DNA of 64,000 nt, from contig NC_088708.1 of the NCBI RefSeq assembly GCF_963576615.1, positions 65,574,672 through 65,638,671 of the forward strand, given 5' to 3'. Below the pieces are notes generated by a model, which searched no databases, had not been told where the DNA came from, and saw only the letters and a list, made by a program, of their open reading frames with translations. Of this stretch, positions 1 through 64,000 are shown piece by piece. The number at the start of each line of letters is the position of its first letter. Position 1 is the stretch's first letter. The translations under genes were made by a program, and so were the position numbers. This stretch comes from Watersipora subatra. Lineage: Eukaryota > Bryozoa > Gymnolaemata > Cheilostomatida > Watersiporidae.

Positions 1-336
1 AAAAGTTTTTGGTTAATTGAAAAGTGTGTGAACATCTTTAATTAAACATTTCTTAGGGCGACTACAATTTTGTCATAGTATGCTATTTCATAACTGTGGT
101 TTGCTAAATGTGCACAGACATAGGCTACCCTTGCCAGCCACCCTTCTCACCTTTTAAACAGCATTCTTTCATCTTTAATATGTACATATGAGCTTTCTGT
201 TTTATCATAAGATATAGGAAGATGCTCTGTTCGTAATTCTATGACTAAATATGATATTTACTGGCAGACGACTGGAAGGAAGTTTGAAACCATGAGCTGG
301 CCACAGCATCTCTGAATTTTAATAAATCTAAAGGAT
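1..336. other. Left flank, no gene seen
   Basis: AT-rich single-copy-looking DNA leading into the 27-bp minisatellite. I see no splice-bounded coding segment, transposon end or RNA gene here. Confidence 0.5.
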
Positions 337-339
337 ATG

Positions 340-3160
340 GACTGCCGTAAACGTGTAGTAGCAGTTAAGATGAGTAAATGTGTAGTAACAGTTAAGATGA
401 GTAAATGTGTACTAGCAGTTAAGATCAGTAAATGTGTAGTAGTAGTTAAGATCAGTAAATGTGTAGTAACAATTAAGATGAGTAAATGTGTAGTAGTAGT
501 TAAGATGAGTAAATGTGTAGTAACAGTTAAGATGAGTAAATGTGTAGTAGTAGTTAAGATCAGTAAATGTGTAGTAGTAGTTAAGATCAGTAAATGTGTA
601 GTAACAGTTAAGATGAGTAAATGTGTCGTAGTAGTTAAGATGAGTAAATGTGTAGTAGCAGTTAAGATGAGTAAATGTGTAGTAGTAGTTAAGATCAGTA
701 AATGTTTAGTAGTAGTTAAGATCAGTAAATGTGTAGTAACAGTTAAGATGAGTAAATGTGTAGTAGCAGTTAAGATGAGTAAATGTGTAGTAGTAGTTAA
801 GATCAGTAAATGTGTAGTAGCAGTTAAGATGAGTAAATGTGTCGTAGTAGTTAAGATGAGTAAATGTGTAGTAGCAGTTAAGATCAGTAAATGTGTAGTA
901 GTAGTTAAGATCAGTAAATGTGTAGTAACAATTAAGATGAGTAAATGTGTAGTAATAGTTAAGATGAGTAAATGTGTAGTAACAGTTAAGATGAGTAAAT
1001 GTGTAGTAGTAGTTAAGATCAGTAAATGTGTAGTAGTAGTTAAGATCAGTAAATGTGTAGTAACAGTTAAGATGAGTAAATGTGTCGTAGTAGTTAAGAT
1101 GAGTAAATGTGTAGTAGCAGTTAAGATGAGTAAATGTGTAGTAGTAGTTAAGATCAGTAAATGTTTAGTAGTAGTTAAGATCAGTAAATGTGTAGTAACA
1201 GTTAAGATGAGTAAATGTGTAGTAGCAGTTAAGATGAGTAAATGTGTAGTAGTAGTTAAGATGAGTAAATGTGTAGTAGCAGTTAAGATGAGTAAATGTG
1301 TAGTAGTAGTTAAGATCAGTAAATGTTTAGTAGGAGTTAAGATCAGTAAATGTGTAGTAACAGTTAAGATGAGTAAATGTGTAGTAGCAGTTAAGATGAT
1401 TAAATGTGTAGTAGTAGTTAAGATCAGTAAATGTGTAGTAACAGTTGAGATGAGTAAATGTGTAGTAGCAGTTAAGATGAGTAAATGTGTAGTAGTAGTT
1501 ACGATCAGTAAATGTGTAGTAACAGTTGAGATCAGTAAATGTGTAGTAGCAGTTAAGATGAGTAAATGTGTAGTAACAGTTAAGATGAGTAAATGTGTAG
1601 AAGCAGTTAAGATGAGTAAATGTGTAGTAGCAATTAAGATGAGTAAATGTGTAGTAGTAGTTAAGATCAGTAAATGTGTAGTAGCAATTAAGATGAGTAA
1701 ATGTGTAGTAGTAGTTAAGATCAGTAAATGTGTAGTAACAGTTAAGATCAGTAAATGTGTAGTATTAGTTAAGATCAGTAAATGTGTAGTAACAGTTAAG
1801 ATGAGTAATTGTGTAGTAACAGTTAAGATGAGTAAATGTGTAGAAGCAGTTAAGATCAGTAAATGTGTAGTAGTAGTTAAGATCAGTAAATGTGTAGTAG
1901 CAATTAAGATGAGTAAATGTGTAGTAGTAGTTAAGATCAGTAAATGTGTAGTAACAGTTAAGATCAGTAAATGTGTAGTATTAGTTAAGATCAGTAAATG
2001 TGTAGTAACAGTTAAGATGAGCAAATGTGTAGTAACAGTTAAGATGAGTAAATGTGTAGAAGCAGTTAAGATCAGTAAATGTGTAGTAGCAATTAAGATG
2101 AGTAAATGTGTAGTAGTAGTTAAGATGAGTAAATGTGTAGTAGTAGTTAAGATGAGTAAATGTGTAGTAACAGTTAAGATGAGTAAATGTGTAGTAGTAG
2201 TTAAGATGAGTAAATGTGTAGTAACAGTTAAGATGAGTAAATGTGTAGTAACAGTTAAGATCAGTAAATGTGTAGTAACAATTAAGATGAGTAAATGTGT
2301 AGTAGTAGTTAAGATGAGTAAATGTGTAGTAGTAGTTAAGATCAGTAAATGTGTAGTAACAATTAAGATGAGTAAATGTGTAGTAGTAGTTAAGATGAGT
2401 AAATGTGTAGTAGCAGTTAAGATCAGTAAATGTGTAGTAACAGTTAAGATCAGTAAATGTGTAGTAACAGTTAAGATCAGTAAATGTGTAGTAACAATTA
2501 AGATGAGTAAATGTGTAGTAGTAGTTAAGATGAGTAAATGTGTAGTAGTAGTTAAGATGAGTAAATGTGTAGTAGCAGTTAAGATGAGTAAATGTGTAGT
2601 AGTAGTTAAGATGAGTAAACGTGTAGTAGCAGTTAAGCTGAGTAAATGTGTAGTAGTAGTTAAGATGAGTAAATGTGTAGTAGCAGTTAAGATGAGTAAA
2701 TGTGTAGTAGCAGTTAAGATCAGTAAATGTGTAGTAGTAGTTAAGATCAGTTAATGTGTAGTAGCAGTTAAGATGAGTAAATGTGTAGTAGTAGTTAAGA
2801 TGAGTAAATGTGTAGTAACAGTTAAGATCAGTAAATGTGTAGTAACAGTTAAGATCAGTAAATGTGTAGTAACAATTAAGATGAGTAAATGTGTAGTAGT
2901 AGTTAAGATGAGTAAATGTGTAGTAGTAGTTAAGATGAGTAAATGTGTAGTAGCGGTTAAGATGAGTAAATGTGTAGTAGTAGTTAAGATCAGTAAATGT
3001 GTAGTAACAATTAAGATGAGTAAATGTGTAGTAGTAGTTAAGATGAGTAAATGTGTAGTAACAGTTAAGATGAGTAAATGTGTAGTAGTAGTAGTTAAGA
3101 TGAGTAAATGTGTAGTAGTAGTTAAGATCAGTAAATGTGTAGTAACAGTTAAGATCAGTT
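340..3160. repeat. 27-bp minisatellite, about 104 copies
   Basis: The unit is AGTAAATGTGTAGTAGTAGT followed by TAAGATG or TAAGATC, 27 bp. Units differ at a few recurring positions (GTAGTAGTA/GTAACA/GTAGCA and ATG/ATC). Because 27 is a multiple of three, the array is open on the plus strand for 805 codons (337-2754) and again for 129 codons (2773-3162), reading a nine-residue MSKCVVVVK motif; it is also open on the minus strand for 588 codons. Openness on both strands, with one point change creating the stop near 2754, argues for a satellite rather than a gene. Rare variants (TGTGTCGTA near 624 and 1084; TGTTTAGTA near 703 and 1162) recur about 459 bp apart, which is 17 units, so part of the array grew by copying 17-unit blocks. 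One unit near 3090 is 30 bp long. Confidence 0.95.
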
Positions 3161-3349
3161 AAATAGTCTCAGAAGAATCTTGCTGATTGTATGTAGTGCT
3201 ATATTTAACTTGGGCTAGAAGAACATCAGTGGCAGTTACCAATTTCAGGAAATAGCATTCAGTGGGTGAAGTCAAATTGGTACAGAGTATTTAGGGAGTA
3301 ATACGCTGTGTCTTGTTAACACCAGCTTCCTATCTATAGTTTTGGTGTA

Positions 3350-3779
3350 AAAGATGAATGTTCGCAAAATTTCAGTAGATTTTTTCAGAATGTACCAGTA
3401 TTTGTCTATCATTTGCATTTTGTTATGTTTTTGGTGATCTGACTGCCAGAGTGTTTCAAGATTAAAATTGACAAAACTTTATCTCGGTTAAAACGCTCAG
3501 CGAAAGCGGGATTATGACATCTTTAGTTGTAAAGAGCCCGAGAGAATAGAGACGTGTAGCGTTGTAACTTGAATTAATTAGCCTATTGCAATGATGGCAA
3601 TTAGTTACTTCATTCTGCACGCACATGTATTTTTCTTCCGATCATTTTAACTGCGATCAAGTTTCGTCGAATTTCAACATTAATGACAATTGATAAAAAA
3701 TGATGCAATGATTGCAAATGATAAAAAATACCAATATTTTCTGATAAAATCTACTAAGATTTTGTGTAATTTCATCTTT
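3350..3779. mobile_element. Non-autonomous inverted-repeat element (MITE), family A copy 1
   Basis: The two ends are imperfect inverted repeats: the left end reads AAAGATGAATGTTCGCAAAA and the reverse complement of the right end reads AAAGATGAAATTACACAAAA, with pairing continuing well inward (AGTAGATTTT..TCAGAA, and TTTCAAGATTAAAATTGACA against its partner). No transposase frame is present. A second copy lies at about 54890-55317. I could not identify a clear target duplication, so the ends are approximate and the superfamily is open. The rest of the 3163-4015 stretch shows nothing I recognise. Confidence 0.7.
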
Positions 3780-4015
3780 GTCTGTCTGTATAAGCTGTTA
3801 TGTCATACTCGTATATAAATGTTAAAATCTTTATTAGTGATGCAGTAGGTTAAACATGTATTTTATACGTAGGCTTGTACACTGGTCAGGCTAGCCAGTA
3901 GGGATATTTCTGCGCTTTGTCATGCAGCCATTATCAGCGTACCGTCGGCGCACTGCTAGCTTGTCCCATTGTTGAAAAGTGACTGATAGAGGGAGAGTGT
4001 TGGCTAAGAGATAGA

Positions 4016-4436
4016 ATGCTCAGCAGGCTCCTTGGTTCTATCAAAATTACTGATACTAAGCCAGGCATCAAAAAGAAGTCTCCTTGGACCGATGCTCATA
4101 ACAAGACATCTCTACTTGATGGAACCAACGAGACAGTAGCCACAAAAACATCAGCGAATGCTGCCACCAATAAATTCTCTACACCGTCGGCTGGCAGCGA
4201 TTTAACTACTCAATCAGTCAAAGCTGACTCTAGCAGCAAGTGCAAGTTACTGACTTCTTTGGAAAGCAGCCAGGTCAAGAATCAGGATGTTCTGAAGACT
4301 CAGGATAGTGTGCATTCTACATCGCGTACTAGGAAAGCGTGCCGAAACCCCAATCCTAGTCTGGATAGCATGAGTTCTGACAATACCAATACAAATGGCG
4401 CTGCTAGAGGGGTGTGTGGCAAGGGTGGCTATGGCT
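4016..4436 (+). CDS. Candidate 5' coding exon, unrecognised, possibly N-terminal part of the MYSM1-like gene
   Basis: An ATG at 4016 opens a 147-codon frame rich in Ser, Thr, Asn and Lys, low in hydrophobic residues and without a domain I recognise. A good donor (GGG|GTGTGT) after codon 140 would end the exon at about 4436. A pyrimidine-rich acceptor at 4498 starts a stretch that continues in the same phase (Asp-Lys-Asp-Arg-Arg..), and another acceptor near 4581 offers a further segment before the confident exon at 5151. The strand, spacing and low-complexity composition fit a disordered N-terminal region of the gene that follows. The joins between 4436 and 5151 are weak, however, and this could be a separate small gene or chance. 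Some frames in 4520-4720 also look coding-like but conflict with each other. Confidence 0.35.
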
Positions 4437-5150
4437 ATATTTTTATACCTGCATGGTGATGCCTTCGCGTGTGACAATTAAATTTTGTTTTCGGTAGGAT
4501 AAGGATCGAAGGTTGCACCATGTTGGTACCTATTCTTATGCGTTTCATCGGTGTGATGTTTTGTTGTTTTATTAGCACAGGCTGTCTACCAGAGAATGGC
4601 GATGAGTGGATCATCTACTACAGAGAGGTCTGCATCACTGGAGCAGACGCCTATCAATTCTCACGTAACTTATTCTATCTTCCTACGCAGGCTCGCCTCA
4701 GCAGGCTGAACCTTTAGTGGTAGCAATAAGTGGGGCGTAGGTGCTGAAGAATTGGATGTATTTGATATCTCTTTTATGTATTTATAAAGAACTTTGTGTT
4801 GTAGCACGGCACTTGGTCTGAATTGTTCTAAGTCAACTGAGTTTAGAATTTAATGTTTTATAATAGAAACTTGCAATAAATGCAAAGGTAAATACAGATC
4901 TGGCACCGTCACTAATTTACGGTATCTTTGTAAGTTTTGAATCTTTAAATGTAGTGAAACATCCTTTTTGACTTTTCTCGTGTTCACTTTCACAGCTTAT
5001 TGCCTGTCATCATTTGATTTGCGATACTTTCATACAGTCCTTAATAATCATCAACTGGCACCTTTCTTATTTGGCACATGCGGTTGTTGTCCTCGACTTG
5101 ATGGAAAACTAAGGTGTGAAATGCTTCAACGCTCTAGGTGTCTGTTGCAG

Positions 5151-8100
5151 AGGCCGAGGAAACGGAAGACCACAGCAAAGTATATTGGCGGCACCACATA
5201 TGAGGTGAGTTTCGTGGTTCTACTGAGTATTATATACAACGCTGTAGAATTTCATATTCTAATTAGTTAATAGAATAAAGTTGAGTGATGCAGATATTAA
5301 GAGATATGTTGAGATTTGCCCTTGCGTACAGATTGCTAGATTCTGAATAGTGTGACAGGTCAGATATATGGGCTTTTGGTGAAGCTTTACATTTAACTTG
5401 AGCTGACAGATTATAACATGAGTTGACATTGCTTGGCGGGTTGCCAGGTTGTGACACCTCGCTCAAAATGTCGTATTAGGTAGCTGCAGAAGCTCTACCG
5501 GTTGCTGGCGCAGTCGTCCATTAGCTGTGTGCATTTTTTCCTAATATTATGAAGACTGTTATTTACTGCTTGTAGCATGGCTCTGATGAGGAGATCCCTG
5601 CCCCACCTGTAAAAACATCTCGGACTAGTACTTCTAAAGGTACAACTCTAGACAGCTTCGCCCTGATGGCATGCGCTGAGTTCGCCAAGTTTGAGATGGT
5701 GAGTTTTGAATTCGGCGTCTGAGACTATCGTATATAAGCCATAAGCGCGACAAACCTTTTTAGACTGGAGGTGGGATGCTGTATTTATGAGTGATACAGA
5801 AGTCTTTCTATACTGAGTCACTAATTAGACACTAAACAAATAATATCTATGGATGCAGTGCCTTTGATGCCTCTGATTTGTCAAGATAGTTCATTTGCTT
5901 CTCCAGTGTAGCACCAACCTTGATTCTATTATCTTAAATGATATCATATGCATTTACATGCAGTCTATTAAACCTAAGGCTCACATCTTAAATAAACATG
6001 TGTATAAACGCTTGTAAAAAGATTGTATTTTAAGCAGGGATTTCCATTTCAGTAACCTGTTATGCGGGATAAGTGATATCGGTTTATCTCGTACTGCTGT
6101 CTAGGCTTTTATAGGTCGAGTATTGTCCCTGCGCGCTCTACGAACAGAGTGATTCAGCGAGCCAACCCCTTGTTAGTCACTGCTAGTACTAGTATCTATG
6201 TCTCTTTGCTGAGGTAAAAGCTGAAAGACTATTTTATGTGGTAGAGTAATGTTCAGCTCTTGAAGTCGTGACACTGCTGCCCTTGCTACAGCTTATAAAT
6301 GCAAAACGCTGTTTTTCGTACCAAGAAGTTTACTGCTCTTTGAATTGTGAAACTCTCCCGTATCATACTTTATGTTATTGTTATTACTATTCTTTTAAAT
6401 ATCTACTGTTTGACATTAAGTGCTTAGTTTATTGTAAATGTTATGCGATTGAATTTGAAAATTTTAATGCTAAGATGATACAGTGATGATAGCAAGATGC
6501 GTGGTGATAACGTGTTGGTGTTTTGCTTGATGTTCATGAATATTTGTCATCTCATGAACATTTTACCAAGTTAAAGTTTTTTATAGGATGAAACGCAGAA
6601 CAGCTTAATGTCAGAAGAAATCATATATTTCAATCCGCATGCCCTACTGTATAATGCGTATAATTTATAATATACACGATAGCCTTCAACTCCAGGGGCA
6701 GCCTAGACTTGTGTTAAATCACAGTCTTACGGCTAGTGTCACTCTGTAAAGACGTTTCTGTCCTCAAGCTATGAGCGCATTTTACTCCAGCTGCAACACT
6801 TGTGTCACTATTATCTCTTATCTTTAAGTGTTGTTGCTGTCTGATTAATGGCAACACTCGCATATATCTGTATGTCTAGGTGTGCCCTTATCAAGTAGTA
6901 TTGGAGTCAGCAGCAGCTGCTATCATGGACATACATGCACACCTCTGTAAGACGGAGGTGATTGGCTTGCTCGGTGGAAGGTATAGCTGTGAGCAGGATA
7001 CATTGACTGTGGTTAGAGCTGAGCCTTGCTGGTCCAAGAGCACTTCTCTTCACTGCGACATGGACCCAGGTAATACCGATGCGCGGTAACAGCGATATGC
7101 TCATATGATTCTGATGTGTTCCAGGCTGTAGTGTGCTACGGTTGGTTTTATTGCAGTGTCGCAGACTCAGGCTGGTGAAATTATCAGACAGGCAGGTTTG
7201 CAGGTGATAGGCTGGTACCACTCCCACCCCACTTTTGTTGCCAACCCTTCTCAACAGGGTGAGTCCTGCATGCGTCCCTCGCTACTCACCTTAAATTTAA
7301 TATACGAGGGGCGATCGTAAAGTTCCAGGAATTGTTTCAGTACACAAAAGCCGTTAATCGTAATTACCTAATTTAAACTGTCCCCTTCAAAGTAATCGCC
7401 TGAGCTTGCTATGCACTTGTCCCATTTGTGTTTCCACTGATCCATGCAATGCTGGAAATCACTTTCCGTGAGGCTTCGGAGTTGTCTCGTCACATTTTCT
7501 TGAATAGTTGGTATGTCGTCAAATCTTTCACCTTTCATTGTCAATTTGATTTTGGGGAATAGGTAGAAGTCACATGGTGCTAAATCAGGTGAATAAGGGG
7601 GATGGTTAAGCACAGTCGCCTTATTTTTTGCCAAATACTGACGTACCATCAATGAGGTAGGAGCCGGAGCATTGTCATGGTGTAGGTACCAGTCACCTGA
7701 GAGCCACAAATCTCGACGTTTCCTTCTGATACTGTCTCTAAGTCTTATCAGAATGTGTTTGTACACATGCTGATTCACAGTTTGACCATGTGGCAGAAAT
7801 TCAGAGTGTGCCACACCTCTAATGTCGAAAAATGTTATCAGCAGCATTTTTACATTTGAGCGAGACATTCTAGCTTTTTTAGGCCTAGGAGAGCCAGGGG
7901 ATTTCCATTGAGAACTTTGTGATTTGGTCTCTGGGTCATATCCATAGAGCCAACTTTCATCCCCAGTCACAACTTTTGAAATAAAGTCAGGATCTTGTGT
8001 TAAAGCATCTTTTAGTTCAATACAACAGCTAACTCTTTTTTCTTTTTGTCGTCAGTGAGCAGTTTGGTTACCATCTTTGCAGAGATCCTTCTCATGCCTA

Positions 8101-11100
8101 AATCTTCAGTGAGAATAAGATGACATGTACCATAAGAAAGCCCACTTTCTGCTGATATTTCTCGTATAGTCAATCGCCTATCTCCCATCACCTGCTGCCT
8201 CACAAGGTCTGTGGCAGTTGTGGTCCTTGAAGTTGCCGGTCTGCCCATGCGGTCATCATCTTTAGTACTTGTTCTTCCCTCTCTAAATCTTTTGTGCCAT
8301 TCATAACAGGCTGTTTTTTTAAGGGTAGAGTCTCCATAAGCTGTCCGTAACATTTGGAGTGTCTCAGCACCGGACTTTTCAAGTTTTACACAAAATTTTA
8401 CACAAACGCGTTGCTCTTCTACTTCATTCATTTTCGAAAAATTCGACGAACAATAAAAAGTGACCTTGACATTGCCTACTATAACTTCATTGCGGGTGCT
8501 CGGACAAGCGTAAAACTTTGGCTATGGGGAAATCCCGTGCTGCTTAGCAACATGGAACAATCAAAACAACTGCACAAGGTCTTATATTTGACTAGGAAAA
8601 CGATTCCGGGAACTTTATGATCACCCCTCGTATATTTTGTTACTTCTTGCATTCACGGTTTTTCGAGCTACAAAAGTTATTGAACAAAGAAATGAATTGT
8701 CTGTAAGTTCGTAACAACAATAGGTCATCATAAAGATTATGATTGAACATAGTTCTATGGGGTCACACTTGGTGGGAACTGCTAGTTTATGGGTTGACTG
8801 TCTGGTGTCTGCAGCTTAAGATAGACTAGATTATACTTGATAATAGATGAGTGTATACTTGATAATAAATGAGTACATACTTGATAATAGATGAGTATGT
8901 ACTTGATAATAGATAAGTATGTACTTGATAATAGATGAGTATATACTTGATAATAGATTAGTGTATACTTGATAATAGATGAGTATATACTTGATAATAG
9001 ATGAGTGTATACTTGATAATAGATAAGTATTTACTTGATAATAGATGAGTGTATACTTGATAATAGATGAGTATGTACTTGATAATAGATGAGTATATAC
9101 TAGATAATAGATGAGTGTTTACTTGATAATAGATGAGTATATACTTGATAATAGATTAGTGTATACTTGATAATAGATGAGTATATACTTGATAATAGAT
9201 GAGTGTATACTTGATAATAGATGAGTGTATACTTGATAATAGATGAGCGTATACTTGATAATAAATGAATACATACTTGATAATAGATGAGTATGTACTT
9301 GATAATAGATAAGTATGTACTTGATAATAGATGAGTATATACTTGATAATAGATTAGTGTATACTTGATAATAGATGAGTATATACTTGATAATAGATGA
9401 GTGTATACTTGATAATAGATGAGTGTATACTTGATAATAGATGAGCGTATACTTGATAATAGATTAGTATATACTTGATAATAGATGAGTATATACTTGA
9501 TAATAGATGAGTATGTACTTGATAATAGATAAGTATGTACTTGATAATAGATGAGTATATACTTGATAATAGATTAGTGTATACTTGATAATAGATGAGT
9601 ATATACTTGATAATAGATGAGTGTATACTTGATAATAGATGAGTGTATACTTGATAATAGATGAGCGTATACTTGATAATAGATTAGTATATACTTGATA
9701 ATAGATGAGTATATACTTGATAATAGATGAGTGTATACTTGATAATAGATAAGTATTTACTTGATAATAGATGAGTGTATACTTGATAATAGATGAGTAT
9801 GTACTTGATAATAGATGAGTATATACTAGATAATAGATGAGTGTATACTTGATAATAGATGAGTATATACTTGATAATAGATGAGTGTATACTTGATAAT
9901 AGATGAGTATATACTTGATAATAGATGAGTGTATACTTGATAATAGATGAGTATATACTTGATAATAGATGAGTATATACTTGATAATAGATGAGTATAT
10001 ACTTGATAATAAATGAGTATATACTTGATAATAGATGAGTATATACTAGATAATAGATGAGTATATACTTGATAATAGATGAGTGTATACTTGATAATAG
10101 ATGAGTATATACTTGATAATAGATTAGTATGTACTTGATAATAGATTAGTATATACTTGATAATAGATTAGTATATACTTGATAATAGATGAGTGTATAC
10201 TTGATAATAGATGAGTATATACTTGATAATAGATGAGTATATACTTGATAATAGATGAGTGTATAAATTATAATAAATTATTGGGAATAGTTTTATTACA
10301 GATATTGAGTCCCAAGGAACTTTTCAAAAATGGTTTTCACAAGGAGGTGATCATTTTCTCGGAGTGATACTGAGTCCATACAATAGAGCAAGCAAGTCCG
10401 TCAACTCAGAGATACGTTGTTTTACCACAGCCATTCCACCTCCCAACCACACCCTTAGCCACAGCTCATCTAGTAAGATCTTAGCGAGTGCTAGATTTAA
10501 TTTGATTGCTACACCGTCGTGGCGCTCTTGAAATTGTGTCAGATACTCAGCTATTTCAATTACACAGCTATGTCAGGTGCACAGCTTAGTTTTTTCAGAC
10601 TTGTGTGTTTGTGAAGGCCTGACTGCAAACACCTATGAAATACATAACGAAACAGCGCCTTCCATATCTGCCGTTATTACACGCGCAAGTGCTACTAAAT
10701 AGATTGACCAGTGTAATATATGGAGAATGTTATGTTTTTACTTAGCCAATGTGTTGTTAATGGTTAATTTGACAGTGTATAGCCACTACTCGCCACAGTT
10801 GTGTCGGTCAAAGAGAGGTGTTGGTCTTGTAATGGAGTTCATCAAACTCAGCTTGATGAACTCCATGACACGACTAACATATACTGCTCCTCAAACTCAG
10901 TTCGCTGAGCAGTATGCAATGTATGAATTTGTCTCACACTCGTTTTGATACTCTCTCTGAGCCACAAAGTGTCATCAGTGTCAACAGTTTTATCATTAGT
11001 GTATGAATATAATGTGTACTCGCTAATCTTGCTGCTTTCAGGGCTTCCTTTCAAGTTTGACTACAAGGTGCAGACATCTGATGACCACAATGAACTTGTA

Positions 11101-12994
11101 GACTTGGTACCCAAAGTCAGCAAGCTACTTGATATGTATAAAAATTATCAGCACACAGTTGACCTTCTGGACACTTACAGCAGCAGTAGTGAGCTCTCCT
11201 CTCTCGACAAGGTAGGTTGTTTCGTACCAGCTCAGTGAAGATTTGTTATGCCATGTTCATCCTATCTTGATGATGTAAAACTCCGTTACTCGTACAGAAA
11301 TTAACAGAAAAGACAATTGTGACTATCAGTGAAAGCACATATATTTTGTTTGTGTGCTCAGTGACACGTCAAAATGTATCCTCAGAGATTCATAGTTAAA
11401 AAAATCACTGTCTATAAATTCCTAACAGAATCAGAGGTGTCTGCTTTTTTTACTTACTATCTTGAGATAATAAAGGGAATGTATCTCCTAAATTTGACTG
11501 TAATAAGAACCGTGTCCATCTGTCAAGATTGTATTGTCCAAGATTTGAACCGAGACACTCACCTTAGTCACCAGGCTGGCTACCACTTTGACTGACCAAC
11601 TGCCTTCCAGCGTATTAGAGTAGTTTTGCACATTCCTATTCGCCATGCTTTTGTAGCACACCTGACTATCTCTCACTGCACATCGGACAGTTAGGTTCTA
11701 GTTACTAGTCATAGTAACAGCGGTCAAGCTTATGAGATCTATTATGAATTTTTTAAGGGTGCAGTCATACCTCATTATTTGATTATGTTGAGGCGCCCAG
11801 AGAGATTCAATTTTGGAAAAAGTTATTAATATGTGGTTATGTAATGCTCGCAGGAGTGTAGCGTGTTGCCTGGAGAGCAATGTTTGTCAATTCTGCAATT
11901 GTCCTACAATTGTCTCACTTTTTCTGGTGCAAAATGACCTTGGCCCTCTTCCATTCAGAGAATAAAAAGCTTATGTGGCCCTCACTTCACTATAGAGCTT
12001 CACACTATGCTAATGATTTATCAACTGTAAATTGAAGTTCATACCTTTTAAATGTGTTGATTGTAGGTGTTACCTTGACTGGCGCTGGCTAATGACTTTC
12101 CATTTAATTTCCCTGCTTATCGCTGAGATGATTGTGTTTAACTAATAAAGTACATGTAATTCACTCGGACTCGCTGTCATTGGACGATATTTATTAAACA
12201 TTTCCTGCTTCTTATCATAACCTCTTACCCTAATATAAGCATTCATGTTTTTGTTCATAGTTATTCATATCTTTACCCTAATATGGGCATACTTTACCCT
12301 AATATGGGCATATGTTACCCTAATGTGGGCATACTTTACCCTAATATGGGCATACTTTACCCTAATATAGGTATTCATATTTGCTTGGTCTTTGTATATA
12401 TTTTCCGCCCCTCTTGGTTCACAGGAAAAAATTTGACTGCTTTACTAATTCCGATTCCACTTTCTACTCTTAGTGTTGTGATAATTATTGTTGTTGACAA
12501 ACAAACATAAATTAAACAGCAACTGAACAAGCCTGCTTTGGATGTCTATATTCAACATATTCTCGCTGTATCGCAGATGATTTTCACTTATATATAGTTT
12601 CATAAATCTGATATTTTTATGACTTTTTTGGTTAGAGCTAATTTGGAGTCTGGTCTCTACTTGTTTATGAAAATTCAAAGCTGTGAGTAGTTGGGATTTC
12701 ATAGTACAAGCACCTTGTTTATTAGTCACTCTCAACAGATGGTTTTCGTCATTCAGCCTCAGGGAGTTGTGCTCCCGTTCATCTCTTGCACGGCGAATCC
12801 GAAAAATTGTTAGGTTGAGATACGTTATAACTAAAAGTGTTTTCAAAGGTCATTCGACTAATTTATGTGTATTACAGATGCTCCAGTCAGTCGAGTCTTA
12901 TCTGCAGACAGCCGATGAGAAGGCTGTAGACAAAAATCTCATAATCGAAGATCTTAGGTTTGTTCTGACATCATACTGTGAGCGGATGCCATAG
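5151..12994 (+). CDS. MYSM1: MYSM1-like JAMM/MPN histone H2A deubiquitinase (3' seven exons)
   Basis: Exons 5151-5204, 5576-5698, 6880-7069, 7157-7258, 10302-10472, 11042-11211 and 12878-12994 all have AG/GT borders and join in one frame of about 308 codons to TAG at 12992. The MPN domain starts at [10 protein letters not shown], followed by [11 protein letters not shown] with the catalytic Glu. [14 protein letters not shown] supplies the zinc-binding His-x-His-x10-Asp set; its last Asp codon is split by the 7258/10302 intron. [19 protein letters not shown] and RLPFKFDY follow as in vertebrate MYSM1, which I prefer over MPND because of the GGRYS and CDMDPVSQTQA stretches. Known family role: nuclear metalloprotease removing ubiquitin from histone H2A. 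The upstream basic segment [11 protein letters not shown] resembles the region just before the MPN domain in human MYSM1. The SANT and SWIRM domains expected further upstream were not recognised. The intron at 7259-10301 holds a mariner element and a 22-bp array; the last intron (11212-12877) has a short array and a SINE-like piece. Confidence 0.88.
7303..8632 (-). mobile_element. mariner transposon (Tc1/mariner superfamily, DD34D)
   Basis: The element is 1330 bp with terminal inverted repeats starting TACGAGGGGCGATCGTAAAG (left) and TACGAGGGGTGATCATAAAG (reverse complement of right), flanked by TA on both sides (7301-7302 and 8633-8634). It sits in a MYSM1 intron in the opposite orientation. 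It contains a nearly full transposase frame on the minus strand. The end repeats match at most positions and the frame has only one obvious break, so the insertion looks fairly young. Confidence 0.95.
7368..8431 (-). pseudogene. mariner transposase, one frameshift
   Basis: The N-terminal part (8431 down to about 8040) carries the paired helix-turn-helix region, with [11 protein letters not shown] and DRMGRP typical of mariner. The catalytic part (about 8030 down to 7368) has [15 protein letters not shown] with the first Asp, HHDNAP with the second, and [15 protein letters not shown] with the third. I count 34 residues between the second and third Asp, the DD34D mariner signature. The two halves are in different frames: a single-base slip lies in the A-rich run around 8036-8048 (minus strand AAAAAGAAAAAAGAG). 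Otherwise about 354 codons are intact, close to the usual mariner length of 340-350. The slip could be a true mutation or a homopolymer sequencing error. Family role: cut-and-paste transposition at TA sites. Confidence 0.93.
8826..10265. repeat. 22-bp minisatellite, about 65 copies
   Basis: The unit is ACTTGATAATAGATGAGTAT plus AT or GT, with variants GATAAG, GATTAG and GAGCG. The rare GAGCG variant recurs near 9245, 9443 and 9663; the last two are 220 bp apart (10 units), as are copies of the GATAAGTATGTAC variant near 9307 and 9527. The middle of the array therefore has a 10-unit second-order repeat. It lies in the MYSM1 intron directly upstream of the exon at 10302 and has no coding potential. 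Confidence 0.95.
10832..10915. other. Two adjacent DNA hairpins in a MYSM1 intron
   Basis: ATGGAGTTCATCAA (10832-10845) and TTGATGAACTCCAT (10853-10866) form a perfect 14-bp stem with a 7-base loop. ATACTGCTC (10881-10889) and GAGCAGTAT (10907-10915) form a second 9-bp stem. Both loops contain the ten bases TCAAACTCAG. No mobile-element ends were seen around them. Function unknown. Confidence 0.7.
11490..11605 (-). mobile_element. tRNA-derived SINE-like fragment
   Basis: On the minus strand TAGCCAGCCTGG resembles an RNA polymerase III A box, and GGTTCAAATCT, about 20 bases further on, a B box. The following GATGGACACGGTTCTTATTA tail resembles the sequence after a similar box at about 39095-39120. 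It is a fragment in the last MYSM1 intron; not a functional tRNA. Confidence 0.45.
12276..12380. repeat. 21-bp tandem repeat, about 5 copies
   Basis: The unit is TTTACCCTAATATGGGCATAC, with degenerate related pieces upstream to about 12230. It lies in the last MYSM1 intron. Confidence 0.9.
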
Positions 12995-14303
12995 CCTTAG
13001 CTCTGTAGCTACTTTATCCCCCTTTTCTATTGCTATCGGTTTCGCAAGGTATTTACTTAGAACCAATACACCAAGTACTCGAGAAATTACGTCTATATTT
13101 TAAGCAATATTGTTATTTTTATGAAAGTTGTGTTTTGTCTTTATTAGGACAACACTTGAACCAGTTGTCTATTGTTACCTGCGCACACCCAGCTGTACTC
13201 GAGTGTCTTATTCTGCCAGCTGTGTCCCTCGCGCACGTAAACTGTATCTATGTATTTGTGCCTGTTTAAACTTTCGATATAATAAATGCATGAATGCAAT
13301 CTGTCGTACTATTTATTGTGTCAGATTCATTACTTGTTTCAAGGTTGTTCTTAATCAATGTCTAGCACGCTGCCTGTTACCTATTATGCTAACCTAAAGG
13401 TTCTAACAGGTTGACTTGTGTATAACTTATCAAGTCAGCTGCCATAAGGCTTCTACTAATATAAGTATACTGGTTTGTTGTCTGCTCATGTAATTTAAAT
13501 GTAGATTACTCACAGTTTTGCTGAACTTTTGGGTTAGCTAAGTTTCCCATGAGATGTAATCACGCAGGAATCTCTCTTCCGATGGCTTTCTATATTTGGT
13601 ACATGTCCTATCGATGATATATTCATGACATATGTTGGTTGTGGCTCACAATGCGCTGCACTCACGATTCGATGCGCACAGTTTATAAGTGCTACTAGAT
13701 TATTGGTAGATGAATTTATCTGTATTGTGGCTTAGTTTTAGCTAGCAAGTAGGTTTGAAGACAAGGGCCCAATATTCTGCTTGGATTATAAGAGGATCGT
13801 ATCCTGTGAAAGATCAGTTTCGTGGGACTATTTCACAATGTCATTATGTATTACTAAAATAAAAAAATGCTTCTTAATGCGAACATCTATGCTATTTGTC
13901 AAGCACCGTGTACTACGCAGGTCATTTACTTGATGGTGTTTTGTCCTTTGTGTATTGCCTGCAGGGTCAATAGTTTGTATGAATATTGCGCAAGAGATGT
14001 TCATGTATTACAATGCGTCGGGCCAATTTCCTTCACTCAGAAGAAAATTTCTCAGTGCACCGTTGTAAGTATACCTTTGATAATTGGGGAGCTTAATTCA
14101 TTTTAGTGAATATTCTAGTCTGCATATTACATGGCAGTATATAATGAGAGCATGTCAGAAATAGCCGCAGCTTTGAGCTATTCGTATATTCTTGCATGCG
14201 GGTCGGTCATTGTCCCACTGAGCAGCATTTATGGTAGTCGTATTCCAGTAAATCAATAGATTGTTTTAGTTTCTACCATGCTGGTTAATAAAGTTGAACT
14301 AAA
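12995..14303. other. MYSM1 3' flank, no other gene seen
   Basis: The 3' untranslated region of MYSM1 probably runs to the AATAAA at 13281. Beyond it I see only short open frames with no family resemblance and no splice-bounded coding segment. Confidence 0.5.
13281..13286 (+). terminator. Likely polyadenylation signal of the MYSM1-like gene
   Basis: A canonical AATAAA 287 bases after the stop codon, on the same strand. No other canonical AATAAA was noticed closer to the stop. Confidence 0.5.
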
Positions 14304-14785
14304 ATGTGCTGGTTGATTGCATGTCAGCTAGGGATGTACTGGTTCTATGTATGGTAGCTAGGGATGTATCGGTTTTTTGTATGGTAGCTAGAAATGTGCT
14401 GGTTCTTTGTATGGTAGTTAGGGATGTACTGGTTCTTTGTATGGTAATTAGGGATGTATCAGTTTTTTGTATGGTAGCTAGGGATGTACTGGTTTTTTGT
14501 ATGATAGCTAGGTATGTATCGGTTTTTTGTATGGTAGCTAGAAATGTGCTGGTTCTTTGTATGGTAGTTAGAGATGTACTGGTTCTTTGTATGGTAGTTA
14601 GATATGTACTGGTTCTTTGTATGGTAGTTAGAGATGTACTGGTTCTTTGTTTGGTAGCTAGGGATGTCACGGGTTTTTGTATGGTAGCTAGAGATGTACC
14701 GGTTCTTTGTATGGTAGTTAGGGATGTACTGGTTTTTTGTATGGTAATTAGAAATATGCTGATTCTTTGTATGGTAGTTAAAGAT
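14304..14785. repeat. 30-bp minisatellite, about 16 copies
   Basis: The unit is GATGTACTGGTTCTTTGTAT followed by GGTAGTTAGG. Because the unit length is divisible by three, it gives long artificial frames on both strands (175 codons on plus, 123 and 117 on minus). These have no start or splice context and no family likeness, so I call it non-coding. Confidence 0.95.
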
Positions 14786-14839
14786 GTCCTTCTTCATTGT
14801 GTCATTGTTCAATTGGACTTATTTGGCAGGTAATAGCTG

Positions 14840-16490
14840 GGTATGTAATAGTTTTACGTTACTGCTATGGATGTAATGGTTTACTGTGTAACAGTAAAAA
14901 TGCACTACCTCATTGCGTGTCAATAAATGACAGAAATGTGAAGACTCGATGCAAATGCTAGAAAATTTTGTTTAATTGACGCAATGTTGAATTTAACATA
15001 AACACGATAGAGTTTAATACAATGGTTACATGACTGCGATAATCAAATGTAGCATACTACATATGTTGCCAATGCCTTTGACATTGTAGGTTATAGATCA
15101 AGCTCAATTATGAGACAGCACATTAAGTCAAAGTTTGGGATTTACCATAGAGATTATTTAACAATTATTATTACAAATATGTTTACCGCCTAGCAAAGTT
15201 CATTGTGTATGCATACATATCTTTAATGCATATGTTTAAAAGCCTACAGTAGCCATGGCCAAATAGGAACTATCAGATTTTAATGCGGATCCTAAATTGT
15301 TTCAAGTCTAATTTTCTGGTCTTTTTTTTAAATATGTTAGCAATCACTTATTTAACTTTTAGTCCCAGCGTTAGTTTATCACTTCTAAAATTTCTTGCAC
15401 TTTTGTGTAATTATTTTCATCAATTTCTCTTTCAAAACTGTTAGCTATTTTTGGTGATAATAGAAGTTTTGTAGAAATACAGATTATGTCAAGACATGAG
15501 GGTAAAAAGTTGGCAGTTTGACTCGCTGTAGATCTTTAATTCTCAGATATTTTGTAGAAAGTCATATGCAATGGTACTTGTGTATATCTGTGTAAATGAT
15601 TTCACTCAAAAAAGTTTGATTGAATAATGGAACGAACATAACTAAAAACACGCTTCTCATTCAGAGATTTCCTAAAATAGCTGCTGGATGGGCCATACCA
15701 AAGCATAAAACTGTTGCTATGCGTGATGTCATAATAAACTAGTGCTATTTATTGCCGCATCACCAAGGAAGTCTTGTTAATTTTTATTGAAAACTAATCT
15801 CCCGTGGGAGAGGCAGCTGGCAGAGTCATGTAATGTCAGTTATGTTATGGCTCCCATTTGTTATTCTCAAGCAGCGTATAGATGCTATGCATTATTTCCT
15901 TCTAAATGCTCAACAAAATTACTATTGATTTACAGTGCGGCTCTCATCCTATCTGATGTTCCCTTATCAAGCATGGAACATATATAAGTCTAGAAATCGA
16001 ACCACGGCTCTCATTTGTCAATTATAGTTCTTGTCAGCCTCTTGTATGGCAGCGTTAAAATAAGCCCGTCTTTCAAAGGCAACATCACACAATCTACGGC
16101 ACCAAGTTTGACTATGCTGTGCTGACACTCTCACAATTGCGGGTGGCGGAGAGAGGAAGGATTTGACCCAAACTTTGAGGTCAGTAGAGTTTGTCAATTT
16201 GCGGCTAATTTTAGCTGGTCTATCAATGGATCCTCACTTGATATGAGTGGTATTACATTAGCCTCGTTTGTTAGGAAGATGACAAGCTATTTTAAACAAT
16301 GACTCAAACCTTATTTATGCTTTAAAACCAAAAGCTTGTGACGGGTAAATATTGGTATTTTCTAGAAGGCAATTTATGGTGAGTTGCTTTCATTCATCGT
16401 TTAAGAAATATCTGTTTAAACAAATAGTTTTCTAACCCTTTTGCTTAGTCAATATTCACTTTCTAGCGGAACGTTATATTTTATTTACGT
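14840..16490. other. Gene-free stretch
   Basis: AT-rich DNA with short scattered frames only. No transposon ends, RNA gene or coding exon that I can support. Confidence 0.45.
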
Positions 16491-16511
16491 TGGTCTCAGT
16501 AATATAGCAGA

Positions 16512-16795
16512 GATGCAAGCAAAGGCAGTATGTCGAGTGCTGCCATAAAGAGCAAAGACAGTATGCCGAGTGCTGCCATAAAGAGCAAAGGCAGCATGCC
16601 GAGTGCTGCCATGAAGAGCAAAGGCAGCATGCCGAGTGTGTCATAAAGAGCAAAGGCAGCATGCCGAGTGCTGCCATGAAGAGCAAAGGCAGTATGCCGA
16701 GTGTGACATAAAGAGGCAAGGCAGCATGCCGAGTGCTGCCATAAAGAGCAAAGGCAGCATGCCGAGTGCTGCCATAAAGAGCAAAGTTGATGCAA
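16512..16795. repeat. 33-bp minisatellite, about 9 copies
   Basis: The unit is AAAGAGCAAAGGCAGCATGC followed by CGAGTGCTGCCAT, more GC-rich than its surroundings. Several units lack a few bases (GTGTCATAAAG, GTGTGACATAAAG). Two minus-strand frames (147 and 81 codons) stay open through it only because of its 33-bp period. Confidence 0.93.
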
Positions 16796-17217
16796 GAATA
16801 GATATAAAGTAGTATTTCTTGTTTTAACCAACGTAACTATTGATGACGCGCCGCGCAGAATTAGATACAACAGCTTACTTGAAAACTCTACAGCTGCAAC
16901 TTTGTTTGAACTCCTGCAGCAGTCAGTATAGCAGAACATAGAAAGATTTCGGGGTCATCATAAAAAGATGGTGGTGCAAACATCTTTTTTGCTGCCAATT
17001 GATGCTGACCATTGTAAGTACATCGTTAATAGTCTGTCAGCTTGGTTCATGTTATTAAATACTCTAGCAAGCATACTTTGAGACTAACTAGGTCATGAAA
17101 GAACAAAAAATTCTAATGTGTATAAAAGAGTTGAATGCAAACAAAATATGGTTGTTTAATATCATGTTCAAGTTTGTGTTCTGCCTTTGTCTGTTTAAAC
17201 CGACTCCGTTTTGTTAT

Positions 17218-17300
17218 ATTTACACACATACACACCTACACACACCTACACACATCTACACACACCTACACACACCTACACACACCCACACACATTAGCA
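17218..17300. repeat. Short-unit CA-rich repeat
   Basis: CACACCTA/CACACATCTA-type units repeat about a dozen times. The stretch from 17300 to 18300 holds no gene that I recognise apart from probable 5' sequence of the neurensin gene. Confidence 0.9.
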
Positions 17301-18333
17301 AACACGCAGTTAGATGCAGGAGCACCAACACCCTCATAAAAAGACAGACACAAATTCACAAACAACACCTAGGGGTGTTTGTACACATAATTATACACAA
17401 ATAGACAAACACTAATTTCAAATCTCATCCGTTCAAATAGTTATGACTATAATTATTTAAAACAAAATAGTGTTGTGAGATTTGTAATAACTTATCATTT
17501 TGAGATAGTTATGGTGCTTCAATTGATTTTGACACAACATATCGTTAATCTTATCGTCTCTAACAACCCAAATTTATTTTAGGGTAGTTACAGATGTTTT
17601 ACATGAAACGTTTTACATAAAACTAACAGTCAGACGTTCATGTTATAATCTGTTGCATAGCTTTATGTTATTAGTAACCCTATTAACTAGTAGCTTAGAG
17701 CCAATGAATATGCATGTTTGTTTGCGCAACTTGTAATAATGTACATGTAATGGTTGAAGGATTGATTTTCCCTGCTGGCAATGGGTTATAATGCTAGAGA
17801 TGATTGTTTTCTTTGATGCAAGTTGAATAATTGATTACTGTGTCAGATGCTGACTGTCAAGAGCGCACCACCTTTTTGCAGGAAGTCTCTTTCTCTATGA
17901 TATTGGTCGAGAGAAATCATAGGGTTTAGAGAAGAAAAAGATGAATACCTTGTACACATTTTCCATTGCTGACCAGTTTACATTTGTTTATGATATTTTG
18001 AGAGTATTATTTAAACAGAACTTCGTAAGGGCTACTAACGTAGTATTATGATGAAAAGCAATGACGATCAGACTAAGATGGATGGTAGAGTAGAAACAAC
18101 CGCTAGCACCAAATTGAAGTATTTGTGTTTATAGGTCAAGTAAAGTTTTAGGTTTTTAGTATTCTTCTTTATAGTCTCTGTGTTAAAGATATCTAGTACT
18201 TATACTAGCTGACTAGGTAGGTGTAAACTCATTTTAGAGAGGCAATTCAGTCTATCCACTCTTTCCGTACCCTTCAAACATTGTTACCATCTGCTGCAGA
18301 GGCAGTGAACTTGGATGAAAAGTTCTACTGAAG

Positions 18334-18987
18334 ATGAGTGCAAGTAACTCTCACGATGATGATGATGAAGGTGCTGAGGAGCATGGCAAACAGACAGAAC
18401 GGGCGTCGAGCGGCTGTTACCAGTTTTTTGGGATTAAATCTCATCTCCATCATTTTTACGACTACAGCAACGAGCCAGAGAGTGAGGAGACTAGGCTATT
18501 TCTCGTCCCAACCAAAAAGGCAAAACGATGTTCTCCTATTATTTGGAAAATTCTTCTATGGTTTGGCATCAATTCTCTTGTTTTTGGTGCCATTTTAATA
18601 TTGGTCAGTCATTTCACTCCGAGGCAAGCCCTGATGCATCCAGCGACGGCTGATGACAGGTTCGCGATTGTTGACGATAGAGCCAGTAGGATTAATGCAG
18701 CGCTAGATATTTTAGGCACCGTTGGAATTGTTTCATTTTGTTGTGCCGGAGTCCTTATCGTTGTAGCTGTCCTCTTGCCCACATACTTTAAAGAATTCTG
18801 TTTTGAAAATCGAGACATAGAAACACCTTCGCCGCCTTCCGCCGCTGACAGTGATGGGAGGTTAAATTCAGAGGAGGCAGTAAATATAGAACAAAAGATT
18901 CCAGCTACTCATCTACTTAAAGGAGTGCAGCCGCAGCGCAAGGCTAGCGAGTCCACATTCGACACTAACTACGCACCTATTGACTAG
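18334..18987 (+). CDS. Neurensin family two-pass membrane protein
   Basis: A single coding exon of 217 aa. An in-frame TGA lies 18 bases before the ATG, so this start is secure. A pyrimidine-rich acceptor (CTGCTGCAG at about 18300) suggests a spliced 5' leader. Residues 28-43, CYQFFGIKSHLHHFYD, match the family signature YQRYGVRSYLHQFYE of vertebrate neurensins. Two hydrophobic segments follow at about residues 69-93 and 124-148, separated by a polar loop containing DDRFAIVDDRASRINAALD, the counterpart of the neurensin FVVVDTHAVQFNSALD stretch. The N-terminus is acidic (five Asp in a row) and the C-terminal tail is long and polar. Vertebrate neurensins are about 195-205 aa and sit in small vesicles of neurons, where they promote neurite outgrowth; the same role is inferred here. 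It lies head-to-tail after MYSM1 and convergent with the STPG1-like gene. Confidence 0.88.
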   Translation: MSASNSHDDDDEGAEEHGKQTERASSGCYQFFGIKSHLHHFYDYSNEPESEETRLFLVPTKKAKRCSPIIWKILLWFGINSLVFGAILILVSHFTPRQALMHPATADDRFAIVDDRASRINAALDILGTVGIVSFCCAGVLIVVAVLLPTYFKEFCFENRDIETPSPPSAADSDGRLNSEEAVNIEQKIPATHLLKGVQPQRKASESTFDTNYAPID

Positions 18988-19743
18988 AACAGCACGGATT
19001 TGTGTGATGGCAGCTGTTTCATAGTTTCAAACAACTGTGAGAGATATATTGCAGCAGCGAAAGCTATGTTATTCTGTTTTGGTGCTTGTGTATTTCCAAT
19101 GATTGGGCATTCTGTTGAAAAAGCTTTCCTTTTGAACTTTCAACTTATTTACTGTTTATACACTTTTGGAATTATGTCCCCAATAAGCTTCATAGTTCCT
19201 ATTATAAAAGGTATATGTCAGCAAACATTAAATATGGTAGTCAAATTATCATGTCCTTAAACCATTTATGTATTAAGATTAAAATATAGTTTTATTTCTC
19301 AAATAACATCTCAAGCTGTAGAAAAAAGTTGAGCGATAGTCTGAGAATAGCTGGACATGCGCAGTAAACTATGACATCATGTGGGAGGATGTGCAAAAAT
19401 CAATTTGTTGCTAGTAGTTAACCTTAAGCTGAGACTAATTACTGCTTTCACCTGATGGCCAGTAATTTGCATACTCTCCAAGGAGTTGACCTTAAAAGCA
19501 TCAGATAGCAAATATAAATTATACACATACATGTACGTATAAATATAATGGAATAATCTGGCTAATGTAGCTCTAAAGCCCGATGGTATATAATAGAGGA
19601 CGGTTTGTGATTGTGTTGAGCTAAAAACAGGTACTGAATTATGACTAGCTGACGCATGTTTTATTCATAGAACTTGTTAAATGCTATCTAATTTCATCTG
19701 CTCAGGTGGCATCCTTAGATGCTGCCATGTAGGCAGCTAGTTC
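18988..19743. other. Convergent 3' ends of neurensin and STPG1-like genes
   Basis: This holds the probable 3' untranslated regions of both genes. No other element was recognised. An 86-codon plus-strand frame at 19000-19260 directly follows the neurensin stop and has no family likeness. Confidence 0.45.
19660..19665 (-). terminator. Likely polyadenylation signal of the STPG1-like gene
   Basis: TTTATT on the plus strand reads AATAAA on the minus strand, about 195 bases past the stop codon at 19860. Confidence 0.5.
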
Positions 19744-19859
19744 TTAGGTTTCCTTTTGTTGAACACATCTACCAATTTGTGAAAATCCCAGCTGACACAG
19801 TTTTACCACCTCATCATACTGAAGAAGATTGAGGATGGTGTCTGAAGAGGTGGGCCACG

Positions 19860-22800
19860 CTATATCCATTTCCGTGCATGGTTGTATATAAATGACTCTT
19901 TTATAGGCTTCACTGGATGGTAAGTCCCTAAAAAATACAACGATTGAAGAAAATTAACATTCCAAATTTCTTTAAAAGAATCAAAGCTATTTTACTATTC
20001 CATAGACTTAGATCACTAACTCAATGTTCTAAGCAGAAAAACATCAATGAAAGTTGTCACAGAACAGGAGCTAAAGCGATAACCTCAGAATCGCTTTCTA
20101 CTCGGTGATTCCTCCACATTAGCCAACTGGCACCTTATTGGCACCTAACCTTACCTGGGCCTGGTATAGTCTTATCTGCCGCCATGTCATGCCACCTGCT
20201 ACTACTTGATACAAAAACTGAAGATGACATGTAGTGCTTGCTGGGCCCTTCATAGTCTCTGAGCTCATACGCACCGGGTCCGGGGGCTACTGGAGGCTCA
20301 GGTAAAGGCATGGCAGGGGCTGACAAACATAGATAGTGTTTTTTTCTACAAATACAGACATTCACAATAGAATACATCACAGGCGATGCTTGTCAGCAAG
20401 TGTTGAAATAGATTAGCCAACAATTTAATTGCAGCTTTTTTCTTACACAGATAAAATATTTATTTTTGTTTTGTTAGCTATTGGAAATCATACTTAAAAT
20501 TTGTATGGGTCATAAATATTTTGTCATTGTATGTGGTTTGTAATGGCGACCCTATATAAAGACTAAATATTATGAAATTATTTCTTTTCAAGCACCACAC
20601 ACACTTTTAACAACTTGAACTTTTAAATAGAATTATGAAAAAACATGGTAGTTACTATGAGTTCATTCCGAGTCAAGGCCATTAAGTTACACTATCATAA
20701 CAACATTATAAATAATTTATCAAAATTAATTTTTATGCAACCATGAGCTTTTGTAGTTTTAGACAAGCAATAAATTATTTTTACAAAATATCTACAGCTA
20801 ACTGACCTTCACCTTGTCTAGTATAAGAATAGAATGTTGAAGTGTACTCACGGAAATAGTGTTTTGTTTGCTGGGTCTATTTCTTCATTAGGTTTGTACG
20901 TGGCAGGTCCTGGATTCTATAATAACATACTAAGGTAATTGCTCGATTTTACCTAGCGTTGCAAAATAGAGTGCACAGTGAAATATATATCTTTACTAGA
21001 ATTATTCATCCAAAATTGAATTGTAAGTGGAGTGTTTGAGAATGATAACAATTCGTGCAACCATATAAGTCTAACAAACATCATGCCCATATATGAGCTT
21101 TTTCAAAAAGTAAATTGGGTGAAAATAATTAAAGAAAAATTACCAAATATTAGATTATACCCTATAATTGTATTTATATTACAAGTAGTTGCACTTTAGT
21201 CTGTAAGAAGTTATGTTCATTGTATAGACAACTCTGATTTAGCACAAATTGACTATGCAGTAGTCATTTTTTGTATTTATCAGAATTACTTACCAAATTT
21301 TTTCGAAAGAAATTTCTATCTCCTGATGACTTAAAGCTTGAATCATAACTTTTAGCGTCAGGGTTCACTTTCGTATGCTTGACCTCATATTGACCTACAT
21401 TCAAACCCACCAATTGAGTTACACTAACACAATATATTCTTATTTACGGATCAATGCAAGAGAAGATAATTACAAACTCTCTCAAGCAATGAAAACATAT
21501 AATGCAGCTGTTTGTAGGTAGAAAAGAACTTGGTGCAAATTTTGTCTCCCAGAGATGCGAGACAACATTTGAGCAATGTTTTGCCTGTTTGCAGCAAAAC
21601 CTAACTTACCAGGTGCCGGGTTGCCTCTTTTGTCTGTTAAACAAGATTCTCGTTTAGTTTGTGATTTAAAGACAGATGCCGCAGTAACGTTATTCACTTT
21701 TCCTTTTGGGATAATGGCAGGCTAAAAATTAAATATGAAAGCAATTAGTTTGGCGGCACATGAAAACTTATTTATAATTTAACAAGTAGTTTGCAGGGCT
21801 TCGTGAGTTGTAGCAATAACCAGTGCCATAGTAGAACATCACTAAGTCACATCATTTCAATAAAATATGAAAACTTAAATGCATGTATAAGTTCATTTTC
21901 AAAATAATGTCCTTTGTTTTATAATTGTCATTGACTTGAAACTCACTTTAATACTACTCATTCAACAAAAAGATCCTGCTCTATCATTTACAAAAGTGCA
22001 TGTTTAATTGTTATTAAGACCTTTTAAAACATTTTTATAAAAAATTACTAATATTTTAAAACTGAAATAACAAAAAATAAGAATAACTTTATTTATTGTG
22101 CTTGATAATCCAAGTGAAGGAGTAAAGAGCAAAATAAAAATAAAAAGTAGACACTATAAATTTTGAAGTAAAGAGGTCAAACTCAACTTTTTTCGCAGTT
22201 AGTTAGTAAACACCCTTGATTGCAAAGCTGTAAACTGCTTTAAACAACTCATACTGAGTTTCTTATGCAATCATTGTACAATATAATAATCCACTTACAT
22301 TGTATGTAGCAGGAGAAGGTAGCACTTCCTGTTTGTCATGAGGCTGTGCAATTGGCTGGTGAAAGTTTCCTGTATTTGCTTTGTTAAAGTCAGATTTTTT
22401 TTTAAGGAGATTGGGTAAAGCATACTTTCCAGGACCCGGCCCACTTGATATCTGTGGCTTAGATACCCTGCGGTCCTTAGATACAAAGCCTCCATAGCCC
22501 TTTTTGCTATATGATTCTGGTTTGCCTTTATACGTTATGTGACCAACATAAGAACCAGGGCCTGGGTTCTCATTCTAAAATACATAGAAATTTTTAGATA
22601 TGTCAAGTGATCACTTTGCATAATCACCGTGCTGCTCGTAAATGAATAGGTGGCAGATGTGATACAGATTGGTCAAATGGTATGTGATGCATACAATGCT
22701 GTAATCAAATTTGCCACTGGTATAGTTTTGCTTACCAAGACATTTTCAGAGAATCTTTTGGACTTTGCCAGAAATCCTTTAGTGTCAGAGTTGTCAATGA

Positions 22801-25800
22801 CAACAGTTTGATACTTTGTAGGAATGGTAGAGTTAGCTGCTACTATGCCATGACCTGCAAACCATATTATTCTTAATAGCATTGTAATAATAAAATATTT
22901 ATTATTACTTTCATGGCATGTACATTTTTAAATTAACAATCGCAATAATCACTTTTATTGTTTTCGTAAATATATTCATACTAAACAAAAAGGCCATAGT
23001 ATGCTACATAGACCTATTAACTATACTAGATCGGGCAATCTAACGCATCACAGCTCAGCATTGGGTCCACATTCTTTGCGACGCAACGTCATGGCTTTGT
23101 TCACTTAACCTAGTCCAGCCCATAATTCTAAGTAGGAAGCCATGGAGAGTGGAGCAAATACCAGCACTGGAAAGGATTCAAAGGTAAATTTTGCTCCAAT
23201 TGTTTTTAAGTGTGGTTGTGAGAGGTATCTAGATATATAGAGCAAGGAATCTTGTGGATTTTTTTTAGATATGCATACAATTAATGGTTTTTCCAAAATG
23301 TTTTTTTAAAAGTTCATTGCTGGCACTACAATTTGAAAAATTGTTTCACGCAAAGAGGTGCTAAGCACGCAGTAGATGAAGTGTTGCCCATTCATAAAAT
23401 TTTTCATCACCATGACAGGTAGACATAGGCTAGTAAATCAGTATGGTTATGGCTGTGCTATATTTAAGAAAGTAGCTAAACTCAGCAAGAAAGATTTTTA
23501 CTTTATGTTCTCATAAGAATGCAATCATTTACTGATTATTTTGCAGGACAAGAGGAGTAAAAATTTTTGCTGTACATTTTGGTGTTCTAATACTCCAGCA
23601 AAGGTCAGTAAACTTAGTTTCCACATTTTTCCATCAGAGGAAAACACCTAGAAAGACGTGACAAGTGGATATACGCTGGGAAATGGATGCCTTCTAAATA
23701 CTCTGTGCTCTGCAGTGATCATTTTACATAGGACTCCTATCGTAGACCTCCAGGTATGAAGATGGCTGGCATACTAAAGCCTACTGCTGTACCAAGGGTA
23801 TTTTATTCTCTGCCAAAATATTTACAACCGACTCAACCAAAGCATAGACAACTGCTATGCCGACCAGCACCATCTACATCATCTACACCGGACCAAGATG
23901 AGCCAGCCATGGAACCTTCACTTTGCTCTGAAAAGCCAACAGCCGCCAAGTAATCTGAAGAGGTCATTCCCGACCCTCTACATGAGCACCCACGAGGTGG
24001 ACCAAAGATCGCACCAGAGTTACGTGTACCGAAACTTTTAAAGAAGGTCAACACGCTTTACCACAAGTTTCAAAGGCTTCAAAACACCGCATGTATTCAG
24101 AAGAATTTGCTTGCATCACTGCAAAAAAATAAAATCTAAAGCGCCAAGTTTGACTAAATTATTATAGATGGTTGTCTGCAAGAGATAGTAGAAAATGATG
24201 CTAAAAACAAAAATACAAAGACCAAAGAGGTGCTACTATTCTCCAAAAGCATATGCTTATCTCAGAACGTTTTTCAAACTTCCTAATGGTCACGAAGACT
24301 CTTTCATTAGTGTTACAAAGCAGTTTGCATCAGAAATTTTCATGCCCTAATTTTCATGTTAAAACTATCACCTCCAGATATGCAAGGATTTAAATTCATT
24401 TAACAAGAGTACTACCGTCAATACCCGCGTATAAGACGCATTTTCGTTTTTAATTAAGAAGCCGACCTAAAGACCCAGGTGCATCTTATCCATGGATAAT
24501 TTTATTATAAAATTATGCATTTATCATTTTATCGAAAAGTTATTATAAAAATTTCAATCTTACAATATTTATTCTTGTGGTCAATATTGGCAGATCATAG
24601 GCATGTCAGCTTTCTTCATGTTGCCGCCCTTGGTAAAAGTATGCCGCTCTTCGTGAAATTATTCAACGCATGTCAAATGATTTCACAAAATTTTATATGA
24701 AACACTACAGTTTCTATAAAAATTAATCAAAACTTATGACTAAAATTAGGATGCGTCCTATTCACAGTTACACAGTTTTCCATCATTTTTTGGGGTCAAA
24801 GATCCACTGCCTCCTATACATGGTATCGTCCTATACGCGGGTGTTTACGGTAATCTCAGATCAAGGCTCAGATGACTGGTTGTCCTTAGTCATGTCCAGC
24901 CCTTCACAATATGTCTAGAAAAGTGTACCATATATCGCTTATTTTCTACGATTTTTCTGATGCTGTTTGCATAACACCCAAGACCCAACATTTATATTCA
25001 TGGCAGACTGTGAGCAGTGTACCATTTACCAGTGTGTATGCATTTGAGATCAGTTTGTACACCTAGCTATCTGACATGTTAGCCCATAACATAGGGCAAC
25101 ATTGATAATTTTGCAATATTTTTGGATTAGATAAATATAAATTTTACTCGCACTTAAATATGAAATATTCAACTTTATGTTTGCAATTTTGTAGAGTAGA
25201 AAATGCATAATGTATAAGTTTTGTATCTAAAATTTGAAACAAATATCCTGTGTACTTTAGTAGTTATGTCAAATTACATGTAGCAACAAAAATATCTCTT
25301 CATTCTTTCGATATAAACAATGAGGACTCGCTTGCCTGACGAGGTGAAAGTGAACTAAGAAATGACGTTGCATCACAAAAAATGTGGTTATTTATGTGGG
25401 ACACCTTGGCTTTGTATTGCCCAACTAGTATAGTTAATAGGTCTGTGGTATGCTATTACAAAAATTATTATAAAAAAAAGTTTTAAATTTTTTTCTGAAG
25501 TCGGACCAGACTAAACAAGCAAAAACTATTCATTAGTTTTTAAATGTTCTAAACTAAAAATATTCAGGTGTAATTAAAAAAGCACCATTATTGTAGCATT
25601 TTTATTACATTATGTTAGCTTTTATGGTGATTTAAGTATAAGCTTTCAGTGAATGATGAAAACCATGAAGTCACAATAGTATTCAGCTGATAGTAATATT
25701 GATATTATTAAAAATTTAAAAATTTAAGCTCCAACAAAATATTTAGTATAAATTAAGTAACATTAAAATCAAATTAAATCATAGGAAAACCGTGTCTGAG

Positions 25801-25996
25801 TTTTAGCAGGTAACTATAATGACATCTTACAATGTATGTGCAAACTGAAACTATTTAAAATTGGCAGTGAAATAACAAAACATATGTAGAATACTAAAGT
25901 AATTGGTTGATTCTTACCTTTATGAAGTTTTCCGGCATAATTAGCGTGTATGCGTTTTAGCATATCATCATTGACAAGTTTTACACTGTCCACCAT
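19860..25996 (-). CDS. STPG1: STPG1/MAPO2-like sperm-tail PG-rich repeat protein
   Basis: Eight coding exons on the minus strand (25996-25918, 22854-22736, 22574-22299, 21721-21610, 21394-21294, 20916-20852, 20345-20155, 19927-19860) have AG/GT borders and consistent phases, summing to 1011 nt: 336 aa plus stop, close to the length I recall for human STPG1 (about 334 aa). The exon 25918-25996 extends 5' to an acceptor at about 26050, so an untranslated leader exon probably lies upstream. The protein contains seven PG-type motifs in order: NPGPGSY, GPGPGKY, SPATYN, NPAPGQY, NPGPATY, APGPGAY and IPGPGTY. It ends ESFIYNHARKWI. STPG proteins belong to the ciliary and flagellar microtubule inner-protein group; mammalian STPG1 was also described as MAPO2, a factor in apoptosis after DNA alkylation. 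Role here is inferred. Intron 1 (22855-25917) contains a P-type transposon on the opposite strand. Confidence 0.9.
23142..24380 (+). pseudogene. THAP-type P-element transposase remnant
   Basis: A 14-codon first exon (MESGANTSTGKDSK, ATG at 23142) ends at a GT donor at 23184, and a second exon begins after TTTTGCAG at 23547. Exon 2 encodes a THAP zinc finger: FCCTFWCSNTPAK supplies the Cys pair, LSFHIFPSE the conserved Phe/His/Phe-Pro region, and VLCSDHF the closing Cys and His. LKPTAVPRVF is the basic end of the domain. The domain needs one frame change after FHIFPSEE (about 23640) and is cut by TAG just after CSDHFT (about 23728); another stop follows TAAK (about 23951). Downstream, KLLKKVNTLYHKFQRLQ looks like the coiled-coil region, and YSPKAYAYLRTFFKLPN resembles the SPKAYEYLR-type motif of THAP9/P transposases. 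This is decayed; a host THAP gene is less likely because the whole sits between terminal repeats. Confidence 0.82.
24413..24852. mobile_element. TA-flanked MITE (Tc1/mariner-pogo type ends) nested in the P element
   Basis: A 440-bp element bounded by TACCGTCAATACCCGCGTAT and the inverse TACCGTAAACACCCGCGTAT, with TA at both ends. Such CCGTAAATACCCGCGTATA-like ends are common for pogo-like MITEs. It has no coding capacity and interrupts the P-type element just after its THAP gene remnant. Confidence 0.8.
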
Positions 25997-26050
25997 GATG
26001 AAGTTGTTATAGTAACTGAACAGCTGCTTAGTATTATGACGGACCTCGAG

Positions 26051-27756
26051 CTACAAAAAATGCGGCATAATTATATTTTTTATTAATGGTATTATTAATT
26101 AATAGTGTTATTAATTATTTAAAAAAATTATTTTTTAACATTAATTTTAAACTGCAGCATTAACTATTTCGTGTGGCAACAAATAAAACACCCATCACGT
26201 CAAATTCACCTCCGGTTTTTCTTTCGATTTTGAACAAAACGATTGATTTTGGTTGCGTTTTTCTACTACCTTGAGCTCCGCTAGATAAAGTCGACCAAAT
26301 GGTTCGGTATGTTACTGAAAATTTCAGATGTGCAAAGTTAATTGTTTTGAATTTTCAATAAAACACTGTCAATTGATAGTAGGTTTATACTTCAAAAGGC
26401 CTGAGAGAGGTATTCAACGTTGTTCAACGAGTTGGTTCCAATGTTCACTCTCTAAGTTGTTTTATTTTGTTGTGATATTTTTACATTTAATGAAATATTC
26501 TATGTGAACAACAATGCATTTTAAGCTATTCATTTTTCATGGCTTTTAACAAAGATTAGGCACTTTTAATCAATCCCACTAGTCAAGTCTAGAGAGAAGA
26601 CGCATCAAGGACGAAAGCACACTGCAAAAAATTTTAAGCCAAGACCTAATGGTCGATTTTAATAGATTTGTAATTAAGAACTCATCCTATTTTACTCGAG
26701 GCTCCAATATCAGACACACAATCAATACAAGTGCAATGAAACACTCTTTTTTTAACCGTGCGATGAAATTTTAACATCTGATTCTCTTATAACTAGACCA
26801 AGCGATCTTATACTTTTATCCTCCAGACTTAGATAAATAAGTCTATGCTTATTTGTGATCTTATTTTTATGCCTAATGCACCATTTTATTTCTACAGGCC
26901 TAGCGGCCACTTGAGATATTTTACAGAGATAGATAGAGATAGAGAAGTCTTCTTTTAACCTCATTGAATAAAAACTTTCAAGCAACATTACCGAATGTAA
27001 AGAACCAGGTAACGGTGTAACTTATTGCTTGATCTTACATAGCAAGCTGTAAACTATCAGGGCTTTTCTGTTTATATGTCTACGACAACTTGCAGCTATA
27101 TGTATAGTTCACCATCCATGTGAACTTTCAGGAGGGGGATTCCAGCCTTTATTTATAAAGTTTTGCTGATACATTGTATTTGCAAAGCTGTGCATAATAG
27201 TTACATGCTGCATATTGTTGTTTGTTGTTAATAAACTGGGTGTTTATTACATTGTGTACTATCTTGTGATTCATAGTTTCGTCACACTTTCTATAACTTT
27301 GGGGATTTTCCACTTCCTTTTCACCAATAAGATCTTGACCAGACCTTCATAAAGATAGTTAAACTACTAAGTGCTGTGATGCTTAGCCTACTACATGTAT
27401 TTGGTGCTGTGGAATGCAGAAATGACAAAATATGAGGAAGTATGCAGATTGAAAGCAAAACGAAGCCTGATAGAATATGGGGGAATAGAGTTGTCATAGT
27501 CTGGAAAGGGGTAAACTAACGAACCTAATTGGGAACCCCTGGCCTAGACTAAAGGTGCAACAGTATCCTAAAATTTTTTTAACATGTTTGTATTCAGTTT
27601 TTATTATCTACAGCCTTTTATTACAATCCAAAGTTGACATATGTCCTTCATAATGTGTACAGCAGTAAGTAGCAGACTAGAACCTAGATTTCCTTTTAAC
27701 ATTGTAATTGTCTTTGTAATATCCTATCAGTATGTGTATGCTCATTCTTATAATAG
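26051..27756. other. Divergent spacer between STPG1-like and NAA50 genes
   Basis: STPG1 leaves to the left and NAA50 to the right, so promoters and 5' leader exons of both are expected here. I could not identify a TATA box or leader exon with confidence, and no repeats were recognised. Confidence 0.4.
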
Positions 27757-27763
27757 GTACTCT

Positions 27764-30700
27764 ATGGAACTAGGAGAGGTTACCCCCCATAATATCAAGC
27801 AGTTGAAAAGATTGAACCAAGTTGTTTTTCCTGTGAGCTACAATGACAAATTCTATAAAGATGTTCTGGATTTAGGACCATTTGCTAAACTTGGTAAGCT
27901 GCAAGTTTGTGTAACGATTGGCTTAAAATATGGTGTACGTATTTATAGCTTACCCAGAAAAGCCTACTCAAGCTAGCCTATGGTGTTTTATTGTGTTATA
28001 CGGTGGACCTTCGGGTTAGAGCTTTTTTCTGTCTTACAGTTTTTTTCGCCTTGCGATGTGAAGCACCAAGTGTTTCCAGCCTCTGGTTACGGCGTGTTCT
28101 TCACCATACGACATCAACAGGTCTCTCCAAAATTCAAATTTGAACAGCATCGTTGGGTATTTCTTGTTGAATTAGTTTGAAAAAAAGCTTTAATAAGGTT
28201 GACCAGAAGTTATAGTGAAAGCAAGGCCAAAAGCCCCAAGCTAGAAACCGGTAATAAAAGGTTAAGAAAATTACAAAATTAAAACTAATTTTAGTAAAAT
28301 ATTAAAACTTATCTTCAAAAGTGTGTTTAATTAGCTAAATTCATTTAAACGGAATTCAAAGTTTATGTTATGTTACGTAGAACCACCAAAGTTTAGTGTA
28401 CTGAATGCGGTGCTGTCTAAGTTTCACGCCGCAGTTAGCCACTACGTCTGTGTCGAAGGTGAGACACAGACGTAGTGCTATACAGGGCTTTACATAGTAA
28501 TGTCTTGCTTTATTGCAGATCATAACCATTGAATATGTTACTATGGTTACTAAGGTTACTATACTATTTTGTTACTAATTTTTAATATGTACAGGGTATA
28601 GTTATAGTAAATAGACATTTGTAAGGCCACAGGGCTTGGTCTCAGCAGAGCTACTCGAAGTTGCGCAGTTTGTCAATTTATGGTAAGTGGATTACATGCA
28701 TGCTAATCAGAAGATATTGTCTTATTTGCAGACATGAGCCTGAGTAACAAGATTCACTGACAGTAGATATGCTTCTAACTACTTGATGCTAAACCTTGGG
28801 AAATGTTCGCTACATGTGTTTTTAGCATCAGTAAACAACTTGAATGTTTCTTATATTTTTGAACGATAAGAGTAAATATATTTCTCTCTAGCATGCATAT
28901 TCATAAGCAGTACACTATGGAGAACTGCACATCGCTGAGGGCTTATTCTACTGTATTATGTACAGTTGTGAAAGTGGACCTTCATGATACATTGCTAACA
29001 ACATTCTCAGATGTTTATAAGTGGGGAAATAGTTGTATTTTATATACAACTAGCTGAATGACTGGCGTTGCACGGGTAATGAAAAGGTTTTTTGCTTAGA
29101 AAATTTATTTTTAATTGGTCAAGTTTCTTTACTCAATCAATTGAGTCACTTAAGCTAGTCTAAATCTTTACTATAATAAGAGCCGTTATTCCATCTCAAG
29201 CCAGTGTTAAGAAAAATATTGCTTTGTGATCGCTCATGCAATCATGATCTTCAAGCGTGCTAGGTGAAGCTAAATATCGGCAGTTGTAGTAAGTGTGACT
29301 ACAATTATTCTATTGTATAGCAATGTAGCTGCTTGACCTGGTGGTTGGACACGTTTGTCTGTAAACCTAGAGGTTCCGAGTGCGAATCCAGGTGGAAGGG
29401 GATTTTTGGCTTCTCCAACTTCTGGACAAACGCTGAGATTTATATATACGAAATATTAATAACATACATTTACAAACAGTTGAAAAAAAATAAATGGAAA
29501 GCATTTGTATGAGCACAGGTTTTTTTCTCTGCAATTCCGCCATCATTTTTAAAAAGAAACCAATTGATGGTACCATGCTGATACCATTTGCTGCCTTTTG
29601 AGGTGGTTTTGCCATGTTTAGAACTTTATATATGATAATGATATTGTTTTTATAACTTTGGTATCGGCATAAAGCTTGTTTTTAGTTCATTTCTCTGGTG
29701 AGAGCCACTTGCTTACATGTAGGAATTTCATCAGACTTGATTTTATTTCATATACAGACGTGACACTGTGGCTTGTAGCTTCAACTCTGTTTATGTTCTT
29801 CTAGAGATGTTTTATTATTATGTTGTGCTGCCACATGACATTGTGCACATTATTTTGTTAGCTTATTTCCAAGACATAGTGGTTGGAGGTGTATGCTGCA
29901 GAATAGATAATACTGATGGTAAAAGATGTCTTTATATCATGACCCTCGGAGTCTTAGCACCATATAGACGCTATGGCCTTGGTGAGTTTCCACAGATTTT
30001 CTTGGCATGAATACCCAATCAAAATATTACTTAAACCACTCAGTATTATTGAAGAGCTAAATTAATTGCTGTTATAGCGTCGTAATTAGTCAGAGATACA
30101 TGAGTACCTGGAATTTATTGCCAGACTACGCGAGCATTGCATATATATAAGCAGCCATCTTAGACTAAACCCTCTCTCTCTGCCAGGTGTCATCAAACAG
30201 GGTTTAAAATTGGTTATGCTATATTAAAGATTGACTTGCAATAAAATTCACATTACAGTTATTTGGTATCAAAAGATTCACCATGTCTTACTCTGTCGCG
30301 TTGTAGCTGCCAAATGCGTGGAAATGTGATTACAAGCCCTTAAGAGCTCAAAAACGAAAAGCCGCCATAGATTGGAATCTCTTTATTTCGATAACGTAGT
30401 TATTACAGTTTGGTTATCGTCCTGTCACGTGATGTTCTCACGTGTATTGAAAGGCCAATAAAAGCTCACAATAAAACATCGTAGCATTAGTTTATGACAA
30501 ACACTTCGGGTTTTACCGAAGTCCCCGTATCAAATATAGATGCTCGCTATTTTACAGTTTTGTTTCGGCATTATTCAATCGTCAAGTCGTAATTTGATCA
30601 CGTGACCCAATACATCGCAAATAATTTTTGCAGCACTTTTCGATTATCACAGGTAACCAACAGGCTTGTCATGATTATCAGACAATGATATGTACTCCTT

Positions 30701-31818
30701 CGAGCTAAGGTTAAAAAGTTTCACGATTTTTTACGGTAAGATAAGATATCAGTGCAAAAAGTGACAGCATTACAATGACGATAAAACAGACGCGTAAGAA
30801 TAGACATGGTTTTATTGAACACGTGAAGTATATTTGTGAAAATATTTCAACGAATGAGGTTGCATGAAAGTGTAAACAGAAACCATCCTGTAACAACTAC
30901 GTCCCATTTGAGCCGTTTTGGAAAGCGAATCCAAACTACGGCGGTCTCGTGTGGCTGCGATTAACTGTTCGTTTTTTAGCTTTTAAGAGCTTGTAATCAC
31001 ATTCCCATATATTTGGCACCTACAACACAACAGAGTAAGACATGGTGAATCTTATGATACCAAATAACTGTAATGTGAATTTTGTTGCAAGTCAACCTTT
31101 AAACGAGTTATTCAAGCCTGAGCTAATATATTCATTTGATGAAGCACTGCTCGGAAGGGTGCAGAGCTCCTTGAACAATTTCACAATATGCTAGCCTGCT
31201 ATAGACGTTAACCTGCCTGTTTCTCCTTGTCCTATTTGCTACATGCCTTACCAAGCAAAGTATTATATGCACCAACCTGTCACCTCGTATCACCCAATCT
31301 GCCACATTCACAATCCTGTCAAGTGCCATACCAACATTTGAGTTGTATCACCTAAAATCTGTCTGTTGTCATATTAGATATATCGAGATTTTTCATGTTC
31401 TAATTATTTTACAGGCGCGCTCATGTTGAAGCATGTTTTGGATCTGTGTGAAAGAGATGGCAACTTTGATAGTGTTTATCTGTAAGTTGGCTCGAGTTTC
31501 TTTTCCGGCTCCTGCTACTCTTTGGATTTCTTGTCGACAGTCAAGAGTTCCGAAATGTCTCAACACTTACTATTGTAATATTCAGCTGTGCGGTTACAGG
31601 TACATGACATGTCTTTACGTTACATCATTATTACCTCTATTTTTATGAGTTACACATCTATATGTTGTAGACATGTACAGATAAGCAATGAGGATGCTAT
31701 CAAGTTCTACGCAAAGTTTGGATTTGACATTGTAGAAAAGAAAGAGAACTATTACAAACGTATAGAGCCAGCTGATGCCTATGTTCTTAAAAAACATTTT
31801 AGGAAGACAGAAGCATGA
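27764..31818 (+). CDS. NAA50: NAA50, N-alpha-acetyltransferase catalytic subunit
   Basis: Four exons, 27764-27893, 29862-29981, 31415-31481 and 31671-31818, have AG/GT borders and sum to 465 nt (154 aa). The protein is nearly colinear with human NAA50: [89 protein letters not shown] is the acetyl-CoA binding Q/R-x-x-G-x-G loop (split by intron 2). The Tyr in LYIMT and the His in LHVQIS match the catalytic Tyr73 and His112 of the human enzyme. Family role: GNAT-fold enzyme acetylating Met-starting N-termini, partner of the NatA complex, needed for sister chromatid cohesion. A TA-rich acceptor (TAATAG) just 5' of the ATG suggests an upstream exon that could add a few residues; the human start MKGSRIELG is slightly longer. 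Introns 1 and 2 hold repeats, including an 871-bp TTAA element. Confidence 0.95.
28000..28190 (-). repeat. Dispersed repeat, copy 1
   Basis: Read on the minus strand, CAAATTTGAATTTTGGAGAG, then TGTTGATGTCGTATGG and a GGCGAAAAAAACTGTAAGAC stretch, matches at intervals the plus-strand sequence at about 62310-62480. Both look like degraded members of one dispersed family. It lies in NAA50 intron 1. The superfamily is unknown. Confidence 0.6.
28440..28477. other. Perfect 15-bp hairpin
   Basis: CACTACGTCTGTGTC (28440-28454) and GACACAGACGTAGTG (28463-28477) pair perfectly around the 8-base loop GAAGGTGA. It is located in NAA50 intron 1, on the NAA50 strand. I saw no conserved RNA family in it. 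Confidence 0.75.
29050..29460 (+). mobile_element. SINE/LINE-tail composite fragment
   Basis: It begins CTAGCTGAATGACTGGCGTT GCACGGG, a form of the CCCGGCGTTGCCCGGG motif often found at ends of invertebrate retroposons, and a related sequence recurs at about 60773. At 29340-29390 an A-box-like TGACCTGGTGGTTGGACAC is followed by a B-box-like GGTTCCGAGTGCGAATCC. It is a degraded retroposon in NAA50 intron 1. Confidence 0.45.
30228..31098 (+). mobile_element. TTAA-flanked inverted-repeat transposon, copy 1
   Basis: An 871-bp element with TTAA immediately outside each end (30224-30227 and 31099-31102). Its ends are inverted repeats of roughly 130 bp, starting AGATTGACTTGCAATAAAAT on the left and AGGTTGACTTGCAACAAAAT on the right. 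No transposase is encoded. TTAA duplications are typical of piggyBac and Kolobok elements; the AGGTTGAC start lacks the CCC of classic piggyBac ends. The second copy, at 55352-56228, lies in the opposite orientation. This copy sits in NAA50 intron 2. Confidence 0.88.
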
Positions 31819-32460
31819 TAAATTGTTTTGAATCATAACATTCTTCCTACTCAACAGCTGAAGAAACAATTATATTTTTTTGCATTTACCTCTGCAGTGT
31901 GTCTTTAGCCTCACCTCACAAGTCTGTTTGGGAGGATTAGTTAACACAACAATACAAATCACTTATCTGTTAAATAAAGTCTACCACAGTATTTCTGCCT
32001 TTTGCGTTACCTAGATATTTATGCCATGGTTAAACATCAAGCTTCTAAATAATATCTTTTTAAACATTAGCTAACATCACATCATAGAACATTGCAAAGA
32101 AATCGTAGAATTCATACTATCAAGACAAGTATAAAAGCAGTAACCTGTGTCAGGTTTGCCAACTGCTCAAATCTGACCAATCATCAATGGCAATCGTGAA
32201 CTACAAATTATCAAGCAAACTGTTGACTATGATATTACAGAGTAAAAGTACATTTCTTCTCAATAGTCTCGCATAATAACTAACAACAATTGTACATATG
32301 TGTTGTAATTGATAAGATAACAAAATTAGGAATGTCTAAAAATCATAATATAAAAATTTAGGACAGCTTGTGGAATGTTTAAATGCATCAGCGAAAAAAA
32401 ACTTGCGGTAATTATGCATGATTAATTTACAATAAAACTGATGTATATGGAACACGCGAC
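31819..32460. other. NAA50 3' flank
   Basis: This contains the NAA50 3' untranslated region and AT-rich spacer. No other gene is seen. Confidence 0.5.
31973..31978 (+). terminator. Likely polyadenylation signal of NAA50
   Basis: A canonical AATAAA 155 bases after the NAA50 stop codon. Confidence 0.6.
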
Positions 32461-32915
32461 TTGTATAGCAAGCCCACATGTGACCTGCATGACAGGCCTA
32501 TATGTGACATGTGACCTGCATGACAGGCCTATATGTGACATGTGACCTGCATGACAGGCCTATATGTGACCTGTATGACAGGCCTATATGTGACATGTGA
32601 CCCGTATGACAAGCCTATATGTGACATGTGACCTGTATGACAGGCCTATATGCGACATGTGACCTGTATGGCAAGCCCACATGTGACCTGCATGACAGGC
32701 CTATATGTGACTTGTATGACAAGCCTATATGTGACATGTGACCTGCATGACAGGCCTATATGTGACCTGTATGACAGGCCTATATGTGACATGTGACCTG
32801 CATGACAGGCCTATATGTGACACATGTGACCCGTATGACAAGCCTATATGTGACATGTGACCTGTATGACAGGCCTATGTGTGACCTGTATGACAGGCCT
32901 ATATGTGACAAAATC
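32461..32915. repeat. Variable-unit minisatellite
   Basis: Units built from TGACCTGCATGACAGGCCTA and TATGTGACATG alternate with shorter forms, roughly 20-32 bp each. It lies in the spacer between the convergent NAA50 and Cys-loop receptor genes. Confidence 0.92.
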
Positions 32916-33133
32916 TTTCCAAGAAACAATAACCAGCAACAACATTGAGTGGGTGATTAGATATACGAGTGACTCGCGCTTGGCTAGTATACTGTGTGTT
33001 TCTCAGACACATGTGTCCCCCTAACCTGCTCGGGCTAAAAAATAACTCGTCATGGCCATGCTCATATTTTAATAATCGAACTAAATTGATTGTTCGGGGA
33101 AGAAAAGGCCAAACAACCTTGACAAAGAGGACT

Positions 33134-36100
33134 CTAAGATGAGGTATTAAGAGTGATGACAGAGGTGACAATGACCGCGATACCGAGGAGAAGGAGACCT
33201 CCTGTCCTGTCTATAACCATTGCGAGCTGTAACCACTCCGCCTTTATCTGCTCTTTGTATCTTGAATACTGCAGCTCATTAATTAGTGTCTTCAAGACTT
33301 CTTTCAAACCATCCTCACTGGTGCTCTACAACACAAAATGGCAACTGTCATGGTGGCATTGCTTAGCTGCTATAGAGAATGCGCTTGACATGCAGGTGTT
33401 CCTCTCTGACATTGATAACAATTGTGGCAGTAACCCATGTGCCATGGATACATCTTGCCAAACAACCATATTTTTTTGTAATAAAGCAGACCAGCTATAC
33501 AGCTCGAAACTCAGCATATGACTCACCCACCTGGAGCATGATAATGCTAATACAGTAGTCGCTCCAAAAACGTAAATAATCTGTTCCGGGACTGTTTACG
33601 TTATAGGGAATTTACGTTATGAGAACAGTAAAATGCATGTAAATTGCTTTATCCGTTCCAAGATCTTTCCAAACTTACCCATTTGGCCATGCAAAAAGGA
33701 AAAACTTGACATAACTCGTCCAATTTATGGGCTGTACCGCAACTGCAGAATTATTTGGCTTACATCGGCAACTTTTCTCCTTTTTATGATTAATCTCACT
33801 GGTTTTATAGATCATGATTGCGGTAAGTTTACAACAAGTTGAGAGGGACTGCACATTTCGATGATGACTTACAACGATTTGCTTATTTTTCTAAACAGCA
33901 AAGTCTATTCTGCAAAGTAAAACTAATAAAAAATATTTTGTACGTTTACAATAAAGCAAAACCACAAAATCTTTTTACTATAAAAAGTGGTTCTACCTGT
34001 TCGATTTCATTTGTACCCAAGGGTCAAGGTTGGGATAAAAGATACTTTCCGACAATACTCCAACTCGTGACATTCAAATTGCTAGACCTGTATCGACGCT
34101 GTAAGACCTGCACCAATTGATCGCCTTAAGTATTTATAAGCAATTGTAGCTATCCTATTCTCTGTTTTGTTGGCCCATATGACGAATTAATATGACGAAC
34201 TAAAATGTCGTGAAATTTATATACAAAAATAATAGATATAATGCACAACGTTTTGTCTTCCGCAAGTCTAGCAAATAAACCAATATTCAAATCGAAATTG
34301 AGAACTTGGGCGACTTCACACTTATACATGATTTATATGGAATTTCCTAAGTAGTATGAAGCAAAAACTTCACATAAATTGTTTACGCTATCTGAAAGTT
34401 ACGTTATAGGGGGTATACGTTATAGGAGCGTCTACTATACCATACTTTGCAATATACCCCACACATCCTTCTCAAGCAAGCATCGTTTCCTATAACATGA
34501 TTGCTCAGTGTTCCCTCAAACGGACACACACACAAACTGATGTTATAGTGTTATAGGCGCAACAGTCTAATGTTATGAACTGATGACATATGTAACCCAC
34601 CCGTGCCACGTGGTTGTTAGCAGCAGTAGCTTCTTCGCCCTCATCGGTAACCTCAGCCAACTCCTGTTCATCATCCGGCTCGCGGCTAGTCTGACGGAGG
34701 GCACTAAAACGCAGCGCTTTCTCCAGATGGAGCAGCTCATAATCATAGCGGCTTGTCCTGCCTCTGGCACAGCAAATGTAGCCAAGTCGGTCGATGCAGC
34801 ACTGAAGTGGAGTATAGATCAATGAGAACGACTAGTTACCGCTACAGTATATTTCATAATTCAATCTATTAAACAGCATCTCCATCTCAACTCTTAGCTT
34901 TGAGCGATGGTCAATGACAACTAGAGTACTCTTTCTAAAAGAAACATCCTACGCATGAGTGAGACTTGGTGCTGTCTCCTCACATTTCTCTTCTCCGCTT
35001 CACTTCTCAATGGCAGTAAGGCCCACCAGCTGATACCCATATTATATGGAGTTGAGTGTGAAGTTGCTGTACAGTATCTGTGGTGTTGACTGTTGGGTAA
35101 TGGTATGTGACAGCAAATATGGCACAACTGAGAAATGCTGTTACACCTTACAGACAGTGACACATTCAAGCTGCACTTTGTAAAATCTGACCCTTTACCA
35201 CAGCAAACGTAAGGCTAAATTACAGTCCTAAATACATTCCCGTAAATTAAATCCAGCAGTGGTTGACTCACACACTAACCGTCAATAAGAAGTGATGAAG
35301 CCGAAGTGTTTGCTCAATATTTCTGGATAGAAAAAAGCGGACTTACGATCCGAAGGAAACGAGGAACTCTAGCTGATTTGGACTCTCCTGTGCCAATCAT
35401 GACTGACATGCAGGAGAGCAGCAAACTCATGAAAATGCTGATCAGAAGGAACGTGTAGTAGTGCACTGAAAATAATCATTGAACCAATCAGATCAAATAG
35501 TCAGGGTGCTAACACCATGCTTTGCATTAAATTTGACATCTACCAATTGATAAGATATGACATAAATTGAATTGATGCATGTACAACAACACATTTTATC
35601 ATATCAGTGCAGTACTAGGTGACCTGAGGCTACAAGGATACACAACAGGGGCTGACGGAAACATAAAACTGTGAATTGAAGGAAATACATGGGAAGTACA
35701 TATCAATTGCGTGTGAACTTACAAATCAGGGGTACATGCTGAAGTGAAGTTGACGGAAAGAAATCTTCGATCATCTCAAACATAATTGTTGCAGCAACAA
35801 GCATAAGACCACCTATCAAATAGAAGGTGAACGTGACTTATTAGGGAACATTTCGGAAATTCCATTGTGACATTGCAACAAGCATAAGACCCCCTATCAA
35901 ATAGAAGGTGAAGGTGACTTATTAAGTTATTAGGGAACATTTCGGAAATTCCATAGTGACATTGCAACAAGCATAAGACCCCCTATCAAATAGAAGGTGA
36001 AGGTGACTTATTAAGTTATTAGGGAACATTTCGGAAATTCCATAGTGACATTGCAACAAGCATAAGACCCCCTATCAAATAGAAGGTAAAGGTGACTTAT

Positions 36101-39100
36101 TAGGGAACATTTCGGAAATTCCATTGTGACAAGAAGAGACCAGAGTCAGACTTTGTGGATGAGTAAAAATCTGGTGGAACTTTTAAAGTTTTACTCCAAC
36201 AGAACATTAGCAGTGAAAAATTATAAATAGAAGATATTCAAGATATCTATGCTATTAATATGACTGACTCTCTCACATCTTCCTCAACAAAGGCAAGTCA
36301 GTGAATTGAAACTTGCCTGCAATGACACTTAAAATTTACCAAAATGGATTATACTGAACAAGGAGGGTTTATTGTAGACGTCTTAACACACCTAGAGTAA
36401 GTTTCTCATTGGATGAGGGGGGCAGAAAGTGAACAACAGGAATAACAAAGAGACAGACAGCAGCAGGAGCGACAAACAGCCTGTAGTAGTAGGAACTTGA
36501 TCTTGAAGCGTGTATACTCATGCGAATTTTGGAGTATTCAAGTTGAGTGACCACATCATAGAAATCTGAGACAGTAATTGTCATATCAAGCAATTTCCAG
36601 TTGATATGATCACCATAGAATGATATGTTGTAGCTCGGCTCCATGTAGTGCATCTCTATCTGTAAAAAGATGCCACGAGCAGTTACCGAATTGTCATACT
36701 AATCTAGTAAGCATGAAGTTTGGCATAAACGAATGTTTGTGAGTAACCTCAGCATGAAATATATCAAACATCAAAACTACCGTAGTCTGAGAAAATTACA
36801 TTTAGCCTGAGCTAACAATATATAATGTTGATATATTCACGCACCGTTGATGCCGAACCTGACCATGATACCAACTCGATATGGCAGTACTGGGTATCAA
36901 AGGGAAAACTGACTAGGTTCATACTGCAAGGGGTGTTGGCGGTGATATGCAGTGTGTAGAACACTGTTCCATTACGGTAGACAAGAAGACGAGGAATAGA
37001 CATTATTTGTGTTGCCTCAAGTCTGTAAGATTTAATATCACATATAATACCATATACAGAGTAGGCCGTTTCACACCAGAACATTAATATACACAGCATT
37101 TCATAACGCATAAAAAATACAGTCACTTTGTTGAATACTTATATGATTTTGAGTCTGATCGAAACATCTTTTCAAAATGATAAAAAAAATATACTGCTAC
37201 ACAGCTAAAACTATGTCAAAACAAATAACAAGTATATTATGTTGTGTAACAAAATGAGTCTAATCCAAATATTAGCAGCAATAATTGTAGTAGAACAGCC
37301 TTCATGTAAATGTAACCTTACTAAATAAATAAATAAATAATACAGAACAAGTCACTGCATTCTGTAACCATGAGTAATGCAGAATAACAAGAGGCCATAA
37401 TCTCAGCGAATCACAAAGTAAATAAGTATGTTACAAATTCTAAAATATGAAAGTGACACAAGTAAACAGGTGCTTACAACAGAAGTAAACAGGTGCTTAC
37501 AACAATTGTTGCAGCTAAGAGTTAATCTGCTAGCTAATAGGTGCTAACAATTATAATTGCTTAAAGTCATTAGTGAATAACTATGAATTTTATTTTTTAA
37601 TTTACAAAGAAACTTTTAAAAAAACTTTTTTCAATTCTTCAAATAGTGCAGTAGTGCAATTAAAAAGTTTCTTCTCCATCGTTTTCAGGCTTTTTGATTG
37701 GCAGATAAGACATAACTTAGTTAAAAACTTGGTTGGTTTCTAATGAGAAAACAAAGCATGTAAAGTGCTACGACTATATTTAAAACAAAGGTATCTCAGT
37801 TCTAATCAGAGACTAGAATCTGTAGAGCTGCATTTATTACTCAAGATTTAATAATGGTTGTTGACATTTGTTTTAATTACAGTACTGCGCGGTTTGTTAC
37901 GGATGATATCATATATTGTATTTGATAATGAGAAAACTTATACTCAACATACCTATATATAACGTTGACTAATACGAATATTAACTACGATTATTATTAT
38001 TCCTGTTATTTCCATGTATAAAATTACACTGATGGTCCTTCATATAAGTGAACCATGTGGATAACCCACTTGTCTAAAACATCCAGAGATGGTGTCCAGA
38101 TATCACCCTCAGATACTGGTATCATATCAACTTCTTCTTCCCATGTTAACCTTTCATCCACCCATGACTACAAAACATGTCTGCTTGAGTTGCTAACAGC
38201 GTTTGTGTTTACAACAGCATACAATATTCTGCTCTAGTCCTCCTGAACCTTCAACTGAGAAATCTAAAGTGGTGCAGCTGAATCCTCAAAAGTGATCACA
38301 TTTAGTAAAATCTGCAGATTACTATAAATTCATCAGAGAAGACACCAAATTTTTCACTTTGAGTAGATTGAACTTGAGAAACTGAGGTCACTGAACTGGT
38401 TACGTTTAATCCACTCAACTTGTCAAACTGAGGGCTCTTTGCTTGTTACTCACTGGTTAATCTGAGCACTCTGTGCATGTAATTACATTTTACTAACTAT
38501 ACTATTACTATTGTATTCAAGTTGTTTTCACGTTTTGAAAATATATTTTGTAAAACCATTATAGACATTGAAGAAATTCAATTGCTGATAGAATTCCATA
38601 CAGTTACAGAGTACTCTATGAAACATAGTTTTATAAACTCATGTTGTTATACAATTAAAAATATATAGCAAGAAAATATATATACATTGTATTTATTGTT
38701 TTGTCAAAATGAAATTAGGTTCAAAGATCAATGAACGTTGTATACAGTTGTTACTCTGTTCCAGTAACTAAGTGCTATTAACATATAATTTCAGTGACTT
38801 TTTTGAAGATACGTATTTTATTTAAGTATTAATTAATTTTTATACAGTTTGGCTTGACATCAAAACTTGGTACCCTGACAGTCTAATGGGCAGTGTAGAA
38901 TCGTCAGGCGTTTAGATAAAGCTCAGAGAATAAGAATGTGCAAAACTATTCTTAAACTCCAGAAATTGGATGACAAGTCCAGGTGACAGACTGTCAGGGT
39001 GGTAAGTCAAATGTTACAAATTCAAATCTCAGAGGAAGAAATCCATTATCACAAACACTAACAGAACAAATGGATGAAACTTGGACTAGATGGACACGAC

Positions 39101-39782
39101 TTTTATAATAGTAAAGATTATGTTTAATCAATTCTTATTATAGTAAATGTAGATATACCTACAGTAACAAGTTCAATACAAGCTAGATATCACTAGCAAC
39201 AGATAAAAATTTTTCGAGGGTGTTGTTCCTATTGGTTAAAAGCTCGCTGTCAAAACTATCCAACTTTTAACGGTCTAATACATTTCCATGCATTCAAGAC
39301 TCAATGGTGCTCCTATGAACTGACTCTCGAAGCATGGAAACATCAGGGTTTATCTCAATATATTTCATTAAAGGTCCTGCCTACATACAGCAGGACATCA
39401 TGTAGCAGAGTAAATACATCATAATATGAGATGGAATTAGCTTTTTACAAAGAGTTGCTACAATAGAGATTTGTCTCACCCACCAGTGTAGGAAACAGAG
39501 ATGTGACCATCATTCCCTTCTTCTCACTCTACAAACAAGACAGTTTCAAGTTAGTCTCAAAGCGATCACTTATCACAGATAAGAGTATTTAGCAATCAGA
39601 AGGATTCTAAAGGCGCATACCAATTCAACGATGTGTGCATCAGTGAACTGTACATGAACTTGCAAGGGACTGCTCGAGTTAACCTGAGGTGCCACTGCAG
39701 CCTCGGTGTCTGAGAATTGTTTTAGTATCTTGGCCTGCGTTTCATATAAGGGACCAGCCTCGGATAAGTAGTTGAAACTCAA
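33134..39782 (-). CDS. Cys-loop ligand-gated ion channel subunit, nicotinic-receptor-like
   Basis: Nine minus-strand exons (39782-39621, 39528-39484, 38167-38070, 37022-36845, 36659-36392, 35812-35723, 35465-35347, 34801-34601, 33325-33134) have AG/GT borders and compatible phases, summing to 1353 nt (450 aa plus stop). The signal-peptide exon upstream was not found. Visible parts: loop region WVDERLTWEE and IWTPSLDVLD; the 13-residue Cys-loop C-SMNLVSFPFDTQY-C; TM1 YYRLFVAPAAVCLFVIPVV; TM2 after NEKLTLG; the TM2-TM3 linker PSTSLQHVPLI; TM3 FLLISIFMSLLLSCMSVMI; a cytoplasmic loop of about 110 residues with an acidic stretch; and TM4 GGLLLLGIAVIVTSVITL before the TAG. The Glu-Lys before TM2 is the usual cation-channel signature. 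No vicinal Cys pair is seen in the loop C region, so it is not alpha-type. It is divergent; a homolog of orphan invertebrate nAChR-like subunits is most likely, ligand unknown. Confidence 0.88.
33551..34439 (-). mobile_element. TA-flanked MITE, family B copy 1
   Basis: An 889-bp element in the last intron of the channel gene. Its ends are TACAGTAGTCGCTCC (left) and TATAGTAGACGCTCC (reverse complement of right), followed by AACGTA/ATAACGTA-type motifs on both sides. No coding capacity. The second copy is at 58487-59364, in the opposite orientation and with matching interior stretches (for example CAAACTTACC..TTGGCCATGCAAAAAGG against its inverse). It probably belongs to the Tc1/mariner-like superfamily, judged from TA at the ends. 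Confidence 0.8.
35790..36135. repeat. Tandem repeat of 79-88 bp copying a channel exon start
   Basis: Four copies of a unit that begins GCAACAAGCATAAGACCCCC TATCAAATAG and ends GGAAATTCCATTGTGACATT. On the minus strand the first copy spans the acceptor and first bases of the TM2 exon (exon starts at 35812). The other three lie in the preceding intron and repeat the same acceptor (TTGATAG) plus about 20 bases of exon-like sequence. Two units carry an extra AAGTTATTA. Confidence 0.9.
38990..39135 (+). mobile_element. SINE-like fragment
   Basis: A B-box-like ATTCAAATCTCAG is followed by a tail GATGGACACGACTTTTATAA similar to the minus-strand tail at 11490-11605. It is degraded and lies in a channel-gene intron. 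Confidence 0.4.
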
Positions 39783-42324
39783 CTGCAGAAGGACTACTAA
39801 AACATTCAAATGTACATACAGAGATAAATGGGTAACCTAAGCATATATGTATATGATAACACATACTGCACTTATCATAAAAGTTTATTATGTTGATAAA
39901 GATAAATACAATCCTAGGGTGAATAAGTAACAATGGATGACCAACTGCCTCCCGAACCTGTATTCACTGTGTATTATGTGCTTACGTGAGCAAATATTAC
40001 AATGTGAATACAGGGATCTAGGAGGCGAATCTACAAATTAGCCATCTCTGTCATCTCTTATGAGCTTTGTGTAGAACTTTTGGAAGTATTTTTGAGGAGT
40101 TTGCCAAAGACCTGCCTTTTAAACTCTGTTTATAATGAGATTACATTTGTATAATTGTATAATCTGTATTGTATATTTGAATTGTATGATCAGTCATCCT
40201 TTAAAGGCTACGAGTTGTACAAGTTGCATTTGACTTCCATGTCAAGCTAGAGTGGCATCAGGCTTTGTGCACAGCTAATTGAAGGCAAGTCTAGTAGAAT
40301 TAGTTAGTTTTCTTACAACCCCAATTGTTATTAACTGATCTGGAAACAAAAAATTTAATGGCAGCCAGTTTGCCGGTGAGTGAATTATAACAACGCTGTG
40401 GGGCAAAGGACAATAATGTGGAAAGCGTGACGGAATGACGGAAAAAAGTAGAAAATTAAAAGATATGAAAACCAGTTTATTAAAAAAAAACTGTTGTAAA
40501 GCTTTCAATTTTTAAAAAGAGGCAGTCAGTGAGCTGCAATAATTTATAGTTAGGTAATGCCATTTCAACTTCGAACTAATTCAACTTCCATCAAATCCTG
40601 AACAGCTCAGATTTAAATGTTGACAATAGTATTACATTTTTGACCCGAAAAGTTTTTTGTTTCACCTAATCAACTGAGAATAATACACGAGTTCGAATAA
40701 CTCAGTTACTTGGAAGCCACAATAACCATAAATGCGTACTTTTAGGTATGCATTTATTGATTGATTTTATCATTGATTTTATTTTATAATTAATTTATTT
40801 AATGTATTGATTAAAATCAATAAATTGGTAATCAGACAAACGGAGAATTATCAAACCTTATAAGAAGAGATTTCGAGGTGAGAGCTCAGAATGCTAGCAC
40901 AATGAATGCAATCTAGATTTTACTTGGAAGCAAAATAATAACAGTTACTAGAAATCTCAAAGACTATTGTAAAATTGCGTGCCTCAACTGATTAACCGCC
41001 CAATACAGAAAATTGGAGTAGATCATATCATACATGTTTGGTGGAATTATTTAATTAATATAGCCACTAAACACGCATGATATTTTGCACAATCTTTTGG
41101 GGCTGCTATGTGAAACAGTTGAATAGTTGATATATATCTATTATAAAATATACATGTATATAAATAAATAAAAATATTATATACATATATACTGAAGAAG
41201 GTTGCAGTTCACTAGAAGCAGAGTGCTCAATATTAAAATAGAGCCTTTAGATGAAATGTATAAAAACTGTAAACATTAAAAGCTATTTACTAATTAAAAT
41301 TTCATGGCTGTTACCTATCATTCATTAAGTAAACTGAAATCTTTAGTTTTAACTGCTGAATGGTAAAATATATGAATATAAAATGATTAAAATATATATA
41401 CATGAATTATAAAATAAATATATATATATGCGTATTGACATATACAATACATTATAATACATATATTACATGATGATATAATATATCATCAATTACTAAT
41501 ACTGCCTTGGGAACGAAACAGTAACGTCAACTAAGATGACATTGCTGAACTAGGCGCATAGCTAGCCATCAGATCGTGAACAGATCAGTTGAACAGCTTA
41601 AACCAAATTTGTTGTAACTATCAGCTTGCTCAATCTTACATGCCAGAATCAAAGATTAAACACTGTATCGCTGCAACGGCTATATGGTCTGTTACATATA
41701 TTAGAAGACAGGTAGAACCAGTATATTATTATTAAAGGTACATCTTATTCGAGTATCATGACATGATTGAGATGACAGATAAGAAATCTAAAACGTCAAT
41801 GATCAAGAGTAGCATAAACACGGCGCTTACCAAACGTTATCATAGCTGTAAACTGCATAATTGACTAAAAACAGAACAATATTACACTTAGCGACAGGAT
41901 ATCGAAAATGGTTCGAAACCTGTATTAGCGGAAATTTGAACTTAGCCCAAGAGTTACAAAACCAGATTTTCGTGAAACAAACAGATGCCCATCAATGCCG
42001 ACAGAACGGTGAATGAGCAAGTTATAGCTTCACCTTAATACGACATTGAAAAATTTCGAACATCGTGAAAATCAAAGTGACCTTTTTCACTGATTGAAAA
42101 ACAAGTGTGTTCTGCTTACTGCTCACTGCAGTTATTTCAAAATGTATTGGAACGAAAATTGCCAAAAATTCTATTGCTTGGGCGTTCATAAAATTATTAG
42201 CAGTATCTTGGTTTGCAGCATACTGTATCCAACGCAAATTTTGTTTTGCCGGAGCACATACCTCTGAATTATCTCCGATGAGATAGAATACTTTTTGTCA
42301 CCACGAGTTTAAGTAGAGTGTCTT
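39783..42324. other. Upstream flank of the channel gene, AT-rich
   Basis: This should contain the signal-peptide exon and promoter of the channel gene, but no candidate stands out. AT-rich low-complexity DNA runs from about 41130 to 41480. A dispersed repeat lies at 40259-40376. Confidence 0.4.
40259..40376 (+). repeat. Dispersed repeat C, copy 1
   Basis: CAGGCTTTGT.., GAAGGCAAGTCTAGTAGAAT and TTAACTGATCTGGAAACAAA match in order and orientation the sequence at 50357-50470. No end structure was recognised. Confidence 0.65.
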
Positions 42325-42329
42325 ATATG

Positions 42330-42513
42330 CGTAGAAAATATTGCCTATGTAGAATGTACAACCTATTGCAATGCTTACATTAGTAACATTACGTCATGCT
42401 TGATGCAATGACTTTGTGTTAGACTATGTATATGGACGATTCAGTTGCGTTTTAAATTTGAATAAAAGTACCAGTGATCTGTTGCTTACTGAGTGTTTGA
42501 TAAACATACCACA
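42330..42513 (+). repeat. 5' LTR of the fossil element
   Basis: Direct copy of 46423-46597. It contains the AATAAAAGTACC stretch typical of a polyadenylation region and ends in ACCACA. Confidence 0.9.
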
Positions 42514-45500
42514 AGCTATTTCGGCAAACTTGTGGCAATAATGGCAGTAAAACTTTCAGACTTGATTAAAACCTATGAAGACGTAGAGAAGAGTGGTGAC
42601 TTTTCTGGGTGGTGTGACAAGTTAGAGCTTGTAGCTGAGCTGCAGAATATTACGGAGTTGAAATCTTTTGTGCCACTCTTTCTGTCTGGACCAGCATTCG
42701 CCATTTATAAACAACTGTCAGCCGACACTAAAAAGGTCTCTTTTCGTAACCTTTTCTGAAACTACAGGCAAATCACCATCTCGCTTCCAGTTGTACTGAT
42801 CATCTTCTGCATTGTTTACTCTAAGACCCAACACACGAGTATCTGATAGTGTCAATGGGTCTTTTGCCACAAGTCCAAACCTTAGTAAGTGAGCTCTAAC
42901 AACATCAGCTGGAACCGCCTCGTTAACCCAAATGTCATCAATGTAGTGATCAGTATGGACAACTACAAAGAAGGATATACAAAGAAGGAGAAACTGTTGA
43001 TGTCTACCTGGCAGATTTGCGTAGGCTAGTAGCTCTGATTGGCCAAATAATACCAGAACCCTTGTTGAAGTGTGCTTTTGTGGCTGGATTACCAATTGAT
43101 GTAGCTACCCAGATTAAATCCATTTCAGCAGTTAAAAACCTTTCGTTGTCGGAGTTGGCCACAAGAGCAAGAATGATTATGTCTAGCAATGTTGGAGCAC
43201 AAGGAGTCTGTGCAATGGGGTATGTAGGCTCAAAACCTGCTGGACAAATTTGTTCAATTTGTAATGGCAGAGGTCATGGAGCCCACCAGTGTCCATCCAA
43301 GGTTGTAAAGAGTGCAAAAAGGCTAATAAAGTGTTACAACTGTCAAGAGCTTGGCAATCACATAGCTAGGAATTGCCCCAATGCTAAGGGAAACGAGAAT
43401 GGGGAAGTGTCTGCACCGCATACTCTCCCCGCTACAAGTCACTGAACAAAGAGGTGCTACCATTTATTAATATATATGTGAACAAAGTATCTGCAAGAGC
43501 TCTTGTAGATACTGGTTGCGAACAGACTGTCGTTTTAGATGATTTTTGTGTTAAATTGGGTAAAAGGCCTAGCGGTCCTGTTCGAATTGTCAGCATGTTA
43601 AATGGTAAAACTACTGAGTGTAAGGGTGAAACTGTGTTAGAAGTCAATGTCACAGGAAATGAAGAGCTTCCTCTGCAGTGCTTGATTGCGCCAGCACTAG
43701 TAGGTGGAGCACAAGTGATATTGAGAATAGATGCTATTGCTAAACTCGGTGGAGTTAATGTTGATGTTCACAATGGTGTTAAGTTTGGTGGTGAGTTGCC
43801 AGTGATAAGTGTTGGCACAAGACACCAGAGTAGTTTAGAGATTGATGATAAAGGTTTCATAGCATGGTTTGATGGTAGTGCATGATTTGTCAAGTGGAAC
43901 GATGATGAACTGATTCTACAAAATCATTGCTCTGAATACAAGATAAATGATGATGACAGAAAAGAGTTTGATGAAGCGCAACGCTGGATAGATGATGAAT
44001 GGCTGGAGTTATATGATAGCACAGTCTACGGTCATGTAGAGGGGATAATTCCATTGATGGCTGCAAAACAACCAAACAAGCTCAATAAGATTTGCCCAGT
44101 TATGGATTACCGTGAACTCAACAACTATATTCACAATAATCCAGGTGTTGAGACTGCAATCTGCCAAGAAAAACTTCGAAATTGGAGGTTAGGGGATGCA
44201 AAGAATGTCTATTAGATTTGAAGAAGGCTTATCTACAAGTTCATATAGAGCCCAGTCTGAAAAGATTCCAGGCAGTGAGGTACAAAGGTAAAACGTATGT
44301 AATGACACGCATGGGATTTGGTTTGAATGTTGCTCCCAAGATCATGTCCAAGATCATAGATAAAGTGCTGTTATTAGATGAACAGATTTGCAATGGAACT
44401 GATCACTACATTGATGACATTTGGGTTAACGAGGAGGTGGTTCAAGCTGATGTTGTTAGAGCTCACTTACTAAGGTTTGGACTTGTGGCAAAGACCCATT
44501 GACACTATCAGATACTCGTGTGTTGGGTCTTAGAGTAAACAATGCAGAAGATGATCAGTACAACTGGAAGCGAGATGGTGATTTGCCTGTAGTTTTAGAA
44601 AAGGTTACGAAAAGAGACCTTTTTCCATTTGTGGCAAACTAGTTGTACATTACCCAGTTGCTGGATAGTTAAGAGTTGCTTGTAACTATGTAAAGAGATT
44701 GACCAATGACATAGACTGGTCTGAAACAGTTTCTAGTTCTTTGAAATCTTTGTTGGGTGAAATATTTCAAAGAGTACAAGAGCAAGACCCAGTGAGAGGC
44801 AAGTGGGATGTCAAGAAGACCTCTCAGTGTACTGTGTGGTGTGACGCCAGCAACTTGGCTCTCGGAGTGTCCCTGGAGGTAGATGGTTACACTGTTGAGG
44901 ATGCAGCATGGCTACGTAAAGAGGATGATGGTGCTCATATAAATGTTGCTGAGCTAGAAGCTGCATTGAAAGGAATCAATATAGCGCTAAAGTGGAAAAT
45001 GACAAATGTGCAAGTGATCACAGATTCAGCTACCGTTTATGGGTGGATAAATTCAGTGATAGAAGATACCAAAAGGCCTAAGGTTACTGGCCTCAGTGAG
45101 TTGATCATTCGACGTAGACTTGGAATTATTGGTCAGCTGATTGATGAATACAGGTTAACACTAATGATCAAACTTGTTCCATCAGGTGAGAACAAGTCGG
45201 ATGTCCTAACCAGAGTACCAAAGAAATGGCTACAAGTTGTTGCATGCTCAGGGGTTGTACTTTCTAACACAGATGAGATAGAAGACGTAAAAAAAGCTCA
45301 TCAAGACCACCACTTTGGTGTCAACAAAACCCTGTACTTGGCACAGAAAAAGCTTGGACGAACAGTCAAGAAAGACATAGTTGAGCAAGTAGTGAAAACT
45401 TGTCTTATGTGTAACAGTGTAGATCCTCATCCAATTAAATGGGATCATGGTCAGCTAAATGTAACAAATGTATGGGAGTGCCTTGCATCAGATATTACTC

Positions 45501-46422
45501 ATGTGAACAGTCGACCTTATCTGACTATTATTGATTGTGGGCCTAGCAGGTTTTTTCTTTGGTTCAAACTGGCTAATGAAACATCAGACGTAGTAATCAA
45601 ACAGTTGAACAATGTGTTTCGAGAACGTGAACCTCCTAAGGAGTTTCTGAGTGACAATGGCCCATGTTTCACAAGCGCTAGAATGAAAGAGTTTCTGCAG
45701 AAATGGAGTGTAGAGCAGATCCTCAGCTGTGCCTATAAACCTACTGGAAATGGAATAATTGAAAGACATCACCGTACTATAAAAAGAGCAATCATGAGAA
45801 CTGGTAAAGGACCTGAAGAAATGGCATATTGGTATAACAATTCACCAAACTCCAATGGTATAGTGCCTGTAGAAGAACTATACAGCTATCGCAGTGACTT
45901 AACAGGGGCGACCAAACCGACAGAAATACCACAAAAGCTAAGTGACAATAGAGACTGCAGCCTTAACCCATACAAAGTTGGCAACACCATTTATGTCAAG
46001 CCAGTTAATGCTAGGTGCTTTGATAAGTGGAAATGCCGAAAAGTGACAAAGATAAATTCTAGCACTTCGGTTAAAGTCGATGGCACAAATAGGCATGTGT
46101 CTGACCTTAGATTGGCTCATCAAGACGAAATTGCAGATGGTGTACATGTATCAACTAGGCCAACTAAAGAGTCTAATCAGGTCGAAGTTGAGTTTAGTAC
46201 TTCAGACCTGCTTGATAACAATGCTCAGTTGAATCGAGAGCCTGTTGACTCTGATCTCGGTCAAAATAGTGACTTTGAAAACAGACCTGTTCGAGATAGA
46301 CGTCTTCCCAAGTGGTTATCAAATTTTGTGCTGTAATGGTTGTACAAGTCAGTTAATCCTGAGATCTATTAGATTGTATGCTGTATAGTTTTACAACAGT
46401 TGATCTTAAGATCAAGAGGGGA

Positions 46423-46597
46423 TGTAGAATGTATTGCTTATGTAGAATGTACAGCCTATTGCAATGCTTACATTACGTCATGCTTGATGCAATGACTTTG
46501 TGTTAGACTATGTACATAGACTATTTAGTTGCGTTTTGAATTTTAATAAAAGTACCAGTGATCTGTTGCTTACTGAGTGTTTGATAAACATACCACA
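46423..46597 (+). repeat. 3' LTR of the fossil element
   Basis: It begins TGTAGAATG after a purine-rich AAGAGGGGA tract and ends ACCACA, matching the 5' copy at about 96 percent by eye. Confidence 0.9.
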
Positions 46598-46962
46598 ATA
46601 TGTTTAACAGGGAATAGAGCAATATCTCTGATTTGTAAAATGTTTGAGCGTGCCATATGACAATTATACTGTGTTATGCTGTTTATGGAGAAATTTATGT
46701 TATGCATAACTAATTTGAATCCACACACAACATCAGTGTAGAATTCGCTTTGCCATCTTTTTCTATTTTGATTATGTTTAGTTTGTGTACTTTTGCTTAG
46801 CTTTTGTGAACTAAATTGATTATTACTGGTTCAGGTACTAAAGCAGGTGTTAAGGTGTTGTAAGCAATACTCATATTTACCTGTAAAAGATACTTTTTTA
46901 TTCTATAATTCAAACAATTGAAAAGCACAACTAGTAAAATTTAACAACTAACAAGGCTTTTG

Positions 46963-47830
46963 ACTCAGTCAATCACCTATAAGCTGATTATTAAACTACA
47001 TGGATATGGCATCGTTGATCAGTTCGTTTTGAGATCATAACATTTTTGCCAGACAGGGAGCAAACATATGTTGTTGAGAGTCACGAGTCTAGTACAGTAC
47101 ATGTATCACTTGGTGTTTTTCAATGATCGGTTCTTAGAGCTCTTTTGCTTTTATTATACATCAACGATTTGCCTAAAAGCTTATTTCTAATTGTATATTG
47201 TTTGCCGGTGATGCTGTGGTTTACTATGTTGAATCACAGACGCATGTTCTGAAGAGTGATTTAAACATGTAAGAAGAATGGGACCAATACTGGCAATTGT
47301 CTTTTAATATAAACAAATGTTTCTTACTTTCTATAGGAGAAAAGAGACTTATCAGTCTCTTATCAAATAAAAAGGACATAATGTCAAAAAGTTGTCACAG
47401 CCACAAATATTTAGGTGGGAAATTTTTGTACAATCTCTTTTTCACTAAACATGTTAACATTTATGCTAGCAAAGCTCTTAGAACTCTGACAATACTGCAC
47501 AGGCAAAAATAGCAAGTACTAAAACTAAGCTTGTTGCTTACAAAACTAGTGAGATCTTGGGCTAGAATATGGGTATTAGATATGAGATCCTGCTCTTGAA
47601 AATATAAAAGAAACTAGCAAAAATTCAAAATAAGACTCTCAGGTTTATCTTTAACATCAAAGGGATTTTTAGCTTTTCAAAACTGATCAGGTATTGATTC
47701 ACTCCAGAAAGGAACAAATTAGTTAGGCCATAATTTTTTCACGAGAGTTCTGCAATCATGCTTGATTCTATCTGGTATTGATGAAGCTGATCACTCTTAT
47801 AATACAAGCTCAGTATATTACAACTAAATT
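46963..47830 (+). mobile_element. Broken LINE (jockey/CR1-like) reverse transcriptase fragment
   Basis: Translated pieces in order resemble the C-terminal half of a non-LTR reverse transcriptase: KAFDSVNHL, then KLHGYGI, a FLPDREQTYVVESHESSTVHVSLGV stretch (the GVPQGSVLGP region, altered) split here for length, LYINDLPKSLF, then FNINKCFLLSIGEK (47297 on), HKYLGGKF, and ASKALRTLTILHR. The catalytic FADD block is disrupted and several frame changes and stops separate the pieces. A tail with KFKIRLSGLSLTSKG resembles the RIQNKAARF region. No 5' part or poly-A tail was found. It is an old, truncated copy. Confidence 0.72.
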
Positions 47831-50356
47831 TTTCGAGAGCTATGGCCAGCTATAGGAGAATTGGGTGAAACCATTTTATAACTACTCTTACAGAAAAACT
47901 AAAGTGTAATGTCTGTTATGCAACAAAAGAAGAAAAATAATGGAAATGAACAAACTTGTGTTTTTCTAGTAATATAAGAGTTCCCTTACCTTTTCATTCC
48001 TTCTGGGAGTCTCCTAGGGAAAACCAGTAACTAAAATTATTGTACTGTGATATATTTGGCTCGGGTTTCAGCAATACCGCTGATCATGTTTAGCTGTCAA
48101 CTGGGCAGCCCTTCATTTTATTTGGTCCTTAGTACAAAGCTTCGATGTAGCATCTGGAGTTCGCAGGGATTGATGTTGGCTCATCATGAGCTGCTGATTT
48201 TGTAGTCATTGTAAGATTATCTACTATCTAATTATAGGCTGATGAAAGTGCACTGTGAGTGTCCTCTGCTTTCAGGACAAGTTATTACTTGCAAGCCAAC
48301 TAATAACTTGCTTGCAAGTTATCAGTTGCTGCCGTACAAACAGTTTTTTGTGCTAGCTATTGGTTTGTCAATTAGCGGACATTACATTCTATGGGACAGC
48401 AAAGCTGTGTGTATTACACAAATATTTAATAGCGCCGATCACATGCTGCATAAATTCATATTGGTTCAACAGAAACTTTGATAAAAAGATCTTCTGGAAT
48501 AAATTATCCACAAGTTTCTTTAGTTGCTCCTCGCTATTGCTTCATTCTGGAAAGCAACCTCTGCAGTCAAGACTAATGACTACCATGCGCTGTTGCAAAT
48601 GCATTGTAATGTGCTTCATAATAAGGTTGACATTTAACGTCTGTCATCTGTAAGTATTATGTGCACAACGCAAGAAATTCTCTTACACAATTCTCACATA
48701 TAAAACGGGATGTTACTTATTCTTGTGGTCCTTTCTTATCCCGACTAGGCTGAGGGTGTATGACTGTTCGCCTCGACGGTACTTATAGCCTGGTTTGAGT
48801 ATTGAGGAATTAGTTGTCAGACATCCCAGATGTCTAATTGAGACCATGAGTTATATCAAATACTCGGATGGTAGTTTTCAGTGATAAAGACATTCTTCAT
48901 TTTTACGAACCCAGATGTCTTATACACGAGTAACAAAGTTCTAGAATAAAAGTAGAAGTAGTAACAGTAGGATAAAATAGCTAATACAGAATATACCATT
49001 ATGGTGATAGTTAGTTTTCAGTATTTAAGTCGTGACTAACAGACTGGCCGAGCTGTTCGCATGCAATCGCCTCAAATGTCTTTTGATGGTTCTCTGGCAT
49101 GTTGGTTAATGCATCTCTTCTTGTTGAATCATCTTATGTCTCAGATATTTTGTTGGTCTTATGAACAATGTACATTGTTTAGATGTCATTCTCTTTTGGT
49201 ATTCAGTTTCGCTGATATCTCTATACAACAGTAGTATTGAGAATGGTTGAAATTAGCAATCTAAGGCTGTGTTTTTCAATTCACCCAATTTTTGTGTTAG
49301 GAAAAAGAAAGGCCTTCAAGAATATTTGAGGCCTGCTCGCATTAATGTTTTCTAAACATTGTTTGCTACCGCATTCAGTGCTGAACTCCTAAAAAAGGGT
49401 GAACCCTCAAACATGTACGTCTACTGGAGACACAACCTGGAAAAGATTTGGTCGCATTGTGTGCACATGAAAGTAATGAAGACAGCTGATGAGAAAGTCA
49501 ATCAACATGTGTATGACAAGGGACAACTCGGTCAAAAGTGTATATGTGTGCCACTGAAAATTATTACTCTCACACTAGAATTATGAAAATGTTTTGGTAT
49601 ATATACACTGACAGCAGGCTCATTCAATGGCACAAGAAACAGTAATGTCATCATCAAATACTGAAATCAAAATCTCACCCTTCTGAGTAAATGTCAAAAA
49701 TTTGAGAGAAACATGGCCACAAAAAGCATCAGTTGTGTTAAGAAAGCAAATAAGTAGACACTGTGGTAGTTAAAGAACGGTGAATATTAAGTAGTATGAA
49801 TAATAAGCTTGTATTTTCACAGCTTTGGCGTCTGTTTATTTTTTTTTCAAAATGGAAGAAAATTAGTTTGAGTGTTTAGGTCCTGGTCATCACATTGATG
49901 AAAAGCAGCCAATAGGAAAACTACATGGTAGGAAACCATAGAAATCTTTCAAGCATATAACAACCAGAAATTGGAGGAGATATCAACTTAGTACTAACTA
50001 TGTATTCAATCATCAATGCACACACTTTTCACCTTGCAAATGATGAATTGATACTAAAAACTGTGGACTATGCAAGTACATTGTATGTGTAGTTCATAAT
50101 TTTGCCGTTCAAACTATCTAAGAATATCAATTTTCAGTACTAATTATCGGGTCTAAAAATGTGCACTTGATGAGTACAATTTTTCATGAGGAATATTTTC
50201 CAAATTATTAAACTATGTTTTATCTAATTGTTCAAGTAATTCAATAAAAATGGAACAAAATTATATTGGCTGACAATAAAAAAGTAGTATTTTTATAGTA
50301 AAAGCTGGTCTGAAGAAAATGAATTGATAGCAGGCTGAGTTGAGCGAGACTAATAT

Positions 50357-50470
50357 CAGGCTTTGTACAAATAAACTGAAGGCAAGTCTTGTAGAATTAG
50401 TTTTTTTTCCTGAACTTATTTGGCATTAACTGATCTGGAGACCAAATTAAATAACAGCCAGCTTGCTAAA
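50357..50470 (+). repeat. Dispersed repeat C, copy 2
   Basis: Same orientation and block order as 40259-40376: CAGGCTTTGTAC, GAAGGCAAGTCTTGTAGAAT, TTAACTGATCTGGAGACCAA. Confidence 0.65.
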
Positions 50471-51922
50471 GGCTGGCTTAGTACAGTATAGCTTTACTGA
50501 TAGCAGTAATACATAGCAGAAAAAAGCCCAGAGTAGGCATTAGGACTTTTTTGCAAAAGTGAAATACTGGCATATTCATAATCTGTCATAGCAAATAAAC
50601 ATTAGTCGGAGGATTTTCAAATCCTTAGACTGCAGAAAACTTGAAAAAACATCAGTTACGAGTGTTAGTTAAAAGCGTTTGTTGATCACTTACATACACT
50701 CATAAATAAGGTGTCAGATATTAAATAGCCAATTCTCGGTCTGCCATTAAATGGCCAAGTAGCGGGAATGTGCTCAGATACTGATAATTGCAAGCTTGTA
50801 TACGTACTCAGCACCATAATACAATAAACCTATCCAAACAGCTAGCCTAAATATAAGCATCTTGTATCAGAATATATATTTGTGCATGATAACTTATGCG
50901 CGATCCGCTGACTCTCGTAAAATAATAAAAAGGTAGTCTGAAATTTATATGAAAGGTGGCCAATAGTAGACATAACATTTGTGAAATATTCATGGAGAAG
51001 TGAAAGATAACTCGGAAATATGCTAAAGCACTCATCTAGTAAACAATACCATAGTGACAAACATATTTGATGTACTAGTTATTCGAACTAGTTTAAGTAC
51101 AGTATGTTGGATATGTAAGGATGTGTGAAACATTATCTTATCTTGCATCTTACTGCTAGTGTATCGCCATTATAAATACGTACATTGTTGGTGTCGTCTT
51201 GAATATTTGTCAATTCACTGATATTCATATATGTATACCTTCGATACAACTTGGAACATTCCTTACCTGTATTTCCTATGCAAATCACAACAGTCATAGT
51301 TTTGCAGTAAGGTTCGTATATGTGAAATTATTTAATGTATGGAATTATTTAACTGTTCTCTTGTGACCCATGAATGTTAACATAATTATTAGTCTGGGTA
51401 ACTTCAAAGTTCGAGAACAATTTGTTCTTTTATAGTAAAGGGCAACTAGCCAAATAGTAATAGAGAGAAGGCTACTTACTTCCTTGAAAATTATGGAATT
51501 ATTTCAGTTTTGAAGTGTAATCATAGTCTAGCTAAACCGTCAACCAAATGGCAAATAAAGTGATAGATCACCTAGTCAGAACTAATGTTGAAAGGTCTTC
51601 AGTTGTGTATCTAACAAGCTATATATATTGATGGCACTTAGTACTTCCGTTTGAATCCTTTATGGTTTCCCATTTTGTAGTTACTTTTTCAGTAAGTAAT
51701 ACTTTATAGTTTGCATGTGGTTCATCTCATTTGAAACTTATCCTTCAATATCTAACACATTAGTGACTTACCTTTTTTATCCAAATTCTGTTAGTTATTT
51801 TAACATTTTTTAAAAATTCGTATACTGTTTAACTTGTTTTGATGTTGCTTTCTAGTTCCTACAAGGCTTAAATCCTGTTGGAGTTATCTTCTAATGCCTA
51901 TATGGCCTAGCTGGGGCGGATA

Positions 51923-52057
51923 CTAATTGATGAGCCCTAACTTATCTGGAAGCCTCTCCCAGATACCCTTTTCCTCCAGAACAATTTTTACAAGCTCACT
52001 GAGTGATTTTTTCGTCATTCTTTGTGCAATAGCAAAAGTTGTAATGCTTTTGAGCAT
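51923..52057 (-). CDS. Candidate 44-aa small ORF, unrecognised
   Basis: A minus-strand ATG opens a 44-codon frame ending in TAG. Its second half, SLSELVKIVLEEKGIWERLP, has a coding-like helical pattern with mixed charge that stands out from the AT-rich neighbourhood. It could be a terminal exon of an unseen gene, a transposase fragment, or chance. No family recognised. Confidence 0.2.
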   Translation of the reverse strand: MLKSITTFAIAQRMTKKSLSELVKIVLEEKGIWERLPDKLGLIN

Positions 52058-52369
52058 GCAGTTTCATGACCTGTCTGAGATTATTTACTTCAAACTTATA
52101 ATGGCTAGATTAGTTTGCGGAAGACTTGCAAGATTTCGCATGGCAGTAATCGTGATATATATAGTTTGGTGTAGATAACATTGATGTAATTTTATAAGCA
52201 CTTTAGCATCACTAGTCGTTGCATTCACTAGCTGCATTTGTAATCTTATCTTTAGATATAACTGAGTCAGGGCCAGCACCGACAAAAGTAACACTTTTTT
52301 ATATCAAACTTACCATATGTTCAACATGTACAAGCGCAGCACAAGATGGCAAAGATTATATATTTATAT

Positions 52370-53397
52370 TAGTGTTGCCCCGATTTTGGTATCGGAATCG
52401 GTATCGGTGCCGATATGAGTGTCAAGTATCTGAATCGGTATCGGCCGATCTTTTCTTAAAAAATCTGAACCTGCCGATACTTTTTACAGATCAACGATTT
52501 AGCAGAAAACTGTATTTTAACCTGCTATACTAATAAAAATTCATCAGCTGTAAGCTTCTTACTTTTACTTAATGAATTTCAGGCCTGCCACACAATTTAT
52601 TTCATGTCTATAGCCTGATCAACACAGCGAAGGAAACTTTTTAGCCAGAACGTAAACAAAAAGTGTGGTATTTCCCAATTACAGCGATAGGTTTTATTGC
52701 AAGCAATCACGAACAAGATAACAAAAGTGGGAAACAAGAACACAGTGTAATATTTCTATTTACTAGCATTACGAAAGTAATTTAAACAGTCGACGCATAA
52801 AGTTATCTATCACTCTCTTGATCCTGACGATACAATGAATCGTTTGTATTGTACAGAAAACGGTAACCCCAGTGGCGTACCGGTATGTAGCCTGTCCTCC
52901 AACATCTGCTGCAAGGAAATCCCCCATCAGGACGCTTGGCTAAATTGATAATGATGGAAGAAAAGAGACGTCTTACTGAGATAATTGAATCACTAACGGT
53001 TTTTAAAGGAAACATTGATTTGCTATAAACTTGTACAGGCACAGCAGTTCATCTAACAATAGAAGAGGGACTTCGTTATCACAGATAGAACTGTACCACT
53101 AACAGTAATTACCTTTATTTACAAATTACAAGAAACATGGACTGTTTTGTTACTACATGCACGGTATGTCAGTATGTGAATATGTATATATTTTTTTTCC
53201 ATAAATGCAAACAAATAAATACAATAATATTCATGTTTTCTTTGCATTATGTTTGTATTTGCATAATAAAATGAGCTACTATCTATGCAACACAAAAGAT
53301 CTGAATCGGTATCTGAATCGGATTATTTTTCAATTAGGATCGGTATATCGGATCGGTATCTGAATCGGCTGGTGAATTTAGAATCGGGGCATCTCTA
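52370..53397. mobile_element. Non-autonomous hAT transposon
   Basis: A 1028-bp element flanked by a perfect 8-bp direct repeat ATTTATAT (52362-52369 and 53398-53405), the duplication length of the hAT superfamily. The ends are inverted repeats TAGTGTTGCCCCGATTTTGG and TAGAGATGCCCCGATTCTAA, followed on both sides by clusters of the ATCGGTATCGG motif, probable transposase-binding repeats. No transposase frame. Confidence 0.9.
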
Positions 53398-53583
53398 ATT
53401 TATATCAAGGGTAGAAGGTGAAATCTCGCATGATTTGGAGCTGCTCTACTAGACCTGTAATCATCCATCTGCGTTGCAACTGCCCTTATTAATTCCAGCC
53501 TGTTTATTTAATGTAGACACATGGAGATATGATTCTTGCTTATTTTTATGCTAACAATAAATATTATTTTTTTCTTTTTGCAG

Positions 53584-53641
53584 CTTGAGTATCAGAGCCG
53601 TGATGAATTGCGGGAAAACATGCCTGCTGACTACAATCAAG
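53584..53641 (+). CDS. Orphan splice-bounded coding-like exon
   Basis: A strong acceptor (TTTCTTTTTGCAG) and a good donor (CAAG|GTAAAA) bound 58 bases that read LEYQSRDELRENMPADYNQ in one frame. It does not join in the reading phase needed for the CLPP exon at 54409. It could therefore be a non-coding 5' leader exon of CLPP or an exon of an unseen upstream gene. The peptide is not one I recognise. Confidence 0.4.
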
Positions 53642-54408
53642 GTAAAAAAGACAATGCGCTGTTATATTTGACCTTTATTTCTAATACTTGGTGACAAGTG
53701 ATTTCTTATACTATAGTAAAAGCCTCTGAATAAATTGACCATCTTTCTAAAATGGAGCCCTAATACAGTGGTGATTGTACATATAGGACTACTTGAAATA
53801 AACACGGTTTTTGTTGTTAATTCATGTATTGTTCCGTTGGTATTATGTGAATTATGACAATATGCACATCAATAGAAAGCTCAGAATGTACTGGATAATA
53901 ATATTATGTAAAACTAACTGATATTTGCTTTATTAGTTTCATTTTGGTACAATATGGCATTTTCGGCATAGAGCCGTACAAAAATCCAAAACAAATATAT
54001 GTAATGTTTAAATTTGTGAAAAACGCAACTTAGTTTGACAGATTTTTAGAACATAGCTCTATAAAAGTTAAGGGGTGGCGTTTTTAAATTCCTTTAGAGT
54101 ATTTCTAGCATCCTGGTATTTGGTATGACACCATAAGCATAGACTGACCTGATAAGATATAATGGGTGCCCATTAAACATATTTTATTACTAGAGTGCAC
54201 CTTTGGTAGTAGACAGAATGTCTAGGAAATTTGCTTGTCAAATAAGTGTAATATGTATAGTCTGAGATTATAGGGAAAGGGAGTGTATGTCATTAATGAA
54301 AAAAGATTATTATGGAATTACCAGGCGGTCCCATTATTATGATCACCACTGTCAATGTTATACATCTTATGTATTTTCCTCTTATTGCGCTGATATTTCT
54401 TTGTGCAG

Positions 54409-57400
54409 AGCCTGGTTTCTCGAAAGTCTTATCCACAGATGTTCTCACTTTTCCACACAAGCAGCAGGCAAGACTCTCCTGCCTATGTACCATATGTAGT
54501 TGAACAAACCGGAAGGGGTGAACGGATGTATGATATATACAGCAGGTTACTGAAAGATAGAATGATATGCGTTATGGGGCCAGTGAGTATCTCTTGTATG
54601 ACTCAACTGCTAGCAGGAATCAATCTGCTTTTATTTTAAGAGTTTTATGGCTGAATCGAGTGGAGATTTCTGACATGCTTGCCAGGTGATTTGTAAGTGT
54701 TAATGATTGGGTGACACTACTCACTTAGGGATCTGTCACTTATCGACAGGTGATTTGCTTTTGTCGAAAATTGTGTGAAAATGTTGCAATTTTACCTTTT
54801 ATTATGGTGCAGTCATAACTAGGCAGTCATTACCTTGGTAGCTTTAGGAGTTACGAACTCTTGGTAGCTTTAGGAGTTACGAACTATGTTAATATTGAAC
54901 TTACACAAAATTTTAGAAGATTTTATCAGAAAATATCAGCCTTCCAATCTTGTGCGATTATTTTTGATGTTTGAGGTGATTAGATTACCAGGATGTTTCA
55001 AAGTTAAAATCAACCAAACTTGTTCACGGTTAAAAAACTCAGAAGAAAATGACGTCACTAGTCGGCTAATGCGTTCAAGTTGCATCGTTACTCGTCTCTA
55101 TTCTGTTGGTCTCTTTGCTGAAGTACAACTATAGATGTCATAATCGTACTTCCACTTGAAACTGAGTGTTTTAACTGCAATCAAGTTTTTGTCAATTTTA
55201 ATCTTGAAACAACCTGGTCGTCAAATCACCTCAAACATCAAAAACAACTGCAAATGATAGCAAAACATCAACACTTTCTGATAAAATTTACTAAAATTTT
55301 CTGCAAGGTCATATTTAACTGTTGTTTCGCCTGGCTATCTACCAAACTTAAAGGTTGCCTTGCAACAAAATTCACATTACAGTTATTTGGTATCAAAAGA
55401 TTCACCATGTCTTACTCTGTTGTGTTGTAGGTGCAAAATATGTGGAAATGTGATTACAAGCTCTTAAAAACTCACAAACAAACAGTTAATCGCAGCCACA
55501 CGAGACCGCCGTAGTTTGGATTCTCTTCCCAAAACGGCTAAAATGTGACGTAGTTGTGGTAGATGGTTCCTGTTTACACGTTCATGCAACCTTATTCGTC
55601 GAAATATTTTCACAAATATACTTCACGCATTTAATAAAACCATGTCTATTGTTCTTACGCGTCTGTTTTATCGTCATTGTAATGCTGTCACTTTTAGCAC
55701 TGATATCTTATAACTTACCGTAAAAATTTGTTTAATTTTTTAGCCTTAACTCGAAGGAGTACATATCATTATCTGATAATCATGACGAGCCTGCTGGTCA
55801 CTTGTGATAATCGAAAAGTGCTGCAGAAATTATTTGCGAAGTATTGGGTCACATGATCAGATAACAACTTGCCGATTAGACCAAACCGAAACAAAACTGT
55901 AAAGTAGCGAGCATCTATATTTGATACGGAGTCTTCGGGAAAACCCGAAGTGTTTGTCATAAACTAGTGCTACAATAGGTTTTATGTTGAGCCATTTATT
56001 GGCCTTTCAATTTTCGTGAGAACATCGCGTGACAAGACGATAACCAAATTTCATGACTACGTCAAAGATATAAAGAGATTCCAATCTACGGCGACTTTTC
56101 GTTTTTGAGCTTTTAAGAGCTTGTAATCACATTCCCACATGTTTGGCACTTACAACACAACAGAGTAAGACATGGTGAATCTTTTGATACCAAATAACTG
56201 TAATGTGAATTTTGTTGCCAGTCAACCTTTAAATAAGCCTATTGCTTACATGTCCATATACATACATATGTACGTGTGTGCATTTGTACATACACACATG
56301 TACACACATTCATGTATATTAGTGTTTCGCTTGTTTGTAAAGAACTGCGCTATTTAGGCACGATTCAGATTTACAAATATTTTATGTTTGGTCCTTTCTC
56401 CACTTACAGATAGAGGATCACATGGCTAGTATAGTTATAGCCCAGTTACTACTGCTACAGACAGAGAATTCTAAAACACCAATTCATATGTACATAAATA
56501 GCCCAGGGGGTGTGGTTACTGCAGGATTGGCTATCTATGATACGATGCAGTATGTTAGACCACCTATATCTACCTGGTGTGTGGGGCAGGCATGCAGTGC
56601 TGCCTCTCTTTTGTTGGCAGCCGGCAAAAAAGGAATGAGAAATGCCCTTCCCAACTCCAGAATAATGGTCCATCAGCCATCTGGTGGAGCTCAGGTGAAG
56701 ATGCTACATGCCTTTTATCACATGTGACCTTTTCTTGTCCGAGTGACACCAGACAAAAGGTGACACCGAGTGACACATGACAAATAGTGACACCGAGTGA
56801 CACCTGACAAGAAGTGACACCAGTGTATACATAAGATTTGCTAATATTATTCTATGAAATCCTGATATTGAGAACCTGCATTAATTCATTGCATACCGTG
56901 AGCCGCATGGCGCAGCTCGATGCACCGTTTGTGTGTTTCCGAAAGCTGTGTGTTGCGCCTTTTATAAACTTTCTGCAAAACGTTTGTTATTAGTGGGTAA
57001 ATTATTACTCTATCATTTCTGTACTTAAACAAAAGGAAACAATTATATGCATGCGCTGCGCCAATTAAAAACATACTCACGGCCCCGGCTGAGCTGAGTT
57101 TCACTTTAGAAGTTTTTTACCTTTTCACATTGACCAGCCGTGTCAGACGCATTACAGTTACCAAAATTTCACTAATTGTAGATCAATAGGCTTTTAATAG
57201 ACTTCTGATGATTGTCTATTGAGTAGGGATTCTATTGAGAGTGATTAATTTATTTTTAACAATAATAATAATAATGCCGTAATAGCTGTAACTTCTTTGA
57301 CTCAGGACGTCTTCAAGCTGTTACTCATGGCAGCCACAAATGTCCAACCTCATTCTGCAAAGCATCTTTAGACTTCTTTACTTGCATCAGCTGGTGTAAA

Positions 57401-60400
57401 AGTCGCCATCAAATAATTTGGTATCGAGATATTTTTCGTAGGCGTGGTGGTTAAAAAGTTATGACTACCTTTATGAGCCATCATCAAATTCATGTATTAG
57501 GTTGTGTGGAATATTCAATTACTTATGTCCTGGTAAAAAATTAAGTTGGTAGTTAAAATGGTGTGACTTTGGTATGGCTATATTGTAAACTTTATATGAT
57601 CCAAAAAAATTTTTTTTTGTAAAATAAAGCTCAAAATGACAAATATGGATTGGCTACTGTTGTATAGATTGTAATGGATTGGATGAATGCTGCTCACTCT
57701 GGATGCATTGAATACAATATTTACAAGGCAAACTTTACTGGAATAACTGAATAAATTCAGAATGTGTCTAACATAATTCAGCTTTTATAGGACTGGTTTA
57801 ATCATTGTGTGAGTAACTTTAGCTTTTCTTCAAGCTCAACAGAATTTTCACTTTAATGTCATATTAGAGCAATACATCATTACAGTGAGTGATGTTCAAT
57901 ATAAAAATTGATGCGCTCAAATCCTTATTTTGACTTCTAAATTTCATCCTGTTGAGCCACGAATACTTGAGGATCTAATCTTGTAAGTCTGTAACATTGC
58001 CTATTATATATAGCCTCTCACTCTGATTCCTTAGAGTCAACCTGTAACGGCACTCTCTACTTTAGGGCCAAGCTACAGATATTATCATTCAAGCTGAGGA
58101 AATATCCAAGTTGAAGAACCAGCTGAATAAGATATACGTAAAGCACTGCGAACAGCCCCTGGAGTTGATAGGTGAGTCACTGCCACTCTTGGTAGGCAAT
58201 ACTGATGCGAGCCTTGTGCCAAGTAACAGTTGTTTAGTGATCACTTGGTACCATTTGCTAATAGGTCTCAAACTCGAGCTTATGTTGGTATATTATTAGT
58301 TTTTTTTGGAAAAGGCTTATACAGATATATCTTGGCTAAGGTTGTGGAGTTATAGAGAAGATGACTTCAATATAAAGATATATCTTGGCTAAGGTTGTAG
58401 AGTTATGGAGAAGATTACTCCAATATACAGATATATGTTGGCTAAGGTTGTAGAGTTATGGAGAAGATTACTCCAATATATAGATATACAGTAGATGCTC
58501 CTATAACATATACCTCCTATAACATAAATTCTAGCCAACGTCAAAAATTTATGAGAAGTTTTTGCTTCTTTCTATGTAAAAAATTCATGTAACATAAAGT
58601 GTCATGTTGGGCGAGTTTTAAAATGTGATTTTAATGGTAGTTTATCTCACTGCACTTGCAGAAGAAAACCGCTGTGCGTATAGGGTTATATATAACTTTC
58701 GCGGTATTCTAGTTCATCGTAATAGATTGTTAAATGTGGCAACAAAACGGAGAATATGATAATTGCGCAATTGTTCATAAATACAAAGGCGATTGATTGG
58801 TGCAAGTGTAACAGCGTCGGTCTACCAATCTGAATGTCACGAGTTGGAGTATCGTCAAAAGTTATCTTATATCCTAACCTTGACCTCTTTGGATACAGAT
58901 AGACGATGGCCAGGTAAAACCGCTTTTTATAATAAAGTATTTTGTTATTTTGCCTTATTGTATATTTATTTGTATTAATTTGAATATTTGTTATTAGTCT
59001 TACTTTGCAGAATAGTCTTTGCTGTTTAAAATAACAAAATCGCTTTAAATGATCGTCGACAATGTGCAGTTCCCATCAACTTGTAAAATTATCACAACTA
59101 TGGTCTATAAAACCAGTGAGATTGATCATAAAAAGAAGAAAAGTTGTCGACGCAAACCAATATAATACTGCAGTTACGCTACAGCTCACAAATTAAAAGA
59201 GTTAAGTCAAGTTTTTCTTTTTGCATGACCAAGGGGGTAAGTTTGGAAAGATCTTAAAACAGATTACGCAATTTACACGTATTTTATTGTTCTGATAACG
59301 TAAATTCCCTTTAAAATAAACGTTCCCGGAACGGATTATCTACCCTGTAGGAGCGCCTACTGTATGTTGGCTAAGGTTGTAGAGTTATGGATAAGATTAC
59401 TCCAATATACAGATATATGTTGGCTAAGGTTGTAGAGTTATGGAGAAGATTACTACAATATACAGATGTATGTTGGCTAAGGTTGTAGAGTTATGGAGAA
59501 GATTACTCCAATATACAGATATATGTTGGCTACGGTTGTAGAGTTATGGAGAAGATTACTCCAATATACAGATATATGTTGGCTACGGTTGTAGAGTTAT
59601 GGAGAAGATTACTCCGATATACAGATATATCTTGGCTAAGGTTGTAGAGTTATGGAGAAGATTACTCCGATATACAGATATATCTTGGCTAAGGTTGTAG
59701 AGTTATGATAAGAAATGTCCACCATTGAATACGTTTTAGAACCAAACTTAGCGGCAAAGTCTGACTGCGATATTTTCTACATGCTGATTATCGATCTACA
59801 ATTTAATATTTATGTACAGTGGATTCTCTCCATACAATATTAATTAATTCCGGTGTTGGCATCATAAGGTGAAAATGTTGTACAGAGGGGTATAGGAACC
59901 CATTATAATTATCTAATTCAAAAACTCCTGGTAAAATAATCCAAATTTCATATATGTACCGTATGCATTAGCAATTAGTAACAAAATAGTATATTAGACT
60001 TAGTAACTATAGTTAACTTATAGTTAATCTAGAATCTCGTTGACACGTAAATCTGGCAGCTTCGTTGACTTGGTAATCATTTTCTTAGCTCTTTTAACGT
60101 TGTTGTCAATTTTAGGACCCATGGCTAGCGAATTACAGTTATATATGTACATGTAGTTATATACGAGTAGTAAGTTTAAAGCTTATAGTAAATGCTAGCT
60201 TGATGCCCAGAGAATTCAATTTTAATCAACGGAAACGTTTACCATTCTAGCTTTTAAATTGTGGTGTTTGTTTATTTCTATGTACTGTGCTATTTCTGTT
60301 CGCTGTGTTTATTTCTGTGTAAATCATACTGTACTGGCTGCAGTGCTTACTACAGATCTATACTAATTGCAATAGTTTTGTTGGCTATATGAGTTTACGT

Positions 60401-63028
60401 ATTTTCCTTCACATAGAGGCATGCAGTTTTCTTCTGGTATGGCTTTACAGATTTTTCTTCTGGTATGGCTTTACAGATTTTTCTTCTGGTATGGCTTTAC
60501 GCATAAAGCGTTCAGTAGTCTTTAATAAGAAGCCATGAAAGCGTGGCATGTATTCCAAATATGTGCCAAATTTATTCCATGGTGTAGCCAGTTGGACAGT
60601 GTAGTGTATTGGATAAATGGATGTCTGCAAAACTGGTGGACGTGAGTTCACATCCAGTTCGCAACAGATATCTCATCAATCTTTATAGCTATAGCTACAT
60701 GTAGACAGACGACGGAAGTACAGAAGTACAGGTGGACAAACATTGAGTTTTTTACACATGGATGAATTATACTAGCTGTACTACCCGGTATTGCCCGGGG
60801 AATAAAAAAGCCTTTGAACAGAAAATTGATTTGTATGTAACATATAACAACATTTGCCATTCTAACTTTCAAACTACATATCATGAGATGTGTTTTGTGT
60901 AGTTGAAATAAATTAGGAGAGAATAAAACCAGCTGTAAAGGTTTTAAAACTTTGTCAAAAAACTGTAACTTTCAAACTTCATTTCATGAGGCAAAGGTTT
61001 TGTGCAGGACAACTAAATTAAAAATAAATAAAACAACTGTAAAGGTTTTCAAACAACTGTAAATTTTAAATTTCATAATTTGAAAGAAGTGTTTCGTTGA
61101 AATAAATTAGAAGGAAAAATAAAAGTGTAAAGGTATTTACTTGTAAATGTAAAATCATTAGCAGGTAATGACTAAATGTAGTCTATTTCGCTAATATTAC
61201 AATGAAAAGTTATTTGGTATACAATTATATGATTTCAGTTCGTTTCAGTGTTGGCATGCAAAAATTGGCATGTAGGCTAATACCGTAGGCTGTAGATGTA
61301 CATAGAGTGGTATAGAAACCAATAGTCATTATCTAATGCAATCACCTCCTAATAAAAATCATCATTAAAAATAGTACCGTGATACTATGTTAACGTTAGT
61401 AACTATAGGTACCTACAATGACTTCAGTGAATTTTGTGGTTATGATCTGCGGGCCCAAGATAATATAACATTACCATGTACAACGTGGAGTGTTTTTACC
61501 TTCGAGACAGATGCGTAACATAAACGCTGAATCTAACTTAAATGAATTTAGTTTACTAAACACATGAAGGAAGTTTTAGTATGTATTTTAGTCAACTTTA
61601 AATTTCTAGCAGAAATTTTATCATTGCGAAACGTTTTTATTTTAATGGATACCGGATATAACGGCTACGGCCAACTCGCCATGGCGAGTTCACCGACGTA
61701 TACCCTTTAATAACGTATATAATCAGTGCACAAATCGCCAAATTTTAAGTTCGAAATAAGTTATTGTCGATATCATGGGGTGGAATAAATTAGCGTTAAC
61801 GAAGAATAAAACGAAGAGGCATCGTGTCACATAAACTTAGGTCCCAAAATATTGCTTAACAGAGGCATCGTAACGTGAGGGCACAAGGTTAAAACAATTA
61901 GCATGCGCATAGGGTATGCGGTATATGAAAACTATTCTGATCAATATGTTGTTCTAGCTCAGTGGTAGAGCGCCCGCTACAGAAAGTTGGTGATGCATAT
62001 GTCGTGAGTTCAAATCCATCAAAATATGGACTTTTAATATCAATATTTTAATAACTATAGCTGGACATACTGAAAACAGAAATCAGACTGAGAAATATAT
62101 ATATATAGATTAAAAGCTAAAATGTACAATAAACTTTCGATTTCTCTTACTTTTCACTAACTTCTGTTTCACTCACGCATTATCAAGCATTTACGAAACC
62201 TGAAGAATGCTGAATTGAAAGAGAGAGCGAGCATCTCTTTCAGGCATTCTGGTTGGGATTTCGGCGAAGATCATAATGGCATCTTCGTGATTCTGACGTA
62301 TTTAAATGCAGCTTACCGACCGCCAAATTTGAATTTCGATGGGCATTTTTGTTGATGTTGTATGGCGAAAAAATGCCATAACGAGGGGACGAAAAAACAT
62401 TGTTTTCTACATTGTAAGACGCGAAAAAACCGTAAAACAGGGACACCGTAACCCGGGATTGCACTATAAATATAGTGCAACATATTTTGTGTCTTTGACA
62501 TATCAAGTAGGTTTAAACTTACATTTTGTCATCCAAAATCTTTAACTATTACAGTTTTATAAGTAAAAGTAAAGAACTGCTAGAGATAAAATATTAAAAT
62601 ATATAAATGAAGTCAATTTAAATTACAATTACAAACTTACAGAAAATCTCTAGCGTTTAAAATTCCTATTTTGCCCCAATTTAATCTGTTCAAGCTCTAA
62701 TTATTTTAATGCTGTGTCAGTATTTGCTTTCTCTTCATCACGTGTTACGTATTTCTATTCAAATAACTCGTTAGCTTCGCCTATAAGGTTGCTATACATG
62801 GAGCTTTTGTAGAGAATATTCTACTATCCTCTCAGGAAGGCTACCATTATTATGCAGTTTCACACTCATGAATACTGGTTGGATACTGATGCCCACATTT
62901 TTCATTTTACCAATATGTACATTTCTTTTGTAGAAAAGAGCATGGAGAGGGATAAATTTATGTCTCCCGAGGAAGCGTTAGAGTTTGGAATCATAGACCA
63001 TGTTAGGAATGAGTATGTGTCAGGATAG
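54409..63028 (+). CDS. CLPP: Mitochondrial ATP-dependent Clp protease proteolytic subunit
   Basis: Exons 54409-54582, 56410-56694, 58066-58171 and 62934-63028 join in frame with GT/AG borders. From the ATG at 54439 the product is 209 aa; the frame is open upstream to the acceptor, so an extra 5' coding exon is possible. The N-terminus [14 protein letters not shown] is Ser/Arg-rich, as expected of a mitochondrial presequence. Then come [56 protein letters not shown] with the catalytic Ser after [12 protein letters not shown] with the catalytic His, and [16 protein letters not shown] with the catalytic Asp. All three triad residues are present. Family role: tetradecameric serine protease of the mitochondrial matrix, working with CLPX. 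The protein stops eight residues after GIIDH and lacks the roughly 30-residue C-terminal tail of vertebrate CLPP. Introns 1 and 3 are packed with transposons and a 53-bp satellite. Confidence 0.95.
54890..55317. mobile_element. Non-autonomous inverted-repeat element, family A copy 2
   Basis: Long imperfect inverted repeats: the left end has ACACAAAATTTTAGAAGATT TTATCAGAAA and the right end, reversed, has GCAGAAAATTTTAGTAAATT TTATCAGAAA. Inner parts such as TTTTTGATGTTTGAGGTGAT also pair. It matches the element at 3350-3779. It lies in the first recovered CLPP intron, ending only about 35 bases before the TTAA element. Confidence 0.75.
55352..56228 (-). mobile_element. TTAA-flanked inverted-repeat transposon, copy 2
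   Basis: 877 bp with TTAA outside both ends (55348-55351 and 56229-56232) and the same long inverted repeats as the element at 30228-31098. Its interior is the reverse complement of that copy, for example TATCATTATCTGATAATCAT against ATGATTATCAGACAATGATA. No coding capacity. Confidence 0.88.
56735..56822. repeat. Short tandem repeat, about 24-bp unit
   Basis: GTGACACCGAGTGACACCTG ACAA-type units, about four copies, in a CLPP intron just after the exon ending at 56694. Confidence 0.8.
58320..59710. repeat. 53-bp minisatellite interrupted by a MITE
   Basis: The unit is AGGTTGTAGAGTTATGGAGA AGATTACTCCAATATACAGA TATATGTTGGCTA. About three copies lie left (58320-58486) and about six and a half right (59365-59710) of a family B MITE at 58487-59364, whose insertion split the array. 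It lies in the last CLPP intron. Confidence 0.93.
58487..59364 (+). mobile_element. TA-flanked MITE, family B copy 2
   Basis: 878 bp, ends TACAGTAGATGCTCCTATAA and (reverse complement of right) TACAGTAGGCGCTCCTACAG. Its interior is the inverse of 33551-34439. It sits inside the 53-bp satellite, so the insertion is younger than the array's expansion. Confidence 0.85.
60428..60501. repeat. Three-copy tandem repeat, about 27 bp
   Basis: TTCTTCTGGTATGGCTTTAC plus AGATTT, repeated three times in a CLPP intron. Confidence 0.85.
60590..60860 (+). mobile_element. tRNA-derived SINE-like composite
   Basis: A tRNA-like head (GTAGTGTATTGGATAA.. then a B-box-like GTGAGTTCACATCCAG) is followed by ACTAGCTGTACTACCCGGTA TTGCCCGGGG, the same kind of motif as in the 29050-29460 fragment. 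Confidence 0.5.
61955..62035 (+). mobile_element. tRNA-like SINE head
   Basis: TAGCTCAGTGGTAGAGCG is a near-perfect A box and GAGTTCAAATCC a near-perfect B box, but the arms do not close into a cloverleaf, so this is a SINE promoter or tRNA relic rather than a working tRNA gene. Confidence 0.55.
62235..62480 (+). repeat. Dispersed repeat, copy 2
   Basis: Shares CAAATTTGAATTTCGATGGG, TGTTGATGTTGTATGGCGAA and a GCGAAAAAACCGTAA stretch with the inverse of 28000-28190. It lies in the last CLPP intron. Confidence 0.6.
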
Positions 63029-64000
63029 CTTTGAATCGTGTTCTTCCTCTTTAGTTCTTGTCATTTTTGTTAAACACTTGCATATATCTATATAAATATA
63101 TTTCTAAACCAAACCAAAGAATACTAAGTCGAATTTTAATCTCATTAAAATTCCTGTCTGTTTTGACTTCTACTCTAGCTGTTACCTGATTAGTAGACTG
63201 GTATGCAACAATACCAAGAGGAGCTACTAGTAACTTCTGGAATTCTCCAGTAGCCATGTAAGTTCTGCCAATAATCTTTTTGCGCCAAACAAAGTATAAC
63301 ATTATTACTATTAGGGCGCTGTTTCTAGGGGTTTATGAACTTGCTCATTGTATTTGCAATGGCTCACTGATCACCGCTAGAGTATGCACATATCTTTAAT
63401 CTGTTGCGATAATCATAAATGCACAGAGTATTTACATTGGCTCTACCTATGGCTTACCCGAAACCATAAGTATTGAAAGAGTATCACCACATTAGATTTG
63501 GGTGTAGTTTAGAATTTACATGGCCTGATGGCATTTAAAACTGGATCACTGAAATGTTTTGTGATTAGATCATTTGGTAAAAAACTTTCTTCAGCGATTC
63601 CGAATTTGAGATTTTGACTATTTCAAGAATAATTTTAAATTCAACTAACAGTTCAAGATGGATTCTATTATTTAGTAGTCTTAAAGCACTACTAAACACC
63701 TCATCTGGCTTGTCATACCGTTATCATCTGCCCTCATGTGTTACTGCCTAGCCACATCTTGACACCTGCACTCTGGCATCAGTGCCTAGCCATATCCTTG
63801 CACTCTGGCCTCACTGCCTAGCCATATCCTTACACCTGTCCATTGGTGTCATTGCATAACCATATCCTTACACCTGTAGTCTGGTGAGGTAATATCCTTA
63901 CACCTTTACACTTAGTCATATTCTTACACCTGAACTCACATATCTCTGTATGAACTATCCATATCTTTACAATTGTACTCAGGTGTCAGTTCATAGCCTA
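63029..64000. other. CLPP 3' flank with a degenerate tandem repeat running off the window
   Basis: From about 63745 on, imperfect units of roughly 40-50 bp built from CCTAGCCATATCCTTACACC TG and CTCTGG repeat to the end of the window. Between 63029 and 63700 no gene is supported; an 83-codon minus-strand frame (63051-63302) is unexplained. Confidence 0.55.

Follow-up and report, generated by a model that had tools for sequence, protein, structure and literature searches.

The window analysed here is a 64,000-nt stretch of the genome of the bryozoan Watersipora subatra. An exon with sperm-tail PG-rich repeats lies on its reverse strand at 22266–22574; it matches PDB chain 9e5c_0r with an E value of 4.7e-7 and scores 17.5 bits against Pfam SHIPPO, under the cut-off of 20. 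Antisense to this exon, a transposon copy occupies 23007–25447, plausibly in an intron of STPG1, which is a candidate assignment for the host gene. The copy is directly flanked by GTATGCTA at 22999–23006 and again at 25448–25455, identical at 8 of 8 positions, so the perfect 8-bp duplication reported by the initial annotation is real. Its terminal inverted repeats lie at 23007–23034 (forward strand) and 25420–25447 (reverse strand). These ends had been given as 15 nt long; they measure 28 nt at 89% identity. The internal repeat noted around GCAACGTCAT is present as a 40-nt pair of subterminal inverted repeats with 85% identity (23067–23106, forward; 25348–25387, reverse), the left arm of which starts 32 bp inside the terminal repeat. 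Thus, the window copy has the 8-bp duplication and both the terminal and the subterminal inverted repeats of the P superfamily.

The coding part of the copy is decayed. We compared it with L061, a full-length sibling whose gene model has introns predicted from GT-AG signals. The exon 1 remnant, from the ATG to the predicted GT splice donor, is at 23142–23183, and the exon 2 remnant is at 23547–24288, both on the forward strand. Exon 2 is identical to L061 at 629 of 719 aligned bases. Its reading frame is shifted by one base and interrupted by three in-frame stops, and it has lost 38 bp in one deletion besides showing smaller indels. The remnant of the THAP zinc finger spans 23568–23803 (forward), from the first cysteines to the AVPRVF motif, and its counterpart in L061 is intact (THAP, 1.4e-17). 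The CCTFWC and VLCSDHF residues by which the finger had been recognised are present on one strand, but they are in two different reading frames. No family was recovered when two short stop-free pieces of exon 2, of 29 and 73 residues, were scanned against Pfam. Exon 2 ends where ~2.07 kb has been deleted internally; the join is an ATG common to both sides (24286–24288), where position ~1337–1343 of the L063 element is fused to position 3409. The RNase-H-like and GTP-binding region is deleted from the window copy, and only a broken remnant of the N-terminal THAP domain is left. A nested inverted-repeat element with ends CTACCGTCAATACCCGCGTATAAGACG and 26-nt arms (88%) is found at 24412–24850, flanked by TA at 24410–24411 and 24851–24852. 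The unfilled sequence is seen in L061, and, judged by this comparison, the nested element is an insertion later than the P element. In summary, 23007–25447 is an internally deleted, mutated and non-autonomous copy of a P-superfamily transposon, which is now dead.

The siblings of this copy retain what it has lost. The long open frame of L061 (551 residues scanned) gives THAP at 1.4e-17 (64.6 bits, with a cut-off of 23.9), PF12017 at 4.7e-18, PF21787 at 2.8e-29 and PF21788 at 7.5e-30; PF21789 is found in the next exon at 1.1e-12, and THAP9_C in the last exon at 0.011, under its cut-off. PF21787, PF21788 and PF21789, all of which exceed their cut-offs, represent an RNase-H-like catalytic domain with an inserted GTP-binding domain. 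The predicted domain set of L061 is therefore THAP, helix-turn-helix, RNase-H-like and GTP-binding. By phmmer, both catalytic parts of L061 align with 6p5a, the Drosophila P transposase, with aspartates aligned in 'lvidsm' and 'itcdga' and a glutamate in 'qdhietlf'. We take these acids to correspond to D230, D303 and E531 of the fly protein. By alignment, L061 has the three catalytic acidic residues of the P superfamily, which in fly P transposase are described in a review (PMC7776569).

Two other origins of the window copy were considered. It is known that hAT elements likewise make 8-bp duplications, so a hAT-superfamily element that acquired a THAP-like zinc finger would share this feature. 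However, when the three open frames of L061 were scanned against Pfam with E values up to 0.1, no hAT transposase or dimerisation domain came up, whereas four P-type models and THAP are far above their cut-offs and phmmer recovers 6p5a. hAT membership was rejected for L061 on these hits, and we regard this origin as extremely improbable. THAP domains are also common in host genes, and a decayed host THAP gene with no transposon at all might be proposed on that ground. This reading, which we find just as hard to credit, was rejected because of the inverted ends, the perfect duplication, the many copies with the same ends and the siblings at unrelated sites. Of two observations that the initial annotation itself had named as fatal to its proposal, the first, ends repeated nowhere else with THAP transposases between them, is contradicted by the longer siblings L061–L064, in which the same ends flank a THAP-plus-RNase-H-like transposase, the very pattern it had named as support. 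The second was an intact orthologous THAP gene here in relatives; in W. subatra, the exon in question is broken. The proposal of a P-superfamily relic with a THAP domain is thus borne out by the inverted ends, the duplication and the domain-bearing siblings together.

The family is abundant in the W. subatra assembly (783,720,542 bases, 239 contigs). The first 114 bases of the element found a match in all 40 places scored, which were drawn from 403 first-look candidates. The 23-base element end, with up to 2 mismatches, has 930 + 931 matches in the genome, and the reversed-pattern control has 0. A genome search with PF21787, which represents the RNase H domain of P-type elements, gave at least 175 matches, several of them inside family ends. 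The siblings examined (L061–L064, with end pieces L067–L069) are ~4.2 kb long, and all four are flanked by perfect 8-bp duplications (ATAAAGTG, ACCATCCC, GCTCATGC and TTTAGGAT). L061, L062 and L064 are mutually 99.3–99.6% identical over 4120–4152 aligned bases; therefore, the spread of the family is recent. L063 is ~90% identical to these three and carries frame breaks in exon 2, so not every full-length copy is intact. We drew 20 further end pairs from 100 of the 23-base end matches. Perfect 8-bp duplications flank 16 of them; the other four comprise one pair with 1 mismatch, one with 9 bp, one with none and one composite with 1 mismatch. It is shown by these sites that the family inserts with 8-bp target duplications. 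The left end of the full-length L061 (G000:C1:46292851) adjoins a minisatellite of the CTACCTAAACAACCTGACTTCC type. A second P-like group was also noticed, with open frames of ~612 residues that match only positions 74–137 of PF21787 (G000:C11:38705985, C5:29890178, C9:9589871 and others). Its scores are near-identical at several places, and it is perhaps a different, recently active family.

Besides full-length elements, the genome contains several kinds of derivative. The break of the window deletion is also present in L012, a copy at another site; the otherwise rearranged L066 carries a join that resembles it, with 2 mismatches over the pattern. Because the same break occurs in at least one copy elsewhere, the deleted form was probably mobilised in trans by the transposase of its siblings. 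A second break, from 1381 to about 3200, is common to L022, L026, L027 and L029. In a third class, about 500 bp of the right end, inverted, replaces the left subterminal region. Members of this chimeric-end class were seen in part (L007, L016, L023, L025) or in full (L070–L073), and in the latter the two ends match over 511–520 bp at 90–94%. The chimeric junction, with up to 3 mismatches, occurs 63 + 69 = 132 times in the genome, and 0 times in the control. The target duplications are perfect and 8 bp long in L071, L072 and L073, and 9 bp long in L070. The idea that these derivatives move with two identical right ends was given up, because a left-type terminal segment and the 45-bp spacer are retained in all four copies seen in full.

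The spacing between terminal and subterminal repeats differs between the two ends in most copies. Among the 29 end loci L002–L030 (L013 and L014 being the left ends of L062 and L061), the left spacer is 45 bp in 23; of the rest, one is 44 bp, three are 31–32 bp and two are unreadable. The left spacer of L064 is 60 bp via a small duplication. The right spacer is 33 bp in L061, L062, L064 and L070–L073. In the 20 end pairs, a 45/33 arrangement was found by script in 16 and by eye in two more, in which the motif is degraded; the other two have one shortened right spacer and one composite structure. This count must be read with the chimeric-type left spacer in mind, which was recognised by eye in 19 of the 20 pairs: the sampled pairs appear to come mostly from the chimeric-end lineage, are therefore not independent, and may, from their shared structure, descend from one founder. 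Some copies speak against a strict 45/33 rule. The spacers of the window copy are 32/32 and the left spacer of L063 is 31 bp, and both copies have perfect duplications; left spacers of 31–32 bp are found in L004, L007 and L063.

Short traces of the element were found by searching the whole genome for two 15-base tips facing each other over 0–30 bases. There are 217 such head-to-head sites, against 0 for the reversed control, and they are apparently excision scars. Duplications were scored at 40 of the 217: 14 are perfect, 11 have one mismatch, and at the remaining 15, which include L153 with its 9-bp duplication, there are at least two mismatches or no duplication. The fillers between the tips vary by site and look partly copied from the tip sequence. 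In flies, complex repair insertions depend on DNA polymerase theta, as reported in PMC2895639. For the tally of tip bases kept, 50 of the 217 sites were scored, of which 44 are distinct, giving 88 ends. In these ends, 15 bases are kept in 3, 16 in 5, 17 in 4, 18 in 4, 19 in 12, 20 in 21, 21 in 18, 22 in 18, 23 in 2 and 27 in 1. That is, 20–22 bases are kept in 57 of the 88 and more than 22 in only 3, including the one with 27. Genome-wide, 158 + 155 scar ends have at least 20 tip bases (opposite arm 14 bases) and 9 + 3 have at least 23 (opposite arm 11 bases), counts that are slightly generous relative to the 217-site search on account of the looser opposite arms. Six of the ends with at least 23 bases come from three palindromes, in which the 23rd base is assignable to either side. 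Elsewhere, a scar with the perfect duplication CTTGCCAC (L039, G000:C1:57787575-57787619) lies inside another family copy, apparently a nested insertion that was later excised.

The number of tip bases left behind should report on where the second strand is cut. The fly P enzyme leaves a 17-nt stagger between its strand cuts (PMC7776569, PMC2895639), which the review calls unusually long (PMC7776569). As a control, the fly P{wa} junctions in tables 1–3 of PMC2895639 were counted by the same rule as the bryozoan scars; these come from Rad51-deficient flies, with polymerase-theta mutants as a further source for tables 2 and 3. At both ends, 12 or more bases are kept in 77 of the 111 isolates typed there. 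These were counted once per table row, with repeats between tables kept separate, which gave 44 rows and 88 ends. Beyond base 17, the count relies on an assumed sequence of the fly tip. The fly ends keep 12 bases in 2 cases, 13 in 8, 15 in 3, 16 in 34, 17 in 31 and 18 in 10, with none above. Thus, most keep 16–17, the drop falls after 17, and the known 17-nt cut is recovered; 10 of the 41 ends with at least 17 bases run one chance base further. In the bryozoan scars, 39 of 60 ends extend past 20 bases, 21 of 39 past 21 and 3 of 21 past 22. The scar tally does not fit a Drosophila-type stagger of 17 nt, as its drop falls after 22, and from this sharp drop we infer a stagger of 20–22 nt. The stagger of the family transposase is probably in this range and most likely 22 nt; the tally is best explained by a cut at 22 followed by some trimming. 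A stagger of 20 or 21 nt is possible if T and A strongly predominate in the fillers, and the tally alone does not separate 20, 21 and 22, since it varies with the rate of chance matches among filler bases.

Two other readings of the scars have to be weighed. The enzyme might cut at the fly distance of 17 nt inside the element, with the extra 3–5 tip bases added by repair synthesis from a sister or homologous copy. This draws on the observation that the fly gap is often filled in part by synthesis before end joining (PMC2895639), but such synthesis predicts a broad tail past 17, whereas 76 of the 88 ends keep more than 17 bases and the number falls sharply between 22 and 23. We consider it unlikely. 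The short head-to-head pairs might also be tiny palindromic elements that themselves transpose: 8-bp duplications flank many of them (14 of 40 perfect) as they would an inserted element, and a few cores recur, as only 44 of the 50 scored are distinct. However, the fillers vary between sites and seem patched from the tips, like fly repair junctions, and the recurring cores L138–L140 resemble one another in their flanks and probably represent copies of one event or of one host repeat. This explanation appears less probable still. Excision scars from an enzyme with a stagger of 20–22 nt are the reading that we prefer.

Based on these results, we propose the following history. The full-length siblings encode a predicted transposase with THAP, helix-turn-helix and RNase-H-like domains and an inserted GTP-binding domain. 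An ancestor of the window copy lost ~2.07 kb of coding sequence, and the deleted form was then probably moved in trans by the siblings' transposase. The window copy afterwards acquired its frameshift and stops and took in the TA-flanked insert. On excision and end joining, about 20–22 bases of each tip would be left behind, the strand opposite the terminal cut being severed 20–22 nt, most likely 22 nt, inside the element, in comparison with 17 nt in the fly. We hold it as very likely that these parts are true together: a dead non-autonomous P-superfamily copy, a deleted form moved in trans and a family stagger of 20–22 nt. A bolder claim reads from more than 200 scars a stagger of about 22 nt and joins it to a derivative with a rebuilt left subterminal region, the 45/33 spacing kept and at least 132 copies; we lean toward it with reasonable, lesser confidence.

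The family shares many features with P of Drosophila melanogaster (6p5a / 6pe2), namely 8-bp duplications, terminal and subterminal inverted repeats, deleted copies, and THAP and RNase-H-like domains with an inserted GTP-binding domain, which are here predicted from sequence. It differs in being ~4.2 kb long rather than 2.9 kb, in unrelated tip sequences, in a subterminal repeat of 40 nt rather than 11, and in a proposed stagger of 20–22 rather than 17 nt. The spacings of the two ends differ by 12 bp in both: 9 and 21 bp in the fly, according to the review PMC7776569, and 45 and 33 bp in most bryozoan copies. This match may be a coincidence, as the fly spacer runs to the transposase-binding site and the bryozoan one to the subterminal repeat. 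With zebrafish Pdre2 and THAP9, as described in PMC10983969, the family has in common 8-bp duplications, a THAP9-type transposase and internally deleted copies, and the 13-bp tip CATACCTGTCAAC given there for Pdre2 resembles the bryozoan CATAGACCTATTAAC. The subterminal repeats of Pdre2 are reported as 12 bp, ~400 bp from the tip (PMC7776569), whereas those of the bryozoan are 40 bp and start 60–73 bp from the tip. Coding elements beside amplified non-coding derivatives that share their ends have been described for the P elements and P-MITEs of Anopheles gambiae (PMC1562414), one of the derivatives being a composite whose ends stem from two subfamilies. In contrast to this composite, the bryozoan lineage reuses the right end of its own family and gains inverted ends of ~510 bp. 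Galileo, a P-superfamily transposon of Drosophila, is also reported to have long terminal inverted repeats (PMC3688188, PMC4168063), as seen here in L070–L073, but the bryozoan long repeats look derived from a short-repeat parent in the same genome.

The P superfamily, its deletion derivatives and its presence outside insects, already described for zebrafish and Ciona (PMC7776569, PMC10983969), are known. In the literature searched, no report on transposons of W. subatra was found, and no bryozoan work was among the matches listed for bryozoans and transposons. The main text of a bryozoan genome paper with repeat analysis (PMC13326412) is without the terms 'P element' and 'DNA transposon'. As far as these literature searches reach, this family and its host look new; the chimeric-end lineage is new as far as searched, and within the same search the longer stagger looks new. 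The window alone is ordinary, as its element is a single dead copy lying antisense to a gene with sperm-tail repeats. The near-identical full-length copies and the 217 apparent scars, however, form a natural record of cutting and host repair in a bryozoan, by which it becomes testable outside insects how general the 17-nt stagger and the 12-bp end asymmetry are. If our reading is true, members of the superfamily would differ in cut distance, with the 12-bp asymmetry of the ends tending to persist.

Other repeats were noted in the window. A tandem array with a 27-bp period runs from 212 to about 3000 (102 overlapping 300-nt copies). Inverted ends that begin AATATACGAGGGGCGATC, at 7299–7348 and 8587–8636, are 82% complementary and 1238 nt apart, and look like those of another transposon. 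An inverted repeat in three pieces, at 42730–42954 and 44398–44624, is 97–99% identical and apparently recent.
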